Source: an uncultured cyanobacterium
GTDB taxonomy: Bacteria; Cyanobacteriota; Cyanobacteriia; Cyanobacteriales; Nostocaceae
Direction: 5' to 3'
Length of the DNA: 64,000 nucleotides
Assembly (NCBI GenBank): GCA_903848645.1
Contig: CAINGU010000082.1
Coordinates: forward strand, 1-64,000
Under the pieces are notes generated by a model that saw nothing but the letters and a program-made list of their open reading frames with translations, did not search any database and was not told where the DNA came from. Numbering within the stretch: position 1 is the stretch's first letter; each line of letters starts with the position of its first letter. Below, piece after piece: positions 1-64,000 of the stretch. The position numbers and the translations under genes were made by a program.

Positions 1-100
1 CGCTCACGATCCAGCGCATCACGAACGAGTGCCAGAACAGCTCCTCCATCGGCGGCACGACGATGGCGGCGCCGAAGATGCGCACCGTCAGCAGGCCCCA
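1..100 (-). other. GC-rich foreign segment with CPBP/CAAX protease-like fragment
   Basis: These 100 bases contain 67 G or C, far above the rest of the window, and the composition changes abruptly at base 100/101. The minus strand is open throughout and reads a peptide containing VVPPMEELFWHSFVMRW. This resembles the first conserved motif (EE followed by an aromatic-rich stretch and R) of CPBP/CAAX-type membrane proteases as found in GC-rich proteobacteria; the usual Arg after EELFW is His here. The piece has neither start nor stop and does not connect to the next gene. I infer a chimeric assembly end or contaminant read rather than cyanobacterial DNA. Recent horizontal transfer is possible but less likely, since the join falls one base after a neighbouring stop codon. 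Confidence 0.7.
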
Positions 101-101
101 A

Positions 102-1412
102 TTACCCATTTTTGTTATTAATTGGTAAAGTAATCACAAATTCTGAACCCTTTCCTAATGAAGAATTTACCTCAATATTACCTCCATGTTTTTCAATAAT
201 GATTTCTTTGACAATTGATAAACCTAAACCTGTACCTTGTCCTACAGCTTTGGTAGTAAATAAATGCTCAAATATCTTTTCTTGGGTTGTTGGTGACATC
301 CCGACTCCATTATCTTTGATTTCAATAATTACAGAATTACCATCTTCACTGAGACTAGTTTGAATATCTATTTTGTTAGGATTTGCTAAAATATTTGCTA
401 ATGTGCGTCCATAATTAGATTCGTCAATAGCATCAATGGCATTAGCCAATATATTCATAAATACTTGGTTTAATGGTCCACTAAAACATTGTATTAGCGG
501 TAATTTAGCATAGTTTTTAATTACTTGAATATCGGGACGATTAGCGGTAGATTTTAAACGATGTTTGAGAATAATTAATGTACTATTAATACAATCATGA
601 ATATTACAAAGAACTTGGCGATCGCTATCTCCTCTAGAAAATGTTCTTAAACTCGTAGTAATATCTCGAATTCTCAGTACACCTTCCTCCATAGAAGCAA
701 TCAAATTAGGTAAATCATCACGGATAAAATCTAAATTAATCTCTGATATTTCTGCTTGTAATTCGGGAACAGGCTGGGGATAATAAATTTTATAGAGATC
801 AATAATATGAAGTAAATCTTGTATATGTTCTATAGCGGGTTGCAAATTCCCGCCAATAAATCCTAAAGGATTATTAATTTCATGAGCTACTCCAGCCACT
901 AAATTCCCCAAAGCAGACATTTTTTCTTGCTGAACAAGTTGGGTTTGAGATGTTTTTAATTCTTCTAATGCTTGGGTAAGTGCCGATGTTCTTTCGGCAA
1001 CTCTAAACTCTAATGTTTTTGTGAAATTTCGTAATTGTAAATGGGTTTTGAGACGGGCTAATACTTCTGCCGATTGAAAAGGCTTAATAATGTAATCTAC
1101 TGCACCTAATTCAAAACCCTTAACCTTGCTATCTGTATCGGCCATACCAGTCATGAAAATTACTGGAATATCGCTAGTGCTGGGGTTACTCTTCAATCTT
1201 TTACAAATTTCAAACCCATCTATCCCTGGCATCACCAAATCTAATAAAATTAAATCAGGTGGTTTACATTCAACCTGTTGTAAAGCACTTTCTCCGTCAC
1301 TAGCTATAGCAACATCAAACCCTGAATACTTTAGTAAATCAGAAATAATTAGCAAATTGGTGTAGCTGTCATCCACTACTAAAATTAAACTATTTTCTTG
1401 TATAGTAGTCAT
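102..1412 (-). CDS. Response regulator-histidine kinase hybrid (REC-HisKA-HATPase)
   Basis: Soluble 436-residue signalling protein. Residues 5-125 form a receiver domain with phosphoacceptor Asp58 (LILLDLVMPG) and conserved Lys110 (IIKPF). A short coiled coil at about 130-165 leads to the dimerisation/phosphotransfer domain with His177 (GVAHEINNP). The ATPase domain has the N box (NILANAIDAID), G1 (DNGVGM), F box and G2 (GTGLGLSI). A receiver ahead of the kinase suggests an intermediate phosphorelay kinase driven by another histidine kinase. No membrane segment is seen, so it is cytoplasmic. It lies 163 bases downstream of a second response regulator on the same strand, a likely partner. Its kinase core resembles that of the GAF kinase at 39.5 kb (AHEINNP type). 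The stop codon TAA is one base from the foreign segment, and the C terminus (LPINNKNG) looks natural. Confidence 0.9.
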   Translation of the reverse strand: MTTIQENSLILVVDDSYTNLLIISDLLKYSGFDVAIASDGESALQQVECKPPDLILLDLVMPGIDGFEICKRLKSNPSTSDIPVIFMTGMADTDSKVKGFELGAVDYIIKPFQSAEVLARLKTHLQLRNFTKTLEFRVAERTSALTQALEELKTSQTQLVQQEKMSALGNLVAGVAHEINNPLGFIGGNLQPAIEHIQDLLHIIDLYKIYYPQPVPELQAEISEINLDFIRDDLPNLIASMEEGVLRIRDITTSLRTFSRGDSDRQVLCNIHDCINSTLIILKHRLKSTANRPDIQVIKNYAKLPLIQCFSGPLNQVFMNILANAIDAIDESNYGRTLANILANPNKIDIQTSLSEDGNSVIIEIKDNGVGMSPTTQEKIFEHLFTTKAVGQGTGLGLSIVKEIIIEKHGGNIEVNSSLGKGSEFVITLPINNKNG

Positions 1413-1575
1413 GCTTTTTATTAAGAGTCATACAGTAGTAGAACTCAAACTAACTAATCGGACAAATGACAAAAAAATCCTGCCGTTTTTGAGCTAAGTA
1501 CAACTTAGCATTGCTCAATCTATATTCTATCAGACTGAGGATTTTAGACGGCAAGAATAATTATTAAAAACAAAA

Positions 1576-2154
1576 CTACTTAATTTTCTGTTTAATGAAA
1601 GTCACAATTTGATTAAGCTGTTTTTTCAAGTTATCAATTTCTACTTGCATCTTCACAACTTTATCATTTAGTAAATTTATTTCAGCGGATGAATCTACCG
1701 TATTAACAGCAGTTATAACTGGGGTGGCTTGTTGGTTTGCAGTTATAACTGGGGGTGTGATTAAGTCTGGGCGCGGAATTTTGGACTTAATCATTGCTGA
1801 CTTAATAGCCCCAATCAGTTGCTTTTGATCAAAAGGTTTGCCCAAAAATTCAAAATATTCAAATGGTTCTATGAGTTTTTCCGTTACCTCTTCCTTACGG
1901 CCTGACATGATTACTAAAGGAATTTTCCGCAACTCTGGTTGTGCTTGAATATTTTGGAAAACTTCCCAACCACTCATTTTCGGCAAAAGAAAATCTAGCA
2001 TGATCAAGCTAACCTTTTCCTTGAGGATCAGATTGTATCCTTCCAACCCATCCTTTGCTTCGATTACCTCAAAATTACCCGGAGGTAACATTTCTCGTAC
2101 TTTTACTCTGACAACGGTAGTGTCGTCAATAACTAAAATTTTGTTACTTGCCAC
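1576..2154 (-). CDS. Single-domain response regulator with C-terminal coiled coil
   Basis: 192-residue receiver protein. The receiver covers residues 4-125 with acidic pocket Asp10-Asp11, phosphoacceptor Asp54 (LIMLDFLLPKM) and Lys106 (FLGKPFD). Instead of a DNA-binding output domain there is a linker (about 126-155, Thr/Pro/Val-rich) and a short heptad-like helix at about 158-190, probably for oligomerisation or partner binding. Start is GTG; an in-frame stop lies five codons upstream, so no longer form is possible. It is read in the same direction as the REC-kinase downstream and could be its phosphate donor or acceptor; that is inference from proximity. Confidence 0.85.
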   Translation of the reverse strand: MASNKILVIDDTTVVRVKVREMLPPGNFEVIEAKDGLEGYNLILKEKVSLIMLDFLLPKMSGWEVFQNIQAQPELRKIPLVIMSGRKEEVTEKLIEPFEYFEFLGKPFDQKQLIGAIKSAMIKSKIPRPDLITPPVITANQQATPVITAVNTVDSSAEINLLNDKVVKMQVEIDNLKKQLNQIVTFIKQKIK

Positions 2155-2487
2155 AACTGATTACTCTACTAAAAATTTTATGTTTAGATGGCTGATTGCC
2201 GATTGCTCTTAGGAATTCTCTCACTATATCCAAAATTTATGTAGATTGGGAAAGAGGATTTTATGGTGGAAATTTCAAAAACACAAGTATTGTAGGAAAC
2301 TTCTACTGACGTTCTCATCAATTTGTATCATAGTTATGTAGACTACACATCACTAACATCCTGTGCGGTTAAAAACTTCTTCACCCAAGTTGCCGGTTAG
2401 GGGTATGGTTTCCGCCACACTACAGCAATGTAATTCGTAATTACTCTCTCTTGACTTTTACCTCTTACCTAACTAACAAATCACTAT
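2155..2487. other. Intergenic region between response regulator and lipA
   Basis: Divergent promoter region of 333 bases serving the response regulator (minus) and lipA (plus). I see no tRNA, no convincing hairpin terminator and no gene-sized frame. Confidence 0.5.
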
Positions 2488-3384
2488 ATGAATTCTCCAC
2501 AACAAGTTGATATGAAGTCAGAAATTATGACTATGCCTAGCTGGTTGCGTCGCCCTCTTGGCAAAGCTAGTGAAATCTCTACTGTCCAACGTATCATTAA
2601 GCAGCGACAAATTTACACAATTTGTGAAGAAGGGCGTTGTCCGAATCGGGGTGAATGCTACGCCCAAAAAACGGCGACTTTTTTATTAATGGGGCCAACT
2701 TGCACCCGCGCCTGTGCTTTTTGTCAAGTAGATAAAGGTCATGCGCCCATGGCTTTGGATGATGAAGAACCGCAAAAGGTAGCGGAATCAGTACAGCTTT
2801 TAGGGTTGCGGTATGTGGTATTAACTTCTGTCGCCCGTGATGACTTAGCTGATGGGGGAGCAGGTCATTTTATCAAAACCATGGAAACTATTCGCCACAT
2901 CAACTCAGAAACTCAAATTGAAGTCCTGACATCAGATTTTTGGGGTAGTGGGGGTGTAGCAGTCCAACGTCACAGCCTAGAGATGATTGTCAAGGCTGAA
3001 CCAGCTTGTTTTAACCATAATGTCGAAACAGTCCGCAGGTTAACCCCGACCGTGCGCCGAGGGGCAAAATATGACCGCTCCTTGGCTGTATTAGCGACAG
3101 TTAAAGAATTAAATCATCAAATTCCTACAAAGTCAGGTGTGATGGTGGGACATGGAGAAACAATAGAGGAATTAATTCAGACAATGAAGGATTTACGATC
3201 TGTAAAATGCGATCGCCTCACCATTGGTCAATATATGCGTCCTTCTTTAGACCATCTCCCCGTCCAAAAATATTGGACACCAGCCGAATTTACAGAACTG
3301 GGCAATATAGCCAAGGAAATGGGATTTAATCACGTCCGTTCCGGTCCACTAGTTCGCAGTTCCTACCACGCTGGGGAGGAGTAA
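2488..3384 (+). CDS. lipA: Lipoyl synthase
   Basis: 298 residues. Radical-SAM enzyme that inserts two sulfurs into protein-bound octanoyl groups to make lipoyl cofactors for 2-oxoacid dehydrogenases and glycine cleavage. Both iron-sulfur motifs are complete: the auxiliary cluster [12 protein letters not shown] (Cys46, Cys51, Cys57) and the radical-SAM motif CTRACAFC (Cys72, Cys76, Cys79). The C terminus carries the family ending RSSYHA, whose serine binds the auxiliary cluster. Length fits the family. The start gives the usual short N-terminal extension before [10 protein letters not shown]; an internal Met at codon 9 or 14 is an alternative. Cyanobacteria often carry two lipA copies; which one this is cannot be told here. 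Confidence 0.96.
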
Positions 3385-3457
3385 AAATTGACAATTGACA
3401 ATTATGTTTTCCTAACTAAGAAGATGTGTATAAAGTCTAGATTTATACCTATCTCCA

Positions 3458-3594
3458 GCGATTAGAAATCGTGGCTACACAGATAAAACCCACCTATTCC
3501 TTCGGAACGCTACGCGAACGTGGGTTAAAAATCTTAATTTTCTAGTAGTCCACGAAGGTGGACTTAGTTTGTGTAGTAGCGAATTATATTCGCC
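3458..3594. repeat. Dispersed hairpin repeat, copy 1
   Basis: Composite repeat made of small inverted repeats: GATTAGAAATC, an AACCCACC...GGTGGGTT-type hairpin and a GTCCACGAAGGTGGAC hairpin. The same order of blocks, with matching wording such as GGCTACACAG, occurs in reverse orientation at 35123-35222. It lies between lipA and psaX and has no coding capacity. Confidence 0.75.
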
Positions 3595-3700
3595 GGATAC
3601 TTTTAAAACATCCTCTTACAAAAACATTTTTAAAGAATTTGCAAAATTGGCGCGTGAGTTTGCTATTTCTTAAAAAGTCACTAAATTAGGAGAACCGCTT

Positions 3701-3820
3701 ATGACTGCTAAAGGCAAACCTGCTGCTAAACCTTCCTACGCTTTCCGTACTGGTTGGGCATTACTACTTTTGGCTGTTAACTTTTTGGTAGCAGCTTACT
3801 ACTTCCACATCATTGAATAG
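3701..3820 (+). CDS. psaX: Photosystem I 4.8 kDa subunit PsaX
   Basis: 39 residues, recognised from the PsaX pattern: a short Ala/Lys/Pro-rich N terminus, YAFRTGWALLLLAVNFLVAA, then YYFHIIE at the C terminus. PsaX is a single-span peripheral subunit of cyanobacterial photosystem I in the thylakoid membrane that contacts antenna chlorophyll and carotenoid. A good ribosome binding site (AGGAGAA, 3688-3694) sits a few bases before the ATG. The gene stands alone, convergent with natD 21 bases downstream. PsaX is absent from many cyanobacteria, so its presence narrows the host to lineages such as Nostocales or Thermosynechococcus. Confidence 0.93.
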   Translation: MTAKGKPAAKPSYAFRTGWALLLLAVNFLVAAYYFHIIE

Positions 3821-3841
3821 TTAGAAGTAGACTGGTGCTGC

Positions 3842-4711
3842 TCAAATCGTGCCTTTGAATAAACCCTTGGGGCGAATGAGCAGCACCAAAATCATGATCA
3901 ATAGGGCGACACCTTGTTTATACTGTGAACCTAGCCAAGGGGTGCTAACTTCCTGGGCAATACCAATGATCAAGGCTGCGGCGATCGCTCCGTAAGGGTT
4001 GCCGATACCTCCCAAAATTACCGAAGCAAATAAAGGTAAAATCAAAAACCAACCCATATTTGGACGCACCGCTGTAATTAGTCCGTACATACTGCCACCT
4101 AAAGAAGTAAATGTCCCAGCAATTACCCAAGTCCAAAGAATTACTCTATCAACATTAATACCAGAGACTCTAGCTAAATCTAAATCATCAGCCACTGCCC
4201 GCATTGCTTTACCAATTTTGGTATTTTGCAGCAAGTAGTGAAGGGATAAAATCGCTAAAATAGCTAATCCCAGTACCAATAATTGATTTTGCGGTACTCT
4301 TAATGTCCCAAATTCTAAAGCCGGGATAACAGGCAAATTATAATTTTGGTTTTTACCTCCCCAGAGAAAAATAATGCCATTGCGGAGGAATAAAGCCAGA
4401 CCGATAGAGATAATAATCAGTGTTGTCGAACTAGCACGGATAGACCGCATTTTTGACCACAGCAATTTTTCCGCTAGTAACATTCCCCCGACTGTTCCCA
4501 AGGCAGCCACAATCATTGACAACCAAATATTTAGACCCATACCATTGACCATGAGGGTCAAGTAAGCTCCCAATGTCAGAAAATCACCGTGAGCAAAATT
4601 AGATAACCGTAAAATCCCATAGGTTAAGGTCAGTCCGACCGCTGCTAGGGCAATAATGCTACCGACAGCAATACCGTTGATGATTAATTGAGCAAATTGT
4701 TGTATATCCAT
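3842..4711 (-). CDS. natD: Neutral/branched-chain amino acid ABC transporter permease, LivH type
   Basis: 289 residues with about eight hydrophobic helices and the LivH-family signature near the N terminus (LTLTYGILRLSNFAHGDF). It forms one of two membrane permeases of a HAAT-family importer with periplasmic binding protein, LivM-like partner and two ATPases; none of these is in the window, as is usual for the scattered nat genes of Anabaena. The C terminus (LIRPKGLF) matches the family. The symbol natD rests on family and length only. The start region shows the repeated word GAAGTT at 4717-4745 upstream, of unknown meaning. Confidence 0.85.
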   Translation of the reverse strand: MDIQQFAQLIINGIAVGSIIALAAVGLTLTYGILRLSNFAHGDFLTLGAYLTLMVNGMGLNIWLSMIVAALGTVGGMLLAEKLLWSKMRSIRASSTTLIIISIGLALFLRNGIIFLWGGKNQNYNLPVIPALEFGTLRVPQNQLLVLGLAILAILSLHYLLQNTKIGKAMRAVADDLDLARVSGINVDRVILWTWVIAGTFTSLGGSMYGLITAVRPNMGWFLILPLFASVILGGIGNPYGAIAAALIIGIAQEVSTPWLGSQYKQGVALLIMILVLLIRPKGLFKGTI

Positions 4712-4917
4712 AATTATGAAGTTACTGTGAAGTTATGAAGTTGCTGTTAAGAAAATGGGTAGTAAGTGATTTTATTCAATGATTTTTGGGATCTTCGTCA
4801 CATTCATCACTACCGATTATGAGTTATATATAAAAGGCATTCGTAAGTTAATATACATAAAGACTGTTTACATTTTTATTTGTGGGCAGAACATTTTTTT
4901 GAGCGGTCTAGTTGACC

Positions 4918-6759
4918 ATGCAACAATCTTCAAGCTTACCAGAACGGAACTCACAAATAGACGGCAAGCCACTTTTGTCAACAATTGAACATTTGCGGTA
5001 TCAGTTGTGGTTAGAAACCACCCTGAATAAGTTGCAGATTCGCCTCAAAGATTATCTAATTTCTGTGGCTACTACGAACTCATCAGGAATGGCTACAGAA
5101 GCGGAAATTTTGCAAATTGTTGTCAATGAACTTCATAAAGGTTTAAGTGATAGTCTCATTGGGTTTACCCAGTGTATCGTAGGCATTGCCCTATTTGAAC
5201 CACAGCAAACAGTTGGTCAAATCTCCTATATTTCCCATTCACCATCATTGACTGCCCCCAATTTAGAGGTAATACCCCAAACTGGGAAAAAGCTAACTCT
5301 GAGGGTCAATAAATCTATTAAGCTTAAAGACTTAGAGCAAATGGAGACTCAAGAATACCAAAGTGCTTGGTATTTATTTGAGAATACTAGGGGTCTAAAA
5401 GGATGGTTGATGATCAATACAAGCACTTTTTCATTTGATTGCAGGTTATTCAAGGATGCCTTTGCTCCTCTAAAATTGCAATTGATTACAAAAACTGTGG
5501 AAAATTGTCGTACAGCTTTAGTACAACTTCGACAAATACAATCTTGGCAGCAAAATTATCAACAGTTAGCTAATTTTAATCAGGAACTAGAACGCACGAA
5601 TCAACTCAAAAATCAGTTTTTGGCTAATACCAGTCACGAAATCCGCACACCCCTGAGTTCGATTATTGGTTTTACTCATTTACTATTAGCACAAGGTTAC
5701 GAACCTGACAAAGCCCGTCATCAAGAGTATTTACATATTATCCAATCTAGCGGTAAGCATTTACTCGGACTGATTAATGATATTTTGGATCTCTCAAAAA
5801 TTGAAGCTAATCAGCTAGAAGTACAATGGGAAATTGTTGATGTTTCTACTTTGTGCCGGAATGTTTTAGCTTTAGTGAAAGAGAAAGCAGCGAATAAAGG
5901 TTTAACACTGCGTTTAGAAATGGAGGCTGATGTTAAAAATTTGATAGCTGATCCTTTGCGACTCAAGCAAATGCTATTGAATTTACTGTTCAATGCAGTT
6001 AAGTTTACTACAAAAGGTACTGTGGGTTTACAGGTTGCTAATCAAGACGGATTTTTGCGGTTTACAATTTGGGATACTGGTACAGGTATCTCTGGTGAAG
6101 ATCAATCTCGACTATTTCAACCCTATAGTCAAGTAGTTAACCCCGCAGCCGGTCGTAATGAGGGGACGGGTTTGGGGTTAGTAGTGACTCAAAAATTGGC
6201 AGAAATTCACGGTGGTTTTTTGGAGTTAGAATCTGTAGTTAATCAAGGTTCTCGTTTTAGTATCCTACTACCAATTAAACCGACAGGGAAAGTTTTAGCA
6301 GCGATAGAAACAACAGCAGAATATGATTTAGAAGTAGTAACTCATCCTTGTGCTGATGACAATATGACTTCCCCACCGGTAATTTTGCTGGTAGAAGATG
6401 ATTTACCAAATGGGGAATTAATGGGAATTTATTTCAAAAGATTGGGATATCAAGTAAATTGGGTGAAAAATGGCGCGGAAATGTTGACTAATCTCCAAGA
6501 AATAGAACCAACAGTTATTTTAATGGATGTAAGTTTACCTGATGCCAATGGTTTAAACTTAGTGCAGCAATTACGAGAAAACCCCCAGTATCAGCACATA
6601 CCGATTATTGCTCAAACAGCAATGGCAATGAAAGGGGATAGAGAAACTTGTCTAGCTGCTGGTGTCAATGAGTATATTTCCAAACCGATTGATTTACAAC
6701 TTTTAGCCAGTCTGATAGCTAAATATAGTCAAATTATTTGTCATAATCAGGATTTATAG
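4918..6759 (+). CDS. Hybrid sensor histidine kinase (HisKA-HATPase-REC)
   Basis: 613 residues from ATG 4918; a TTG two codons upstream (4912) is also possible and neither has a strong Shine-Dalgarno. Residues 1-195 are a poorly recognisable, perhaps GAF-like, sensor region; a coiled coil (about 200-230) precedes the H box with His240 (NTSHEIRTPLSSIIGF). The ATPase domain shows NLLFNAVKF, DTGTGI and GTGLGLV. A C-terminal receiver (about 490-610) has phosphoacceptor Asp537 (VILMDVSLPD) and the lysine in YISKPID. No transmembrane segments: cytoplasmic. It stands alone between natD and larE and its signal is unknown. Confidence 0.9.
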   Translation: MQQSSSLPERNSQIDGKPLLSTIEHLRYQLWLETTLNKLQIRLKDYLISVATTNSSGMATEAEILQIVVNELHKGLSDSLIGFTQCIVGIALFEPQQTVGQISYISHSPSLTAPNLEVIPQTGKKLTLRVNKSIKLKDLEQMETQEYQSAWYLFENTRGLKGWLMINTSTFSFDCRLFKDAFAPLKLQLITKTVENCRTALVQLRQIQSWQQNYQQLANFNQELERTNQLKNQFLANTSHEIRTPLSSIIGFTHLLLAQGYEPDKARHQEYLHIIQSSGKHLLGLINDILDLSKIEANQLEVQWEIVDVSTLCRNVLALVKEKAANKGLTLRLEMEADVKNLIADPLRLKQMLLNLLFNAVKFTTKGTVGLQVANQDGFLRFTIWDTGTGISGEDQSRLFQPYSQVVNPAAGRNEGTGLGLVVTQKLAEIHGGFLELESVVNQGSRFSILLPIKPTGKVLAAIETTAEYDLEVVTHPCADDNMTSPPVILLVEDDLPNGELMGIYFKRLGYQVNWVKNGAEMLTNLQEIEPTVILMDVSLPDANGLNLVQQLRENPQYQHIPIIAQTAMAMKGDRETCLAAGVNEYISKPIDLQLLASLIAKYSQIICHNQDL

Positions 6760-6941
6760 GATTTAGGGATTTACAAGGTGATTTTTTGGATGATTTGTCT
6801 GTGATTTGTTAATTTGATTAGTTACTTCTAAATATCCTGAAAATCCTTTAATCCTGAACATCCTGATTCTGACAATATTTCTTGTATGGGACCGAGGATG
6901 ACTAAAATAGAAGTGGTTAGGCGTTATGGGGTTTTAGTCGG

Positions 6942-7766
6942 ATGAGTTGGACAGAAAAACTAGAGCAGTTAAAAGAGTTATTTACAGAAATGGATCAGGC
7001 TTTAATAGCCTATTCTGGGGGAGTTGATAGTACATTAGTTGCTAAAATTGCTTATGATGTGTTAGGCGATCGCGCATTAGCTGTAACTGCGGTTTCTCCT
7101 TCTCTATTACCAGAAGAATTAGAAGACGCGAAAATTCAAGCCGCAACTATCGGAATTTCTCATAAAGTTGTCCAAACACAAGAAATGGACAATCCCAATT
7201 ACACATCTAATCCCGTAAATCGGTGTTATTTTTGCAAAAGTGAATTACACGATACCCTCAAACCTTTGGCTTTAGAGTTGGGTTATCCTTATGTAGTGGA
7301 CGGTGTAAATGCAGACGATTTACATGATTATCGTCCCGGAATCCAAGCTGCAAAAGAAAGAGGTGCGCGATCGCCTTTAGCAGAAATCGGTGTGACTAAA
7401 GCCGAAGTTAGGCAAATTTCCCAACAACTGGGTTTACCTTGGTGGGATAAACCTGCTCAACCCTGTTTAAGTTCTCGCTTTCCCTACGGTGAAGAAATTA
7501 CCATAGCCAAATTACAGCGAGTAGGAAGAGCCGAAATTTATTTACGAACCCTGGGTTGGCAAAATTTACGAGTCCGTTCCGAAGGTGATACAGCTAGAAT
7601 TGAATTATCACCAGATAAAATTAAAGATTTTGTGATGACTACAGATTTACCAACTCTAGTATCCGCATTTCAAAACTGGGGATTTATCTATGTCACCTTG
7701 GATTTAGAAGGTTATCGTAGTGGTAAATTAAATCAAGTTTTACCTGAAGTCGCTTTAACAAACTAG
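6942..7766 (+). CDS. larE: ATP-dependent sacrificial sulfur transferase LarE
   Basis: 274 residues. PP-loop ATP pyrophosphatase with SGGVDST near residue 26 and the family hallmark QPCLSSRFPYG, in which Cys175 corresponds to the sulfur-donating cysteine of Lactobacillus LarE. LarE adenylates the pyridinium biscarboxylate mononucleotide and gives up its own cysteine sulfur to build the nickel-pincer nucleotide. Also conserved are CYFCK and GVNADD. No larB, larC or nickel transporter gene lies nearby, so the enzyme is an orphan here and could serve another sulfur-transfer reaction. Single-gene unit. Confidence 0.88.
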   Translation: MSWTEKLEQLKELFTEMDQALIAYSGGVDSTLVAKIAYDVLGDRALAVTAVSPSLLPEELEDAKIQAATIGISHKVVQTQEMDNPNYTSNPVNRCYFCKSELHDTLKPLALELGYPYVVDGVNADDLHDYRPGIQAAKERGARSPLAEIGVTKAEVRQISQQLGLPWWDKPAQPCLSSRFPYGEEITIAKLQRVGRAEIYLRTLGWQNLRVRSEGDTARIELSPDKIKDFVMTTDLPTLVSAFQNWGFIYVTLDLEGYRSGKLNQVLPEVALTN

Positions 7767-7827
7767 GGCGTATTCTTCTAAACTTGATGATTGTCAACTT
7801 TAGAACAATTTACAGCACTTCCCGGTG

Positions 7828-7946
7828 TTATGAGGTACATATCTAGCGGGCAAGACTTCTACTGAGCTTGTCGATAGCGCAGCGTGGCGTTAGCCATAGT
7901 ATGCCCGCACTACAAGAGTTTCATGATTCAACTTTGTACCTCATAA
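7828..7946. mobile_element. MITE-like element, copy 1 (119 bp)
   Basis: Bounded by perfect 12-bp inverted termini TTATGAGGTACA and TGTACCTCATAA, with a second nested pair AGCGGGCA/TGCCCGC(A). The interior holds the common block GATAGCGCAGCGTGGCGTTAGCCATAGT. Outside, TACAGC at 7811 and GCTGTA at 7959 form a further loose inverted pair. No ORF. A near-identical copy in the same orientation lies at 25786-25904. I infer a non-autonomous hairpin element. Confidence 0.8.
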
Positions 7947-8081
7947 GAGCGGAAACCGCTGTATTACATAATGGCATGAATAACTATAAACAAAAAAAAG
8001 CTGAAAAAGGCAAATAACTATTTATTAGTAATTATGAAATTATCCAAAATCTAGAAAAATCTCAACTTATAGCTTAAACCT

Positions 8082-8513
8082 TTACCCCAACCTTGGACGT
8101 ATTCCATAATGGCGATATTGCCAATAATCCCGCAAAATCCGGTCATGATCAAAGCATAAATTACCAGGAACACACCAAGGCTCAAAAATACCCACATTCT
8201 TAGCATCATCACCAGCAAAAGGTTCACCTATCGCTGTTGCTAAAAATACAATGCTAATCGTATGCTGACGGGGATCACGACGAGGATCAGAATAAACTAA
8301 AAACTGTTCTATTAACTCTACTTTTAAGCTTATTTCTTCCTCTGCTTCCCTGATTGCTGCCTTTTCTACAGGTTCACCGTAATCCACAAAACCACCGGGT
8401 AGCGCCCAACCTAAAGGTTGATTATGTCTTTCAATCAGGATAATTGGACGGTGAGGTCTATCAATTAATTCAATAATGATATCAACAGTGGGAGCAGGAT
8501 TTCTATAAGTCAT
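8082..8513 (-). CDS. NUDIX hydrolase
   Basis: 143 residues from the ATG at 8513 ([18 protein letters not shown]), the start chosen because it begins the NUDIX fold; the frame remains open to 8609 and a 175-residue form is possible. The NUDIX box reads [20 protein letters not shown] followed by EIS: the G-x5-E-x7-RE-x2-EE core is intact, with Ser in place of the usual Gly after EEI. Such enzymes hydrolyse nucleoside diphosphates linked to another moiety; the PLGWALPGG context resembles ADP-ribose or 8-oxo-dGTP type members, but the substrate is not determined. Divergent from malQ. Confidence 0.85.
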
Positions 8514-8635
8514 ACAATTTAAAATTGTGAATTGTTTACGTATCAGCTTATTCTGACCATACCATGATAAATTCAAGGCGATAGCTTCTGGAGTCCGAAG
8601 GTATCCCATTCTGTTAGTTATATTTTAGGTTAAGT

Positions 8636-10144
8636 ATGCCTTTTCCTCGCTCAAGTGGTATTTTACTGCATCCTAGTTCTTTTCCCAGTCGGTTTGGTAT
8701 TGGGGATTTAGGTTTAGAAGCTTATCGTTTTATTGATTTTCTCAAACATAGTCACCAGCAATATTGGCAAGTTTTACCTCTTGGACCGACTGGTTACGGT
8801 AATTCTCCCTATATGTGCTACTCCGCAATGGCGGGAAATTACTTTTTGATTAGTCCAGACAAGTTACTAGAGGAGGGTTTGTTAACTCAAGCAGATTTAA
8901 CTGATTTACCAGATTTTCCCGTAGATAAGGTAGATTTTGCCGAAGTTATCTCTGTTAAGGTCAATCTCCTGATTAAAGCTTGCGAGGATTTTAAAACTAA
9001 AGCAAATTCAACTCAAAAACAAGCTTTTGCTCAGTTTTGTACTGATAAAAGCTATTGGTTGGATAATTATGCCCTATTTATGGCACTTAAAGATCACCAA
9101 AATGGTAAAAGCTGGCATAATTGGCAACCAGAATTAGCCAAGCGTGAACCAGCAGCTTTAGCCAAAATTGCACAAGATTTAGCGGAGGAGATTTTTTATT
9201 ACAAGTTTGTCCAATATGAGTTTTTCCGGCAGTGGACAGAACTTAAAAACTATGCTAATGAGAACGGTATAGATATTATTGGTGATATCCCCATTTATGT
9301 AGCTCATGATAGTGCTGATGTGTGGGCTAATCCTGATATTTTCGCTTTAGATGAGGAAACGGGAGAAGTAGCTTTAATGGCGGGAGTACCACCAGATTAC
9401 TTTAGCACCACCGGTCAATTATGGGGAAATCCGGTTTATAACTGGGAAGAATTGCAAAAGCAAGACTTTAAATGGTGGATATTACGCTTTGAGGCGATGC
9501 TGGATTATGTAGATATAATTCGCATTGATCACTTCCGGGGTTTTGAGGCTTATTGGGCTGTACCCCAAGGGGAAACAACCGCTATGAATGGCGAATGGAT
9601 TGAAGCCCCTGGTGTAGCCTTGTTTGAAACCATTAGAAAGCAATTAGGTAAGTTACCAGTTTTAGCGGAAGATTTGGGAATTATTACCCCAGAAGTGGAA
9701 GCACTGCGAGATCAGTTTGAGTTTCCAGGAATGAAGGTACTACAGTTTGCTTTTGGTTCTGATCCCGGTAATCCTTTTTTACCCTTTAATTACAGTCGCA
9801 ATGCTGTAGTTTATACTGGTACTCACGACAATGATACGACTTTAGGCTGGTTTAATACTGCGAATGATTACGAAAAGCAAAATTTATTGTTGTATTTGGG
9901 TTGTATCAGTCCTGATGGGATAAACTGGGATTTAATTAGATTAGCTTTAAGTTCTATCGCTAACCAAGCGATCATACCTTTGCAGGATGTATTAGGTTTA
10001 GGAACTGATGCACGCATGAATTTTCCGAGTACGGCGGAGGGAAATTGGGAATGGCGTTACCAAGCAGGTGTATTAACGCAACAATTAAGCGATCGCTTAA
10101 AAACTCTCACCCTCCGCTGTGGACGCGCTCCTAAACAACCATAA
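8636..10144 (+). CDS. malQ: 4-alpha-glucanotransferase (amylomaltase)
   Basis: 502 residues, standard length for GH77. Transfers alpha-1,4-glucan segments between maltooligosaccharides in glycogen turnover. N-terminal signature PRSSGILLHPSSFPSRFGIG; substrate loop QVLPLGPTGYGNSPY; nucleophile Asp in IIRIDHFRGF; acid/base Glu in VLAEDLGIITPEV; third acid in GTHDNDTT. All are intact. Stands alone, divergent from the NUDIX gene. Confidence 0.96.
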   Translation: MPFPRSSGILLHPSSFPSRFGIGDLGLEAYRFIDFLKHSHQQYWQVLPLGPTGYGNSPYMCYSAMAGNYFLISPDKLLEEGLLTQADLTDLPDFPVDKVDFAEVISVKVNLLIKACEDFKTKANSTQKQAFAQFCTDKSYWLDNYALFMALKDHQNGKSWHNWQPELAKREPAALAKIAQDLAEEIFYYKFVQYEFFRQWTELKNYANENGIDIIGDIPIYVAHDSADVWANPDIFALDEETGEVALMAGVPPDYFSTTGQLWGNPVYNWEELQKQDFKWWILRFEAMLDYVDIIRIDHFRGFEAYWAVPQGETTAMNGEWIEAPGVALFETIRKQLGKLPVLAEDLGIITPEVEALRDQFEFPGMKVLQFAFGSDPGNPFLPFNYSRNAVVYTGTHDNDTTLGWFNTANDYEKQNLLLYLGCISPDGINWDLIRLALSSIANQAIIPLQDVLGLGTDARMNFPSTAEGNWEWRYQAGVLTQQLSDRLKTLTLRCGRAPKQP

Positions 10145-10315
10145 ATTAGACAATTCTGGATTTGAGATGGGCAATTTTGGCTTAATCCCCACTCAATACC
10201 TGATGCTTTGGCCATTTTTTTTCTGGGTTGGTTTAATTGACGTAAACCTCCATTTTTTGGCGAAATCACTAGGATATGACAGTAAGCCAAAATCCAAAAT
10301 TTAATAATTTCTGAG

Positions 10316-11089
10316 TTAGTTTAGTTTAGCAGCGATCTTGATTTCTTCAGCTTTCCCAAGTTCTCCCATTTGCTTTGCTTCCTGCTGGTTAACACTCATT
10401 AACACACCACCAGCATTATCAGTTTTCACTGTTAGTTGTTGAGTGGCTTTCCAAGTGCGACTAGAACCCTCTGGTAAAACTCCCTCAAAGGCGGTTTTAC
10501 CATCCGTAACCACGCTAATCCAAGATGAGGCTTTTAAGGTAACACCAACTTGTACAGACTGATCTTTCTTACTACTGGCCAGTTTATTATTATTTGTTTC
10601 TTGCCCCGTTGACTTTGGCTCTGTCTTTAGTTCAATTTGGCGGTTACTTGCCTGCAATGTGGAATTATTCAATAACTGCGATAAACCATTCACAGAGCAG
10701 AAAATCAGCACAATATAGAGCAAGTAAAGATGTATAGGACGTAATTGAGGAATAGCTCGGTCTTTCCAAGTAGATTGCAAACCTACTGATTGAGAACCAA
10801 TAGGGAAATGACTAGCAAATTCCCCTCCTTGAATTCCTAAAGCGTCTGCAAACTGTCTAATTAAGCCTTGAATATAAATTGGTTCTGGTAATTCGCTTAA
10901 CTTACCTTCTTCAATCGCTTGCAAAAGTCTTCGAGGAATCCTGGTTAATACAACTAACTCATCAAGAGTTAAATCCTTTTCCTGCCGCAGAGAAGCTAGT
11001 TGAGTGCCAAGTTGCACCAACTTCTCGGCTTGGTGTTCCTTGATAGAAGGTTTGATTGGCTGTTCATCCTTCTTTCTGAACCATTTCAT
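10316..11089 (-). CDS. RodZ-like membrane protein (HTH, one TM, DUF4115)
   Basis: 257 residues. Residues 20-90 form an Xre-type helix-turn-helix as in RodZ (LTLDELVVLTRIPRRLLQAI followed by PIYIQGLIRQF). One membrane helix lies at about 137-156 (LYLLYIVLIFCSVNGL). A polar linker leads to a C-terminal DUF4115 domain (about 175-257) with SWISVVTDGKTAFEGVLP. In rod-shaped bacteria RodZ links MreB to the elongasome; in cyanobacteria the role is inferred. It starts 16 bases after the pseudouridine synthase stop, so the two are probably cotranscribed. Confidence 0.85.
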   Translation of the reverse strand: MKWFRKKDEQPIKPSIKEHQAEKLVQLGTQLASLRQEKDLTLDELVVLTRIPRRLLQAIEEGKLSELPEPIYIQGLIRQFADALGIQGGEFASHFPIGSQSVGLQSTWKDRAIPQLRPIHLYLLYIVLIFCSVNGLSQLLNNSTLQASNRQIELKTEPKSTGQETNNNKLASSKKDQSVQVGVTLKASSWISVVTDGKTAFEGVLPEGSSRTWKATQQLTVKTDNAGGVLMSVNQQEAKQMGELGKAEEIKIAAKLN

Positions 11090-11105
11090 GTTTTCCCTTT
11101 ACTCC

Positions 11106-11879
11106 TTAACTTGGCTTTGTCTTAATAGGTGTGTGACTTATCTGCTTATTTAAAAAACTCATCTCATCTTCAGTTAGATGACGATATTTACCAACTGGCA
11201 ACAACGGTATTTTTGAAGCTTTTAACTGAATTGAACCAATGGCTGTGCGATGTAGCTTGATCACTGGATATCCTAATTGTGATGCTACACGGCGAATTTG
11301 CCGATTTCTGCCCTCCTGTAAAACAATCTCTAAACAGCTTTGATCACGGTAAGTTTCAATTAAATGCACCTGAGCAGGTCTGGTAATTTTTTCTTCTAAA
11401 ACTACACCCTGACTCCACATTTTAAGAACGGTTGCTGGAGGATGTCCTTGAACAACAACACGATAAGTCTTACAAATACTATGACTCGGATGGGTAAGTC
11501 CATAAGTCAATTCCCCATCATTTGTCAAAATCAATGCTCCTGTGGAGTCTACATCTAAACGACCAACAGGGTGAATGCCCAATCCGGCTCTTAACTCTAA
11601 TGGTAGCAAATCCAACACCGTTGGTCTTCCTTGCGGATCATGGCAAGTAGATACAAATCCTGCCGGTTTATGCAGTAATAAATACATTAACGATGGCCGC
11701 TGTTGTGACAGTACAGGTTGACCATCAATAAATATTTTGTCCTGGTGGGGATCGACTTTTTGTCCTAAATGTGCCAATATTCCATTAACAGACACCCGTG
11801 ATTGCCTAATCATTTCTTCAGCTTCACGACGGGAAGCAATACCCAATTGAGCTAGAATTTTTTGTAACCGTGCCTCCAT
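11106..11879 (-). CDS. rluB: 23S/16S rRNA pseudouridine synthase, RluB/RsuA family
   Basis: 257 residues. N-terminal S4 RNA-binding domain (residues 2-65, RLQKILAQLGIASRREAEEM) and a catalytic domain with the nucleophilic Asp in VGRLDVDSTGALILTNDG. Family features LLLHKPAGF and GRNRQIRR are present. It isomerises specific uridines in rRNA; whether it acts as RluB, RluE/F or RsuA cannot be settled, so the symbol is approximate. First gene of a probable two-gene unit with the RodZ-like gene. Confidence 0.88.
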   Translation of the reverse strand: MEARLQKILAQLGIASRREAEEMIRQSRVSVNGILAHLGQKVDPHQDKIFIDGQPVLSQQRPSLMYLLLHKPAGFVSTCHDPQGRPTVLDLLPLELRAGLGIHPVGRLDVDSTGALILTNDGELTYGLTHPSHSICKTYRVVVQGHPPATVLKMWSQGVVLEEKITRPAQVHLIETYRDQSCLEIVLQEGRNRQIRRVASQLGYPVIKLHRTAIGSIQLKASKIPLLPVGKYRHLTEDEMSFLNKQISHTPIKTKPS

Positions 11880-12019
11880 ATCTAAGTTGTGAATTTTTTA
11901 CGGAATACTGAGACTACTCATGTTTGCACTTTGTTATTAACAAACTTCAGTGCTACAGTTAAGAACTGGTTAAGATAGTCAATAACTGAGCATATTTACA
12001 TTCACAGACTCGTCGAAAA

Positions 12020-12733
12020 ATGATAGAACCAAGTTTCTCAAATACAAATAACAGAAAAATCAGGGTAATTACAAAAGTTCTCACATCAGCAATCAAGCTA
12101 TGGTTAAGAACCCAATTAACTCAAGTATCTCATTTAGAGGTACAGATAGAAGCCAGCGATCGCCAACTTCTTTCCGGTCGGATTCCTAGAGTATCCATTT
12201 CTGCTAGTCACGCAGTGTATCAAGGTCTTCAGATCACACAAATCGAACTTCAGGCAGAAAACATCCAGCTTAACGTTGCCTCAATACTAAAAGGACAACC
12301 GTTACAATTGTTAGAAATAGTTCCTGTAGTCGGTAAGCTGATAGTTGAGGAACAGGATCTGAATAACTCTCTGTCATCTCCATTATTATTGACGGCTGTA
12401 AATGATTTACTGGTTACACTATTAGCAGAATACAGCCTAAATTCCAAGGCCATTACTTGGCGAAAAATCACCCTTGACAATCAGGTATTGATCCTGCATG
12501 GTATCCCAATCTCTGAGACTGATGGGGCATTCTTCCATATTAATTTAGGCTTAGAACTACTCAATGGCCAAGAACTGCAATTCACACAAGTTCAGGTCAA
12601 GAGCCATCAAGAGCTTATTTTAGAAAGGAATTCTCCTTATATTATAAATCTGGGAACGGACGTTGATATCCAAGAAATTTCTTTGATACCAGGACAACTG
12701 AGTTGCTATGGACGCATTAACGTTAACCCATAA
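12020..12733 (+). CDS. DUF2993 (LmeA-like) protein
   Basis: 237 residues, recognised as DUF2993 from the pattern near residues 40-85 (LEVQIEASDRQLLSGRIPRV followed by SASHAVYQGLQ and a stretch of beta strands). LmeA-type relatives bind phospholipids and act in the cell envelope, but no clear signal peptide is seen here, so it may be cytoplasmic or peripheral. Single gene facing cdsA. Function is not known for the cyanobacterial members. Confidence 0.75.
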   Translation: MIEPSFSNTNNRKIRVITKVLTSAIKLWLRTQLTQVSHLEVQIEASDRQLLSGRIPRVSISASHAVYQGLQITQIELQAENIQLNVASILKGQPLQLLEIVPVVGKLIVEEQDLNNSLSSPLLLTAVNDLLVTLLAEYSLNSKAITWRKITLDNQVLILHGIPISETDGAFFHINLGLELLNGQELQFTQVQVKSHQELILERNSPYIINLGTDVDIQEISLIPGQLSCYGRINVNP

Positions 12734-12836
12734 CTATTAAAAAATCAAAACTCAATATTCCCTGAATTTAATTTAAATTATATGACTATTTTGATCAACA
12801 TTGACAACTGGAGATTATATCTTATTCTAAATAATT

Positions 12837-13727
12837 TTATCGTGTTTTTTCTAAGAGAGGCAAAAGTAAGGTGACAAAATAATACACTAGAGGAGCAGTA
12901 AAAATATAACTATCGGTGCGATCTAAAATCCCACCATGTCCGGGGATTAATTGTCCTGAATCTTTGACTCCGGCATCACGTTTAAGCAAAGATTCTGTTA
13001 AATCACCTAATAAACTAGCAATACCAATAATTAAACCCAATGCTAAACCCGTGATTAACCAGTAGGGAAAATGAAGAAAGTAAGATCCGGCTATAGCAAC
13101 AGCTACACTAGCCGCAATGCCAAAAACTGCCCCTTCTACAGTTTTTTTCGGACTAATATCTGATAACCGAGTTTTCCCGAAAAATTTGCCAATAATATAA
13201 GCACCAATATCCGCAGCCCAAATACACATAAACGCAACGATAGTAGCTGTTAAACCTGTTGGCAAAGAATTCAAATGGCCTTGTCCAATATCGTACCAAT
13301 TGGATGGCCAGTAACCACTCAAAGGCAGATTACTGGTAATATCATGACCAATCCCGCGTAACCGTACCCAGTAACTTGGTAAATAACCTACATAAAATAA
13401 ACCCATAATAGAAGCGGAAATATCGGCAATTGTCGCTAATTTAGGTTGAAAAAGTAGGTAAAAACAAATAAGCGTACCTGCTACTGGCATAATGGCATCA
13501 GCTAAACTCCCATCAAGGGTACAAATTGCCAATAAAACTTGACTGACAAACATAGTAGTTTTTATTGAGGGTGTCATACCTCTAGAGCGCACCAAATTAA
13601 AATATTCTTGTTGACCTAAAAATACAACAATAGCGATCGCCATTGTAAAGTACCAACCCCCTAAGAGGGTTGCAGATAGCGCCATGATAATCGCAATAAT
13701 TCCACTAATAATTCGAGGCCAGGGCAT
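12837..13727 (-). CDS. cdsA: Phosphatidate cytidylyltransferase
   Basis: 296 residues with about eight membrane helices. The C-terminal CDS signature is complete: SLLKRDAGVKDSGQLIPGHG followed by GILDRTDS, which includes the catalytic and metal-binding residues. It makes CDP-diacylglycerol from CTP and phosphatidate for phosphatidylglycerol synthesis, needed for thylakoids. It lies 66 bases downstream of cbiT on the same strand; cotranscription is plausible. Confidence 0.94.
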   Translation of the reverse strand: MPWPRIISGIIAIIMALSATLLGGWYFTMAIAIVVFLGQQEYFNLVRSRGMTPSIKTTMFVSQVLLAICTLDGSLADAIMPVAGTLICFYLLFQPKLATIADISASIMGLFYVGYLPSYWVRLRGIGHDITSNLPLSGYWPSNWYDIGQGHLNSLPTGLTATIVAFMCIWAADIGAYIIGKFFGKTRLSDISPKKTVEGAVFGIAASVAVAIAGSYFLHFPYWLITGLALGLIIGIASLLGDLTESLLKRDAGVKDSGQLIPGHGGILDRTDSYIFTAPLVYYFVTLLLPLLEKTR

Positions 13728-13793
13728 AGGATAGTATTTTGGATTTGAGATTTTGGATTTTGGATGGCATCCAAAACCGAAAACCGAAGGAAT

Positions 13794-14396
13794 TTAATCT
13801 AATTTTTCAGCACTCAGAATGAAAATGGGATCACCTGCGACAAAGGCTTGAGAATAGCCTCGTGTTTCCAAGCGATTAACCCCCGACTGTACAACTTCAA
13901 TATTTCTAGCTCTCAACTGAGAAAAGCTTTGAGAAATAGCATACAGACTTTCTAGATTAGCAGCAGTAGCAACCACTCGACCAAAGGTCGGTAAATATTG
14001 CCACCCAGCTTGGACAATTTCCTGTATGGCTTTTCCTCCCTCAATGCAGATGCGATCAGGTCGTAACTTGATTTGATCTAAACACTCTGGGGCGCTACCT
14101 TCAATAACTTCGACGTTTTTAACTTCAAAGCGATCGCAGTTACGTTTAATTAAGTTAGCCACATCCTCATCCCTTTCAATGGCGATTACCCGTCCTTGGG
14201 GACACAATAAACCCACCTCTATAGGAATTGTACCCGTTCCTGCGCCAATATCCCACAATACCGAATCTGCTTGTAGTCGCAGTTGGGAAATCAACAGCAA
14301 TCTTAATTCTCGCTGACTCAGGGGAATACCTGGTAAATTCTCAAATAATTCATCGGGAATACCTGGGGTAATGTACGGCCAAAGTTGGGAAGGCAT
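13794..14396 (-). CDS. cbiT: Precorrin-6Y C5,15-methyltransferase (decarboxylating), CbiT subunit
   Basis: 200 residues from ATG 14396 (MPSQLWPYITPGIPDE); a TTG two codons upstream is open but less likely. SAM-binding motif WDIGAGTGTIPIEV and the following acidic strand IAIERDEDV are clear. CbiT methylates and decarboxylates the corrin precursor at C15/C12 in cobalamin synthesis. Length fits the stand-alone CbiT rather than the CbiE-CbiT fusion CobL. No cobalamin riboswitch is visible upstream. Confidence 0.88.
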   Translation of the reverse strand: MPSQLWPYITPGIPDELFENLPGIPLSQRELRLLLISQLRLQADSVLWDIGAGTGTIPIEVGLLCPQGRVIAIERDEDVANLIKRNCDRFEVKNVEVIEGSAPECLDQIKLRPDRICIEGGKAIQEIVQAGWQYLPTFGRVVATAANLESLYAISQSFSQLRARNIEVVQSGVNRLETRGYSQAFVAGDPIFILSAEKLD

Positions 14397-14663
14397 AAGC
14401 AATTCAAAATTAAGAATTAAAAATTAAAAATGGAGTATGACTCACGCCTACTGGCTTTGAATCGTCTATGGTATTCTGAGGTTTATTTGCCAGGGATGGG
14501 AATTCGTTGATCTTATTTTGGACTATGGACGCTCTTTCTGCACCTTTTCCTGGCAATATTCCTCGGCGTTATTGTTCTTACCTGTTTGGGGTGCAGGCTT
14601 TTCGATGATATCCAGTATGTATTTCGTTAACTATGGAAATAATTCGTAATTAGGACAACACCA

Positions 14664-15530
14664 TTGAAAAATAATAAATCCGTGATCATAAATTTGTTAG
14701 AATCACTCAGAGAAGGATTCAAATCCGCCAAAATAATTAGCGTTGTCACAATAGCATTTTCTCTCACTGCTTGTACCAGTACCTCAATTACACCACAATT
14801 AAAAACGAATAGCGAAACTTTAAAAGTTGCCATTCCTGACAATCAAGTTAAGCCAAAATTACAGGAAGCTGCTAAAACTGAAAATCTTACTTTTACCGTT
14901 CCTGCTAAATATCAAGCAAAAACACTTTATCAAGTCGAACCCAGCAATAAAGAGAAAGTCATTGCTTTAACCGTTGATGATGGTCCTTGGCCAAAAACAA
15001 CTTTAGAAATGTTGGATATTTTCCAAAAAAATCATGTTAAAGCGACATTCTTTTGGGTAGGAAGCGCCTTACAAGAAAATCCCGAAATTGGCAAACGAGT
15101 TGTAGCCGAAGGCCACGCCATTGGTAATCATACCTGGCATCATTGGTATCGAAATATGGATGAGGCCACAGCTAAAAGTGAAATTGAGCGTACAAATGAC
15201 CTCATTTATCAAACTACAGGCGTTAAAACATCTTTTTTCCGTCCCCCAGGAGGCTATTTAAACAATGGATTAGCCGCTTATGCTAAAAGCCAAAAAAACT
15301 CCGTTGTTATGTGGTCAGTGACTTCAGCAGACACAGATCCTCATGCAAAATATCAAGTATTTGTAAAAAATGTTCTTAGAGATGCTAAACCAGGGGCAAT
15401 TGTATTAATGCACGATGGTGGCGGGAATCGCTACAGAACAGTAAAAGCCTTGCCAGAAATAATCACCGGACTTAAACAGCAAGGCTACCGATTTGTGACA
15501 GTTCCCGAACTCTTAGAAATGCAGCATTGA
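14664..15530 (+). CDS. Polysaccharide deacetylase (NodB family), probable lipoprotein
   Basis: 288 residues. TTG start supported by AGGA eight bases upstream (14652-14655); GTG 14682 is an alternative. A hydrophobic segment ends in the lipobox FSLTAC (about residue 38), so it is probably lipid-anchored and periplasmic. NodB motifs: TVDDGPW (metal-binding Asp pair), GNHTWHHW (His ligands), PPGGYLN, and HDGGG near the C terminus. The family removes N-acetyl groups from chitin oligomers, peptidoglycan or exopolysaccharide; substrate is not determined. Convergent with the next gene at a distance of 6 bases. Confidence 0.9.
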   Translation: MKNNKSVIINLLESLREGFKSAKIISVVTIAFSLTACTSTSITPQLKTNSETLKVAIPDNQVKPKLQEAAKTENLTFTVPAKYQAKTLYQVEPSNKEKVIALTVDDGPWPKTTLEMLDIFQKNHVKATFFWVGSALQENPEIGKRVVAEGHAIGNHTWHHWYRNMDEATAKSEIERTNDLIYQTTGVKTSFFRPPGGYLNNGLAAYAKSQKNSVVMWSVTSADTDPHAKYQVFVKNVLRDAKPGAIVLMHDGGGNRYRTVKALPEIITGLKQQGYRFVTVPELLEMQH

Positions 15531-15536
15531 AAATTG

Positions 15537-15926
15537 TTACTCAGTGACAACGGAAGTACAGACTTGAGATTCTTGCCAAAGTTTATACAAAAAAAACTCT
15601 GCACTATAGCTCATAGTCGTGACAAATACGCCTACAGCATCATTATTACCATCAGATAACCAAGAACCATCCAAGGTAACTTCTAAGTATTCAGCATCAC
15701 AGTTACATAAACCAATGATTTCACTGTCATGGCGATTTACCTCCGTTTTCAGTCTTTCTACTCCCGGCAAATCAAGAGGTAGCAAAAAGGATGCTGTGGT
15801 GGGTTCGACACGCAAAGCTTGACTGAGACGCAGTGCTAAAATCACTCTCTGCGCTACCCATTCTTCTAGAGACTGAGTGAGACACTCTAAATAAAAACTG
15901 TTATCTGTGTAATTTAATTTCAGCAT
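15537..15926 (-). CDS. Conserved cyanobacterial hypothetical protein beside HNH endonuclease
   Basis: 129 residues from ATG 15926 (MLKLNYTDNSFYLECL), chosen because GGAGAG lies just upstream; the frame is open into the HNH gene. Soluble, alpha/beta composition, with the recurring phrase LEEWVAQRVILALR and a central GLCNCDAEYLEVTLDGSWL. I do not recognise a domain of known function. It starts 16 bases after the HNH endonuclease stop, so the two form a unit. Confidence 0.75.
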   Translation of the reverse strand: MLKLNYTDNSFYLECLTQSLEEWVAQRVILALRLSQALRVEPTTASFLLPLDLPGVERLKTEVNRHDSEIIGLCNCDAEYLEVTLDGSWLSDGNNDAVGVFVTTMSYSAEFFLYKLWQESQVCTSVVTE

Positions 15927-15942
15927 TCCTCTTGCTCTCCTG

Positions 15943-16461
15943 TTATTCCAGGTTTGCTTGCATATCAATCCAAAACTTTTCTGCAAATGTCACTGTTGGG
16001 TGAACAGGTGCTTTAGGTAATTTCCGCAGGGACATCCCAGCTTCAGCCAGTGTTTTATCGCCTTTACGAGAATTACATCTTTCGCAAGCTATGACTACGT
16101 TATCCCAAGTATGTCGGCCGCCTTTAGATCGGGGGATGACATGATCTAGGGTGAGATGTTTGTTAGTACCGCAATATTGACAACTACTATGATCTCGGCG
16201 CAAAACCTCCCGACGATTGACTGGCGGGATTTTCCACATCCGTTCCGTAGCAGCAATTTTTAAGCGGATGTGTTTGGGTACAGATAGGACGAATCTAGAT
16301 GAGTGAATTAACCAACCGCCTTCTGTAGAAAATTCCAATGGTTCGGCTTTATTGCTAACTAGCAACACTATCGCCCGCTTGATATTTACCCGACACAGTG
16401 GTAAGTAATTCTGGGAAAACACGACCACAGATTGCTCTAATACTTGGATTGCGCTTGTCAC
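15943..16461 (-). CDS. HNH endonuclease
   Basis: 172 residues. GTG start with a good AAGGAGT seven bases upstream. The HNH nuclease is in the middle: CQYCGTNKHLTLDHVIPRS, GGRHTWDNVV and CERCNSRKGDKT, with two zinc-binding CxxC pairs and the catalytic His of DHV. The N-terminal 80 residues (VVVFSQNYLPLCRVNIKRAI) are a conserved cyanobacterial extension. Small stand-alone HNH proteins of this type are common in cyanobacteria and their target is unknown. An intrinsic terminator hairpin sits immediately upstream of its ribosome site. Confidence 0.9.
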   Translation of the reverse strand: MTSAIQVLEQSVVVFSQNYLPLCRVNIKRAIVLLVSNKAEPLEFSTEGGWLIHSSRFVLSVPKHIRLKIAATERMWKIPPVNRREVLRRDHSSCQYCGTNKHLTLDHVIPRSKGGRHTWDNVVIACERCNSRKGDKTLAEAGMSLRKLPKAPVHPTVTFAEKFWIDMQANLE

Positions 16462-16481
16462 AGCCTGACTCCTTATAAAAA

Positions 16482-16515
16482 AACCCCCGCTTCTGATTTA
16501 GACGCAGCGGGGGTT
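16482..16515 (-). terminator. Intrinsic terminator / possible attenuator before HNH gene
   Basis: Perfect 10-bp inverted repeat AACCCCCGCT/AGCGGGGGTT with a 14-base loop, followed on the minus strand by seven U residues. The U tract runs directly into the AAGGAG and GTG of the HNH gene 20 bases away. It either ends the transcript crossing 16542-16790 or attenuates the HNH unit. Confidence 0.8.
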
Positions 16516-16541
16516 AACAATTGACCTGATGGTTTTTCGTC

Positions 16542-16790
16542 TTATTTTGGTACAGCATTTCTTGACTTGTACCTCCCGCTTTTGATCTGTCTTTGTGGTT
16601 TTCTATTGGGCAAATTTATGCTGGGATATTTAAAATCATAATTGCCTTTTGTTTTTTGCCCTTGATGTTGGCTATCCTGTCCCATAAATAAATTCTCCAC
16701 GTCCGCAGCAGCAAATTCCCAACTGCCGAGGCATTTGGTTGCTTGTGAAGAGGTAGAGATGGGATAAATGGATTTCACAGAAAATTTCAC
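16542..16790 (-). CDS. Possible small hydrophilic protein of unknown function
   Basis: 82-codon open frame from GTG 16790 to TAA 16542. It is followed 27 bases later by a strong minus-strand terminator, which suggests that something is transcribed here in this direction. The product is hydrophilic, rich in Gln, Lys and Asn, with a basic C terminus (PNRKPQRQIKSGRYKSRN) and no recognisable domain. The ribosome site is poor (GGTG). It may instead be a non-coding RNA or the long leader of the HNH unit. The divergent RHH gene begins 72 bases away. Confidence 0.3.
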   Translation of the reverse strand: MKFSVKSIYPISTSSQATKCLGSWEFAAADVENLFMGQDSQHQGQKTKGNYDFKYPSINLPNRKPQRQIKSGRYKSRNAVPK

Positions 16791-16861
16791 CTATTGAACA
16801 TTCCTTTAAACATACTACACTTGTATTACTATCCTGTCTATACCTATAAGGAGAAAAAATC

Positions 16862-17197
16862 ATGCCTACCATCACACGTACCCCAACAACTGATATGGAA
16901 GTTACCAGTATTCGTCTCGAACGGGAACTAAAGGAGAAACTCAAAGATATTGCTGGCAATCAAGGATATCAATCTTTAATTCGAGATATCCTCTGGAATT
17001 ATATCCAGCAAAAATCAGGTGAATGGAAACCCCGGTTTTCTAAATCTGATATTCGCGCTAGTATTGCTGCTGTGGCGCAACAAGAAGAGCGTTGTGTCCT
17101 CACAGGTAAATTAATTGAACCCCAACAGTCAATGTTATTAGGATTGACGAGGAATGGTGATATGGTTCCCCTCAGTCTTGAGAGTTTGGCTGGCTAG
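16862..17197 (+). CDS. Ribbon-helix-helix domain protein
   Basis: 111 residues. AAGGAG lies eight bases before the ATG. Residues 11-50 (MEVTSIRLERELKEKLKDIA, then GYQSLIRDILWNYI) form a strand-helix-helix of the Arc/CopG type: an alternating strand followed by an amphipathic helix and the N-terminal cap of the second helix. The remaining 60 residues contain LTGKLIEPQQSMLLG and no known domain. Probably a DNA-binding regulator; no toxin partner lies beside it. A clean terminator follows 17 bases after the stop. Confidence 0.7.
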   Translation: MPTITRTPTTDMEVTSIRLERELKEKLKDIAGNQGYQSLIRDILWNYIQQKSGEWKPRFSKSDIRASIAAVAQQEERCVLTGKLIEPQQSMLLGLTRNGDMVPLSLESLAG

Positions 17198-17213
17198 TCG
17201 ATAATTTTAGTTA

Positions 17214-17250
17214 ATTTTACCCAGATGCTATTCTAGTCACTGGGTAAAAT
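17214..17250 (+). terminator. Intrinsic terminator after RHH gene
   Basis: Perfect 11-bp inverted repeat ATTTTACCCAG/CTGGGTAAAAT with a 15-base loop, 17 bases after the stop. Its outer pairs supply A- and T-rich flanks, so it may work in both directions. Confidence 0.7.
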
Positions 17251-17663
17251 CCAAATTTTTAGATTTATTTAATACAGTTTCCCGGATTAAGTAGGCTTTC
17301 CAGTGTTAATTCGGATGCAAACCATAAGATTTCTAAGTTAATTATAGAGGAATTACGGTTTATCTCCAGTTCAAGACAAGATATCCTGAATCCCAGGTTC
17401 ACTAAATATCAAACTCTCAAATATTATTTTCATAATTCGTTACGAAAGTAAATAATTCTACTTTCCAATTTTTCATGATTTAGCTGATTAGCTAGAGGAC
17501 TCCTATTTGGTTTTTGTAGATCCTGTATAGCAGCCTATAGCTAAGGTAACGGAAGCTAGAACCAAAGTATTATGCGCTGTATACTTAAAAATAGGTATAA
17601 TTTACTCTCGTATGCTGGTTGTCCACATAAGTAATTAAAACATTATCTAAAAGCGTCAAAGTA
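17251..17663. other. Long leader/promoter region of GAF kinase
   Basis: About 410 bases without a gene-sized frame. AT-rich; I see no hairpin terminator, tRNA or known riboswitch. It presumably carries the promoter and 5' leader of the kinase at 17664. Confidence 0.4.
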
Positions 17664-19709
17664 ATGAAAAAACATTTATTATCACCGCAAAAATATATAA
17701 ATAATGAAGAACAACGACATACATCTTCAGGTAATCTGATGCAACAAGAGGAAGAAATTACTCATGTATTAGCACAAAGGATTAATACAATCATTGCTAA
17801 TAGTCCGGTAAGATCCTCCATGCTGTCAGATATTGCTCATGCAGTAGGAGCAGCATTTAACATAGATTGTTGCTTGGTTACGGTAGTAAGTGATATATCT
17901 GATGAAATAATAACTGCTCATTGGTGTAGTGAACAATTCCTGGGTTTATCCCCAACTAAAGAGATGTTATCTCAGGAAGAATTGCTGTTTGAGTTACCAG
18001 TGGTGCAATGTGCAGATAAAAAATTGACTATTGAAGATATTTCTATTATTCAAAAAACCTTAGTCAGTGGTTGGCAAGATATACCACTAGCAATGAAGGC
18101 TATTTTGGCAATTTCTACCAGATTTGCTGGTCATAGTAATGGTGTAATTAGTTTGATTAAATTCCGATCTTATCAATGGCAAGAATCAGAAATCAGAGGA
18201 TTACAATCAATAGAATCATGTTGTGCGATCGCCTTTGCTCAAGTTGCACAATCACAGATTTTAGCTACTCAAAAACAACATCTACAAAAAGCTAATCAGC
18301 ATCAAAGTTTAATTCAAAAATTAACTATCCTCAATCGTAGTAACTTGGAGTTGAATCAAATGCTCCAGTTAGTGATTAATTCTACTGCTGAGGCTTTAGA
18401 AGTAGATCGGGGTTTACTGATTTTATTCAAATACGCAGATCCACTATTTAGAAAACTTCCCAAGCAACAAATACCCAATGTGAAAGCAACTTTAGTTGGA
18501 GCATGGACTAAGGACACATATACTAATGCCGTGGGTAAATTAGATAACTTAGATCAGTCTTTCTGGGTATCTGATTGTAGCTTATGTCAGCGTCTATTTA
18601 CAGAACCAGGAAAACCAATCATGACTAATAATTGTGAAGAGAAAAATACTAGTAACCCTGCGGCTTTGTTTGCTATTGAACAGTTTCCTAACACGCTATT
18701 AATGCCATTAGAAAGCCAAGGTAAGGTTTTAGGATTTGTAGTTTTACAACAAGCAACTACTCGCAATTGGGAAACAACAGATTTGAATTTGATAGAAATG
18801 CTTTGCGCTCAATTAAGTGATGCTGTCATTCAGTCCCAAACATTGCGACAAGTGCAAACTTTAGTAGATGAACGAACTGAACAACTCAAGCGCAGTTTAG
18901 AAGTGCAAGCAAAATTGTATGAAAGAACAAGACAATATGTAGAGCAACTACAACAACTTAATGAACTTAAAGATGAATTTCTTAGCAATATCAGCGATCG
19001 CTTGCGCTACCCTCTGACAAATATGCTCATGTCTATTCGTAATTTACGTTTACCAGGAATATCTCCAGAACGTCAAGACCGATATTTAAATATCTTAGAG
19101 TCAGAATGTACTAAAGAAATTAACTTAATTAATGATTTATTAACCCTACAAAAACTAGAATCTCATCAAGAACCACCACAATTTGAAAGCCTAGATTTAA
19201 ATACTAAAATTCAAGACCTCTTCACCTCTTTTGATCAACAACTCACAGATAAAAAATTAAGTATTTCGGTAGAATTACCCAATCAAACTTTAAAATTGCA
19301 AACAGAAGTAGAGAGTTTCGACCGCATCATCCAGGAACTGTTAACTAATGTCTGTAAATACTCTGAGCATGATACAACTGTCCGCGTACAAGTCACTCAT
19401 CAAGTTGCAGATGAACTTGATCAAGTTATTATTAAGGTAACAAATACTGGACGGGGAATATCTGAAGAAGAAGCGGCTTATATCTTCGATAAATTCCGTC
19501 GTGGTAAAGGCCGCTGGATTCCCGGAACTGGCTTAGGACTTGCTTTAGTTAAGTCTTTAGTGCAGCATCTCAATGGAGCGATCGCTGTTGAGAGTATTCC
19601 TATTGCTAATTCCCAACTGTGCGAAATTAGTTTTACACTCACTCTCCCCCTATCTTCTCTACCAATTAACTCATATTCACAAAAAGTGACTACAGAAAAT
19701 GGGAATTGA
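17664..19709 (+). CDS. GAF-domain sensor kinase with altered H box (putative pseudokinase)
   Basis: 681 residues, cytoplasmic. Residues 30-215 and 220-400 look like two GAF domains; a coiled coil (405-435) leads to a HisKA-like helix pair and a C-terminal ATPase with LLTNVCKYS, NTGRGI and GTGLGLALVKS. The H box, normally SHELRTPL, reads SDRLRYPL: the phosphoacceptor His is Asp445 and the next Glu is Arg. The codons responsible form an exact HIP1 octamer GCGATCGC at 18994-19001. The nucleotide-binding boxes are intact, so it may bind ATP but not autophosphorylate at the usual site. A shorter start at Met26 is possible. It overlaps the next gene by 11 bases, indicating translational coupling. 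Confidence 0.85.
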   Translation: MKKHLLSPQKYINNEEQRHTSSGNLMQQEEEITHVLAQRINTIIANSPVRSSMLSDIAHAVGAAFNIDCCLVTVVSDISDEIITAHWCSEQFLGLSPTKEMLSQEELLFELPVVQCADKKLTIEDISIIQKTLVSGWQDIPLAMKAILAISTRFAGHSNGVISLIKFRSYQWQESEIRGLQSIESCCAIAFAQVAQSQILATQKQHLQKANQHQSLIQKLTILNRSNLELNQMLQLVINSTAEALEVDRGLLILFKYADPLFRKLPKQQIPNVKATLVGAWTKDTYTNAVGKLDNLDQSFWVSDCSLCQRLFTEPGKPIMTNNCEEKNTSNPAALFAIEQFPNTLLMPLESQGKVLGFVVLQQATTRNWETTDLNLIEMLCAQLSDAVIQSQTLRQVQTLVDERTEQLKRSLEVQAKLYERTRQYVEQLQQLNELKDEFLSNISDRLRYPLTNMLMSIRNLRLPGISPERQDRYLNILESECTKEINLINDLLTLQKLESHQEPPQFESLDLNTKIQDLFTSFDQQLTDKKLSISVELPNQTLKLQTEVESFDRIIQELLTNVCKYSEHDTTVRVQVTHQVADELDQVIIKVTNTGRGISEEEAAYIFDKFRRGKGRWIPGTGLGLALVKSLVQHLNGAIAVESIPIANSQLCEISFTLTLPLSSLPINSYSQKVTTENGN

Positions 19710-20235
19710 TTCTTCTACCTCAGATCATGACACCTTCGCCCAAGTAGCTATCCAAGTTGATAAATTATCAGAGAGACAGCGCCAAATCAGTGCCAAAATC
19801 CAAATTCCTCAACCAGTAGAAAAAGTTTGGCAGATTCTCACCGATTATGAATCATTACCTGACTTTATCCCCAATCTCGCCAAAAGCTCTCTTCTCGAAC
19901 ATCCCAATGGTGGGATTAGACTAGAACAAATTGGTTCTCAGAGTTTACTCAACTTTAAATTCTGTGCGCGTGTAGTTTTAGATTTAGAAGAGTTATTCCC
20001 CACACTAATCCAATTCAATATGGTAGAAGGCGATTTTAAAGGCTTTTCTGGTAGTTGGTGCTTAGAGCCTTATACCCTCAGTGAACAACAAGGAACAACT
20101 CTATGCTACACAATCCAAATTTGGCCTAAACTAACTATGCCTATATCAATTATCGAACGTCGTCTCAGCAAAGACCTACAAACCAATCTCTTAGCAATTC
20201 GTCAGCGGGCTGTAGCTGTAGAAGTCATAGTCTAA
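19699..20235 (+). CDS. SRPBCC (START/Coq10-like) family protein
   Basis: 178 residues. Residues 30-170 follow the polyketide cyclase/START pattern: an opening strand QISAKIQIPQPVEKVWQILT, then DYESLPDFIPNLAKSS, central strands, and a long C-terminal helix (ERRLSKDLQTNLLAIRQRAV). The fold makes a hydrophobic pocket for lipids, quinones or pigments; the ligand is unknown. Its ATG lies inside the end of the kinase gene, an 11-base overlap, so the two are probably cotranslated; a ligand-sensing link to that kinase is speculative. Confidence 0.8.
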   Translation: MGIDSSTSDHDTFAQVAIQVDKLSERQRQISAKIQIPQPVEKVWQILTDYESLPDFIPNLAKSSLLEHPNGGIRLEQIGSQSLLNFKFCARVVLDLEELFPTLIQFNMVEGDFKGFSGSWCLEPYTLSEQQGTTLCYTIQIWPKLTMPISIIERRLSKDLQTNLLAIRQRAVAVEVIV

Positions 20236-20283
20236 CAAAACTAAATTCTGTAGATATTCCGATACAGGAACTACAGAAACATT

Positions 20284-20323
20284 AAAGGGACAGAGAAAGG
20301 CTTTTTTCTTTCTCTATCCCTTT
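20284..20323 (+). terminator. Terminator hairpin between SRPBCC gene and tRNA-Glu
   Basis: 16-base arms AAAGGGACAGAGAAAG/CTTTCTCTATCCCTTT with one mismatch and an 8-base loop, followed by a T. It can end transcripts from the plus-strand genes and, read the other way, lies just after the tRNA-Glu 3' end. Confidence 0.7.
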
Positions 20324-20328
20324 TGTAA

Positions 20329-20401
20329 TACCCCCAAGGGAATTCGAATCCCTGTTACCTCCGTGAAAGGGAGGTGTCCTAGGCCTCTAGACGATGGGGG
20401 C
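20329..20401 (-). tRNA. tRNA-Glu (anticodon UUC)
   Basis: 73 bases. Read on the minus strand it starts GCCCCCATCGTCTAGAGGCC, has the anticodon stem-loop CTCCCTTTCACGGAG with anticodon TTC, the T loop in GGGATTCGAATTCCC, and ends TTGGGGGTA; CCA is not encoded. The acceptor stem has the G1-U72 pair known from cyanobacterial and plastid tRNA-Glu. Besides translation this tRNA carries glutamate into 5-aminolevulinate synthesis for chlorophyll and heme. Confidence 0.96.
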
Positions 20402-20660
20402 TTGTTTCTCTTCACTTTTAATAATATAGCGGGTTTTTTCGAGAATGTCAATAGGTTTTGGAAAAATTTTTTTACAGCAGAAAAGGGGGTAGGGGGCAGG
20501 GGAGAAAAATTGATCTTGTCTTTTGTCAGGAACAATAAATTATTTGGAAATTTCTGGTTTGTACTGGAGGGGGTTCAAACTTCCGAGTACAATTTTTGTA
20601 AAGTTAATATTTATGATTCTGTACAGAGGATTTTGAAATTAATGGCTCAAAATCTACAAC

Positions 20661-22547
20661 ATGGAAGCACCTTTTGAAATCACCGTCCAGATGGTGATCA
20701 CTGTTTTTGCAGGCATTAGCGCCCAGGTGATGGCTGCATATTTCAAATTACCCAGCATCGTCTTACTACTCCTATTAGGTATCCTTTTAGGTAAAGACGG
20801 GCTAGGAGTATTACAACCGCATTTACTAGGCACAGGATTAGAAGTGATTGTTTCCCTAGCAACGGCAATCATTTTGTTTGAAGGTGGACTCAAATTAGAT
20901 CGGCAGGAGTTGGGCAAAGTTTCCGTCAGTCTCCAGTTACTCGTCACCCTGGGAACACTTATTACTCTGTTAGGGGGTAGTCTCGCAGCGCATTGGTTAG
21001 GTGAGTTTCCTTGGAATATAGCAGTTCTCTATGCGTCTATTATCGTTGTTACTGGACCAACTGTAATTGGTCCGTTAATTCGACAAATTAATGTAGATCG
21101 ACAAGTAGCAACGCTATTAGAAGGAGAAGGGGTTCTAATTGATCCAGTGGGCGCTATCCTGGCTTACGTTGTCCTAGATACCATTTTAAATGGTGATACA
21201 GACCCCATTAATGCCATTATTGGTCTAATTTTGCGTTTCGCTGTGGGTGCGGGCATTGGTGGCGTTGGTGGGTACTTAATGAGTTGGATGTTCAAACGCG
21301 CCAATTTTATCTCCTTTGAACTCAAAAACCTGGTTGTACTGGCAGTGTTATGGGTGTTGTTTACCCTAGCGCAAATGATTCGCTCTGAATCGGGAATTAT
21401 GACTACAGTGGTAGCTGGAGCGGTATTTGCCAATTCTTCAGTTCCAGAAGAACGTTTATTGCGAAGCTTTAAAAATCAACTGACAATTCTCAGCGTTTCT
21501 GTTTTATTCATCCTCCTAGCGGCTGATTTATCTATTGCCAGCGTTTTGGCTTTAGGTTGGGGGAGTTTGTTTACTGTTTTGGTGTTAATGTTTGTGGTTC
21601 GTCCCATTAACATTATTTTGTGTACTTGGAATAGTGATCTGAATTGGCGACAAAAACTGTTTTTAAGTTGGGTTGCACCTAGAGGAATAGTTTCTGCCTC
21701 TGTGGCTTCTTTATTTGCAATTTTATTGACGCAGCGGGGCATTAATGGGGGTGACTCGATTAAAGCTTTAGTCTTTTTGACCATTATCATGACGGTTTTT
21801 TGCCAAGGTTTAACCGCTGGGTGGTTGGTAAAATGGTTACGAATTACCTCTAAAGATGCAACTGGGGCGGTAATTGTCGGCTGTAATCCCTTGGGTTTAT
21901 TAATTGCTCGCTTTTTTCAAGAACGAGGAGAAAGTGTAGTGATGATTGATACTGACCCGGAACGTTTAGCTCAAGCTGAAGCCCAAAATCTCCGGGTAAT
22001 TGCTAGTAGTGCTTTGGATGGGGAAATACTGGAAGAAGCTGGGATTGGTTCTATGGGGACTTTCTTGGCTATCACAAGTAATGGTGAGGTGAATTTTGTC
22101 TTAGCACAACGGGCTGCTGAGGAATTTAATCCCCCCTGTGTTTTAGCTGTATTTCCCCGTCATCCTCAAGGTTCTCCTGTGGTTAATAGTAAAGTTGAGC
22201 AAGCTTTTGTGTCTGATTTACCAGTAAAAACTTGGAATGAATATTTGAGCAGTGGACAAATAAAGTTGGGAACAACAACATTAAATGCAGCAGAATTTGA
22301 TTCTCAACAACAACACATACAAGAAAAAATTCGAGATGGGATTTTAGTCCCATTATTGTTAGAAAGACAAGAACGTTTACAGGTAATGTCGGCAACTCAA
22401 GAGTGGGAAATTGGCGATCGCATTATCTATCTATTATATGATGCCCGCCCTAATCTTTTAAAACTTCTTTCTGGGGCTAGTCAATCTACACCCCTAACTG
22501 TGGAAACATTGGCAGAAGTTGAAGAAGTAAAAGTTAAACAAGTTTAG
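20661..22547 (+). CDS. Na+/H+ antiporter (CPA1/NhaP type) with TrkA-N domain
   Basis: 628 residues. Residues 5-395 form a 12-13 helix antiporter with the family motifs FEGGLKLD, VTGPTVIGPLIR and EGEGVLIDPVGAILAYV. Then a cytosolic Rossmann TrkA-N/RCK domain (about 405-520) begins VIVGCNPLGLLIARFF with the acidic VVMIDTDPERL, and a small C-terminal domain follows. It exchanges monovalent cations for protons across the plasma or thylakoid membrane; the RCK part probably gates it by nucleotide. The promoter must lie within the 259 bases after tRNA-Glu. Single gene. Confidence 0.9.
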   Translation: MEAPFEITVQMVITVFAGISAQVMAAYFKLPSIVLLLLLGILLGKDGLGVLQPHLLGTGLEVIVSLATAIILFEGGLKLDRQELGKVSVSLQLLVTLGTLITLLGGSLAAHWLGEFPWNIAVLYASIIVVTGPTVIGPLIRQINVDRQVATLLEGEGVLIDPVGAILAYVVLDTILNGDTDPINAIIGLILRFAVGAGIGGVGGYLMSWMFKRANFISFELKNLVVLAVLWVLFTLAQMIRSESGIMTTVVAGAVFANSSVPEERLLRSFKNQLTILSVSVLFILLAADLSIASVLALGWGSLFTVLVLMFVVRPINIILCTWNSDLNWRQKLFLSWVAPRGIVSASVASLFAILLTQRGINGGDSIKALVFLTIIMTVFCQGLTAGWLVKWLRITSKDATGAVIVGCNPLGLLIARFFQERGESVVMIDTDPERLAQAEAQNLRVIASSALDGEILEEAGIGSMGTFLAITSNGEVNFVLAQRAAEEFNPPCVLAVFPRHPQGSPVVNSKVEQAFVSDLPVKTWNEYLSSGQIKLGTTTLNAAEFDSQQQHIQEKIRDGILVPLLLERQERLQVMSATQEWEIGDRIIYLLYDARPNLLKLLSGASQSTPLTVETLAEVEEVKVKQV

Positions 22548-22553
22548 ATTTTA

Positions 22554-22629
22554 AGCCAGGAGTCAGGAGTCAGTAGTCAGTAGTCAGTAGTTCGGAAGAA
22601 AGAAGAAAGAAGAAAGAAGAAAGAAGAAA
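22554..22629. repeat. Two adjacent heptamer tandem repeats (STRR-like)
   Basis: 22554-22588 is five heptamers of the AGTCAGT family (two degenerate, three exact); 22595-22629 is five exact copies of GAAGAAA plus a partial. Six bases separate them. Heptameric STRR sequences are characteristic of heterocystous cyanobacteria. The tract sits between convergent genes. Confidence 0.9.
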
Positions 22630-22681
22630 GAAATTTCTCCCCTCCTCCCTGCCTAAATTTGCAAAGTCAAGGTTTAACAGC

Positions 22682-23812
22682 TTACCCCCATAATCTTCTT
22701 CCTGCTTTTCCTTGTAATCTTTCATGGGTATCTTTTAGTAAAGTGGGAATATCTAGATTTTCTGGACATTTGGGTAAACAATCACCACATTCTGTACAAC
22801 GGTTAGCTTTCATTCCTGGAAACCAATGACCGGCATTTTCAAACATTCCATAACGATATTTGCCATAATCTGTCATATCATAAGCTACGGCTAAATTTCG
22901 TAATCTTAAAACTTCGGGAATATGAATATTTTCGGGGCAAGGTAAACAGGCATAACATTGACTACATTTATCAGTTAATAAAACAGTATTTTGCTGATTT
23001 TCTAATTTTTCCAAGATAGATATTTCGGTTTTTGTTAATTCATTTTGATGATCAAAAAGTTCTGGATATATTACTAATTCTTCGGGTTTTGCTGGTCCGA
23101 TACTCAAGGTAGTAATGCGGTTATCACTAAGCGAAAAACGATAATTTAAATCTAATGGTGTGCAGGGATGACAAAGTTCTTTTAATGTTTGAGATGGAGT
23201 ATATAATTTTCCGCCTTTATCAGCAGGGGAAATAATAAAAACCCCCATATCTTTCTCTGTTGCTAACTGAATTGCGGGGGCATTATGTTGAAAAAAATAG
23301 TAATAATGGAGATTAATAAATTCAAAAAAGTCTGTATTTATAGCTGCTAAAATTACATCTAATGAACCGTGGGTAGAAAAACCAATATGTCGCACTCTCC
23401 CATCATTTATAGCTTCCTGTACTGCTTGCATACAGCCATTTTTAGATTTTACCCATTCTAAATGTTGCCAAGTATTTAATCCATGAATTCCTAAACAATC
23501 CAGATAATCTAAATTTAATCGCTTTAAAGATTCATCAATATACTGACTCATGCTGTCAGCATCAGGTGTAGGGGGAATTTTAGTAGTAATATAAAGTTGG
23601 TGACGGGGTACTGATAAACCAGCTTTTATAGCTTTACCCAAATATGCTTCGCTGTCACCATAACCTCTAGCTGTTTCTAGATGATTAATTCCTAAAGATA
23701 AAGCTTTTTCAATAGTCTCCTGGACATTTTCGCTATCAGTTAAATAGCGCATTGTTCCCAAAGAAAAAACCGAAATGTGTAAATTAGTTTTACCAAAACG
23801 ACGATATTGCAT
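22682..23812 (-). CDS. Aldo/keto reductase with C-terminal 4Fe-4S domain
   Basis: 376 residues. Residues 1-265 are an aldo/keto reductase barrel: RRFGKTNLHISVFSLGTMR at the start, catalytic Tyr in ETARGYGDSEAYLG, Lys in LYITTKIP and His in CLGIHGLN. Residues 285-350 hold a ferredoxin-like part with CSQCYACLPCP and CTECGDCLPKCP, enough for two 4Fe-4S clusters. Such fusions occur in anaerobes and cyanobacteria; electrons may come from ferredoxin as well as NADPH. The substrate is unknown. The first acidic catalytic position is Glu rather than Asp, as in close relatives I remember. Confidence 0.88.
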   Translation of the reverse strand: MQYRRFGKTNLHISVFSLGTMRYLTDSENVQETIEKALSLGINHLETARGYGDSEAYLGKAIKAGLSVPRHQLYITTKIPPTPDADSMSQYIDESLKRLNLDYLDCLGIHGLNTWQHLEWVKSKNGCMQAVQEAINDGRVRHIGFSTHGSLDVILAAINTDFFEFINLHYYYFFQHNAPAIQLATEKDMGVFIISPADKGGKLYTPSQTLKELCHPCTPLDLNYRFSLSDNRITTLSIGPAKPEELVIYPELFDHQNELTKTEISILEKLENQQNTVLLTDKCSQCYACLPCPENIHIPEVLRLRNLAVAYDMTDYGKYRYGMFENAGHWFPGMKANRCTECGDCLPKCPENLDIPTLLKDTHERLQGKAGRRLWG

Positions 23813-24013
23813 AGTTAGAGAATCAAGGACTCAGAAGTTACTGAGTTAGGAGGAAGAAGAAAGAGTAAGCATCGGCAATGCTTCTGGCACTGATGTCACT
23901 GCTGTACTTCCGCTTGGCATTCTTTCAGTACCATAGCAATAAATTCAGGGTTCTGTTTTCAAGGAAGTTTATATTTAATTTCAGTTATTAAAAAACAATC
24001 CTTGAGGAATAGA

Positions 24014-24412
24014 TTAAGCACCACGGTTTAATGATACTTCTACTTGTTTAAATTCGGCATCCAGACGTTTCTTGAGTTTTTCAGGAACGGGACGATTAGG
24101 ATAAGAACTGTAGTGTCCTGCAAGGGAATTCAGGGCTGTTCGCATGGTTGTAAAAGAGCCAAGAGTTGCAACAGAAGTATTGCGCTGATAGCGAGCCGAA
24201 AAGTCATTGATTTTTTGGCGTGCTTCTGCTTGCAGGGCGGCTTTATCAGGAGAATCTTGTGGTAATTCTATGGCTTGTCTCAAAGTATTGACTACAGCTA
24301 AGGTATCTTGACGATAATCCCCAGTTAAACTATCTGGACTACCACTACAGCCAACTAAGCCGATAACTAAAACTAAAACCAGAGAAAGCAGACGCGACCA
24401 ATAGCTTTTCAT
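24014..24412 (-). CDS. psb27: Photosystem II assembly lipoprotein Psb27
   Basis: 132 residues from ATG 24412 (MKSYWSRLLSLVLVLVIGLV); another ATG lies two codons upstream and the frame stays open further. The signal peptide ends in lipobox GLVGC, so it is a lumenal lipoprotein. The mature part is an all-helical bundle with the Psb27 pattern LTGDYRQDTLAVVNTLRQAI and FSARYQRN. Psb27 binds CP43 on immature or damaged photosystem II and keeps the manganese cluster from assembling too early. Single gene upstream of the AKR gene and downstream of cofH. Confidence 0.93.
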   Translation of the reverse strand: MKSYWSRLLSLVLVLVIGLVGCSGSPDSLTGDYRQDTLAVVNTLRQAIELPQDSPDKAALQAEARQKINDFSARYQRNTSVATLGSFTTMRTALNSLAGHYSSYPNRPVPEKLKKRLDAEFKQVEVSLNRGA

Positions 24413-24539
24413 AAGCATTAACTCAAAAAACAAATAAATCAAAATCCATCCTATCTTGGATTGGTGTACAGGGGATAGGAGATCAATCAATTAAAAATTC
24501 AAAATTCAAGAAAACTCTTACCTAGTCCCCAGTCCTCAA

Positions 24540-25682
24540 TTACCCATTATCTATTACCCGATACAAAGTATCCCTTTGTTGGTAAGGTCTTTTGAGAGAA
24601 GCGATCGCATTTTGTAAAGTTTCTACTTCCATACAAGTACCACCTACAGCCCCGGCCATTGTGGTAATGTGTTCTTCCATTAATGTACCGCCGATATCAT
24701 TACAACCCCAATTTAAGGCTTTTGTAGCACCGTCTAGCCCTAATTTTACCCAACTGGGTTGATGATTGGGTATACAATTTCCGAGGTAAATTCTAGCCAC
24801 AGCCGTTAATAGCAGGGAATCAGCGAGAACTGGTTGATCTCTTCCTACCCGACGACGTAAGGATTTAGGTGCTTCTTGACCAACGAAGGGTAAGACAATA
24901 AATTCGGTAATTCTCGCAGGATATCCTGTTTCTATGGCTGTTTGTTGGAGCGATCGCAATTTTTCTAAATGGCCAATTTGTTGTTCTGGGGTTTCAATAT
25001 GTCCAGATAACATGGTACTAGTAGTAGGTACACCTAATTTATGGGCTGTACTCACAATTTCTAGCCAAGTTGCTGTATCAATCTTTTCGGGACACAATAC
25101 CCGTCTCACTTCATCATCTAACACTTCTGCGGCTGTTCCGGGCATAGAACCGACACCAGCATCACGCAAAGCTATAATCACATCAGTGTATGAAATTCCG
25201 TCTAATCTGGCGATAAATTGGATTTCCTGGGGAGAAAAAGCGTGTAGATGGAGGTGAGGAAATTCACCTTTGATAGTATCTACCAGCTTGAGATAATACG
25301 GTAAAGACTTACCATTGATTTGCGCTTGTGGGTGTAATCCCCCTTGCATACAAATTTCCGTCGCTCCTCGACGCGCTGCATCTGTAGCTTTTGCCAAAAT
25401 CTGCGCCCAGTCTAACCAGTAAGCATCTGAATCACCATCATCCCGCCGAAATGCACAAAAACTACAATGTTGCTCACAAATGTTAGTAAAATTAATATTC
25501 CGATTAATTATGTAAGTGACAGAATCACCGACTTGTTTTTGTCGTAGTTGATTTGCTGTAGCCTGAATATGAGCGATCGCTTGTGGGTCAGTCTGTTTTA
25601 GTAAAAATACTCCATCATCAGGGGATATATTATCCTCTGTCAAAGCACGATCAAGAATTGTTTCAAAAGTAATTTTCGTCAC
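24540..25682 (-). CDS. cofH: FO synthase subunit 2 (CofH)
   Basis: 380 residues from GTG 25682. Radical-SAM protein with the cluster motif [12 protein letters not shown] (near residue 70) and family features [13 protein letters not shown] and HAFSPQEI. With CofG it joins tyrosine and a ribityl-pyrimidine to make 7,8-didemethyl-8-hydroxy-5-deazariboflavin (FO), used in cyanobacteria as the antenna of DNA photolyase. cofG is not in the window. It could be confused with MqnE/MqnC relatives, but length and the [12 protein letters not shown] motif favour CofH. Confidence 0.92.
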
Positions 25683-25785
25683 ATTATATCTCGAAAAACT
25701 AAATTATTACTATTGTAATTCTGCCAGTAAAGTCAATTTTAAGTTTAAGTTTAAGTTTTTGCTGTTGTCACCAAGAAAATTATTG

Positions 25786-25904
25786 TTATGAGGTACATAT
25801 ATAGCGGGCAAGACTTGTACTGAGCTTGTCGATAGCGCAGCGTGGCGTTAGCCATAGTATGCCCGCACTACAAGAGTTTCATAATTCAAGTTTGTACCTC
25901 ATTA
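25786..25904. mobile_element. MITE-like element, copy 2 (119 bp)
   Basis: Second copy of the element at 7828-7946, same orientation and length. It differs at only a handful of positions by eye (for example TATATAGCGGG against TATCTAGCGGG, and ATTA against ATAA at the right terminus). It lies in the 494-base gap between cofH and the glycosyltransferase start; the rest of that gap shows nothing else recognisable. Confidence 0.8.
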
Positions 25905-26176
25905 GAGCGAAATCTGCTGTATACTTATTGGCTAATAATTTTACGAGTATTGGTACTTTATTTAGATGAAATGAGTTGCAACATTTTTTAAGGCTATGTA
26001 CTGAAATTTATCTTTCAGAGATGATGACTCTTTACAAATTTACTGTCAAGCTTTATCTACTCCCTGGCAAAACGTAAAATTTACCAACTGTTTATCTTAT
26101 ACCAAGAATATTGTACTCTATTGATAGTCAACCTTTATACAGACGATTTGGCAATTTAAAATTTACTACTTATTTT

Positions 26177-27412
26177 ATGAATACAAACTCGTCCAATTCC
26201 CTATTAGCAGTCCCTATTGGTGCATTGAAGATTGCTGAATTTACGTCAGATCATATCACTGGAAACAATCCCATTCTCTTATCTTTAGTTATTCCTACTT
26301 ATAAAGAGCGTGACAATATCGAAAATGTGGTCAATATCTTAACTGGGTTACTAAATGAGGCTATTCCTGGTGATTATGAACTGATTGTAGTGGATGATGA
26401 TAGCCCCGACCGGACTTGGGAAGTAGCACAATCTTTAATACCAGCTTATCCTCAGTTACGGGTAATGCGAAGGCAAGATGAACGCGGGCTATCTTCAGCA
26501 GTAATTCGTGGCTGGCAAGCTGCAAAAGGGCGTATACTGGGTGTGATTGATGGCGATTTGCAGCATCCTCCAGAAGTATTAACACAACTTTTGCAAAAGA
26601 TAGAAGAAGGGGCGGATTTAGCTTTAGCTAGTCGTCATGTAGACGGTGGTGGTGTCAGTAGCTGGAGTGTAATTAGACGCTTTTTGTCTCGCGGGGCGCA
26701 GGTATTAGGGTTAGTGATTTTACCAGGTGTATTAGGGAGAGTTACTGACCCCATGAGTGGCTATTTTATGGTAAGACGGGGTGCGATCACTAATGTCACA
26801 CTTAATCCAGTCGGGTACAAAATCCTCTTAGAAGTCATTGGCCGGGGAAAAGTGGAGGAAATTGCCGAAGCTGGTTATGTATTCCGCGAACGCACAGAAG
26901 GTGAAAGTAAAGTAACATGGAAGCAGTATGTAGAGTATATTCAACACCTCATTCGCTTACGGCTATCTACTGGGAGACTAGGAAAAATTACTAGAAAAGT
27001 TAACTTTCCTATTGGTCGTTTTCTCCGGTTTGGTGCAGTGGGATTCAGTGGGGTATTTGTGGATTTAACGGTATTTCACCTCATGCGTACCGTGATTAAT
27101 TTGGGTTTGACTCGCAGTACAATTCTCTCTGCCGAAGTAGCAATTCTGAATAATTTTCTTTGGAATGATTTGTGGACTTTTGGTGATATTTCTCGGAAAC
27201 AGGCAGGAAAGCGGCAACGTTTCAAAAGATTCTTAAAATTCAATATGGTTTGTTTAGCGGGGATAATCATCCAAACTTTAGTAGTCAATTTCCTTTTTAA
27301 TAGCTTGGGTATGAATCAGTATTTAGCTAAATTAGTAGCGATCGCTGTGGCCACAATTTGGAACTTTTGGGTTAACCTTAAACTAAGTTGGCGAGTAACA
27401 GAAGTAAAATAA
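26177..27412 (+). CDS. Family 2 glycosyltransferase fused to GtrA-like membrane domain
   Basis: 411 residues from ATG 26177; the frame is open to a TTG at 26111. Residues 35-270 are a GT2 catalytic domain of the dolichol-phosphate mannosyltransferase type: SLVIPTYKERDNI, VVDDDSPD, VIDGDLQHPPE and a DPMSGYFMVRR acceptor motif. Residues 285-410 are a GtrA domain with four helices (RFLRFGAVGFSGVFVDLTVF, NNFLWNDLWTF). It probably moves a sugar from a nucleotide donor to a polyprenyl phosphate and helps flip it; the sugar is unknown. Single gene. Confidence 0.9.
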   Translation: MNTNSSNSLLAVPIGALKIAEFTSDHITGNNPILLSLVIPTYKERDNIENVVNILTGLLNEAIPGDYELIVVDDDSPDRTWEVAQSLIPAYPQLRVMRRQDERGLSSAVIRGWQAAKGRILGVIDGDLQHPPEVLTQLLQKIEEGADLALASRHVDGGGVSSWSVIRRFLSRGAQVLGLVILPGVLGRVTDPMSGYFMVRRGAITNVTLNPVGYKILLEVIGRGKVEEIAEAGYVFRERTEGESKVTWKQYVEYIQHLIRLRLSTGRLGKITRKVNFPIGRFLRFGAVGFSGVFVDLTVFHLMRTVINLGLTRSTILSAEVAILNNFLWNDLWTFGDISRKQAGKRQRFKRFLKFNMVCLAGIIIQTLVVNFLFNSLGMNQYLAKLVAIAVATIWNFWVNLKLSWRVTEVK

Positions 27413-27537
27413 TTGTCAGAAGTCAGGAGATTTTCTCAAAAATATCAAATAAAAGTTTCTGACTTCCATCAACATTAGATAACGCAGCCCAAAATAAATC
27501 CATTAATTCATCCGCGTTTATCTGCGTTTATCTGCGG

Positions 27538-27822
27538 CTAATTATTAATATTAGGTTTTTTCTTCTGATTAAACAAACCTGACATACTCATACCCGTTAC
27601 CAACAAACCAATCAGTCCCAAGCCGTTTAAAATCGGATAAATTGCCTCTAAATGAAAAATTTCCCCAGTATGAATTTTCAACATTAATCTAGAGGAAAGT
27701 CCAATATTAATCGGCCATTCTTGGGCAACAGTGGCTAACATTCCCGTCAAAACAGTTAATAGAAGTGGGACACAAACAATAATGCTAATAGTGCGGTGAT
27801 ACTTGCGAAATGCTTTTTTCAT
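27538..27822 (-). CDS. Small PepSY-associated-type membrane protein
   Basis: 94 residues with two hydrophobic helices (about 12-32 and 65-84). The N-terminal RKYHRTISIIVCVPLLLTVL resembles the first helix of PepSY-associated TM proteins, which begin with a basic KxHR motif. HTGEIFHLEAIYPILNGLGL resembles the second. It is a short stand-alone version with no periplasmic PepSY domain. It follows the P-type ATPase by 79 bases on the same strand and may belong to that unit. Cellular role unknown. Confidence 0.7.
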   Translation of the reverse strand: MKKAFRKYHRTISIIVCVPLLLTVLTGMLATVAQEWPINIGLSSRLMLKIHTGEIFHLEAIYPILNGLGLIGLLVTGMSMSGLFNQKKKPNINN

Positions 27823-27901
27823 GTTAATTACTTAGTATTGTTGAATTCAGTCATCAAAACTCTTACCTTTGCGCCTTTGCGCCTTTGCGTGAGACATATT
27901 A

Positions 27902-30508
27902 TTATCTCCGTCGCCAAACCTTCAATCCTTCAAACCATAAAATACTAAATACCCCAGAAGTAAGACTAACTAGTAAATCATCAAAATGAAGAAAAGAGAA
28001 ACGGAATAAATGACGTAACACAGGAACATAAAGCACCAAACCCATAAACACCACACCACCACCTAATACCCACCAAAGTGCAGCATTAGGAGTGCGTAGC
28101 ATTTCGGGAATAGTCCGCGACCAAGAACGATTACTCAAAATCATACTCAAATTAGAGACAATTAGGGTAGTAAAAGCCAGAGTGCGGGCATCAAATTCTC
28201 CATGTCCAGAATAAAAAGCCACAGCAAATACAACCACCAACACCACCAAAACACTCACCCCTTGCAGCAGTGCTAATCTCAAAGTTCGACGGCTGAATAA
28301 CGACTCTCTGGGATTCCGGGGTGGACGGTTCATAATATTGCTTTCTTCTGGTTCAGCCTCAAATACTACAGTACAAGCCGGGTCAATAATTAAATGCAAA
28401 AAAGCAATATGGATAGGTAGTAGCACCAGCGGCCAATGAAATATTACCGGAATTAACGACATCCCGGCAATAGGAACGTGAACCGCCAAAGTATAGGCCA
28501 TACCTTTTTTCAGGTTGTCAAATACTCGGCGTCCCAGCCTAACAGATTGGACAATGGCAGAAAAATCATCATCTAGCAACACTAAATCCGCAGCTTCGCG
28601 GGCAACATCTGTACCCCTTTCACCCATAGCAATACCAATATCGGCAGCTTTTAAAGCTGGGGCATCATTGACCCCATCCCCAGTCATAGCCACGATTTCA
28701 CCGCAGCGTTTCAGGGCATTCACAATCAGTAATTTTTGTTCTGGGACAACCCGCGCAAAAATATTCACGGTTTGAATTCGAGACAGTAACTCCCCTTCGG
28801 GCATTTTTTCCAGTTCTGCTCCGGTAATTACTTCTGTGGCAGGTTGTAGACCGATTTGGCGGGCAATATTTTGGGCTGTGGCGGGATAATCACCTGTAAT
28901 CATCACTACCCGAATACCAGCGGTGTAACATTGGGCAATGGCTGGGGCTACAGTTGGGCGCACGGGGTCAGCCATGCCTAGCAGTCCTAAAAAGGCAAAT
29001 TCAAAGTCATGCTGGGCTTCAGGAAGAGACTTGAGGGTTTTGTTTTTTTGATGTTGGCCAATGACTTTGGCTACACCCAAAACACGCAAACCAGCAGCAG
29101 CCATTTTATTAATTTGTTGTTCTAAATCTTGCCTTTGTTGGGTGTTAAAATGACAGAGATCAGCGATCGCTTCCGGCGCTCCTTTGGTAGCAACGACTAA
29201 TTTATCTTCTGGAGATTGCCACACACAGGACATGGCTAATAATTGACCTGACAGGGGATATTCCCGCAATATTTCCCAGTCTTGATGTAAATGTTCCGTT
29301 CTGGCTAAATAGTCATCACCCACTTGTTTCAGGGCTTTTTCCATGGGGTCGAAGGGGTCTTTGCGACTGGCTAAAATCCCAAATTCGATTAATTCATGGA
29401 AAGTTTCTGGCAGGGCTTCTCTTTCATGGAGAGCAACATCGTAAAATTGCGGTGTTAAGGTTGTCGGTTGATATACAAATAATTGCTGCACTGACATCCG
29501 GTTAAAAGTCAGCGTTCCGGTTTTATCTACACAAAGAACAGTTGCAGAACCCAGTGTTTCTACTACAGGAACACGCCGAGTCAAAACCCTAGCCTGGGAA
29601 AATCTCCAAGCCCCTAAAGCCAGGAAAATTGCCAAGACTACAGGAATTTCATTAGGCAAAATTGCCATTGCTAGTGCTAAACCTGCTAAAATTCCTTGTA
29701 GCCAATCGTTCCTAGTTGCACCGTAAATAACGATCACAGCCACACAAATAGCGATCGCTACAAAGGTCAATTTACTGACAATTTTTCGAGTTTCCCGTTG
29801 CAGAACGGTGTCTTCAGGTTCAACACTTTGCAAGGCTTTACCAATCTTGCCCATTTCTGTCTGGATACCTATTCCATAGACTTGGGCAATTCCCTGACCT
29901 TGAACTATCAGCGTTCCCGAATAGACAAAAGGTAGATCTTCACCACCAGGACGGTGCTGGGTGGCGGTTCTGATGGTGTTTTCTAAATCGGTGCTATCCT
30001 CTACTGATTGCTTGCGAACAGGTAAAGATTCCCCTGTTAACAGCGATTCATCAACACTCAAATGTGTAGACCACATCACCACAGCATCCGCAGGAACTCT
30101 ATCACCCTCTGACAAAACAATCACATCTTCTCGAACTACTTCCCGTCCCGCAATGCGTTGACGTTCGCAATCACGAATAACTAATGCGCGAGGACTAGAG
30201 AGATCCCGTAGTGCTTCCAGGGATTTTTCTGTTTTTTGTTCTTGGTATAAGTTAATGCAGACAATGAAAAGGATGAAGCCTAGTAAAATCAAAGCTTCTT
30301 GAGTATCACCCAGAAATAAATAAATGACACCACAGCCTAATAACAGGAGGAAAATTGGCTCTTTAAAGATTTCTAGGGCAATTCCCCAAATATGACGCTG
30401 TTCGGTAGATGGTAACTCATTATATCCTTCTTGCTTCAGGCGATCGCCTGCTGATGATGCAGATAACCCTGTAATAGATTCGAGTTCGATTTTATGAGTC
30501 ATAATCAT
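27902..30508 (-). CDS. Cation-transporting P-type ATPase (P2/Ca2+-ATPase-like)
   Basis: 868 residues from ATG 30508 (MIMTHKIEL) or 866 from ATG 30502. Order: N-terminal cation-ATPase domain, actuator with SLLTGESLPV, phosphorylation Asp328 in CVDKTGTLTFN, nucleotide domain with KGAPEAI, hinge MTGDGVNDAPALKAADIG, and about ten membrane helices. The PNEIPV sequence in the fourth helix suggests a PacL/PMA-like pump rather than a heavy-metal CPx type; the ion is not established. The ATG follows the Rieske stop by two bases, so translation is coupled in a rubrerythrin-Rieske-ATPase unit. The open frame runs far upstream through the Rieske gene, but that extension is an overlap artefact. Confidence 0.9.
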   Translation of the reverse strand: MIMTHKIELESITGLSASSAGDRLKQEGYNELPSTEQRHIWGIALEIFKEPIFLLLLGCGVIYLFLGDTQEALILLGFILFIVCINLYQEQKTEKSLEALRDLSSPRALVIRDCERQRIAGREVVREDVIVLSEGDRVPADAVVMWSTHLSVDESLLTGESLPVRKQSVEDSTDLENTIRTATQHRPGGEDLPFVYSGTLIVQGQGIAQVYGIGIQTEMGKIGKALQSVEPEDTVLQRETRKIVSKLTFVAIAICVAVIVIYGATRNDWLQGILAGLALAMAILPNEIPVVLAIFLALGAWRFSQARVLTRRVPVVETLGSATVLCVDKTGTLTFNRMSVQQLFVYQPTTLTPQFYDVALHEREALPETFHELIEFGILASRKDPFDPMEKALKQVGDDYLARTEHLHQDWEILREYPLSGQLLAMSCVWQSPEDKLVVATKGAPEAIADLCHFNTQQRQDLEQQINKMAAAGLRVLGVAKVIGQHQKNKTLKSLPEAQHDFEFAFLGLLGMADPVRPTVAPAIAQCYTAGIRVVMITGDYPATAQNIARQIGLQPATEVITGAELEKMPEGELLSRIQTVNIFARVVPEQKLLIVNALKRCGEIVAMTGDGVNDAPALKAADIGIAMGERGTDVAREAADLVLLDDDFSAIVQSVRLGRRVFDNLKKGMAYTLAVHVPIAGMSLIPVIFHWPLVLLPIHIAFLHLIIDPACTVVFEAEPEESNIMNRPPRNPRESLFSRRTLRLALLQGVSVLVVLVVVFAVAFYSGHGEFDARTLAFTTLIVSNLSMILSNRSWSRTIPEMLRTPNAALWWVLGGGVVFMGLVLYVPVLRHLFRFSFLHFDDLLVSLTSGVFSILWFEGLKVWRRR

Positions 30509-30510
30509 AG

Positions 30511-30954
30511 CTACAGAACTTTTGTTTTTACTAAGACCTTGCCGTCTTCTAACTTGGCTGTGTAAACTTGTAGTGATTCTGTTGCTGGGCCTCCCAGTAC
30601 CTTGCCATTGGGTGCAAATTTTGACTCGTGACAGGGACAGATAAAAGATTTTTGGTCTTGTTCCCAATTCACCGCACAACCTGCATGACTACAATTAGAA
30701 TTAACAGCAATTAGAGTATTTTTATCTGTGGGATTACGGATGATAATTACCGGACTATCACCAGAATCTTGATTTAAAATATGACCTTTTTGGTCTAACT
30801 CTGCGACAGTACCCACTGTCTTAAAACCATCAGCCCGTGATGAAGTATTAGCTACAGACGTTGTAGTTTGAGGAGAACAGGCAGCAAGGGCTACAGGTAA
30901 CGAACTAGCGATAGCGCCCAAACCTACCCAGCCGAAAAATTCACGTCTATTCAT
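30511..30954 (-). CDS. Rieske 2Fe-2S protein, Tat-type lipoprotein
   Basis: 147 residues. N terminus MNRREFFGWVGLGAIASSLP has a twin-arginine motif and is followed by lipobox LAAC. The Rieske cluster ligands are in CSHAGC and CPCHESKF, both complete. It is shorter than PetC and lacks its membrane arrangement, so it is not the b6f Rieske protein; rather a small exported electron carrier. It lies two bases after the rubrerythrin stop and two before the ATPase start. A link between redox chemistry and the pump is suggested by this tight coupling but not known. Confidence 0.88.
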   Translation of the reverse strand: MNRREFFGWVGLGAIASSLPVALAACSPQTTTSVANTSSRADGFKTVGTVAELDQKGHILNQDSGDSPVIIIRNPTDKNTLIAVNSNCSHAGCAVNWEQDQKSFICPCHESKFAPNGKVLGGPATESLQVYTAKLEDGKVLVKTKVL

Positions 30955-30956
30955 AC

Positions 30957-31649
30957 CTAGTTTACCTTTTCAAAAGGCTGGGAACAATTTTTGCTCTTAG
31001 CATCAAGTGTTGTATAACCAGATACAGGGCAAACATACAAAGGACGATTTGCTTGTTTCCAAGTAGCGAGATTATTCTTAGCTGTGGTGTAAAGTTGAGC
31101 GTGTCCAGTTTCTGCTTCTAAAGCGTAGTTAAAAGTTTGAATAGCAGCTTGATTACCAACCTGTGTTGCCTCTTTGATAAAGCCAGGATACATTGTATCG
31201 CGCTCGTAGGACTCACCTTTAATTGCCTGTGTCAGATTTTCCACAGTGGATTTAACTACAGGTGTAGCAATATTATTTTTAGGTGTGCCACCCATACCCC
31301 GAATCACCTTAGCATGATTATCGCGGTGGATTGCTTCTGCTCGTGCAGCAGCGCGGAATAAACTCCCAACTTCCTTATAACCTTCCGTATCAGCTTTTTT
31401 TGCAAAAGCCAAATACATGATATTGGCGTTAGACTCACCGTTATAAGCAGAAATGAGATTTTTCAGTGTGGTAGACTTAGATGGGGTAGCAGCATATGGA
31501 GTAGCAGCTTCCGCAACAGAATCAGATGGTTCAACAATTGCAAATGGAGTTGGTTGACTGCAACCATTTAAAACTAAAATACTTAATGCAGTTGCTCCAG
31601 AGACAACTGTCTTAAGATTGAAAAATTGCAATTTCTTGATCAAACTCAT
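30957..31649 (-). CDS. Exported rubrerythrin-like ferritin-family protein
   Basis: 230 residues from ATG 31649 with GGAG just upstream. Signal peptide with lipobox VLNGC near residue 30. Residues 60-200 are a rubrerythrin four-helix bundle with ESNANIMYLAFAKKA and EAIHRDNHAK, and a second helix pair with AIKGESYERD and ALEAETGHAQLY, which supply the di-iron Glu and His ligands. The C-terminal rubredoxin part is degenerate: the usual CPVCGYT is CPVSGYT and the second CxxC is reduced to one Cys (KNCSQPFEKV), so it probably cannot hold iron. Likely a lumenal or periplasmic peroxide-scavenging or iron-binding protein, first gene of the unit with the Rieske protein and ATPase. Confidence 0.85.
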   Translation of the reverse strand: MSLIKKLQFFNLKTVVSGATALSILVLNGCSQPTPFAIVEPSDSVAEAATPYAATPSKSTTLKNLISAYNGESNANIMYLAFAKKADTEGYKEVGSLFRAAARAEAIHRDNHAKVIRGMGGTPKNNIATPVVKSTVENLTQAIKGESYERDTMYPGFIKEATQVGNQAAIQTFNYALEAETGHAQLYTTAKNNLATWKQANRPLYVCPVSGYTTLDAKSKNCSQPFEKVN

Positions 31650-31768
31650 GACAAAACTCTCCTGTAAATTCAAAAAGCAGAGCGATTTATCTCTACACAA
31701 TTGACAGAATAAAATAAACAAAGTAAAGAACTAGTAAAGACAGTTAGTAGTTTTATGGACAAATATCC

Positions 31769-32359
31769 TCAAGCTACTTTTCCCGGTGTTACCCGGAATG
31801 GGTAAACTGCAATACCCTCTATCCCTAAGCTAAAAGCCGCAGGGACTACTTTTCTGGCAATATTCAGACTAGCATTAACATCCGCATGAATCAGCTTACT
31901 ATTTTGAGATTTGTACCAAGCGCGTTGTATTCCCTTACCACTGAAATTGTATGTTTCTCCTTGTTTGTACACAGGAATGGGGTCTAAGTCCAAAAATGAA
32001 GCCGCAGATGTATAAGATTCTTCATGAATAAAAACGGTAATTCCTACCAATTCAGCTTTGTATTTCAATTGCTCTATAAACCGAGCATAAGGGATACTAA
32101 CGAAGTTCTGATTTGTGGTTTTACCGAGATTTATTTCTTGCTTCCATTGCTCATTTTTGCCAATAACTAGCGTGCCAATTCCTGCTTTAACTAAATAATT
32201 AATAATCCATCTACTAGCATTATGCAAGTAATTATCTATTTGATTATTCCGTTTACAAGTTAGTGCATTTATTCGGTGAGATGTGTGAGCATTTCCCCCT
32301 AGTTGAGATTGAAGTTTAGCCTTAACTTTATTGTAATGACGATTGATTGATTTTAAAGT
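31769..32359 (-). pseudogene. TnpB (IS200/IS605 OrfB) C-terminal remnant
   Basis: 197 codons open from the base after the rppB stop codon to TAG 31769; the first ATG is at 32227. It matches the C-terminal half of cyanobacterial TnpB: SINRHYNKVKAKLQSQLG, GTLVIGKNEQWKQ, the RuvC-II Glu in HEESYTSAASF, the RuvC-III Asp in LIHADVNASLNI, and the ending GIEGIAVYPFRVTPGK. The N-terminal half with the RuvC-I Asp is missing and no TnpA is present. It is in the same frame as rppB, separated by that gene's TAA only. Confidence 0.85.
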
Positions 32360-33727
32360 TTACTCAAAAACTGGTAACTTGACTCGAAAACAACTACCCA
32401 CACCGATTTGACTCGTTACAGAAATCTCACCACTATGAGCATAAGTAATAGCTTGAACAATAGCTAAACCTAAACCTGAACCACCTTGACGACGAGAACG
32501 GGCTTTTTCAGCCCGCCAAAAGCGGTTAAATACTAAAGACAAATTTTCAGATGGGATACCAATACCAGTATCCGTCACTTCTATGATTACAAAATCATCC
32601 CATTTAAAGATTTTTACCTTGATAAAACCGCCATTAGGCGTATATTGCAGGGCATTTTCTAGCAAATTTCCAAAAAGTCTTTGTAACTGATTTGCATCAC
32701 CTTTCACCCACACCTCATCAATCAAATCAGCCTCTAAAGTAATTTCCTGAGATTCTGCTTGGGGCTGTAAAGTATCAATTAAATCAAATAAAATGTCATC
32801 TATCGGCATGGGAATGGCAGTTTTTGGCAAACTTACAGAGGCAGAATCACTTCTTGCTAACAACAGTAAATCCTCTACTAAATGCGTCATCTGCCGCGTT
32901 GCACTTTCTATAACTGTGATTTTTTTAATATCAAGGGGGTGAATGCGTTCTGGGTGACTTTGGATAACTTCCACTGTCGTTTTAATTGCTGTCAAGGGAC
33001 TACGTAATTCATGGGACGCATCCGCAGTAAATTGTTGTAATTGCTGAAAACTCTGCTCAATAGGTTGTAATGCTTTACTTGTTAACCACCAACCTGTACC
33101 ACCAATCAAAATCATCCCCAAAACATCACCGAACCCTAAACCCATCAACAATCTGTTGAGTTCTTTTTCTACTTCTACAGTTGATGCACTCACCCGCACA
33201 TAACCAAAAAGTTGGCGATTTTTGCCGGCAGAATAAACTGGAATAGTTAATGTGCGGAGGCCATTTTTTTGCCAGGAGTGGAAACTCGTCACAAATGGTG
33301 TTTCTGGAAATTGCTGTCCGGCTTTTCCTAATAGTTGCTTTTGGGGATCAAACCATTCCACACTTTGACGATATAACCGCAAATCTTGCCAAGGAATATC
33401 TAAATCTCCATCATGATCCAAAATTCGGGGCATTTTGTGATGTACAGCCATTCTATCTACCTGAATAGCCGATAAATTATGAGCCGCCGCATCTGCTAGG
33501 ATTAATAATTGACTGTCCAATTGCTGATAGAGACTATGGGCAAAAAAATGGTACACTGTCATTGATGACAATCCCATTACTACCATCATCGCCAGCAAAT
33601 AAGATAACAGTAACCGCGAACTGGTAGCGCGAAATTGGGGATTAGCTAAAATATTTCCCCACCGCCAAGGTAAAATAAATTTGCTTTTGTTTCTAGAAGT
33701 TTTGGTTAAGCCGATACCCAAGCCCAT
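32360..33727 (-). CDS. rppB: Membrane sensor histidine kinase, RppB/NrsS type
   Basis: 455 residues from ATG 33727; ATG 33748 and further upstream starts are open but overlap the regulator gene more. Two membrane helices (about 38-60 and 170-190) enclose a periplasmic sensor. His239 is in DASHELRSPLTAIK; NLLENALQY, DTGIGIP and GSGLGLAIVQ follow. In Synechocystis the related RppA/RppB (NrsR/NrsS) pair senses nickel or redox state. The start overlaps the regulator by 35 bases, so the pair is cotranslated. The C terminus (FRVKLPVFE) ends exactly where a TnpB fragment begins, so its last residues may have been altered by the insertion. Symbol by similarity only. Confidence 0.83.
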   Translation of the reverse strand: MGLGIGLTKTSRNKSKFILPWRWGNILANPQFRATSSRLLLSYLLAMMVVMGLSSMTVYHFFAHSLYQQLDSQLLILADAAAHNLSAIQVDRMAVHHKMPRILDHDGDLDIPWQDLRLYRQSVEWFDPQKQLLGKAGQQFPETPFVTSFHSWQKNGLRTLTIPVYSAGKNRQLFGYVRVSASTVEVEKELNRLLMGLGFGDVLGMILIGGTGWWLTSKALQPIEQSFQQLQQFTADASHELRSPLTAIKTTVEVIQSHPERIHPLDIKKITVIESATRQMTHLVEDLLLLARSDSASVSLPKTAIPMPIDDILFDLIDTLQPQAESQEITLEADLIDEVWVKGDANQLQRLFGNLLENALQYTPNGGFIKVKIFKWDDFVIIEVTDTGIGIPSENLSLVFNRFWRAEKARSRRQGGSGLGLAIVQAITYAHSGEISVTSQIGVGSCFRVKLPVFE

Positions 33728-34370
33728 AAACAGTTTCGATAAAATCATGTTTTGCTCCTGCGGCTTTGAGTTTTTGCCGGATTCCCCGAATATGTACCTT
33801 AACTGTATCTTGTCCCGGTGCGTCAATAGATGACCACAGGTGATCAAGAATTTGGTGACGACTGAGAACGTGACCATGATTACGGAGAAATAATTCTAAT
33901 AATTGGTATTCTTTCGGTGTCATATACAACAGTTTATCTTTATAAGTAACAGTACAATTTGCCGGGTCAAGCAGGAGTTCACCCCACTCCAAAAACGTTG
34001 ATAATGCAATATTTCCCCGGCGTAGCAAAGCCCGAATGCGGGCGAGTAGTTCTTTTAAATCAAAAGGCTTGATCACATAATCATCAGCGCCAGCATCTAA
34101 GCCTTCTACTTTATCCGTACTTGTATCTTTGGCGGTTAACATCAATACTGGCACTGGATAACCCCGTCGCCTAAGTCTTTGGCACAATTCTATCCCGCTT
34201 AATTTAGGTAACATGACATCAAGAAGGATTAAATCATAGCTGAATGCGGTGATAAATTCCCATCCTGACTCCCCGTCACTAGCTATATCAACGGCGTAAT
34301 TGTTGTCAGTTAAGGCTTCTGCCAGAGATGAAGCAATTCGTTCATCATCTTCTACTAATAAAAATTTCAT
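33693..34370 (-). CDS. rppA: OmpR-family response regulator, RppA type
   Basis: 225 residues from ATG 34370 (a GTG two codons upstream is possible). Receiver residues 1-118 with acidic Asp8-Asp9, phosphoacceptor Asp51 (YDLILLDVMLPK), Lys in YVIKPFDL. Winged-helix DNA-binding domain 128-225 with MTPKEYQLLELFLRNHGHVL and VKVHIRGIRQKL. Partner of the overlapping sensor kinase. Upstream lie the carbonic-anhydrase-like and SulP genes, the natural candidates for regulation along with the metal/redox operon downstream; neither link is shown by the sequence. Confidence 0.88.
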   Translation of the reverse strand: MKFLLVEDDERIASSLAEALTDNNYAVDIASDGESGWEFITAFSYDLILLDVMLPKLSGIELCQRLRRRGYPVPVLMLTAKDTSTDKVEGLDAGADDYVIKPFDLKELLARIRALLRRGNIALSTFLEWGELLLDPANCTVTYKDKLLYMTPKEYQLLELFLRNHGHVLSRHQILDHLWSSIDAPGQDTVKVHIRGIRQKLKAAGAKHDFIETVYGLGYRLNQNF

Positions 34371-34462
34371 AAGCACATCATCAGGTTAATAATTCAAAAT
34401 TCAAAAATAAATATGTAATACCAATTTTAATTATAACTATCAAAAAATTGGTCATTAATTAA

Positions 34463-35023
34463 TCATGTCTGATTTTCAAGTTTCGGTAAGATAGTTTGAA
34501 ATTCATCTTGGTTGAGAGTCGCTAAATAAAGTTCAACATCAATATTAGGATAGCGGTTGCGAATTAACCAATAAGCTCGATTTAAATAATCGCTATGCAC
34601 TTGTAACTCTCGTTCTGGATCTTTACTTAAATTGGCATCAATCATCGTTGCATAAGCTCCACAATCTTGATGATCAATTATAATTACTTTATGAATATGA
34701 TGCAGTTTATAGGATATATCTAGCTGATCCCAAAATGCTTCGGCATCAGATGGGTGAGGAAATCCGGCTATAGCCAGAGAAGCACCTGCTAAGGCTGTCC
34801 AATCATATTTACCAGTTAAATTTTTATTCTTTAAAAAATAGCGTTCTGCTGTCAAAAACCGAAAGTCAATACAACTCAAAATTAAAGCTTTTGCTTGATG
34901 AGTTTCAGCGTTAGCGACTGCTGCTGATTGTAAAATACTAAATACTACTGCTGCGGGAAGAAGAGATCTAAGAAAATGACGACGACTAGAACAACAAAGA
35001 CATTTATGGATAGTTTTATTCAT
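34463..35023 (-). CDS. Exported beta-carbonic anhydrase-like protein
   Basis: 186 residues. N terminus contains SSRRHFLRSLLPAAVVFSIL, a twin-arginine-type signal with likely cleavage after AVANA (residue 39). The mature part has the beta-carbonic anhydrase zinc and catalytic pattern: Cys51-Asp53-Arg55 in SCIDFRF and His118-Cys121 in IDHQDCGAY. It is shorter than classical enzymes and divergent elsewhere, so activity is not certain. It is followed by rppA and preceded by a SulP transporter on the same strand; a periplasmic enzyme supplying bicarbonate to that transporter is an attractive inference. Confidence 0.75.
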   Translation of the reverse strand: MNKTIHKCLCCSSRRHFLRSLLPAAVVFSILQSAAVANAETHQAKALILSCIDFRFLTAERYFLKNKNLTGKYDWTALAGASLAIAGFPHPSDAEAFWDQLDISYKLHHIHKVIIIDHQDCGAYATMIDANLSKDPERELQVHSDYLNRAYWLIRNRYPNIDVELYLATLNQDEFQTILPKLENQT

Positions 35024-35122
35024 GTTTGATGAGTAGATTTATGGCTATAGGAGGGAACAGGGAACAGGTAAGGGAGCATCCACTTTTGGCAGATAGCCCG
35101 CCCTTCGTGCCGCTTCGCTAAC

Positions 35123-35222
35123 AGACTATAAGTCTGGGGCTACAAAAACGAAGTCCGCCTTCGCGGACTCTTTGAACCCACGCAGGTGGGTTTTGCCTGT
35201 GTAGCCGCGATTTCTAATCGCC
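35123..35222. repeat. Dispersed hairpin repeat, copy 2 (inverted relative to copy 1)
   Basis: Reading on the minus strand it has the same blocks as 3458-3594: GGCGATTAGAAATCGCGGCT, then ACACAGGCAAAACCCACC, GTGGGTT, the hairpin AGTCCGCGAAGGCGGACT and TTTTTGTAGCCCC. It fills most of the gap between the SulP and carbonic-anhydrase-like genes and could form strong hairpins in a common transcript. Confidence 0.75.
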
Positions 35223-35245
35223 ACGTGTTTCTACTGAGGATTTGA

Positions 35246-36934
35246 TCAATCATTTAATTCCCTCAATTCTTTTGATTTGAAATCAGTTGCTATAGGTTGA
35301 GAACATCCGGCAATTTGAGGAGAGATAGAGCAAATAGCATCTGTAGTTGTTTCAAAACAATTTGATAAACCAATGATTTGCAATAATCCTGAACGTTCTA
35401 GTAGTTGTTTAACTTCTGGTTGTAAACCTGTGAGAATTAACCGACAATTATGGCGTTCTAAATCATGGTAAATATCTTCTAGAGCTACTAATCCGGTGGT
35501 ATCCATATTTGGCACAAACCGCAATCGCAAAATTAAATATTTTACTTCTGGTTCATCTCGCAAAAAGGTAGCAAACCTCTCCGCAGCACCAAAAAATACA
35601 GGACCATCTACCCGATAAACGGCAATTTCTTTACCTAATTCCAGAGGAGTACCGGGGGGAAATACTTCAGTTTCTGGAATCTTCACTAAGCTCAAATCGC
35701 TCATGCGTTTGATGAACAAAGCACCAGCGGCAATTAATCCTACTTCCACAGCGAGAACTAAGTCAAACAAGATTGTTACCAACCAAGTGAGAATCATCAC
35801 CGCAAAGTCGGAATAGGTAGCCCGCATTAACAAGCCAATGGCTTCCCACTCAATCATTCGCACGCTCACCACCATGAGAATTCCCGCTAGTGCGGCTAGT
35901 GGAACTCGCGCTGCTAGGGGTGCTAAGGTGAGAACAATTATGGCTAAAGCAACGCCGTGAATTACACCAGATAGTCGGGTTTTACCGCCAGAACGGACAT
36001 TAACAGCAGTTCTCGCAATTGCCCCTGTGGCTGGAATACCACCAAAAAATGGGACAATGATATTTGCTAAACCTTGACCTATTAATTCGCGATCGCTATT
36101 ATGTTTCTCACTAACAGTCATCCCATCAGCCACAACCGCAGATAGTAAAGATTCAATACTTCCCAATGCTGCTAAAGCCAAAGCTGGATTAATTAGTTCT
36201 CGAATTACACTAAAATCATAACCATGGGGAATCCCTTGGGGCATGGGTAAAGATTGCGGAATAGCCCCAATTGTGGGGACATTAAGATGGAAATAAGCAG
36301 CTATTCCCGTTGCTAACACCAACCCCACTAAAGAACCTGGTATTGTTGTGTTAATCTTCGGCCACAAAATATTAGTTGCAATCACCACTATTGCCAGTCC
36401 AACTGCTGCCCAATTTAAAGCTTCTACATGAGTCAAACTTTGCCAAACTCCGGGCAGAAAATGTTCACTACGGGGTAGTTGTAAGCCAAAGAAATTATTT
36501 AATTGACCACAAAAGATAATAACAGCAATCCCATTTGTAAAACCTGCCGTTACTGGGTAAGGAATAAACTTCACTAACTGTCCAAGTTTGGCCACCCCCA
36601 AGGCTACCTGGATAATTCCAGCCATTACCCCAGCAATCCAAACTTTCTCAATTCCATACTTGGCGACAATTCCCACCAAAACCACAGCCATTGCGCCTGT
36701 TGGGCCTGTAATCTGGACTGGCGAACCCCCAAAAATTGCCGCGACAATTCCCGCTACAATAGCGGTATAGAGTCCCGCTTTTGGTTCGACTCCACTGGCT
36801 ACAGCAAAAGCTAAAGCCAAAGGCAATGCTACTACTGCTGCTGTTAGTCCTCCCGTCAAATCGCCACGCAGATTACTAAACCATTGTTCTAGGCGCAAAA
36901 GCTGTGGCTTTTCGAGGATATCAGAAATTCCCAT
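35246..36934 (-). CDS. SulP-family anion (bicarbonate/sulfate) transporter with STAS domain
   Basis: 562 residues from ATG 36934 (MGISDILEKPQLL). About 12-14 membrane helices with SulP signatures LTGGLTAAVVALPLALAFAV and GPTGAMAVVLVGIV. A C-terminal STAS domain (about 430-550) contains VDGPVFFGAAERF and MDTTGLVALEDI. BicA-type SulP proteins import bicarbonate with sodium; others carry sulfate or other anions. The neighbouring carbonic-anhydrase-like gene favours bicarbonate, as inference. SulP is upstream of that gene by 222 bases, the gap holding a hairpin repeat. Confidence 0.87.
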   Translation of the reverse strand: MGISDILEKPQLLRLEQWFSNLRGDLTGGLTAAVVALPLALAFAVASGVEPKAGLYTAIVAGIVAAIFGGSPVQITGPTGAMAVVLVGIVAKYGIEKVWIAGVMAGIIQVALGVAKLGQLVKFIPYPVTAGFTNGIAVIIFCGQLNNFFGLQLPRSEHFLPGVWQSLTHVEALNWAAVGLAIVVIATNILWPKINTTIPGSLVGLVLATGIAAYFHLNVPTIGAIPQSLPMPQGIPHGYDFSVIRELINPALALAALGSIESLLSAVVADGMTVSEKHNSDRELIGQGLANIIVPFFGGIPATGAIARTAVNVRSGGKTRLSGVIHGVALAIIVLTLAPLAARVPLAALAGILMVVSVRMIEWEAIGLLMRATYSDFAVMILTWLVTILFDLVLAVEVGLIAAGALFIKRMSDLSLVKIPETEVFPPGTPLELGKEIAVYRVDGPVFFGAAERFATFLRDEPEVKYLILRLRFVPNMDTTGLVALEDIYHDLERHNCRLILTGLQPEVKQLLERSGLLQIIGLSNCFETTTDAICSISPQIAGCSQPIATDFKSKELRELND

Positions 36935-37104
36935 ATTGTTATTTTTAACTCTTATAAAGAGCATCTGTATCTTCACAGTCTTGCAGATACTTTAGCAAAT
37001 TTTTCGCTTGATGATACATCTTTCCGAGTTCTTTACCTTTGCTGTTTTATTCTAGTAAATAGTAATAGTAGTGGTATAACTAAAATATCTATCAGGAGTT
37101 AACA

Positions 37105-37530
37105 ATGAAAAGTTTCAAACCGATGTTAATTATTGCCAGTATCAGTTTACTAACTTTAGTAGGTTGTAACAATGCTGAAAAAGCTAGTACCGAAACTACT
37201 CCTGCGGCGACCTCTAACTCTACAGGAACAGCACCGGGAAAAACATCCACCGCAGGTAATAATGGTTTACTAGCTGTAGTATCCAAAACTAAAACCGCAG
37301 TTAAATCTGGTGATTTTGTTCAAGCTAAAAAAGAATTCGATAAGTTTGAGGATGTTTGGAAAGAAGTAGAAGATGGAATCAAAGCTAAATCTCGTAATAA
37401 TTATGATGCTGTCGAAAAAAGTATGGATGAGATATCAGGAGAACTTAAAGCTGCTAAACCCCAAAAAGACAAGTTATTAGCATCATTACAGTCATTAGAA
37501 AAAACCATTAATACTATTTCCAAGTCTTAA
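37105..37530 (+). CDS. Small lipoprotein with DUF4363-like helical domain
   Basis: 141 residues. CAGGAG upstream of the ATG. Signal peptide with lipobox TLVGC, Cys21. A Thr/Ala-rich linker (23-55) leads to a helical domain (56-141) with VKSGDFVQAKKEFDKFEDVW and GIKAKSRNNYDAVEKSMDEI. That pattern recalls DUF4363 and the periplasmic helical domain of FTR1/EfeU-type iron permeases; assignment is tentative. Divergent from the SulP gene. Confidence 0.7.
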   Translation: MKSFKPMLIIASISLLTLVGCNNAEKASTETTPAATSNSTGTAPGKTSTAGNNGLLAVVSKTKTAVKSGDFVQAKKEFDKFEDVWKEVEDGIKAKSRNNYDAVEKSMDEISGELKAAKPQKDKLLASLQSLEKTINTISKS

Positions 37531-37632
37531 TAAAATCTCAAATCCAATAATTTTGAATTGGACAACAGTTAAAATATAATCTGTTTTCAGTAGGGTGGGT
37601 ATTGCCCACCATTCTTACTTAAATGTGTTGTA

Positions 37633-38187
37633 TCAGGAACTCTTTTTAGTAGTTTGCATATAACGGTAAATAGCGGCTATATTCCGAGCATCATCAATTC
37701 CTCGATGATGTGTACCTTGTAATTTCATTCCTAAATGTTGCAGGGCTTTTGCCATACCAAATTTATGAGATACACCCAAATATTCTGAAAATTCCGTTTT
37801 GATATTTCTGTGTTCTGCACCAAAGGGATAAGGAACATCATGAAATTTGCAATCTTGTAAAAATTGGGATTTATCATAATTCCCCCAAGAACAAAATATA
37901 TGATTAGGAAATAAATTCATCCAAGCTGTTAATTTTGACATGGCTTCTGGGAAATTTGGGGCTGCGTCAACTTGTTGTTGAGAAATGCTAGTTAATTCTT
38001 TACAAAAAGGTGTAAGTTGAGGATTTCGCACAGGTTTAATAAATTGTTGAAACTCATCATCAATTTCCCAGGTTTGACGATTTAGCATTACCGCACCAAT
38101 TTCAATAATTTCCATTTGATGACGGAGAATACTCTTTTGATTACAACAAGTAGCTTCAAGATCAATTATCAGAAAGTAGTGATTCAT
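37633..38187 (-). CDS. DEDDh 3'-5' exonuclease
   Basis: 184 residues. Exonuclease-T fold with the DEDDh residues in order: Asp9 and Glu11 in LIIDLEATC, Asp in SWGNYDKSQF, then His and Asp in HHRGIDDARNIAAIYRYM. The family includes ERI-1-like RNases and oligoribonuclease; the THHRGIDDARN ending resembles ERI-1-type RNA exonucleases. Substrate unknown. Single gene. Confidence 0.87.
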   Translation of the reverse strand: MNHYFLIIDLEATCCNQKSILRHQMEIIEIGAVMLNRQTWEIDDEFQQFIKPVRNPQLTPFCKELTSISQQQVDAAPNFPEAMSKLTAWMNLFPNHIFCSWGNYDKSQFLQDCKFHDVPYPFGAEHRNIKTEFSEYLGVSHKFGMAKALQHLGMKLQGTHHRGIDDARNIAAIYRYMQTTKKSS

Positions 38188-38361
38188 CGGTAATTGGTAA
38201 ATTTATAAATTGAATATTAAATATTAACTCAAGTTGCTAGTTATCTAATTGAAGCTGGTAATAGGTAATTGTTGATAAAATACTTGTTTTCATCCTGTTC
38301 ATCCTTTCATCCTCGATATACTGATATGGCTACACCACGCTACGCTATCAGACAATAAAAT

Positions 38362-38802
38362 TCATGAAAAAGGTTTAAGCCATTTTCGTAAAATCGCAAT
38401 ATCTAAAGCAAAAGCAGCAAGAGCAAACCACAATATACTTTCTCCTGCTAAGATTAAAAAAGGCAAAACCGGATTATTGATATCCCAGCCAACTTCTATT
38501 TGAGTTAATCCTCGCACCAAACCAAAAGCCCAAACTCCCCCAGTTTTGAGATGAGGATTTTTATCTACACGGATAATATAGCGGTAGGTGACACCAAAGA
38601 GAAAGCCAGAAAACCCCGCTATAACACCATTTAATAACATCTGTAAATTTACTATATCAATTTTATCATAACTGACCAAGGGAAAATACTTATCCAGCCA
38701 TAAAACATTAATAAAGCTGGTGCTAAGGAAAGCTAAACCTAAAGATATACTGCCAATTACTCCCGCTTTTAGGGATTCTAACCGTTCTGCCATTAATTCC
38801 AT
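38362..38802 (-). CDS. Conserved four-helix membrane protein
   Basis: 146 residues, four predicted membrane helices (about 13-35, 53-73, 85-100 weak, 115-138). Features: MAERLESLKAG at the N terminus, GFLFGVTYRYIIRVDKNPHL and GGVWAFGLVRGLTQIE. I know it only as a cyanobacterial conserved membrane protein without assigned function. AGGAG lies 13 bases before the first ATG (38802); ATG 38793 is an alternative. Divergent from petN. Confidence 0.7.
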   Translation of the reverse strand: MELMAERLESLKAGVIGSISLGLAFLSTSFINVLWLDKYFPLVSYDKIDIVNLQMLLNGVIAGFSGFLFGVTYRYIIRVDKNPHLKTGGVWAFGLVRGLTQIEVGWDINNPVLPFLILAGESILWFALAAFALDIAILRKWLKPFS

Positions 38803-38903
38803 AATTTTTCTAACTCTCCTATCAATATAGTTAATGAATCCACTGCGTTTTCCCAGTATGATGAATATTAGAGCCGTTTTGTAATTATTTGAAAAGTAGA
38901 ACT

Positions 38904-38990
38904 ATGATTTTGACACTGGGTTGGGTATCGCTGTTAGTTGTGTTTACTTGGTCTATTTCTATGGTAGTTTGGGGACGCAACGGACTATAG
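38904..38990 (+). CDS. petN: Cytochrome b6f complex subunit PetN
   Basis: 28 residues: one membrane helix ending MVVWGRNGL. The pattern [10 protein letters not shown], then [14 protein letters not shown] is diagnostic of PetN (subunit VIII), which stabilises the b6f dimer in thylakoids. The stop codon TAG is part of the ribosome site (TAGAGGAATTGTG) of the next small gene, so the two are coupled. Confidence 0.93.
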
Positions 38991-38997
38991 AGGAATT

Positions 38998-39159
38998 GTG
39001 GAAAGTCCATTTTTGGGTATTTTGGCCTTATTTGGTGTAGTGCTGCTAGTAGGAGTCACTGGTGGTGTTGTTTATCTAACATTAGCAGATTGGCGCGATC
39101 GCCGTCGTCTCGAAGACGAAACCCGCGAAGCCCGACGTAGCACTAGCAAGCGAAAATGA
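38998..39159 (+). CDS. Small membrane protein coupled to petN
   Basis: 53 residues from GTG 38998, seven bases after the petN stop, with AGAGGA before it. One hydrophobic helix (ILALFGVVLLVGVTGGVVYL) is followed by a highly charged cytoplasmic tail (ADWRDRRRLEDETREARR). A HIP1 site (GCGATCGC) encodes part of the tail. I do not know a function; coupling suggests a role tied to b6f or its assembly. Too well placed and too regular to be chance. Confidence 0.75.
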   Translation: MESPFLGILALFGVVLLVGVTGGVVYLTLADWRDRRRLEDETREARRSTSKRK

Positions 39160-39231
39160 TTCTCTTACAGCTTATGTATAGCTGTATTTTGCGTTGAACA
39201 GTGTTTATGTAGGGATAATAGCTATTCCATT

Positions 39232-39429
39232 GGTGTCAACTTAAGCTACAGATGCCTTATTTGTTTGGCTTCCACACCCGCCCAGAAATAAATTTCAGGG
39301 CTAATAGCTTGCATTTTACTAAAGTAAACTGAGGATTTAGACAATTCTTCGTCATCTTTAGATGAATTTTGCTATTAGACTGGGAATTCATTCCCAGTCG
39401 GGCTATGGGTTTTACGTTAAGTTGACACC
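39232..39429. mobile_element. MITE-like element (198 bp) inside an inverted repeat
   Basis: Termini GGTGTCAACTTAA (39232-39244) and TTAAGTTGACACC (39417-39429) are perfect 13-bp inverted repeats. Inside is a GACTGGGAATTCATTCCCAGTC hairpin and no ORF. Immediately outside, TTATGTAGGGATA (39205-39217) and TATCCCTACATAA (39444-39456) form a second inverted pair, as if the element had inserted in the loop of an older palindrome. Most of the 372-base gap between the petN unit and the GAF kinase is this structure. Confidence 0.75.
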
Positions 39430-39531
39430 TATGCAGCTATTCGTATCCCTACATAATCTATATTTATTGCTACATTATATATAAGTCCAAAAATATTAAA
39501 AATCCGACTGGGAACGGGGAATACTTTTAAC

Positions 39532-42051
39532 ATGGAAATTCAACAACCAACTTCCCAACAAATATATCAAAAAAATATGTCATTTTCTCTAAATCAAGGT
39601 GAAAGACAAAAAGCCTTGTCTAGAGTCATTTCTCGGATTCGAGAATCTCTAGACATAGATATCATTTTTGCAATCACAGTCACGGAAGTCCGTCAATTAC
39701 TAAATACTGATAGAGTGGGAGTATTTCGTTTTGATCCTGCATTGGGTTGGGAAGGTGAATTTATCTATGAAGATGTAGATAAAAAATGGGTTTCAGCATT
39801 ATCAACCAAACTACAAGATCACTGTTTTACAGAAGATTTCGCCCAACTTTATCAAGAAGGAAGAATTAAAGTTATATCTGATATTTATCAAGATATTAGT
39901 AGTGATTGCCATGTGAAGATTTTAGAAAGATTCCAAGTTCGTGCCAATATAGCAGTCCCGTTAATGAAAGGCAAAGATTTATGGGGATTATTATGTATTC
40001 ATCAATGTAGTGAATCTCGACAATGGCAAGAAGCAGAAATTGAATTTGTGCAATTAATTGCTGAACATTTGGGAGTGGCTTTACAACAAGCTGATTATAT
40101 AGAACAAGTTAAGTTCCAATCTGCCCAACTTGCCCAAGCCAAAGCTAGAGAAAAATCCGCAGAATGTCAGAAAACTATTGCTAAAACCGTTGAAAAGATT
40201 CGTCAATCTTTAGACTTAGAAAATATTTTTCGGACTACTACCGACGAACTCAGGCAATTACTAAATGTTGACCGTGTAGCAATTTATCGTTTCAATCCTG
40301 ATTGGAGTGGTGAATTTGTGTTTGAATCTGTAGCTGAAGGTTGGGTAAACCTGATGCAAGAACAGTTACAACGACCAGAATTAGGCGATAATATCAGTGA
40401 ATGTAAATTAAAAGATTTAGTTGAACCACCAACTGATACTTACCTCCAAGATACATCTGGTGGCCGCTTTGCTAAAGGTGAAGTCTACCGTGTTTGTGAT
40501 GATATTTATAATTGTGGATTTACCGATTGTTACATCAAAGTTTTAGAAAGCTATGAAGCCAAAGCTTATATCATTGTGGCAATTCTTTATAATCACAAAC
40601 TTTGGGGATTATTAGCAGTTTATCAAAATACTATTCCCCGTGATTGGCAAGAAGATGAAGTTTACTTACTTACCCAAATTGGTGGTCAATTAGGTGTGGC
40701 TTTGCAGCAAGCAGAATACTTACAAAAATTGCGGAAACAAGCCGCAGAAATTAGCAAAGCAGCCGAAAGACAAAGGGCATTAGTTAATACTGTTGATAAA
40801 ATTAGGCAATCTTTAGATATTGATATTATATTTAAAACTACTACTCAAGAAGTTCGCAGATTATTGGAAGTAGAACGAGTAGCAATTTATCGGTTTTATC
40901 CAGATTGGAGTGGTGAATTTGTTGCTGATTCTATTTTAGATGGTTGGACACCAGTTGCTAAACCTCAACCCGTAACTGAACGAGTGCTTTTACAAGAAAT
41001 AAAAGCGGGAAAATATGCCAGAAATGAAGTTTTTGTTCCCATTTCTCAAGGTGAAAAACTGTGGGGATTATTAGTAGCTTATCAAAATTCCCAACCTCGT
41101 TATTGGCAAGAGGAAGAAATCAATTTATTAGCCCAAGTTGGTGTGCAATTGGGTGTAGCATTACAGCAAGCTGAATCTTTAAAACAGATGCAGATCCAAA
41201 AAGAAGAAATTGCCCAAACTTTGAAGGAATTACAGATAACTCAAAGTCAGTTAATTCAAAGTGAAAAAATGGCAGGTTTGGGTCAGTTAATCGCTGGATT
41301 AGCACATGAAATTAATAACCCGATTAGTTTTATTTACGGAAATATTCCCTATGTTACCGATCATATCAAAGATTTATTAAATTTAGTGCGTCTTTACCAG
41401 AATAACTACCCCCAAGCACCAGCAGAAATTCAAGATCAATCAGCAGAAATAGATTTAGATTTCATTAATCATGATTTGCCAAAAATGCTCAGTTCTATGA
41501 TGTGTGGAGCAGACCGAATTCGTCAATTAGTGATTTCACTGAGAACTTTTTCACGGCTTGATGAAGCAGAAATGAAGCCTGTTGATTTACATGAAGGGAT
41601 TGATAGCACTCTTTTAATTTTACAACATCGTTTTCAAGCACAGGATAATACCTTGCAAATTGAAGTAATCAAAGAATATGGTGAATTACCTCCGGTGATT
41701 TGTTATGCTGCTCAAATGAATCAGGTATTTATGAATATTCTTACTAATGCTCTTGATGCTTTGAAAGAATCATTAATCGAAAGTCCAAAAATTTGGATTC
41801 GCACAAAAGTTATAGATAATAATCATCTCCAAATATCTATTTCTGATAATGGTTGTGGGATTCCAGAAAATGTCCGTGATCGCATTTTTGAACCTTTTTT
41901 TACTACTAAAGAAATTGGACAAGGTAGCGGTTTAGGATTATCTGTGAGTTATCAAATTATTGTCGAAAAACACGGTGGACAGATTAAATGTATTTCTGAA
42001 TTTGGTAAGGGTTGTGAGTTTTTAATTGAAATACCAATACAGCGGAATTAA
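39532..42051 (+). CDS. Triple-GAF histidine kinase with cyanobacteriochrome-like GAF domains
   Basis: 839 residues, soluble. Three GAF domains (about 30-185, 215-400, 425-550) each end in a shared WGLL...Q...W motif. GAF1 has Cys98 in a DHCF motif and Cys126 in SDCHVKILERFQVRAN, the two positions used by DXCF-type cyanobacteriochromes. GAF2 has Cys333 in TDCYIKVLESYEAKA, the canonical bilin cysteine, but no DXCF. GAF3 is shortened and lacks the cysteine. The kinase has His592 (AGLAHEINNPISF), NILTNALDAL, DNGCGIP and GSGLGLSVSY. It may be a light sensor; bilin binding is inferred from these residues. The kinase core resembles the protein at 102-1412. Confidence 0.88.
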   Translation: MEIQQPTSQQIYQKNMSFSLNQGERQKALSRVISRIRESLDIDIIFAITVTEVRQLLNTDRVGVFRFDPALGWEGEFIYEDVDKKWVSALSTKLQDHCFTEDFAQLYQEGRIKVISDIYQDISSDCHVKILERFQVRANIAVPLMKGKDLWGLLCIHQCSESRQWQEAEIEFVQLIAEHLGVALQQADYIEQVKFQSAQLAQAKAREKSAECQKTIAKTVEKIRQSLDLENIFRTTTDELRQLLNVDRVAIYRFNPDWSGEFVFESVAEGWVNLMQEQLQRPELGDNISECKLKDLVEPPTDTYLQDTSGGRFAKGEVYRVCDDIYNCGFTDCYIKVLESYEAKAYIIVAILYNHKLWGLLAVYQNTIPRDWQEDEVYLLTQIGGQLGVALQQAEYLQKLRKQAAEISKAAERQRALVNTVDKIRQSLDIDIIFKTTTQEVRRLLEVERVAIYRFYPDWSGEFVADSILDGWTPVAKPQPVTERVLLQEIKAGKYARNEVFVPISQGEKLWGLLVAYQNSQPRYWQEEEINLLAQVGVQLGVALQQAESLKQMQIQKEEIAQTLKELQITQSQLIQSEKMAGLGQLIAGLAHEINNPISFIYGNIPYVTDHIKDLLNLVRLYQNNYPQAPAEIQDQSAEIDLDFINHDLPKMLSSMMCGADRIRQLVISLRTFSRLDEAEMKPVDLHEGIDSTLLILQHRFQAQDNTLQIEVIKEYGELPPVICYAAQMNQVFMNILTNALDALKESLIESPKIWIRTKVIDNNHLQISISDNGCGIPENVRDRIFEPFFTTKEIGQGSGLGLSVSYQIIVEKHGGQIKCISEFGKGCEFLIEIPIQRN

Positions 42052-42170
42052 CGCTATTGCGAGAGTCAGGAGTAAATTAATTAAAATAGAAAAAAATATA
42101 CCTGCTTATAGTCAGAAACTATAAACAAGTACAGTAAAAAATAACAGTAGTTTATTAAAAGAACAATAAA

Positions 42171-42413
42171 TTAGTCGTTATCCCATTCTTCCCGGCCGAT
42201 TAAATCGCCAATGCGGTCGCGCAATAAAAAATCACATTTCTCTAATTCACATTCCACACAAACCCACTCTCTCGCCGGAATGAACTGGCACAGTGTATAA
42301 ATTGGTTGCTGACGACCAACCATTCCCCTTTCCACCAGTCGCCGTGCTTCGTCCTGGATAACGTTCAGAGAGTAGTAATTGTAATTGATAGAAGGCACCG
42401 TATTCACAGTCAT
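42171..42413 (-). CDS. DUF4327 family protein
   Basis: 80 residues, well conserved in cyanobacteria: YSLNVIQDEARRLVERGMV, QPIYTLCQFIPAREWVCVEC and FLLRDRIGDLIGREEWDND. No membrane segment. Two cysteines (VCVECELEKC region) but no clear metal site. Function unknown. Single gene with a long upstream region. Confidence 0.82.
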   Translation of the reverse strand: MTVNTVPSINYNYYSLNVIQDEARRLVERGMVGRQQPIYTLCQFIPAREWVCVECELEKCDFLLRDRIGDLIGREEWDND

Positions 42414-42994
42414 GGTTTTTTTCTCACAAAATTACATTTAGATAGCGTTCCCGTCATGAGGAACAAAGATGGCAATAATTAAACCTGTGTCCAGGGTTTT
42501 GTAGTTTGCTATACGGAACTATTATCATTTTGACGCTATACACCTCCAAATTATCTAAAGAAATGTTAAGTTTGTCAAGAAAACATGACATTTATGGTAT
42601 TTGAACTTCATATTCCCAAGATAGCAACAGCTAATTTTACTAATTAAACCTAGATACAGCAGGCTTCAATGGTCAGCAGTTAGCAGTAAAATCCTTTTGG
42701 TGTAAAGCTCTGTGATTAAAATTACAACCTCATTTACCTGCAATAAGCTGTATTTCTATTTTCAAAATTAATTTGTATAAAACCTATTAAAATCATACTA
42801 GATTTGCTTCGACATTAACTGTATTAGTCTATTTGTGTTTATGGGTTTTGACATCTATCCTAAGATACAGGATTTGCTACACCCATAATTCCCTAAAAAT
42901 AGGGAATAAAGGCATTGCCGATTATCCCCGTCTAGGTTGCTTCAATCAGCAACAATTTGAAGATTTCTTGATATTTTAGTCAGCTTTACATCAA
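42414..42994. other. Gene-free stretch
   Basis: 581 bases between the DUF4327 gene and rbfA without a gene-sized frame. AT-rich; I found no tRNA, tmRNA-like sequence, strong terminator or element shared with other gaps. A small RNA could be hidden here but nothing supports one. Confidence 0.4.
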
Positions 42995-43393
42995 TCATTC
43001 CGCCATTTCTTCTGCTACCTCATTTATACTTGAAGATGTCCGTTCCTCCTGAAGTTGGTTTAATAAAGTCAGCACTTTAGTACCTCGTTCTATGGAACGA
43101 TCTTCAATAAATATCACTTCTGGCGTGCGTCGTAATCTGATTCTAGCTCCCAATTCACTGCGAACGTAGCCGGTAGCTGACTTTAAACCAGCCATTGTTT
43201 CCGTCTTAGCTTCCTGAGTTCCATAAATACTGACAAAGATTGTCGCGTGTTGCAGATCACCAGAAACATCTACATCGGTAACACTGACCATTCCTGTCCC
43301 CACACGGTCATCTTTAATACCGTTGAGTAGCATTTGGCTAACTTCCCGTTTAATTAATTCAGCAACGCGGGAAACGCGGCGATTTGTAGCCAT
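42995..43393 (-). CDS. rbfA: 30S ribosome-binding factor A
   Basis: 132 residues. KH-like fold with [38 protein letters not shown] and the C-terminal [19 protein letters not shown]. RbfA binds immature 30S subunits and aids 16S rRNA 5'-end processing and cold adaptation. It lies 125 bases downstream of the DUF751 gene on the same strand, a usual cyanobacterial arrangement. Confidence 0.94.
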
Positions 43394-43518
43394 ATAAATT
43401 CCGCCTTCTCACAGAGGTTAAATAACATGATTCTAAATGCAAATTAGAGTGGACTCTGCAAGAGATGATAAAATCAACAGCAACAGTCCCATAAGCTCAA
43501 CCCATTTCTAGCTCTATT

Positions 43519-43725
43519 CTAGATTGTATTCAACCCCAGCATAGCCCGAAGGGTAAGCGTTACGAAAAAAAGACCCCCAGCAAAAAAGCCTAAAATAGCA
43601 ATCAACGTCACAGGACGTTTCAATAGTGGAAACAGCGGCTCAAAGGTGTTTAGAAAAATACCCAAGACGATACTAACCAAGTAACGAGGGTAGCGAAAGA
43701 CGTTATCCCAAAATCCATCAAACAT
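43519..43725 (-). CDS. DUF751 (Ycf33-like) membrane protein
   Basis: 68 residues: FWDNVFRYPRYLVSIVLGIF then KRPVTLIAILGFFAGGLFFV, two membrane helices joined by a Pro-containing loop. This is the DUF751/Ycf33 pattern conserved in cyanobacteria and some plastids; function is unknown. Upstream of rbfA. Confidence 0.82.
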   Translation of the reverse strand: MFDGFWDNVFRYPRYLVSIVLGIFLNTFEPLFPLLKRPVTLIAILGFFAGGLFFVTLTLRAMLGLNTI

Positions 43726-43790
43726 TTGAATTTAGACTGCCTTATTATAGACTTTATTCATTAGTTAATTTTTAGTTTAATCGCAACTAG

Positions 43791-44618
43791 ATGGTAAGTC
43801 AAATCCCTAAACAAATTTACCCTCGGCCATTTTTAAAGTGGGCTGGGGGTAAAACTAGATTAATTTCCCAATATAAAGACTATTTTCCCCAGCATTATCA
43901 GACTTACTATGAACCCTTTTTAGGTGGTGGTGCAGTGTTTTTCTATTTGCAACCATCCAATGCAGTTTTAACTGATATTAATGCAGATTTAATTCTTACT
44001 TATCAGTGTGTTAGAGATCATCTTGAGGAATTAATAACTTTGCTGCACAAGCATCAGCAAAGTCATAATTCAGAATATTACTATGATGTGAGAAATTATC
44101 ATAGTGGGACAGATTTAGAAAAAGCGGCTCGGTTTATTTATCTGAATAAAACTTGTTTTAATGGACTTTATCGGGTTAATTCTCTTGGTAAATTTAATGT
44201 CCCTGTAGGCAAATATAAAAATCCTGGTATTTGTCAAGAAGAAATTTTAAAAGTGGCTTCAATTGCCCTCAAGAAAGTACAAATTAAACAAGCTAATTTT
44301 GAGGAAGTCCTAAATTATGCAACTGATAGTAATGACTTTGTTTATTTTGATCCCCCATATTATCCTTTAAGTCAAACCAGCAATTTTACAGCTTACAGTA
44401 ATTTTTCTTTTAACGAGAATCAACAAATAAAACTCAGAGATATTTTTATTGAATTAGCTGATCAAGGTGTACAAGTAATGCTATCTAATTCGGATTGTCC
44501 ATTTATTCGTGACCTTTATAGTGGGTTTAATGTTCACACCATATCAGCAGCGAGGTCAATTAATTCTCATGCTCACAAACGAGGAAAAATTACTGAAGTA
44601 TTAGTAACTTCTTATTAA
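43791..44618 (+). CDS. dmtA: DNA adenine methylase, Dam/D12 class
   Basis: 275 residues. Motif order is that of alpha-class N6-adenine methylases: SAM motif PFLKWAGGKTRLI at the start, YEPFLGGGAVFFYL, and catalytic DPPYYP near residue 186, with YLNKTCFNGLYRVN in between as in GATC methylases. No restriction enzyme is adjacent, so it is a solitary methylase. Anabaena has a Dam-like enzyme, DmtA, acting on GATC; symbol by that similarity. GATC also lies inside every HIP1 site in this genome. Confidence 0.87.
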   Translation: MVSQIPKQIYPRPFLKWAGGKTRLISQYKDYFPQHYQTYYEPFLGGGAVFFYLQPSNAVLTDINADLILTYQCVRDHLEELITLLHKHQQSHNSEYYYDVRNYHSGTDLEKAARFIYLNKTCFNGLYRVNSLGKFNVPVGKYKNPGICQEEILKVASIALKKVQIKQANFEEVLNYATDSNDFVYFDPPYYPLSQTSNFTAYSNFSFNENQQIKLRDIFIELADQGVQVMLSNSDCPFIRDLYSGFNVHTISAARSINSHAHKRGKITEVLVTSY

Positions 44619-44646
44619 ACCCACATTTCGTACTTGATTATTCACA

Positions 44647-44679
44647 AGATCCCCGATTTCTTCAAGAAGTCGGGGATCT
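44647..44679. repeat. Palindromic 33-bp element, copy A (likely bidirectional terminator)
   Basis: Arms AGATCCCCGATTTCTT and AAGAAGTCGGGGATCT around one base, one mismatch. It lies between the convergent methylase and dxr genes and is followed by ATTCTTTGTT, so it can act as a terminator. Same family as the copies at 62031, 62356 and 63575. Confidence 0.85.
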
Positions 44680-44687
44680 ATTCTTTG

Positions 44688-45884
44688 TTAGCCAATAGAC
44701 ATTATCTGTGGCTGATTTCCTAATTTTTCTGTAGCCATGAAAACTTCTTGCCTAGCCCATTTATCTGCTGCTAAAATGTCATCTAAACTAGGATTTTGTT
44801 TGTGATCATTTTGATGGCGATCGCACACAAATTCGATACACTTGGGAATATCCAAAAATTGAATTTTCTCTTCTAAAAATAAGGCTACAACTTGCTCATT
44901 AGCCGCATTTAACACCGCCGGCATCGAACCACCAGCCCTCCCAGCCGCATAAGCCAAGCGCATACAAGGATATTTTTGATGATCTGGTTCACGGAAAGTT
45001 AAATCACCGGATTTGACTAAATTCAATCTTTCCCAATTAGTGTAAACTCGCTCCGGCCAAGATAAAGCATAAAGCAAAGGTAAACGCATATCTGGCCAAC
45101 CCAGTTGGGCTAAAACTGAAGTATCTTGTAATTCTATTAACGAGTGAATAATACTTTGAGGATGAATGACAATTTCGATGTTATCGTAATCTACCCCAAA
45201 TAAATAATGAGCTTCAATTACTTCCAAACCTTTATTCATTAAAGTTGCGGAATCTACGGTAATTTTTCGCCCCATTGACCAGTTAGGATGTTTGAGAGCA
45301 TCAGCAACTTTCACTTCTGCTAATTTTTCCACAGGCCAATCTCTAAAAGCACCACCGGAAGCAGTAAGTAATATCTTTCTTAACCCATCTTTAGGAACAC
45401 CTTGCAAACATTGAAAAATAGCAGAATGTTCGGAGTCTGCTGGTAATAGTTTCACTCCATGTTTTTCCACTAAAGGTAACACCACAGGAGCGCCAGCAAT
45501 CAGGGTTTCTTTATTTGCTAAAGCAATATCTTTACCCGCTTCAATAGCTGCAATTGTTGGCAGTAACCCCGCACAACCAACAATACCAGTAACAACCGTC
45601 TGAGAATCGCCATAACGAGCAACTTCTATCACTCCCGCTTCCCCAGCGAGTAAAATGGGTTGAGGATTTAAATCTTTAATGGCTTCTTTGAGTTCTGGTA
45701 ATTTTTCAGCAGCGGAAATGGCGGCAATTTGCGGGCGAAACTGGCGAATTTGCGCCGCAAATAACTCCACATTCCGCCCAGCAGCTAATCCGACAATACG
45801 GAACTTGTCTGGGTGTTCAGAGACGATATCTAAGGTTTGAGTCCCAATTGAGCCAGTAGAACCAAGGAGAGTAATAGCTTTCAC
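44688..45884 (-). CDS. dxr: 1-deoxy-D-xylulose 5-phosphate reductoisomerase
   Basis: 398 residues from GTG 45884. NADPH-binding [14 protein letters not shown] at the N terminus, [14 protein letters not shown], metal and substrate motif [15 protein letters not shown], and [16 protein letters not shown]. Second enzyme of the MEP isoprenoid pathway, making 2-C-methyl-D-erythritol 4-phosphate for carotenoids, phytol and quinones. Complete and of normal length. Confidence 0.96.
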
Positions 45885-46059
45885 GGTTATTTAAGAATTA
45901 ATAGATAATTCCAACTATAAATGGCTTGGGACTCATTGATAACAGCGATTATTACAATCAATTAACCCCATCAAACCCTTTGCTATTTTTGCCATAAATG
46001 CGTAACATTACTTAAAATAAACATTGTCATGATCTCAGAGTCAGGAAAAATAGAAGCCT

Positions 46060-47361
46060 ATGGTGAAAACGCAAATGGTGATTACCAAATTTATCTGGAC
46101 AGATGATTTCTTGTTTCCTGCGTCTATGTGGCTTGTGAGTCGGATCTTGATTGGGAGTGCTATGTTGTTAATAGCCCCCAATTTACCAGCCTTACAAGAT
46201 GGAATTACGCCCCATTTTGGCTGGGGTATTTTTGATGCTTGGGATAGTGTCCATTATCGAGCGATCGCTACTGAAGGTTATGAATTTATTAATGATGGCA
46301 AACAACATAATTTAGCATTTTTCCCCCTGTTTCCTCTCAGCATTTTTATGTTGATGAAATTGGGTTTTTCTTTTGAAATAGCCGGATTAATCATCAATAA
46401 TTTAGCATTTTTAGGAACACTGTATTTCTTATATGCTTGGGTGAAAAAACAATGTGGTATCAGTGCAGCTTCTTGGACTACCGCTGTGATTGCTTACTGC
46501 CCTATGTCTCTGTTTACAGGAGTAATTTACACAGAAGGATTGTATTTGTTATTGAGTACAATGGCCTTACGTGCCTTTGATCAAAAACAATATGTTTGGA
46601 CAGCACTTTGTGGAGCAATGGCAACCGCAACACGTCCGACAGGAATGGCACTAATTCCCGCATTTTTCATAGCAGCTTGGCAACAAAATAAACCATCAAT
46701 TGCATACATTACAGGCTTATTATCGGCGACAGGGTTATTACTATTTAGTGTGTATTGTGCGCTCAATTTTCATGACTTTCTAGCCTTTATTGCTGCACAA
46801 AAAGGATGGCGGCCTTCCTTTGGTTTTGATTGGGAAGGTTGGTTAAATATGTTTATGCAAATTCCCTTTGGCAATAATTGGTATTTTGGTTGGGTTGAGA
46901 ATGATAATGGCGGAATTAAAGACATTTGGTATCCGCTATTTTTCAGTTTAATTGTGATCGCTTCTTCTTGTTTATTATGTTGGCGTAAATATTTCCATCC
47001 TCTAGCATTCTATACTGTTTATGCCATAGTTATATTATCATTAATACTTGCAGATCAATATTTAATAAACAATGTACTTAACGTATCTATGATATTAGGT
47101 AGTAGCTACCTTTTATGGTATTTCCGTCAGCAACTAACTCCAGTTATGGTAGCTTATGGTTTTTGTGGCCTTGGTTTACTTTTAGCCTCTGGTGGGACAA
47201 TTTCTTTAAGTCGTCTTGCTTATGGAATTATCCCTCTGAATATAGCTATAGGTGTGTGGTTGTCTCGCTATCCTCGTCAAGCTTATTTAGTTATGGGTTT
47301 ATGTATCACCTTACTTGGTAAATTGGCAGTAGGTTTTGCTCAAGAAATTTGGGTAGGATAG
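46060..47361 (+). CDS. PIG-V-like mannosyltransferase family membrane protein
   Basis: 433 residues with about ten membrane helices. The first lumenal loop carries FDAWDSVHYRAIATEGYEF followed by NLAFFPLFPLSIFML. This matches the GPI mannosyltransferase 2 (PIG-V) family of GT-C enzymes, where an acidic residue in this loop is catalytic. Bacterial members probably transfer a sugar from a polyprenyl phosphate donor; acceptor unknown. ATG 46075 is an alternative start. Single gene. Confidence 0.83.
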   Translation: MVKTQMVITKFIWTDDFLFPASMWLVSRILIGSAMLLIAPNLPALQDGITPHFGWGIFDAWDSVHYRAIATEGYEFINDGKQHNLAFFPLFPLSIFMLMKLGFSFEIAGLIINNLAFLGTLYFLYAWVKKQCGISAASWTTAVIAYCPMSLFTGVIYTEGLYLLLSTMALRAFDQKQYVWTALCGAMATATRPTGMALIPAFFIAAWQQNKPSIAYITGLLSATGLLLFSVYCALNFHDFLAFIAAQKGWRPSFGFDWEGWLNMFMQIPFGNNWYFGWVENDNGGIKDIWYPLFFSLIVIASSCLLCWRKYFHPLAFYTVYAIVILSLILADQYLINNVLNVSMILGSSYLLWYFRQQLTPVMVAYGFCGLGLLLASGGTISLSRLAYGIIPLNIAIGVWLSRYPRQAYLVMGLCITLLGKLAVGFAQEIWVG

Positions 47362-47699
47362 GAGAACAATATTTAAAATTGACAATTTTAAATTGACAAT
47401 ATCAAATATGGAATAGACACACCTTGAGCTTCGGTAAAAAAGTGGGCATTAAAAAATATAATATAAACCTAACCTCACCTCCCTTCCCCCTTCCCTACGT
47501 CTCCCTAACCCTCTCCTAAGAGGTTGTTTGATAGCGAAGCGTGGCGTTAGCCATAAAGTATTATATGAAACCCATAATCTCCAAAAACCTAACCCCCCTA
47601 CCCCCCTTCCCTACAAGGGAATGGGGGTTTTAAAGCCTCTCCCCTGGTAGGGGAGAGGTTTGGAGAGAGGTCTTATATTTAATTGTGCCAAGCTACTTA
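47362..47699. other. Repeat-rich non-coding region
   Basis: 338 bases between convergent genes. It contains GATAGCGAAGCGTGGCGTTAGCCATA fragments shared with the MITE interior (47532-47553), a CCCCCTTCCCT/AGGGAATGGGGG hairpin followed by TTTTAAA (47602-47630), and a CCTCTCCCCT/AGGGGAGAGG hairpin (47635-47657). These are interspersed repeat pieces common in Nostocales; the first hairpin could terminate the plus-strand gene. Confidence 0.6.
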
Positions 47700-49766
47700 T
47701 TATTCAATATTTAAAACTTGGACCAAAAAACCCCACTTATCTGCTGCTTCTTCAATAATTTTCGCAGTTGGTTTACCAGCACCATGTCCCGCTTTTGTCT
47801 CAATTCTAATTAACACAGGTGCATTACCATTATGGGCTGCTTGCAAAGCCGCAGCAAATTTAAAACTGTGGGCAGGAACAACCCGATCATCATGATCTGC
47901 GGTAATAATTAAAGTAGCCGGGTAAGCTGTCCCCACTTTCAAATTATGCAAGGGTGAATAAGCAAATAAAGTTGCAAATTCTGCCGCATTTTCTGAAGAA
48001 CCATATTCAGCCACCCAAGCCCAGCCAATGGTAAATTTATGGAAACGCAACATATCCATGACACCCACTGCGGGTAAAGCTGCACCAAATAAATCAGGGC
48101 GTTGTGTCATACAAGTACCCACCAATAAACCGCCGTTACTACCTCCACCAATTGCTAATTTTGCAGGTTGGGTGTAATTATGAGAAATTAACCATTCAGC
48201 CGCAGCAATAAAATCATCAAAAACGTTTTGTTTTTGCAGTTTCATTCCTGCTTGATGCCATTCTTCCCCATATTCACCACCACCACGCAAATTAGGAACA
48301 GCATACACTCCCCCCATTTCTAGCCATATTAAAAGGCTAACTGAAAAACTTGGTGTTAAGGAAATATTAAAACCACCATATCCATAGAGATAAGTGGGAT
48401 TATTGCCATTTAATTTAATCCCTTTTTTGTGGGTAATAAACATTGGCACTTTTGTACCATCTTTGCTTTCATAAAAAACCTGTTTTGTTTCGTATTCATC
48501 AGCATTGAAATCTACTTTTGGCTGACAGAAAATTTCACTTTTACCCGTTTTCATATCGTAGCGGTAAATAGTTCCGGGTGTGGTAAAGCTGGTAAAATTA
48601 TAAAATGTTTCTGTATCATGCCGTTTACCACCAAATCCACCTACTGAGCCAATTTCAGGTAATTCTACTTCTCTAATAAAATTACCTTTAAGATCAAATA
48701 TCTTAATTTGGCTATGGGCATCTTGTAAATAATCAGCTACAAATTGATTATTAAGGATACCCACACTTTCTAATGTTTCTACAGCTTGGGGAATAATTTC
48801 TTGCCAATTTTCTGAAGTTGGTTTTTGAGTATCAATGGCAATAACTCTGCCTTTTGGTGCATTTAAATCTGTGCGAAAGTAGAAAACACTATCATCATTA
48901 TCAATAAAGCTATAATCCGCTTCAAATTGGTTAATTAGTTCGATAACTTGAGAATTTGGATTTGTTAAATCTTTGTAAAAAACCAAGTTTTTAGAATCAG
49001 TTCCTAGCCAGATTGAAATTATCAAATATTTGCCATCTTCGGTGACACTACCACCAAATCCCCATTCTTTTTCATCAGGACGATGGTAAATTAAAATGTC
49101 TGCTGATTGAGGTGTACCAAGTTTGTGATAATAAAGCTTTTGATAATAATTAACAGCTTCTAATTTGGTTTTTTCATTAGGTTCATCATAACGACTGTAG
49201 AAAAAACCTTGATGATCATGAGTCCAAGCAGCACCGGAAAATTTAATCCATTGTAAATGATCTTTTAAATCTTCACCTGTGGCAATATCTCTAACTTTCC
49301 ATTCTTGCCAATCTGAACCAGAACGAGATAAACCATAGGCTAAAAGTTTACCATTTTCACTGATAGCAATTCCTGAAAGGGCAACTGTACCATCTTCTGA
49401 AAGTTGATTAGGGTCAAGCAATACTCTTGGTGCTGATTCTAAGCTTGGGAGAGTGTAGAGAACACTTTGATTTTGCAATCCATCATTTTTGAAGTAAAAG
49501 TAACTTTCACCTTCTTTAAAGGGCGTTCCATATTTTTCATAATCCCAAAGTTTGGTCAGCCGCTGTTTGATTTTTTCCCTAGCCGGAATTTCGTTTAAGT
49601 AGCTAAAGGTAACTTGATTTTGTGCCTCTACCCAAGCTTTTGTTTCTTCTGTATCCGGGTCTTCTAAGGCGCGGTAAGGGTCTGCCACCGCAGTTCCATG
49701 ATAATTATCTATTTGATCACTTTTGCTAACGCTGGGATAGGTAAAGGATTTTTGAGAATTAGGCAT
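47700..49766 (-). CDS. Prolyl oligopeptidase (S9A serine peptidase)
   Basis: 688 residues, normal length. N-terminal seven-bladed propeller (about 70-410), then the alpha/beta-hydrolase. Catalytic Ser543 in GGGSNGGLLVG, Asp in TADHDDRVVPAHS and His in KAGHGAGKPT. No signal peptide: cytoplasmic. It cleaves short peptides after proline. NLRGGGEYGEEWH before the Ser is the family signature. Single gene. Confidence 0.95.
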   Translation of the reverse strand: MPNSQKSFTYPSVSKSDQIDNYHGTAVADPYRALEDPDTEETKAWVEAQNQVTFSYLNEIPAREKIKQRLTKLWDYEKYGTPFKEGESYFYFKNDGLQNQSVLYTLPSLESAPRVLLDPNQLSEDGTVALSGIAISENGKLLAYGLSRSGSDWQEWKVRDIATGEDLKDHLQWIKFSGAAWTHDHQGFFYSRYDEPNEKTKLEAVNYYQKLYYHKLGTPQSADILIYHRPDEKEWGFGGSVTEDGKYLIISIWLGTDSKNLVFYKDLTNPNSQVIELINQFEADYSFIDNDDSVFYFRTDLNAPKGRVIAIDTQKPTSENWQEIIPQAVETLESVGILNNQFVADYLQDAHSQIKIFDLKGNFIREVELPEIGSVGGFGGKRHDTETFYNFTSFTTPGTIYRYDMKTGKSEIFCQPKVDFNADEYETKQVFYESKDGTKVPMFITHKKGIKLNGNNPTYLYGYGGFNISLTPSFSVSLLIWLEMGGVYAVPNLRGGGEYGEEWHQAGMKLQKQNVFDDFIAAAEWLISHNYTQPAKLAIGGGSNGGLLVGTCMTQRPDLFGAALPAVGVMDMLRFHKFTIGWAWVAEYGSSENAAEFATLFAYSPLHNLKVGTAYPATLIITADHDDRVVPAHSFKFAAALQAAHNGNAPVLIRIETKAGHGAGKPTAKIIEEAADKWGFLVQVLNIE

Positions 49767-49916
49767 AAATTTAGGATAGATGAGAGTGTTATTCTATCCT
49801 ATGATCTGATTGCAGTTTGTTGAGTTGTCCAGGAATATAAATTGTCAACATTATTTGCTACACTTAGGATACGGTATTAAGCCAAATCTAATTAAAAAAT
49901 TCAAAATTAAAAAAAT

Positions 49917-52900
49917 ATGAAATTTCCTTTGACTGCGGCAATTATTTTGCTCACATTAGGTTTTCCCGGCTGTATTTTTTATTCTTCAGAAACGGTAGTT
50001 GCCCAAGCACCAACACCAACCGCTGAAGAAAAAATTATGGAAGCAGTTAATTTAAATAATCAAGGTGAAGGTATAGTTTATAAAGATTTAGTTGGTTTAG
50101 ATGATTTACAAGCAGGGTTAAAACTATTTCAAGAATCCTTAGCTATTTTCAAAAAATTCGGTGCTAAAGGAGGAGAAGGTAATAGTCTTGTTAATATTGG
50201 CTATGTGTATCTTCGTCAGGGAGAATACCCCAAAGCAATGGAATTTTTTCAATCTGCGTTAGCTATTCGCAGAGCGACAAAAGACCGTCAAAATCAATGG
50301 ATAGCTCTTTCCTATATAGGTGAAGCTTATGTGAATTTAGCTGACTATTCTCAAGCATTAGAGTTTTATCAACCAGCTTTAAATATTATTCGGGAACTAA
50401 AAGCCGCTAATCCCAAAAATGCCGGCGATTTGACTACAGATGAAAAAACTATCCTTGCTGATATCGCTGCTGTTTATTTTCGGTTAGGAAAATATCAAAA
50501 ATCCCTTGATTACTATCAACAAAATTTGGCGATTGAAAAATCAGAAAATAACAGAATCAATGCTGCCCAATCTCTCAATAATATTGGTGTAGTTTATGTA
50601 AATTTGGGCAACTATGCTCAGGCTCTTTCTAGTTATCAAGATGCATTAACTACAGTTCACGACTTTTGCTATAAAGAAAAATTGACTTGTTTTTACGGTA
50701 CAGAAGCTGCGATTTTAAATAATCTGGCTACTGCTTATTTTAGTTTAGGTCAATATCCCAAATCTCTAGAACTTGCAGAAAAATCTGCAATGATTTACAA
50801 AAAATTCCGCACTGGTGAATATAAGGGAACAAGCACAAAAGAAATTAAGTTACTTTATAATGCTCTTGGTGAAAATTCCCAAGCTTTGCAACAAATTCCT
50901 ATTCGCGCAAATGTTGGTGATGCTTTTGGTAAAGACTCTTTTCAGTTTCAAGGTGAAGCTTTAAATCTGAATAATGTTGGACAAATTTACTTTAGCTTGG
51001 CTAAATATGATCAAGCATTAAGTTTATATCAACAAGCTTTAAATATCTACAAAGAAAATAAATATAAACTAGGAATTGCTGTCACTCTCAATAATATTGC
51101 TCGCATTAATCATAATTTAAGTAAATATGATCAAGCAATAGTTTTAAATCAACAAGCTTTAGTTAATTATCGAGAAGTTGGAGATCGCACTGGAGAAGGT
51201 ATAACTATTAGTAGTCTAGGACAAACTTACCAAAAACAAAGTCAATATGACAAAGCTTTAGGGTTTTATCAGCAAGCTTTAACAATCCACCGAGAAGTTA
51301 GTGATAAGGTCAGTGAAGCCGCGACTCTGAAATTTATAGGAGATGTCTTATCTGCACAAAATCAGCCACAATTAGCCATCACTTTTTACAAACAATCAGT
51401 AAATTTAACGGAAACAATTCGCCAAAATTTGCGCGTTGTTTCTACTAATATTCAACAATCTTACACCGAAACTGTAGCCGAAAGATATCGCCGGCTTGCT
51501 GATTTAATGCTGAAGCAAAATCGTCCAGCAGAAGCGCAACAAGTTCTAGATTTACTAAAAATCCAAGAAATGCACGATTTTTTGGGTAATAGACCAAGAA
51601 ACCCGGAAATAATAGTTAATTCCCCAGTGAATAATGCTGTTAGTAATAAAGGTGAAAGAGGTGGAAATTCTCAACCACAACAATCACAAACATTAGCTTT
51701 TCTACCGCAAGAACAACAGATTTCTCAAAAATATAGCGACATTCAAAATAAAGCCATTACTCTTGGCAAAGAATTGACCAATTTACGGAAAATTTCTCAA
51801 AATATACGCACACCTATTCAAAACAAACGGATTGCTGAATTAGTAAAAATTGAGCAGGAAAGTACCGCTGAATTTAATAAGTTTATCAAAAGTCCCTCGA
51901 TAGTAGCATTAACCCAACAATTATCAGCAACATCGGGACAGGAAAATTTAAATTTACGACAACTCAACTCCCTACGGGATAATTTACGACAATTAAATCA
52001 AAAAGCATTATTACTTTACCCCTTGGTATTAGATGATAGATTGGAGTTATTAATAGTTACTGCTGATACTCCACCAATTCATCGGACAGTACCAATTAAA
52101 AGGGAAGAATTAGAGCAATTAATTCTAGAGTTTCGGCAAGCATTACAAACTCCCAGAAAAAATAGTAAATCTCCGGCTAGTAAATTATATGATTTACTCA
52201 TTAAACCCATAGAAAATGACCTGAAGCAAGCTGATGCTAAAACAATTATCTACGCTCCAGATGGTAAATTAAGATATGTTCCTTTAGCAGCATTATATGA
52301 TGGCAAAAATTGGTTAGTGGAAAGATTTGCTATTAATAATATTACTGCTTCCAGCTTGACAAAATTAGATCACCAACCCCAAAAATCTTTACATACCTTA
52401 GCTGGGGCTTTTACTAAAGGTGATTACACCGTCAAATTAGCTGAACGGCAAGAAACTTTTAGCGGTTTGCAGTTTGCTAAAGTTGAAGTAGAAAGTTTAG
52501 CAAAAACAATACCTGGTACAAAAATCCTGTTAGATCAAGATTTCAGTCCTCAAATTACAATTCCCCAAATGAATGATTACAAAATTGTGCATTTGGCAAC
52601 TCACGGAATGTTAGTGAGTGGAGATCCTGAAGATTCATTTATCCTATTTGGTGATGGTAAACGTGCTACTTTGCGAGATATTGAAAATTGGTCTTTATCA
52701 AATGTAGATTTAGTAGTATTAAGTGCTTGCCAAACTGGGTTGGGTAAAAAGTTAGGGAATGGGCAAGAAATTCTCGGTTTAGGATATCAAATACAACTCA
52801 CAGGAGCAAAGGCATCTATGGCTTCTTTATGGTCTGTTTCTGACGGGGGAACTCAAGCTTTAATGAATGGGTTTTATACGGCATTAACAGCAGGAAACAC

Positions 52901-53066
52901 GACAAAAATAGAGGCTTTACAAAAAGCACAAATTGCGATGATCACAGGTGATAATTTAGGATTAGTTAAAGAGCCAGGTAAGATAGTTGGAGAAAATAAC
53001 AATAATATTCAATTTAACCATCCCTACTTTTGGGCTTCTTTTGTTTTGATTGGTAATGGTTTGTAA
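49917..53066 (+). CDS. Exported TPR-CHAT protein (caspase-like peptidase)
   Basis: 1049 residues. N terminus has a signal sequence with possible lipobox GFPGC (Cys19). Residues 60-520 contain about ten TPR units of the kinesin-light-chain type (for example YDQALSLYQQALNIY, YDKALGFYQQALTIH). A coiled-coil linker follows, and the C-terminal CHAT domain (about 750-1049) has the dyad His896 (LATHGML) and Cys938 (LSACQTGLG). CHAT peptidases of this architecture are frequent in filamentous cyanobacteria; substrates are unknown. No gasdermin, Cas or STAND partner lies next to it. Single gene. Confidence 0.88.
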   Translation: MKFPLTAAIILLTLGFPGCIFYSSETVVAQAPTPTAEEKIMEAVNLNNQGEGIVYKDLVGLDDLQAGLKLFQESLAIFKKFGAKGGEGNSLVNIGYVYLRQGEYPKAMEFFQSALAIRRATKDRQNQWIALSYIGEAYVNLADYSQALEFYQPALNIIRELKAANPKNAGDLTTDEKTILADIAAVYFRLGKYQKSLDYYQQNLAIEKSENNRINAAQSLNNIGVVYVNLGNYAQALSSYQDALTTVHDFCYKEKLTCFYGTEAAILNNLATAYFSLGQYPKSLELAEKSAMIYKKFRTGEYKGTSTKEIKLLYNALGENSQALQQIPIRANVGDAFGKDSFQFQGEALNLNNVGQIYFSLAKYDQALSLYQQALNIYKENKYKLGIAVTLNNIARINHNLSKYDQAIVLNQQALVNYREVGDRTGEGITISSLGQTYQKQSQYDKALGFYQQALTIHREVSDKVSEAATLKFIGDVLSAQNQPQLAITFYKQSVNLTETIRQNLRVVSTNIQQSYTETVAERYRRLADLMLKQNRPAEAQQVLDLLKIQEMHDFLGNRPRNPEIIVNSPVNNAVSNKGERGGNSQPQQSQTLAFLPQEQQISQKYSDIQNKAITLGKELTNLRKISQNIRTPIQNKRIAELVKIEQESTAEFNKFIKSPSIVALTQQLSATSGQENLNLRQLNSLRDNLRQLNQKALLLYPLVLDDRLELLIVTADTPPIHRTVPIKREELEQLILEFRQALQTPRKNSKSPASKLYDLLIKPIENDLKQADAKTIIYAPDGKLRYVPLAALYDGKNWLVERFAINNITASSLTKLDHQPQKSLHTLAGAFTKGDYTVKLAERQETFSGLQFAKVEVESLAKTIPGTKILLDQDFSPQITIPQMNDYKIVHLATHGMLVSGDPEDSFILFGDGKRATLRDIENWSLSNVDLVVLSACQTGLGKKLGNGQEILGLGYQIQLTGAKASMASLWSVSDGGTQALMNGFYTALTAGNTTKIEALQKAQIAMITGDNLGLVKEPGKIVGENNNNIQFNHPYFWASFVLIGNGL

Positions 53067-53287
53067 GAGGTAATTGAGCTATCTGATCGCCCAAAAATCA
53101 TGATTCCTAATTGTAGAAGGATTTAGCTGCAACTTTTATGCGATCTCTCCAATTACTAATAGGTAATTGAATCTTTATCTTCTGTAATTAAACAATCTTT
53201 AGGAATTTTAACAATAGTCATTGATTTATGCTCCTATTTATGAGGATAATAAGTTGCTTTTAACCTAATTTACTGTTAAAGTTTAAC
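53067..53287. other. Gene debris downstream of CHAT gene
   Basis: A 21-codon minus-strand frame (53221-53156, MTIVKIPKDCLITEDKD) with a good AGGAG upstream ends at TAG followed at once by TAA. It looks like the surviving 5' end of a small gene, perhaps another antitoxin, beside the broken antitoxin next door. Confidence 0.35.
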
Positions 53288-53497
53288 TTATTTTAAAGAT
53301 AATTTTCTCCTCGAAACTACACAATCTTGTAAATAAAGATTAATTAATTCTTGATAAGATATACCTTCTTCTTTAGCTATCGTTTCAAAATATTCAATCA
53401 CATCAATTCCTAAAGGAATAGTGACTTATTCTTTTAACTGTTTAGCAAAAGGATTAGGTCTTTTTTGCATTTTTGAGAGATCATATTCTGGTTTCAT
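53288..53497 (-). pseudogene. Broken ribbon-helix-helix antitoxin (CopG/BrnA type)
   Basis: 70 codons from ATG 53497 (AGGAG upstream) to TAA 53288, interrupted by an in-frame TAA at 53426-53428 (codon 24). Before it: MKPEYDLSKMQKRPNPFAKQ. After it: VTIPLGIDVIEYFETIAKEE and GISYQELINLYLQDCV, the strand-helix-helix of BrnA/CopG-type antitoxins. A single base change of a Gln, Lys or Glu codon to TAA would explain it. No BrnT toxin is recognisable next to it. Confidence 0.75.
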
Positions 53498-53597
53498 TGG
53501 TTTATCTCCTATATTCTTTAGTTTCATTTTTAGTCGATCAATGTAGATTAATTGACCAGATGTATTAATTATATAGCTTTTGTGACTGAATTACCAG

Positions 53598-54041
53598 TTA
53601 TTGAAAATTGAGATCGGAAGTTAACAAAAGAATATTTATATCTAAAATGGTAGCAGATTGAGCTAATTTCTCATCTGCTGTTACCAAAGAAAAATTATTA
53701 ATGCTACACACTGCTAAATGTAAAGCATCCAAAGTCCTTAAAGGGAGATCAAACATGGATATCCAATCTCTAGCTAAACGGTAATGTTGATTTTCCAATA
53801 AAACAAGACGATATAAATCTTCATTAAGATGATTTGCAAACAATTCCGTAATCCTTCTAGCATCATTTTGGGAAACTTCACCTATTCTTACCCTACGAGA
53901 TAAAGCAGAAAATAATTCTACCTCAACTAATTGACTAATGATTGGTTGATCTTCTTGTTTTTGTAATAATTGTTCAACAACACTACTTAATTTTTCAGGC
54001 ACATAATAAGGAACAATGGCACTAGTATCTAAATAAATCAA
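53598..54041 (-). CDS. PIN-domain toxin, VapC family
   Basis: 147 residues. TTG start at 54041; upstream in this frame a stop follows within three codons, so TTG is the only reasonable start. It overlaps the antitoxin stop as TTGA. PIN acidic residues: Asp5 in MIYLDTSAIV, Glu in VEVELFSALSRR, Asp in RTLDALHLAV and Asp in LVTADEKLAQ. VapC toxins are Mg-dependent RNases, often cutting tRNA. Complete, apparently functional. Confidence 0.9.
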   Translation of the reverse strand: MIYLDTSAIVPYYVPEKLSSVVEQLLQKQEDQPIISQLVEVELFSALSRRVRIGEVSQNDARRITELFANHLNEDLYRLVLLENQHYRLARDWISMFDLPLRTLDALHLAVCSINNFSLVTADEKLAQSATILDINILLLTSDLNFQ

Positions 54042-54274
54042 TATCTTTCATTCTCTCTTTCTTCTAATATTGTGGTACTCATTGTACTCCCTTTTAAAAC
54101 TATAGATTTTCTAAAAGAGTTTAAACTAGGAAATGCTTTTCTTACCTGTTGAGGAGGAAGAAGACGAGCTACTTCTTTCCCTTCTTTCATCAGAATAAAT
54201 TGCTCACCTTTAGCTACTTGCTCTAGAATATTAGATAAATTTTTAGTAGCTTCTTCAATTGTAATCTGAGTCAT
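54038..54274 (-). CDS. Phd/YefM-family antitoxin
   Basis: 78 residues. N-terminal DNA-binding and dimerisation part ITIEEATKNLSNILEQVAKG followed by EQFILMKEGKEVARLLP, the Phd/YefM signature; the C-terminal tail (FPSLNSFRKSIVLKG) would wrap the PIN toxin. Overlaps the toxin gene by four bases. Probably represses its own promoter in the region above 54274. Confidence 0.88.
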   Translation of the reverse strand: MTQITIEEATKNLSNILEQVAKGEQFILMKEGKEVARLLPPQQVRKAFPSLNSFRKSIVLKGSTMSTTILEERENERY

Positions 54275-54516
54275 AACTATCTCAATAGTTTACAAATGTA
54301 CTCGAATTATATAACAGAGATAGATGTTTTGTAAATTTTATAGCGATTCCCGTCTAAGTTAGGTACAGCAAGAAAGAATTAACCGCAGTAGACTAGGAAA
54401 TGCTATAGTGGTGGCTGCATCTAATAATAATAATGCGATTACTAGGTCGCGCTTCGCTATCGCACACAATAATTGAGTTATAGAAATGCGATCGCCTAAA
54501 AATATCATTTATTCTT

Positions 54517-55068
54517 TTAGTCAATGATTACGCTTTCAGGAAAACTTTTATTATTTACTGATTGTCCTAAATTTACATAGGGCTGTTCTCCAGACTTCTG
54601 AATCGAAAAATTAAGCATTTTAGCTATTACCTTAGCAGGATCTTTGTCATTCTTCCGATTAAAAGTAAACAGTACATTGTTTTTATTACAACCTGAGCTA
54701 GTATTATTTACATAGCAAAGTACGCCAAGATGATTGATCCTACCTATAGTCAACCATAAATTCTCTACACCTCCATTTGTAGTAGTTGCTGCATTTAACC
54801 TATCTGTTACCTGATGACAACGACGTTCGGGCGTGTATCCAGTTTCACTAAATTCCTGAGTTTTCCAGAGGAATAAAGGTGTTGTTTTAGTTCCATCAGA
54901 TAAAACTGGAACAGTAGCAAATTTTGATTCACTTGGGTGATTAGACAATTGAATGCACTCAAAGCGTATTATGTCAGGTGTAGCAATACTAGTTTCAGCA
55001 GCCAGTAAAGGAACTTGAGTTACTATCACTCCAAGTACAGTAAGGTTAAATATCTGTTTGAGATTCAT
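54517..55068 (-). CDS. COP23-domain exported protein
   Basis: 183 residues from ATG 55068 with GAGGA upstream; a TTG three codons earlier is open. Signal peptide with cleavage near LLAAETS. The mature part follows the COP23 (circadian oscillating polypeptide) pattern: FECIQLSNHPSE, TTPLFLWKTQEF, GYTPERRCHQVTDRL and GVLCYVNN, including paired cysteines. COP23 was first described as a membrane-associated rhythmic protein in cyanobacteria; its function is unknown. It lies 197 bases downstream of the large PPGT protein on the same strand. Confidence 0.8.
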   Translation of the reverse strand: MNLKQIFNLTVLGVIVTQVPLLAAETSIATPDIIRFECIQLSNHPSESKFATVPVLSDGTKTTPLFLWKTQEFSETGYTPERRCHQVTDRLNAATTTNGGVENLWLTIGRINHLGVLCYVNNTSSGCNKNNVLFTFNRKNDKDPAKVIAKMLNFSIQKSGEQPYVNLGQSVNNKSFPESVIID

Positions 55069-55265
55069 ATTATACAATCCTCAATAAATTATTAGTCTAG
55101 TACAGATTTGTTTGATTACTGCATAAATTGAAAATGAGTTAACTTTCATCCTACATTTTTTAGTAGGAAATGTAGGATATGAAAGCTATATATTTTGAAC
55201 AGTTTGGTAATAGCTAGTACAAGAAAAAATCAAGTTGTATACATTTGAAATATTGATTATTTCAG

Positions 55266-57203
55266 CTATTTTTCTACGATTACTGCAAAGCCGAATCGAG
55301 GTTGGTTAGGTAATGATACGCATTGATTTTTCCAACATTTTTCGGTGGTAATTGTTGCACTAAAAGCCTTCATTGAAAGAGATGGAAAATTAGGCTTAGA
55401 CAATTTTCCTGTTTCCAATAGTTGTTTAATCTCATTAATTGCCAAAGTTATTGTTTTGGTTGTCAAAACGAACTGTAGCCATTTTGTGACATGAGTGAAT
55501 TCATCAACAAAATCTTGTATATGACTGTCAACAATTTTACTACTTAATGCCCCAAAAGTAACGCCATCTGCTATTATCTCTCCGATTATTTGCCATAATG
55601 AATTGGCATTTTCAAAATTCTCGGAAGCAAAATATAAAAAAGTATTAGGATACATTTGCCTAATCTCATCCTTTCTTTTTTGCCCCACATCAGTTCTTTG
55701 TGTTGTAATTATCTTATCAACGTTAAAATCCACAGTTTGCAATATTTGCCCTAAACTAGGTATTTTACCATTTAGTATGCTCATCAACGCCGACGCATTA
55801 ATAGTGACACCACCAAAAATGTGATTAGGAAAATTTACTTCTGCTATGTATGGAGCAATATCCCCTAAACTCCAAGCAAAATGGTAGCCTACATCAACTC
55901 CCCAAAGAAATCCTCCATGAGTTACTTTTGCATTAGCGAAATCTAGTGTGTCACTACAAAAACCCAAGAAACATTTCTCAACTTTAGGTATTTCTACGCC
56001 TGTTGGTAACTGAGAATCATACTGTCCAGAAAAAGCACTACCCACAATATCTATTGCTTGATGTTGAGTATCAAAAGTTAAAGATAAAACATCATTGTGT
56101 TTATTGTTAGAATTTGGCAATACATTATCTATTACACCTTTAGTAACAGAATTTATCAAGTTATTGGCTCTAATAACCATAAAACTAAGTTGTGGATAAC
56201 ATTCCATCAAATTTGATGGCGGAGATTTTAAATCAATTTTGTCTGGAACAGCCAAATCAGCACAGTTCTGTAACTGTTTTATAAGTTCATCAGCAGGATA
56301 ATCTCTGTGGTTTAAATAATAAATTTCTTTTGGTAAAGGTGGGTATTGGTCGTTTGGGTATTTGCTATTAATTTGAGAAGGTAATTGAGAAGGTAATATT
56401 GATATCCAAGTATTAATAGGTGGATCAGGTGACAATTTTACCTGTTGAGTAGGGGATGAGACAATCACTGCTATTGTTGGAGGTATTGTTCCTGATGGAA
56501 TAAATGTTCCTGGTGGTACTACTATTGTTTGGGGAGACTGAATAGTTGTGCCTGGAGGCATCACTATGGTTCCTGGTGGTGCAATTACTATAGTTCCTGG
56601 TTTGATAATGCTAATTCCTGGAGGAGCAATAGTTGTGCCTGGTGGTGTAAGGATTGACGGCTTTTTTGGGACAATAACTACTATTCCTGGTTTTACAAAT
56701 ACTCCTGATCTTGGTTTTACAACTACCACAGTTCCAGGTGGGGGATTAAGAGTTGGTATATTATTGGTAACATCCGTTGACTGTTTAAGACCTGCTCCCA
56801 CAACCACCACACCAAACTTATCAGCTACAGCACTCGTAAAAATTACGCCAACTAATGTATCTGGATTAACTCCAGTAATGCCGTTACGATTAATACACTC
56901 CCGAAAATCTTTTGTCTTAGCTAATCTACGGACAACTTCTTTAATCTTTGCTGGTTCAGAATTAAAATTATTAATTGGTATCTGCTCGGTTTTAAGACAG
57001 ATTAATCTTTCCTGAAACTGAGCTATCGCTTCTTGAGGAGTATTAGCACTTAATAGTTGTGACTCATGGCTAGATCCTCGTATAATTGATGACGAAACAA
57101 AACCGAATGCTGCCTGTGGTATTCTCATTACCGCCAGGAAAGCAAATAATATAGCCAAACCAGTCGAAAGAAAAGCCCTTACCAGTCTTCTAGAAAATCT
57201 CAT
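55266..57203 (-). CDS. Large exported protein with PPGT-rich repeat tract, unknown function
   Basis: 645 residues from ATG 57203. Residues 7-32 are a hydrophobic signal or anchor with a basic N terminus. Residues 45-110 are helical with cysteines (LICLKTEQ, DFRECINRNG). Residues 150-245 form a striking tract in which PPGT or KPGI units alternate with short Val/Ile runs (PPGTTIAPPGISIIKPGTIV, IAPPGTIVMPPGTTIQSP). The C-terminal 380 residues show no family I know, with cysteine pairs such as KCFLGFC and KCWKNQC. Upstream of the COP23 gene in the same direction. I can name no function. Confidence 0.7.
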   Translation of the reverse strand: MRFSRRLVRAFLSTGLAILFAFLAVMRIPQAAFGFVSSSIIRGSSHESQLLSANTPQEAIAQFQERLICLKTEQIPINNFNSEPAKIKEVVRRLAKTKDFRECINRNGITGVNPDTLVGVIFTSAVADKFGVVVVGAGLKQSTDVTNNIPTLNPPPGTVVVVKPRSGVFVKPGIVVIVPKKPSILTPPGTTIAPPGISIIKPGTIVIAPPGTIVMPPGTTIQSPQTIVVPPGTFIPSGTIPPTIAVIVSSPTQQVKLSPDPPINTWISILPSQLPSQINSKYPNDQYPPLPKEIYYLNHRDYPADELIKQLQNCADLAVPDKIDLKSPPSNLMECYPQLSFMVIRANNLINSVTKGVIDNVLPNSNNKHNDVLSLTFDTQHQAIDIVGSAFSGQYDSQLPTGVEIPKVEKCFLGFCSDTLDFANAKVTHGGFLWGVDVGYHFAWSLGDIAPYIAEVNFPNHIFGGVTINASALMSILNGKIPSLGQILQTVDFNVDKIITTQRTDVGQKRKDEIRQMYPNTFLYFASENFENANSLWQIIGEIIADGVTFGALSSKIVDSHIQDFVDEFTHVTKWLQFVLTTKTITLAINEIKQLLETGKLSKPNFPSLSMKAFSATITTEKCWKNQCVSLPNQPRFGFAVIVEK

Positions 57204-57372
57204 CACTCTACACCCGTATTATTAAAATTATATACAACATAGCGGAAACAAACCCATCATTAAGGTAGTTGCATTTACATCTGATTTTCTGCACTTCATT
57301 TTGTAATATGCGAACATTTCCTTAATTTTATTTTTTTCATCTCCAAATACTCTACAGCTTTGTATAAAAACC

Positions 57373-57402
57373 AAAGGTAGGAAAAGGTCGGAAAAAGGTC
57401 GG
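57373..57402. repeat. Three direct repeats upstream of the PPGT protein gene
   Basis: AAAGGTAGG, AAAAGGTCGG and AAAAAGGTCGG in tandem, about 170 bases upstream of the start at 57203. They lie in a 374-base gap that holds nothing else recognisable. They could be a regulator binding site; no known motif is matched. Confidence 0.5.
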
Positions 57403-57577
57403 ATCTTTTTGTAAAATTACGTAAACATTTTAAATAAACAAAACTTACTATTAATACATATACCCATAATTTAATCTAATACAGCACTACATCATAATAC
57501 CTACACCAAAAAATAGCTTTCCTTAGTCAAAAACCATACAAACAAACCTATACACTTATAAATTGACGAAAATATTA

Positions 57578-58114
57578 TCATGTATGACTGCAATACTTAA
57601 TTCCATAAACAAAAGTTTTGTGATGGTTATAAACTATTGTTTTTCTGATAATTTCCTTAACCCTGTAAAAATTCATCAGCCATACAAGAGAATGAGAATA
57701 AAATATTAACTTATCTCCATTAGTTATTTTTGGCAGATGTAATAAACTATTAAAAGTCAAAAAATCTAAATCTTGCATCATTTTAATCACAATTTCATTA
57801 ATACTCATCGTATATATATTTTTCCCTCTAATTATCGCATCCTGACATGATTCATAAAATAACATTTTTCCCAAACCCATACCTCGAAACTCTTCAATCA
57901 CAAATAATGCAGCTATCTTATGCCAATTTGGATGAAAATCATAATTTAAACAAACTCCTAGCATTTTACCATTTTCATCTTCTGCAACGATAATATATTC
58001 GGCTGACATCCATTCCGTTAATGAATAACCCATAATATTAGGTGTTAGTTTTATTTGTCTAACAAGTAACTCTGCTTCTGCTTTTGTAACTTTTCTTTTG
58101 GAGATTTTGAACAT
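57578..58114 (-). CDS. GNAT-family N-acetyltransferase
   Basis: 178 residues. GNAT core with substrate strand YIIVAEDENGKMLGVCLNYD and acetyl-CoA loop FVIEEFRGMGLGKMLFYES (R/Q-x2-G-x-G pattern as RGMGLG). The C-terminal 50 residues (SLVWLMNFYRVKEIIRKTIV) are an unusual extension. Substrate unknown. The upstream region is repeat-rich. Confidence 0.82.
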   Translation of the reverse strand: MFKISKRKVTKAEAELLVRQIKLTPNIMGYSLTEWMSAEYIIVAEDENGKMLGVCLNYDFHPNWHKIAALFVIEEFRGMGLGKMLFYESCQDAIIRGKNIYTMSINEIVIKMMQDLDFLTFNSLLHLPKITNGDKLIFYSHSLVWLMNFYRVKEIIRKTIVYNHHKTFVYGIKYCSHT

Positions 58115-58376
58115 AAATCAAAGGGGGTTATAGCGGTTATCGGTTGGACGCAATAAAATATAGGGCGCAGGCCCTGCGCCCCTACAGGTTTTGCGATTTA
58201 ACGACTGTATCTCAGTCAAGTGCATACCGCTATAGTAAAAAATTTTCTATTGGAATCACAAAATTATATAGCAGTATGCACTTAAATAAGATACATCATA
58301 GCCCCCTCCTCGCAAGCGAGGAGGGGGTTGGGGGTGGGGTTCTTATATTTCCCTCAACCAAGAACCGCTATATATA
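58115..58376. repeat. Hairpin-forming repeat region
   Basis: Contains the perfect hairpin GGGCGCAGG/CCTGCGCCC (58163-58181) and a 12-bp perfect hairpin CCCCCTCCTCGC/GCGAGGAGGGGG (58302-58327). Both are interspersed repeat types of filamentous cyanobacteria. An 84-codon plus-strand frame here consists of these repeats and is not a gene. Confidence 0.7.
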
Positions 58377-60509
58377 TCAAATAGACCATTTAAAATAAGA
58401 TGTAAATATAAAATAAACAATTTTCCAAATATATATTATGCAAATTATCCAAAAGAAAAAATTTGATATAAAAATTTTCTTTAATAAATTTAAAGGATTA
58501 TACTTTTTTTCAATTTCACTGAAATCACAGTTTAAATTAAATAAAACTTCGTTAGTTTGATCTAATATTTTATTGTATCCCAATAATCCCCATAAAATTA
58601 GTGTACTTATAGGGGGAACTAAGCTAAATGTAAAAAATAATTGTGTCCATGTATAGGCACTTTTTGAAAAATTACTTGTATTCAATGTAGAAATAGCAAT
58701 TTGAATCCCTAAAAATAGATTAAGATGCGGTTGGGTTTTTTGAATAAACTCTAAATATATTTGCTTTAATTGCTGAATAATTCTCTGATTAATCACAACA
58801 ATATCCTCAGCAGCATATTTTCCTGAATCCTTACCAATTTCTCGCAGATAGTTTTTATATTCCTGCATTTTTAGACCAATCCGCTTACAATCTTCTATCA
58901 CAATATTTATACTCAAATTGGCTAAAACAGACCCTATACAAATAAAGTTAATTAAAGAATATGGCAAATAACATATATAGGGTAGTAGATAACGATAAAA
59001 ATATTCATTGTTGCTAACTTTATTATTTCCCAATAATTCATGGGGACCGTACCAAAAGTGGTGAAATAGCACAATGGTCAAAAATACCAAGGATATACAA
59101 AACATTACTTTGCGTCTGGAAACAAATTTTTTATCCGCAATCAAATGAATGGTATCTTGCTTAAATTCATAACCTACTAAATACACTTCTAACATTAATA
59201 AAAAACAAGTACGAACGAATTCATATATCACTCCCATTCCATTTTTATTAAATGCAAGCTGCCAAGGTTTACTGTCAATTATAATATATGAAAAGGCTAG
59301 TGATATGACACTAATTACGGATAGAATAATTGCTATAGGTGCTAATACACCATAATTTAAAAAGTTGTTTAAAAATTTGATATTTTTTGCATGAGTATTT
59401 ATCTCTGATGATGCAGATGTTGACTTAATAAATAATTGTTTATCAATCCAGTCTTCATTAAAAACTTTTTCATATATAGGGTTATAAATACTCATTTTCC
59501 CTTGTTGTTTCACTACCAATCCTGATAATCTTAATGCCATATTTTCAGGGGTATCATCAGTATCTATGCTGTGATTGCTCAATATTTGTCTATAAATTTC
59601 TAACTTTTTATAAATGAGTTCCTTCTCCGCAATCAGCCGATTCCTAATAGTTCTTAAATGTTCCGGTTCATCTTGATATTCCCAATTTTCAATAATATAA
59701 TTTTGCACTAAATTATTAATATTAGGTTTTCGAGTTTCAGCTTTTTCAATAATTAACTTGCATAATTTTTGAGTGAGAAATGGTTGTCCCCCAGTCCAAT
59801 ATAATATCTGTTGTAAAACAATTTTGGGATCATGTACTTTCTCAAGCAATCCTTGAGATAAAGATGGAATCACTTCTTGTATTTTGAACCCAGTCAACTC
59901 AATTGTTCTACCAATATTAAATGGTGTACCTGTTTTATCTTTTAAATCTGATGGTGTTACTACTCCCAGTAAACAAAAAGTAACGCGCTTGTATTCTGAT
60001 TTTTCTGCCCGTTGATTATAGCAAGCACGAATAAATTCTAAAAATTCATCTTTAGTTTCTCTGTTAATTAGGTTATCAATTTCATCAATAAAAATAACAA
60101 TATCTTGAGGTAATTTGGTTAATAAAACTTTGTCAATAAACTGACTTAATCGCTGCACTGGTGACAAAAATATATGGTTTTCCCACCATTGAAAAAAAGT
60201 AGATGAATCATCAAAAAAACCATTCCACAATTCAAAGGTTATACCCGCATAGAAATTTTCAGCAGTGGATTCACAACTACCAATAGTTGTCATATCAATG
60301 GAAGTACATTTTATTCCTGTACATTCAAGTTTTTCTCTAATTTGTACCCGCAAGCTAGATTTTCCCATTTGTCGGGAATTGAACACACAACAAAAATCTC
60401 CATTTTTTAAACCTTCATAAAGTTCTTCGTCTGCTTGTCGTTTTACATAGCTGGGAATATCAGATGGTAAACTACCCCCAACTTTGTAATAATTAAAAGG
60501 GCGTTGCAT
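58377..60509 (-). CDS. AAA-like (AAA_35) NTPase with C-terminal multi-helix membrane domain
   Basis: 710 residues. Residues 5-340 are an AAA_35/STAND-like domain: opening [11 protein letters not shown] and [14 protein letters not shown], Walker A in SRQMGKSSL (45-53), Walker [10 protein letters not shown] with Asp142-Glu143, [15 protein letters not shown] in the lid. The second half has about six membrane helices (around 375-400, 425-445, 460-480, 505-530, 630-650, 685-705), with a soluble segment before the last pair. AAA_35 proteins usually carry WD40, TPR or peptidase effectors; a membrane-spanning effector is less usual. It lies 96 bases downstream of another AAA_35 gene on the same strand. 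Confidence 0.8.
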
Positions 60510-60605
60510 AAAGGATTAAAACTGGTATTTTATCACCAATTACCAATTACCAACCTCAACTAGATGATTAGCAACTTAAATAATTACTATATCACATTGA
60601 GACTG

Positions 60606-61949
60606 TCAATTTTCCAACCGTTCTCGAAAATACTGACGGTACAACTCACAGCGGGGTATAACTTGATTATTTTGCCATTTAATTAGTCCTATGCTGTACA
60701 ATTGATATCCCAGAATGGAATCTAATTGTGCTGGTTCAGTAGTGCTAATAACCTTTGTGAATGCTGCTGCTAATTTTGTATTTTCCCTGAGCATTCCTAA
60801 TAGTCGGCGTAAATGCTGAGTATAAATACCCGCATCTGTAGGAGCATCTCGCAATAACTGTTTGATATCTCCCCACTTTCCGGGAGCAGGTTGAGCGAGG
60901 TGATAAAATGCTACGCGAACTAAATATGGATGACCTCCTATCATAGCCATCAATTTTTGCACTAAACTATGATTCCAATTAAGTTGATGACGCTGTGCTA
61001 AATCTTGTACTTGTTCTGCGGTAAACTCAGTTAATTCTACTGGTTCTCCCACATTAAAAGGTGAATGGTTGATATCTAATAATCCATAATTTTCTGTGGA
61101 ATGCACTACAACTAATCGCAGTTGTTTCCAGATATCTCGATTATTAGCTTCTTCATGACAACTTCGCAATAGTCCAAAAAAATCTTGAGCAATTTGAGGG
61201 TAGTTAAAAACCCGATCTACTTCATCACAAGCTAAAACTAAAGGACTATTAATTTCTTTAAGAATGTAGTTTTGCAGATAGGTTTTACAACTAATTTTAC
61301 TACCAATGGGCTGCTTCCAAAAATCATCAACCCGATCTGTAATCCCTAATTCTAGGCTAATGTAAGTACAAAACCAACGTAAAAAATTATCTAGGTTGCT
61401 AAAGTTCGATTCATCTACATCTTGTAGATTTATGCGTACTGTGAAATAATCATATTTACGTGATTGAGCCAAAATTCTGTCAAGTAGTGAGGTTTTTCCC
61501 ATCTGTTTTGGTGCTTTGATGCGGATAAGTGCAGCAGGTTGAGCGATCGCTTGATAACATAAAGATTCAATAGAGTACCGCTCTATATAAAAAGGAGAAT
61601 TTAGGGATACTGGGTTATGAGGAAGTTCCAGTCTGTTCATAGATAAGACTATTTGTGGCGTTTTTCGTTTTTCTCTTTCCCGATTTAGTGCTTGACGAAA
61701 ATTATTTTTATTAACTGGTTCTCCTATGATATCTGTGAGCTTTTTCCATAATTTAGCACCAACATCGTTTTGAATATATGTACTACTAAAATCTGTTTCT
61801 GTAGCAATATCTTCATATTTTTTCCCTTCCCAACTTCCTTTTAGTACCTTTACTTCCACGTCCGTTAGATGTTTATGAGTAGATTTCCATACAATTTCAT
61901 CAACAAATTCTTGAATTTGTTCCCAAGAAATATCTGCTTTGAATGACAT
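60606..61949 (-). CDS. HTH-AAA_35 protein (vMAP-type N-terminal helix-turn-helix)
   Basis: 447 residues from ATG 61949; a TTG seven codons upstream is open. Residues 8-85 are a helix-turn-helix module: LTDVEVKVLKGSWEGKKYED, then YIQNDVGAKLWKKLTDIIGE and VNKNNFRQAL, as in the N terminus of vWA-MoxR-associated and related cyanobacterial NTPases. Residues 115-447 are AAA_35 with FYIERYSIESLCYQAI, Walker A APKQMGKTSLLDRI and Walker B LVLACDEVDRV, GGHPYLVRVAF and DAGIYTQHLRRLL. There is no extra effector domain. It precedes the membrane-spanning AAA_35 gene, suggesting a sensor-effector pair. Confidence 0.82.
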   Translation of the reverse strand: MSFKADISWEQIQEFVDEIVWKSTHKHLTDVEVKVLKGSWEGKKYEDIATETDFSSTYIQNDVGAKLWKKLTDIIGEPVNKNNFRQALNREREKRKTPQIVLSMNRLELPHNPVSLNSPFYIERYSIESLCYQAIAQPAALIRIKAPKQMGKTSLLDRILAQSRKYDYFTVRINLQDVDESNFSNLDNFLRWFCTYISLELGITDRVDDFWKQPIGSKISCKTYLQNYILKEINSPLVLACDEVDRVFNYPQIAQDFFGLLRSCHEEANNRDIWKQLRLVVVHSTENYGLLDINHSPFNVGEPVELTEFTAEQVQDLAQRHQLNWNHSLVQKLMAMIGGHPYLVRVAFYHLAQPAPGKWGDIKQLLRDAPTDAGIYTQHLRRLLGMLRENTKLAAAFTKVISTTEPAQLDSILGYQLYSIGLIKWQNNQVIPRCELYRQYFRERLEN

Positions 61950-62030
61950 AAATAATATACATAAAATCAATGTTTATAATTTTACAGTAATTTGATTATT
62001 GGATCAAGCAATTATCCTAATTTATGAGTC

Positions 62031-62063
62031 AGATCCCCGACTTCTTAAAGAAGTCGGGGATCT
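62031..62063. repeat. Palindromic 33-bp element, copy B
   Basis: Perfect arms AGATCCCCGACTTCTT/AAGAAGTCGGGGATCT around one base. Located in the 512-base gap upstream of the HTH-AAA_35 gene. No coding function. Confidence 0.9.
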
Positions 62064-62269
62064 TGGGGATCTTGTTGTTCCACCTTACTTTTCCCTACTT
62101 TTTAATTAATAAATATAATTTCCACTTATTTTTTACTACTTATTTGAGTTTAAATTGCTCCTAAACCTAGATAAATATTCCCTATTTTTTAGTGTTTGAA
62201 TTTTATCTAAATCCACGCATAATCAAAACATCAAATCAGAAAACATGAAACAAGAAACTTAAAAAAGCT

Positions 62270-62350
62270 ATGATATTTACATTATCAATGATGGGAAACA
62301 GCATTAATGGTGATGATGAGGATGATGATCCCATCGTTCCACCTAGTTGA
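62270..62350 (+). CDS. Possible 26-residue acidic peptide
   Basis: Open frame of 27 codons from ATG 62270 to TGA, encoding a short hydrophobic start then GNSINGDDEDDDPIVPPS; the ATG at 62288 would give 20 residues. No clear ribosome site. At 62084 a related fragment, GATCTTGTTGTTCCACCT, would encode DLVVPP, as if a degraded second copy existed. It lies between palindromic elements in the gap of the AAA_35 cluster. Coding status is uncertain. Confidence 0.3.
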   Translation: MIFTLSMMGNSINGDDEDDDPIVPPS

Positions 62351-62355
62351 TACCC

Positions 62356-62421
62356 AGATCCCCGACTTCTGAGATCAATTTATCATTTTTGGAGATAATA
62401 AATAAAAGAAGTCGGGGATCT
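62356..62421. repeat. Palindromic element, copy C, with split arms
   Basis: Arms AGATCCCCGACTTCT (62356-62370) and AGAAGTCGGGGATCT (62407-62421) are exact but separated by 36 unrelated bases instead of one to three. The structure would still form a stem with a large loop. Confidence 0.85.
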
Positions 62422-62461
62422 TATCGCCTTTACATCAAAATATTTATAGCGATTTTCATCT

Positions 62462-63496
62462 TTATATCGCTGTTTCCATGATATTTCTCATGGCCTCAAG
62501 TTTCCAAATTTCTAGTTCTGGTAAATTCCAGCGGACTCTTTGTAATTGTTGATCATGAGAGTAAAATTCTAGAAATTTTCTCCAGAATATTATAGAATCT
62601 TGTTTATTTCCTGCTGCTGCTTGGACTTGTGCTAATAAGCAATATGCTGGAGGGTAATCATTTTCCAATTCCAGAGATATAAACAAATGCTGTTTTGCTT
62701 GTTCATAAAAATTTTGCTGAAAATAAGCCCAACCAAGGTTTTTATGTAATGCAGCTTTCACTGTGTTATCTTTAACCTTGGATAAAATTGGCGAAATCAT
62801 TTCTACAGCAGTAGCACTATTCCCTCGCAAAATTTCCAACCTAGCTAAATTATTAATTGCAGCTTCTCCAGCCCGATTTTGATATTGCATAGCAATTTTA
62901 TAATGTTCACAAGCTTGAGTCCAATCATCTATTTTTTCATAAGTTGCTCCCAGATTATAATGAGCAGATGCGAAATCAGGTTTAAATTCAATTGCTAATT
63001 TTAGATAGGATAAAGCAATATTTAAATCACTATTTAAATATTGTTGATATCCGATTTTATTCAGAAATTTAGCAATTTGTTTCTTCTCTTGTTCATTGCA
63101 ATTAAACCGCAGAATAAATTTCTTAAATTCTTCAGTTATGGGTTGATTAACTGATAGTAATTGTAAGATAAATTCGGAAATATCATTGTCATCTGTATCT
63201 GTTGTTTCCGTTATTTTATCTGTGATTTTAAGCTGATATTCAGTTAGTAAGTCAGGTTTATATTTAGCAACCAGTGTCACTAACTCTGAGCGTTTGTAGC
63301 GACGACTATCAGAATGTTCACTACTTAGTCCAAATTTTTCACATATTCTTTCAATATGTTTTCTGACTGTAGGCTCTCCAATTTCCATAGCGGCTGCTAT
63401 ATCTGCATCTGTTTCACCCGCTAGTATCCTTTGCAACACTTCCTTTAGCCTGGTTGTCAGTTTTTCAAATATAAGTTCAAACTGTTGTTGGTTCAT
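62462..63496 (-). CDS. LuxR-type HTH protein with TPR repeats
   Basis: 344 residues. Residues 8-80 are a LuxR-like helix-turn-helix (LKEVLQRILAGETDADIAAA then GEPTVRKHIERICEKFGL and SRRYKRSELVTLVAKYKP), of the sort fused to STAND and AAA_35 proteins in cyanobacteria. Residues 95-140 are a linker; 145-335 contain about five TPR units (for example FASAHYNLGATYEKIDDWTQ, ALHKNLGWAYFQQNFYEQAK). No enzyme domain. It may be an adaptor or regulator for the neighbouring NTPases. Divergent from the partial gene at the window end. Confidence 0.8.
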   Translation of the reverse strand: MNQQQFELIFEKLTTRLKEVLQRILAGETDADIAAAMEIGEPTVRKHIERICEKFGLSSEHSDSRRYKRSELVTLVAKYKPDLLTEYQLKITDKITETTDTDDNDISEFILQLLSVNQPITEEFKKFILRFNCNEQEKKQIAKFLNKIGYQQYLNSDLNIALSYLKLAIEFKPDFASAHYNLGATYEKIDDWTQACEHYKIAMQYQNRAGEAAINNLARLEILRGNSATAVEMISPILSKVKDNTVKAALHKNLGWAYFQQNFYEQAKQHLFISLELENDYPPAYCLLAQVQAAAGNKQDSIIFWRKFLEFYSHDQQLQRVRWNLPELEIWKLEAMRNIMETAI

Positions 63497-63574
63497 CTTT
63501 TGATTATATGAGTATTTTTCACAAATGTGACTGTTGTTTTCAAAATTATTGCCAACTTCCAGGACTCAACAACA

Positions 63575-63607
63575 AGATCCCCGACTTCTTAGAGAAGTCG
63601 GGGATCT
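63575..63607. repeat. Palindromic 33-bp element, copy D
   Basis: Arms AGATCCCCGACTTCTT/AGAAGTCGGGGATCT with a two-to-three-base centre, in the divergent gap between the LuxR-TPR gene and the last gene. Confidence 0.9.
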
Positions 63608-63693
63608 GAAACTCTCGACCTATGGCTAAAAATCAAATAGGAGTCCTATATTTAAAATTTACTTTTATCCGTTGACAAGAACAAGGGTTTTAT

Positions 63694-63715
63694 GTCACCA
63701 TCGTGACTATATAAT
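63694..63715 (+). promoter_or_regulatory. Putative -10 box with overlapping palindromic operator
   Basis: GTCAC-CATC-GTGAC is a perfect 5-bp inverted repeat (63694-63707), followed after two bases by TATAAT (63710-63715). The box is 37 bases before the ATG of the last gene. No good -35 lies at 17 bases; a TTGACA at 63672 is too far. The palindrome would place a regulator over the promoter. Low certainty. Confidence 0.35.
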
Positions 63716-63752
63716 ATATCACAACAACTAAATCATAATTACAAATGAGTAA

Positions 63753-64000
63753 ATGACCCTTGAAGAAGTGATACCTACGGCTAGAGAAGCTATTGTACTA
63801 GTCGAGCAGTTATTAAAACGGGGACGCTTAACAACAGTTCAAGAAATTGTATTCCGTCAATCTTGGACTGGTAAGACGTACTTAGATATGGCTATAGACT
63901 ATGATTACGATCTTGGTTACATCAAAGACGTTGGCTCAAAACTCTGGAGATCGCTCTCCCAAGCTTTAGGAGAAAAAGTCACTAAAAGCAACCTGCACAA
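63753..64000 (+). CDS. N-terminal part of vMAP-type HTH protein (cut by window end)
   Basis: 82 complete codons, open to the last base. Residues 10-82 match the helix-turn-helix module of the protein at 60606-61949: LTTVQEIVFRQSWTGKTYLD, then YIKDVGSKLWRSLSQALGEK and VTKSN. In cyanobacteria this module is usually followed by an AAA_35 NTPase and a repeat or effector region, which would lie beyond the window. It is transcribed away from the LuxR-TPR gene. Confidence 0.78.
   Translation, partial: MTLEEVIPTAREAIVLVEQLLKRGRLTTVQEIVFRQSWTGKTYLDMAIDYDYDLGYIKDVGSKLWRSLSQALGEKVTKSNLH

Follow-up and report, generated by a model that had tools for sequence, protein, structure and literature searches.

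The window, a 64,000-nt stretch of DNA from an uncultured cyanobacterium of the Nostocaceae, encodes a GAF-HisKA-HATPase_c sensor kinase homologue in which Asp takes the place of the phosphoacceptor His. Judged from its sequence and those of its relatives, the protein is probably a maintained pseudo-histidine kinase that binds ATP and acts through a partner in the manner of DivL. The loss of His is older than the radiation of the family to which the protein belongs (f1), and it is convergent. A preliminary description of this DNA had proposed either an ATP-binding pseudokinase or a kinase using another residue, brought about by the HIP1 octamer that lies on the same codons. The former is our leading reading, with His lost and the ATP site kept; the role given to HIP1 as the cause did not hold up.

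The GAF, HisKA and HATPase_c domains each exceed the curated Pfam cut-off (Table 1). A specific NCBIfam assignment was not obtained, with the best 25 of 68 matches all below the cut-offs. The H box in the window's ORF reads SDRLRYPL, compared with the canonical HisKA box S-H-E-L-R-T-P-L, exactly as the preliminary description had it from the ORF translation. Specifically, S444-D445-R446 is encoded by AGC GAT CGC at 18993-19001, and D445 occupies the place where His is expected. Two further changes, absent from that description, are R446 at +1, where functional HisKA domains have an acidic residue, and Y449 at +4, where they have Thr or Asn. In HisKA kinases, the +1 Glu is the catalytic base and the +4 Thr is the phosphatase residue. 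The HisKA domain is combined with a HATPase_c domain that has N, G1, F and G2 boxes. The statement that the ATP-binding boxes are intact is accurate for N562, F608, F611 and G621/G623/G625, but not for the G1 box, NTGRG, which has Asn for Asp. Because the G1 box has this Asn in 105/107 rows with His as well, the substitution is unconnected with the loss of His and is ruled out as a second lesion.

Table 1. Coordinates of the features in the window
Feature	Position	Strand	Basis
Small upstream gene, 111 aa	16862..17197	+	CopG label by eye only
GAF-HisKA-HATPase_c sensor kinase homologue without phosphoacceptor His, 681 aa	17664..19709	+	ORF, Pfam
Second HIP1 within the kinase gene, A-I-A frame	18225..18232	.	
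GAF domain, residues 230-387	18351..18824	+	Pfam
HisKA / DHp domain, residues 436-500	18969..19163	+	Pfam, helices in AlphaFold model
Altered H box SDRLRYPL, residues 444-451 (D445 for His, R446 for Glu, Y449 for Thr)	18993..19016	+	
HIP1 octamer GCGATCGC, palindrome, spells S-D-R	18994..19001	.	
HATPase_c / CA domain, residues 551-663	19314..19652	+	Pfam
N box, N562	19347-19349	+	
G1 box, NTGRG	19443-19457	+	
G2 box, GTGLGL	19524-19541	+	
Third HIP1 within the kinase gene, A-I-A frame	19578..19585	.	
SRPBCC / Polyketide_cyc gene, overlaps kinase 3' end by 11 bases	19699..20235	+	

An AlphaFold model of the protein (33 sequences) has a mean pLDDT of 70.3 and a pTM of 0.36. The model contains helices at residues 371-461 and 468-499, and D445 is predicted to fall in the first of these, the would-be first helix of the DHp domain, with a pLDDT of about 58 at residues 441-450 around it. 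The model backs the domain order only, and it suggests an additional N-terminal alpha/beta domain at about residues 50-190.

His is ancestral at this position, as given by the alignment of orthologues that the preliminary description had put forward as a check. Codon-by-codon reading shows His at the H box in 27/27 loci outside the order (L215-L242 minus L233, an in-order duplicate) and in 7/7 loci of the sister family f18 (L028 and L134-L139). The two families f1 and f18 join with support of 100/99, and the f18 clade itself has support of 93/76. Because the upstream and downstream neighbours are the same as those in the window in 7/7 f18 loci, the f18 gene is orthologous by position and by sequence. 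The His-bearing orthologues, in f18 and outside the order, have the same domain order by alignment and a canonical H-E-x-x-T box. The direction from His to Asp follows from the outside-order rows together with this intact box in the His forms; 2/17 outside-order rows group among those of the order, and the outgroup is not clean in this respect. Genomes with weak best matches only were counted as lacking an orthologue, which in one of the whole-protein searches applies to most of its 116 genomes.

In all loci read that have lost His, Asp has taken its place. Of the 102 loci in the order but outside f1, 79 have His, 23 have Asp and 0 have any other residue, and all 109 full-length f1 rows have Asp within S-D-R. 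These 109 rows were obtained after dropping three partials (L014, L027 and L048, all S-D-R); the 112 rows that include the partials represent 99 distinct coding sequences, since some genomes entered the set twice. The pattern scan (LKDEF[LVM]SN, SDRLR[YH]PLT) kept 80 of 252 loci, and its 80/80 S-D-R is biased by the pattern itself; an unbiased set of 32 f1 loci from whole-protein searches is also S-D-R throughout. Best matches in G225, G236, G241, G249, G260, G267, G280, G281, G294, G296, G297, G299 and G309 were listed but left out of the reading.

On trees with the H box masked (115, 76 and 93 rows), the minimum number of His/Asp changes is five. The Asp lineages are f1; f33, which lies next to L155, a locus with His; L147 of f12; L169, next to L037, which also has His; and a clade made up of f17, f19, f28 and f14. 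Families f11 and f26 and one f29 row enter the fifth lineage only in the 115-row tree, with weak support. The L037-L169 pair is recovered in three trees (96, 98 and 100/97), and its position shifts among them. Constraining all Asp rows to a single clade lowers lnL by 277 (p-AU 2e-10), which rejects one ancient Asp paralogue followed by differential loss. That paralogue reading is also disfavoured by the next-best matches, which among the matches listed are far weaker than the best ones. The AU test was run on a quick tree of 76 of the 115 rows, after removal of 39 rows that were long branches, partial genes or near-duplicates, and the careful tree has 93 rows with outside-order relatives; neither tree includes L049, L187 or L190. 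L243-L248, chosen as paralogue outgroups, gave five His and no match in L245, and were left out of the trees.

By a rough estimate, in which the five events are taken as independent and selection as absent, the probability that 5/5 changes lead to Asp by chance is ~1e-4 to 1e-5, with seven residues one step away from the His codon. The +1 Glu and +4 Thr are mostly altered too where His is gone: Glu is kept at +1 in 3/23 and Thr at +4 in 9/23 of the Asp rows outside f1. The box begins S-D-E in L179 and L187 and Q-D-E in L190.

HIP1 is strongly over-represented in this DNA, as the preliminary description had it. The window contains 26 copies, compared with 0.17 expected from shuffles, three of which are in the kinase gene, and the 5.4-Mb assembly (G000) contains 1898 copies, compared with 0 for the reversed word. 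The exact octamer and the genome-wide enrichment match the HIP1 of cyanobacteria. The density in G000 is ~0.35 per kb, below that of ten HIP1-rich relatives (about 0.7-1.6 per kb; 5,328 to 10,018 sites each). Genus g54 has lost HIP1 near-completely. The six of its genomes that were counted, all in f1 (G068, G113, G137, G150, G171 and G178; 6.5-12.4 Mb), contain 31-147 sites each, and the reversed control word occurs 37 to 75 times in them. Four of the six are within a factor of 1.7 of the control, while G150 has 125 versus 75 and G137 has 147 versus 37, about fourfold.

The octamer coincides exactly with the S-D-R codons, which had led to the proposal that the spread of HIP1 overwrote the His and Glu codons and thereby killed or redirected the kinase. 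Loss of His does not track HIP1 across relatives, and this proposal is very unlikely. HIP1-poor g54 keeps S-D-R. A peptide-pattern scan of 192 f1 genomes found D-R spelled GAT AGA or GAT AGG in seven g54 genomes, and GAC AGA or GAT CGA in three g20 genomes, in both cases among the matches listed; four g54 and two g20 loci were confirmed as the same gene and retain the ATP motifs. In g20 and g21, the genomes are rich in HIP1, but the H box is without it. Outside f1, HIP1 is absent from the box in 22/23 Asp loci, and in three of the five Asp lineages it is absent from the box in every locus read. Orthologues without HIP1 that also lack His, which the preliminary description itself had named as evidence against its idea, therefore exist. 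Furthermore, the boxes with Asp before an unchanged Glu indicate that His can go before Glu, and the +4 Thr has changed too, although it lies outside the octamer. The exact coincidence, the almost frozen S, D and R codons of f1, the presence of HIP1 at the one remaining Asp locus (L169; f16, G233) and a box one base off HIP1 in L140 (AGC GAT CGG) are what the overwriting proposal would account for.

We regard HIP1 instead as the likeliest spelling of S-D-R, and the coincidence as mostly a spelling effect. In flanking ORFs of 80 named loci (six-frame ORFs of at least 150 codons), S-D-R is written AGCGATCGC in 21/34 cases, which are mostly orthologous and not independent. The genome-wide HIP1 bias would have written an existing S-D-R as AGCGATCGC and would help to keep this spelling. 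Within f1, HIP1 is at the box in 106/109 full-length rows, the others being L022 (AGC GAC AGA), L026 (AGC GAT AGG) and L116 (AGT GAT CGC). The codons AGC, GAT and CGC occur in 108, 108 and 107 of the 109 rows, while the codons that follow vary synonymously, which suggests that the octamer is also held at the DNA level in f1.

Four substitutions, three of them in the Glu codon, separate AGC CAT GAG from AGC GAT CGC. In the model of Elhai, as given in the part of PMC4390886 that was available, HIP1 arises from an existing CGATCG by the addition of the outer G and C, so D-R would precede HIP1. At most, HIP1 may have influenced the choice of Arg at +1. The AGC GAT CGC of L169, where HIP1 would have met the same codons a second time, fits such an influence on +1 after Asp had been acquired. 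HIP1 could also have arisen with the loss of His on the f1 stem, where intermediates are lacking. HIP1 here spells an amino-acid change that exists elsewhere without it, and the HIP1-poor genus provides a natural control.

The gene appears to be maintained by selection. N562, Asn594 and G596 of the G1 box, F608, F611 and G621/623/625 are retained in 109/109 f1 rows. These residues, from the N, G1, F and G2 boxes, are also present in 20-22 of the 23 Asp rows outside f1, the missing ones being alignment gaps, bar one Ser at 594. NG86 dN/dS is 0.10-0.19 in 13/13 f1 pairs (one pair with saturated dS). The mean frequency of the major residue is 0.954 for residues 436-455, compared with 0.813 for the whole protein; windows in the G2 region score above it. 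In whole-protein searches, 19/20 f1 genomes from genera other than that of the window carry the gene at near full length. Together, the dN/dS values, the conservation of the H box and these copies indicate that the gene is maintained. The DHp and CA domains are kept, and the replacement of His is conserved under purifying selection, as expected of a DivL-like pseudo-histidine kinase.

Plain decay, in which a redundant kinase loses function on the way to becoming a pseudogene, finds its support in the window's genus. Only 6/16 genomes of this genus, some of whose assemblies are fragmented, have a full-length match, three have a broken or partial one and seven have no orthologous match, so the gene is dispensable there. 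The values of dN/dS, the above-average conservation of the altered H box, the kept ATP-site residues, the same replacement residue in five lineages and the copies in f1 genomes beyond this genus all speak against decay, which we consider the most improbable of the readings. The broken or partial copies are L014 (G008), L027 (G009) and L048 (G005).

An acceptor that has moved is the other alternative to a partner-acting pseudokinase. Specifically, the CA domain might phosphorylate Tyr449, a His at +4 (one turn further along the helix), or Ser/Thr in a partner protein. Consistent with this, the ATP-site residues are kept, Y449 is present in 106/109 and Y474 in 109/109 f1 rows, and a +4 His is present in 6/23 other Asp rows and 3/109 f1 rows (two distinct genes) and in 0/107 His rows. 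The literature proposes an acceptor of this kind for plant CSK (PMC4751278, available in part). Against it, the +4 position varies (Y, H, N, T, S, L, and C in the partial L027) as if relaxed, and the +1 Glu is mostly lost. For a nearby His as the acceptor, which the preliminary description had named as further evidence against its idea, no conserved candidate emerges: within residues 395-529 of the f1 rows, no His is conserved above 90%, and the commonest is at position 419 (71/109). On balance a moved acceptor is unlikely, and in some lineages it deserves serious consideration. The loci in which a His stands at +4, a single turn of the helix beyond the original position, are L020, L025, L042, L049, L147, L169, L179 and L190; their boxes read SDxL[RK]HPL or QDELKHPL.

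For the preferred pseudo-histidine kinase, we propose the following mechanism. The protein would dimerise through its DHp domain and, from its motifs, would bind ATP, while classical autophosphorylation on His would be impossible. It would signal by binding a partner, either a response regulator or another kinase, and the GAF region would set its conformation, by analogy with the PAS domains of DivL. No response regulator is present among the six neighbouring proteins scanned with Pfam, two of which have no Pfam match.

That Asp recurs suggests a benefit from a permanent negative charge at the phospho-site. A more specific version, to which we give tentative and minor credence, is that Asp is a permanent mimic of phospho-histidine, and that the protein is an ATP-gated, GAF-controlled partner that would look constitutively 'phosphorylated' to a response regulator or to a sister kinase.

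DivL and CSK are the known systems nearest to this protein. DivL has Tyr for His and shows neither kinase nor phosphatase activity; it forms dimers and binds DivK~P (PMC4211667, available in part). As in the f1 protein, the DHp and CA fold is kept in DivL, His is replaced, and the replacement is widely conserved among orthologues. The two differ in the replacing residue (Tyr versus Asp), in the sensor domains (PAS versus GAF) and in that DivL is alphaproteobacterial (Caulobacter) and has DivK as its partner. In a sequence search of solved structures, DivL (4q20) was matched with an E-value of 1.5e-14 and an ordinary kinase (7z8n) with 2.9e-25, and several ordinary kinases scored better than DivL.

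CSK and Hik2, compared here by their descriptions in papers, are soluble GAF-DHp-CA kinases of cyanobacterial descent, like the kinase homologue in the window. The His of CSK is replaced by Tyr in green algae and by Glu in moss and higher plants (PMC2677595, available in part), whereas Hik2, a homologue of CSK, still phosphorylates on His (PMC4751278, in its available part). Thus His was replaced more than once in CSK, as in the present family, but by Tyr or Glu rather than by Asp, and the replacement by Asp is in free-living cyanobacteria and in at least five lineages. By these analogies, CSK would be the closest evolutionary parallel and DivL the closest functional model.

In the parts of the papers available, DivL and CSK are single cases, whereas here at least five separate His-to-Asp events lie beside His-bearing sisters, one of them at the same chromosomal locus as the His form (f1 versus f18). 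The family therefore lends itself to comparisons that ask what role is left to a histidine kinase without phosphorylation, and whether selection favours Asp as a mimic of the phosphorylated state. No report of the loss of His in this family was found among the open-access listings and abstracts screened, and the word pseudokinase has 0 occurrences in the available part of PMC13421787.

The SRPBCC gene that overlaps the 3' end of the kinase gene is near at least 16/27 outside-order loci and at least 14/102 in-order loci outside f1, as counted in short flanks. The pair of kinase and SRPBCC genes is old, and its link is independent of the loss of His, because it is found at His-bearing and outside-order loci. 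Loci with the pair include L028, L134-L139, L161, L169, L189, L215-L217, L221 and L223-L225. The small upstream gene has no Pfam or NCBIfam match, and is syntenic in f1 and in the His-bearing f18. Family f1 corresponds to the Nostocaceae in the broad sense: 13 f1 coding sequences are identical to named ones, including those of Anabaena sp. UHCC 0187 (L002 = L050) and Fischerella thermalis (L017 = L119). Among the matches listed, the closest named relative is Anabaena sp. UHCC 0187, at 89%.
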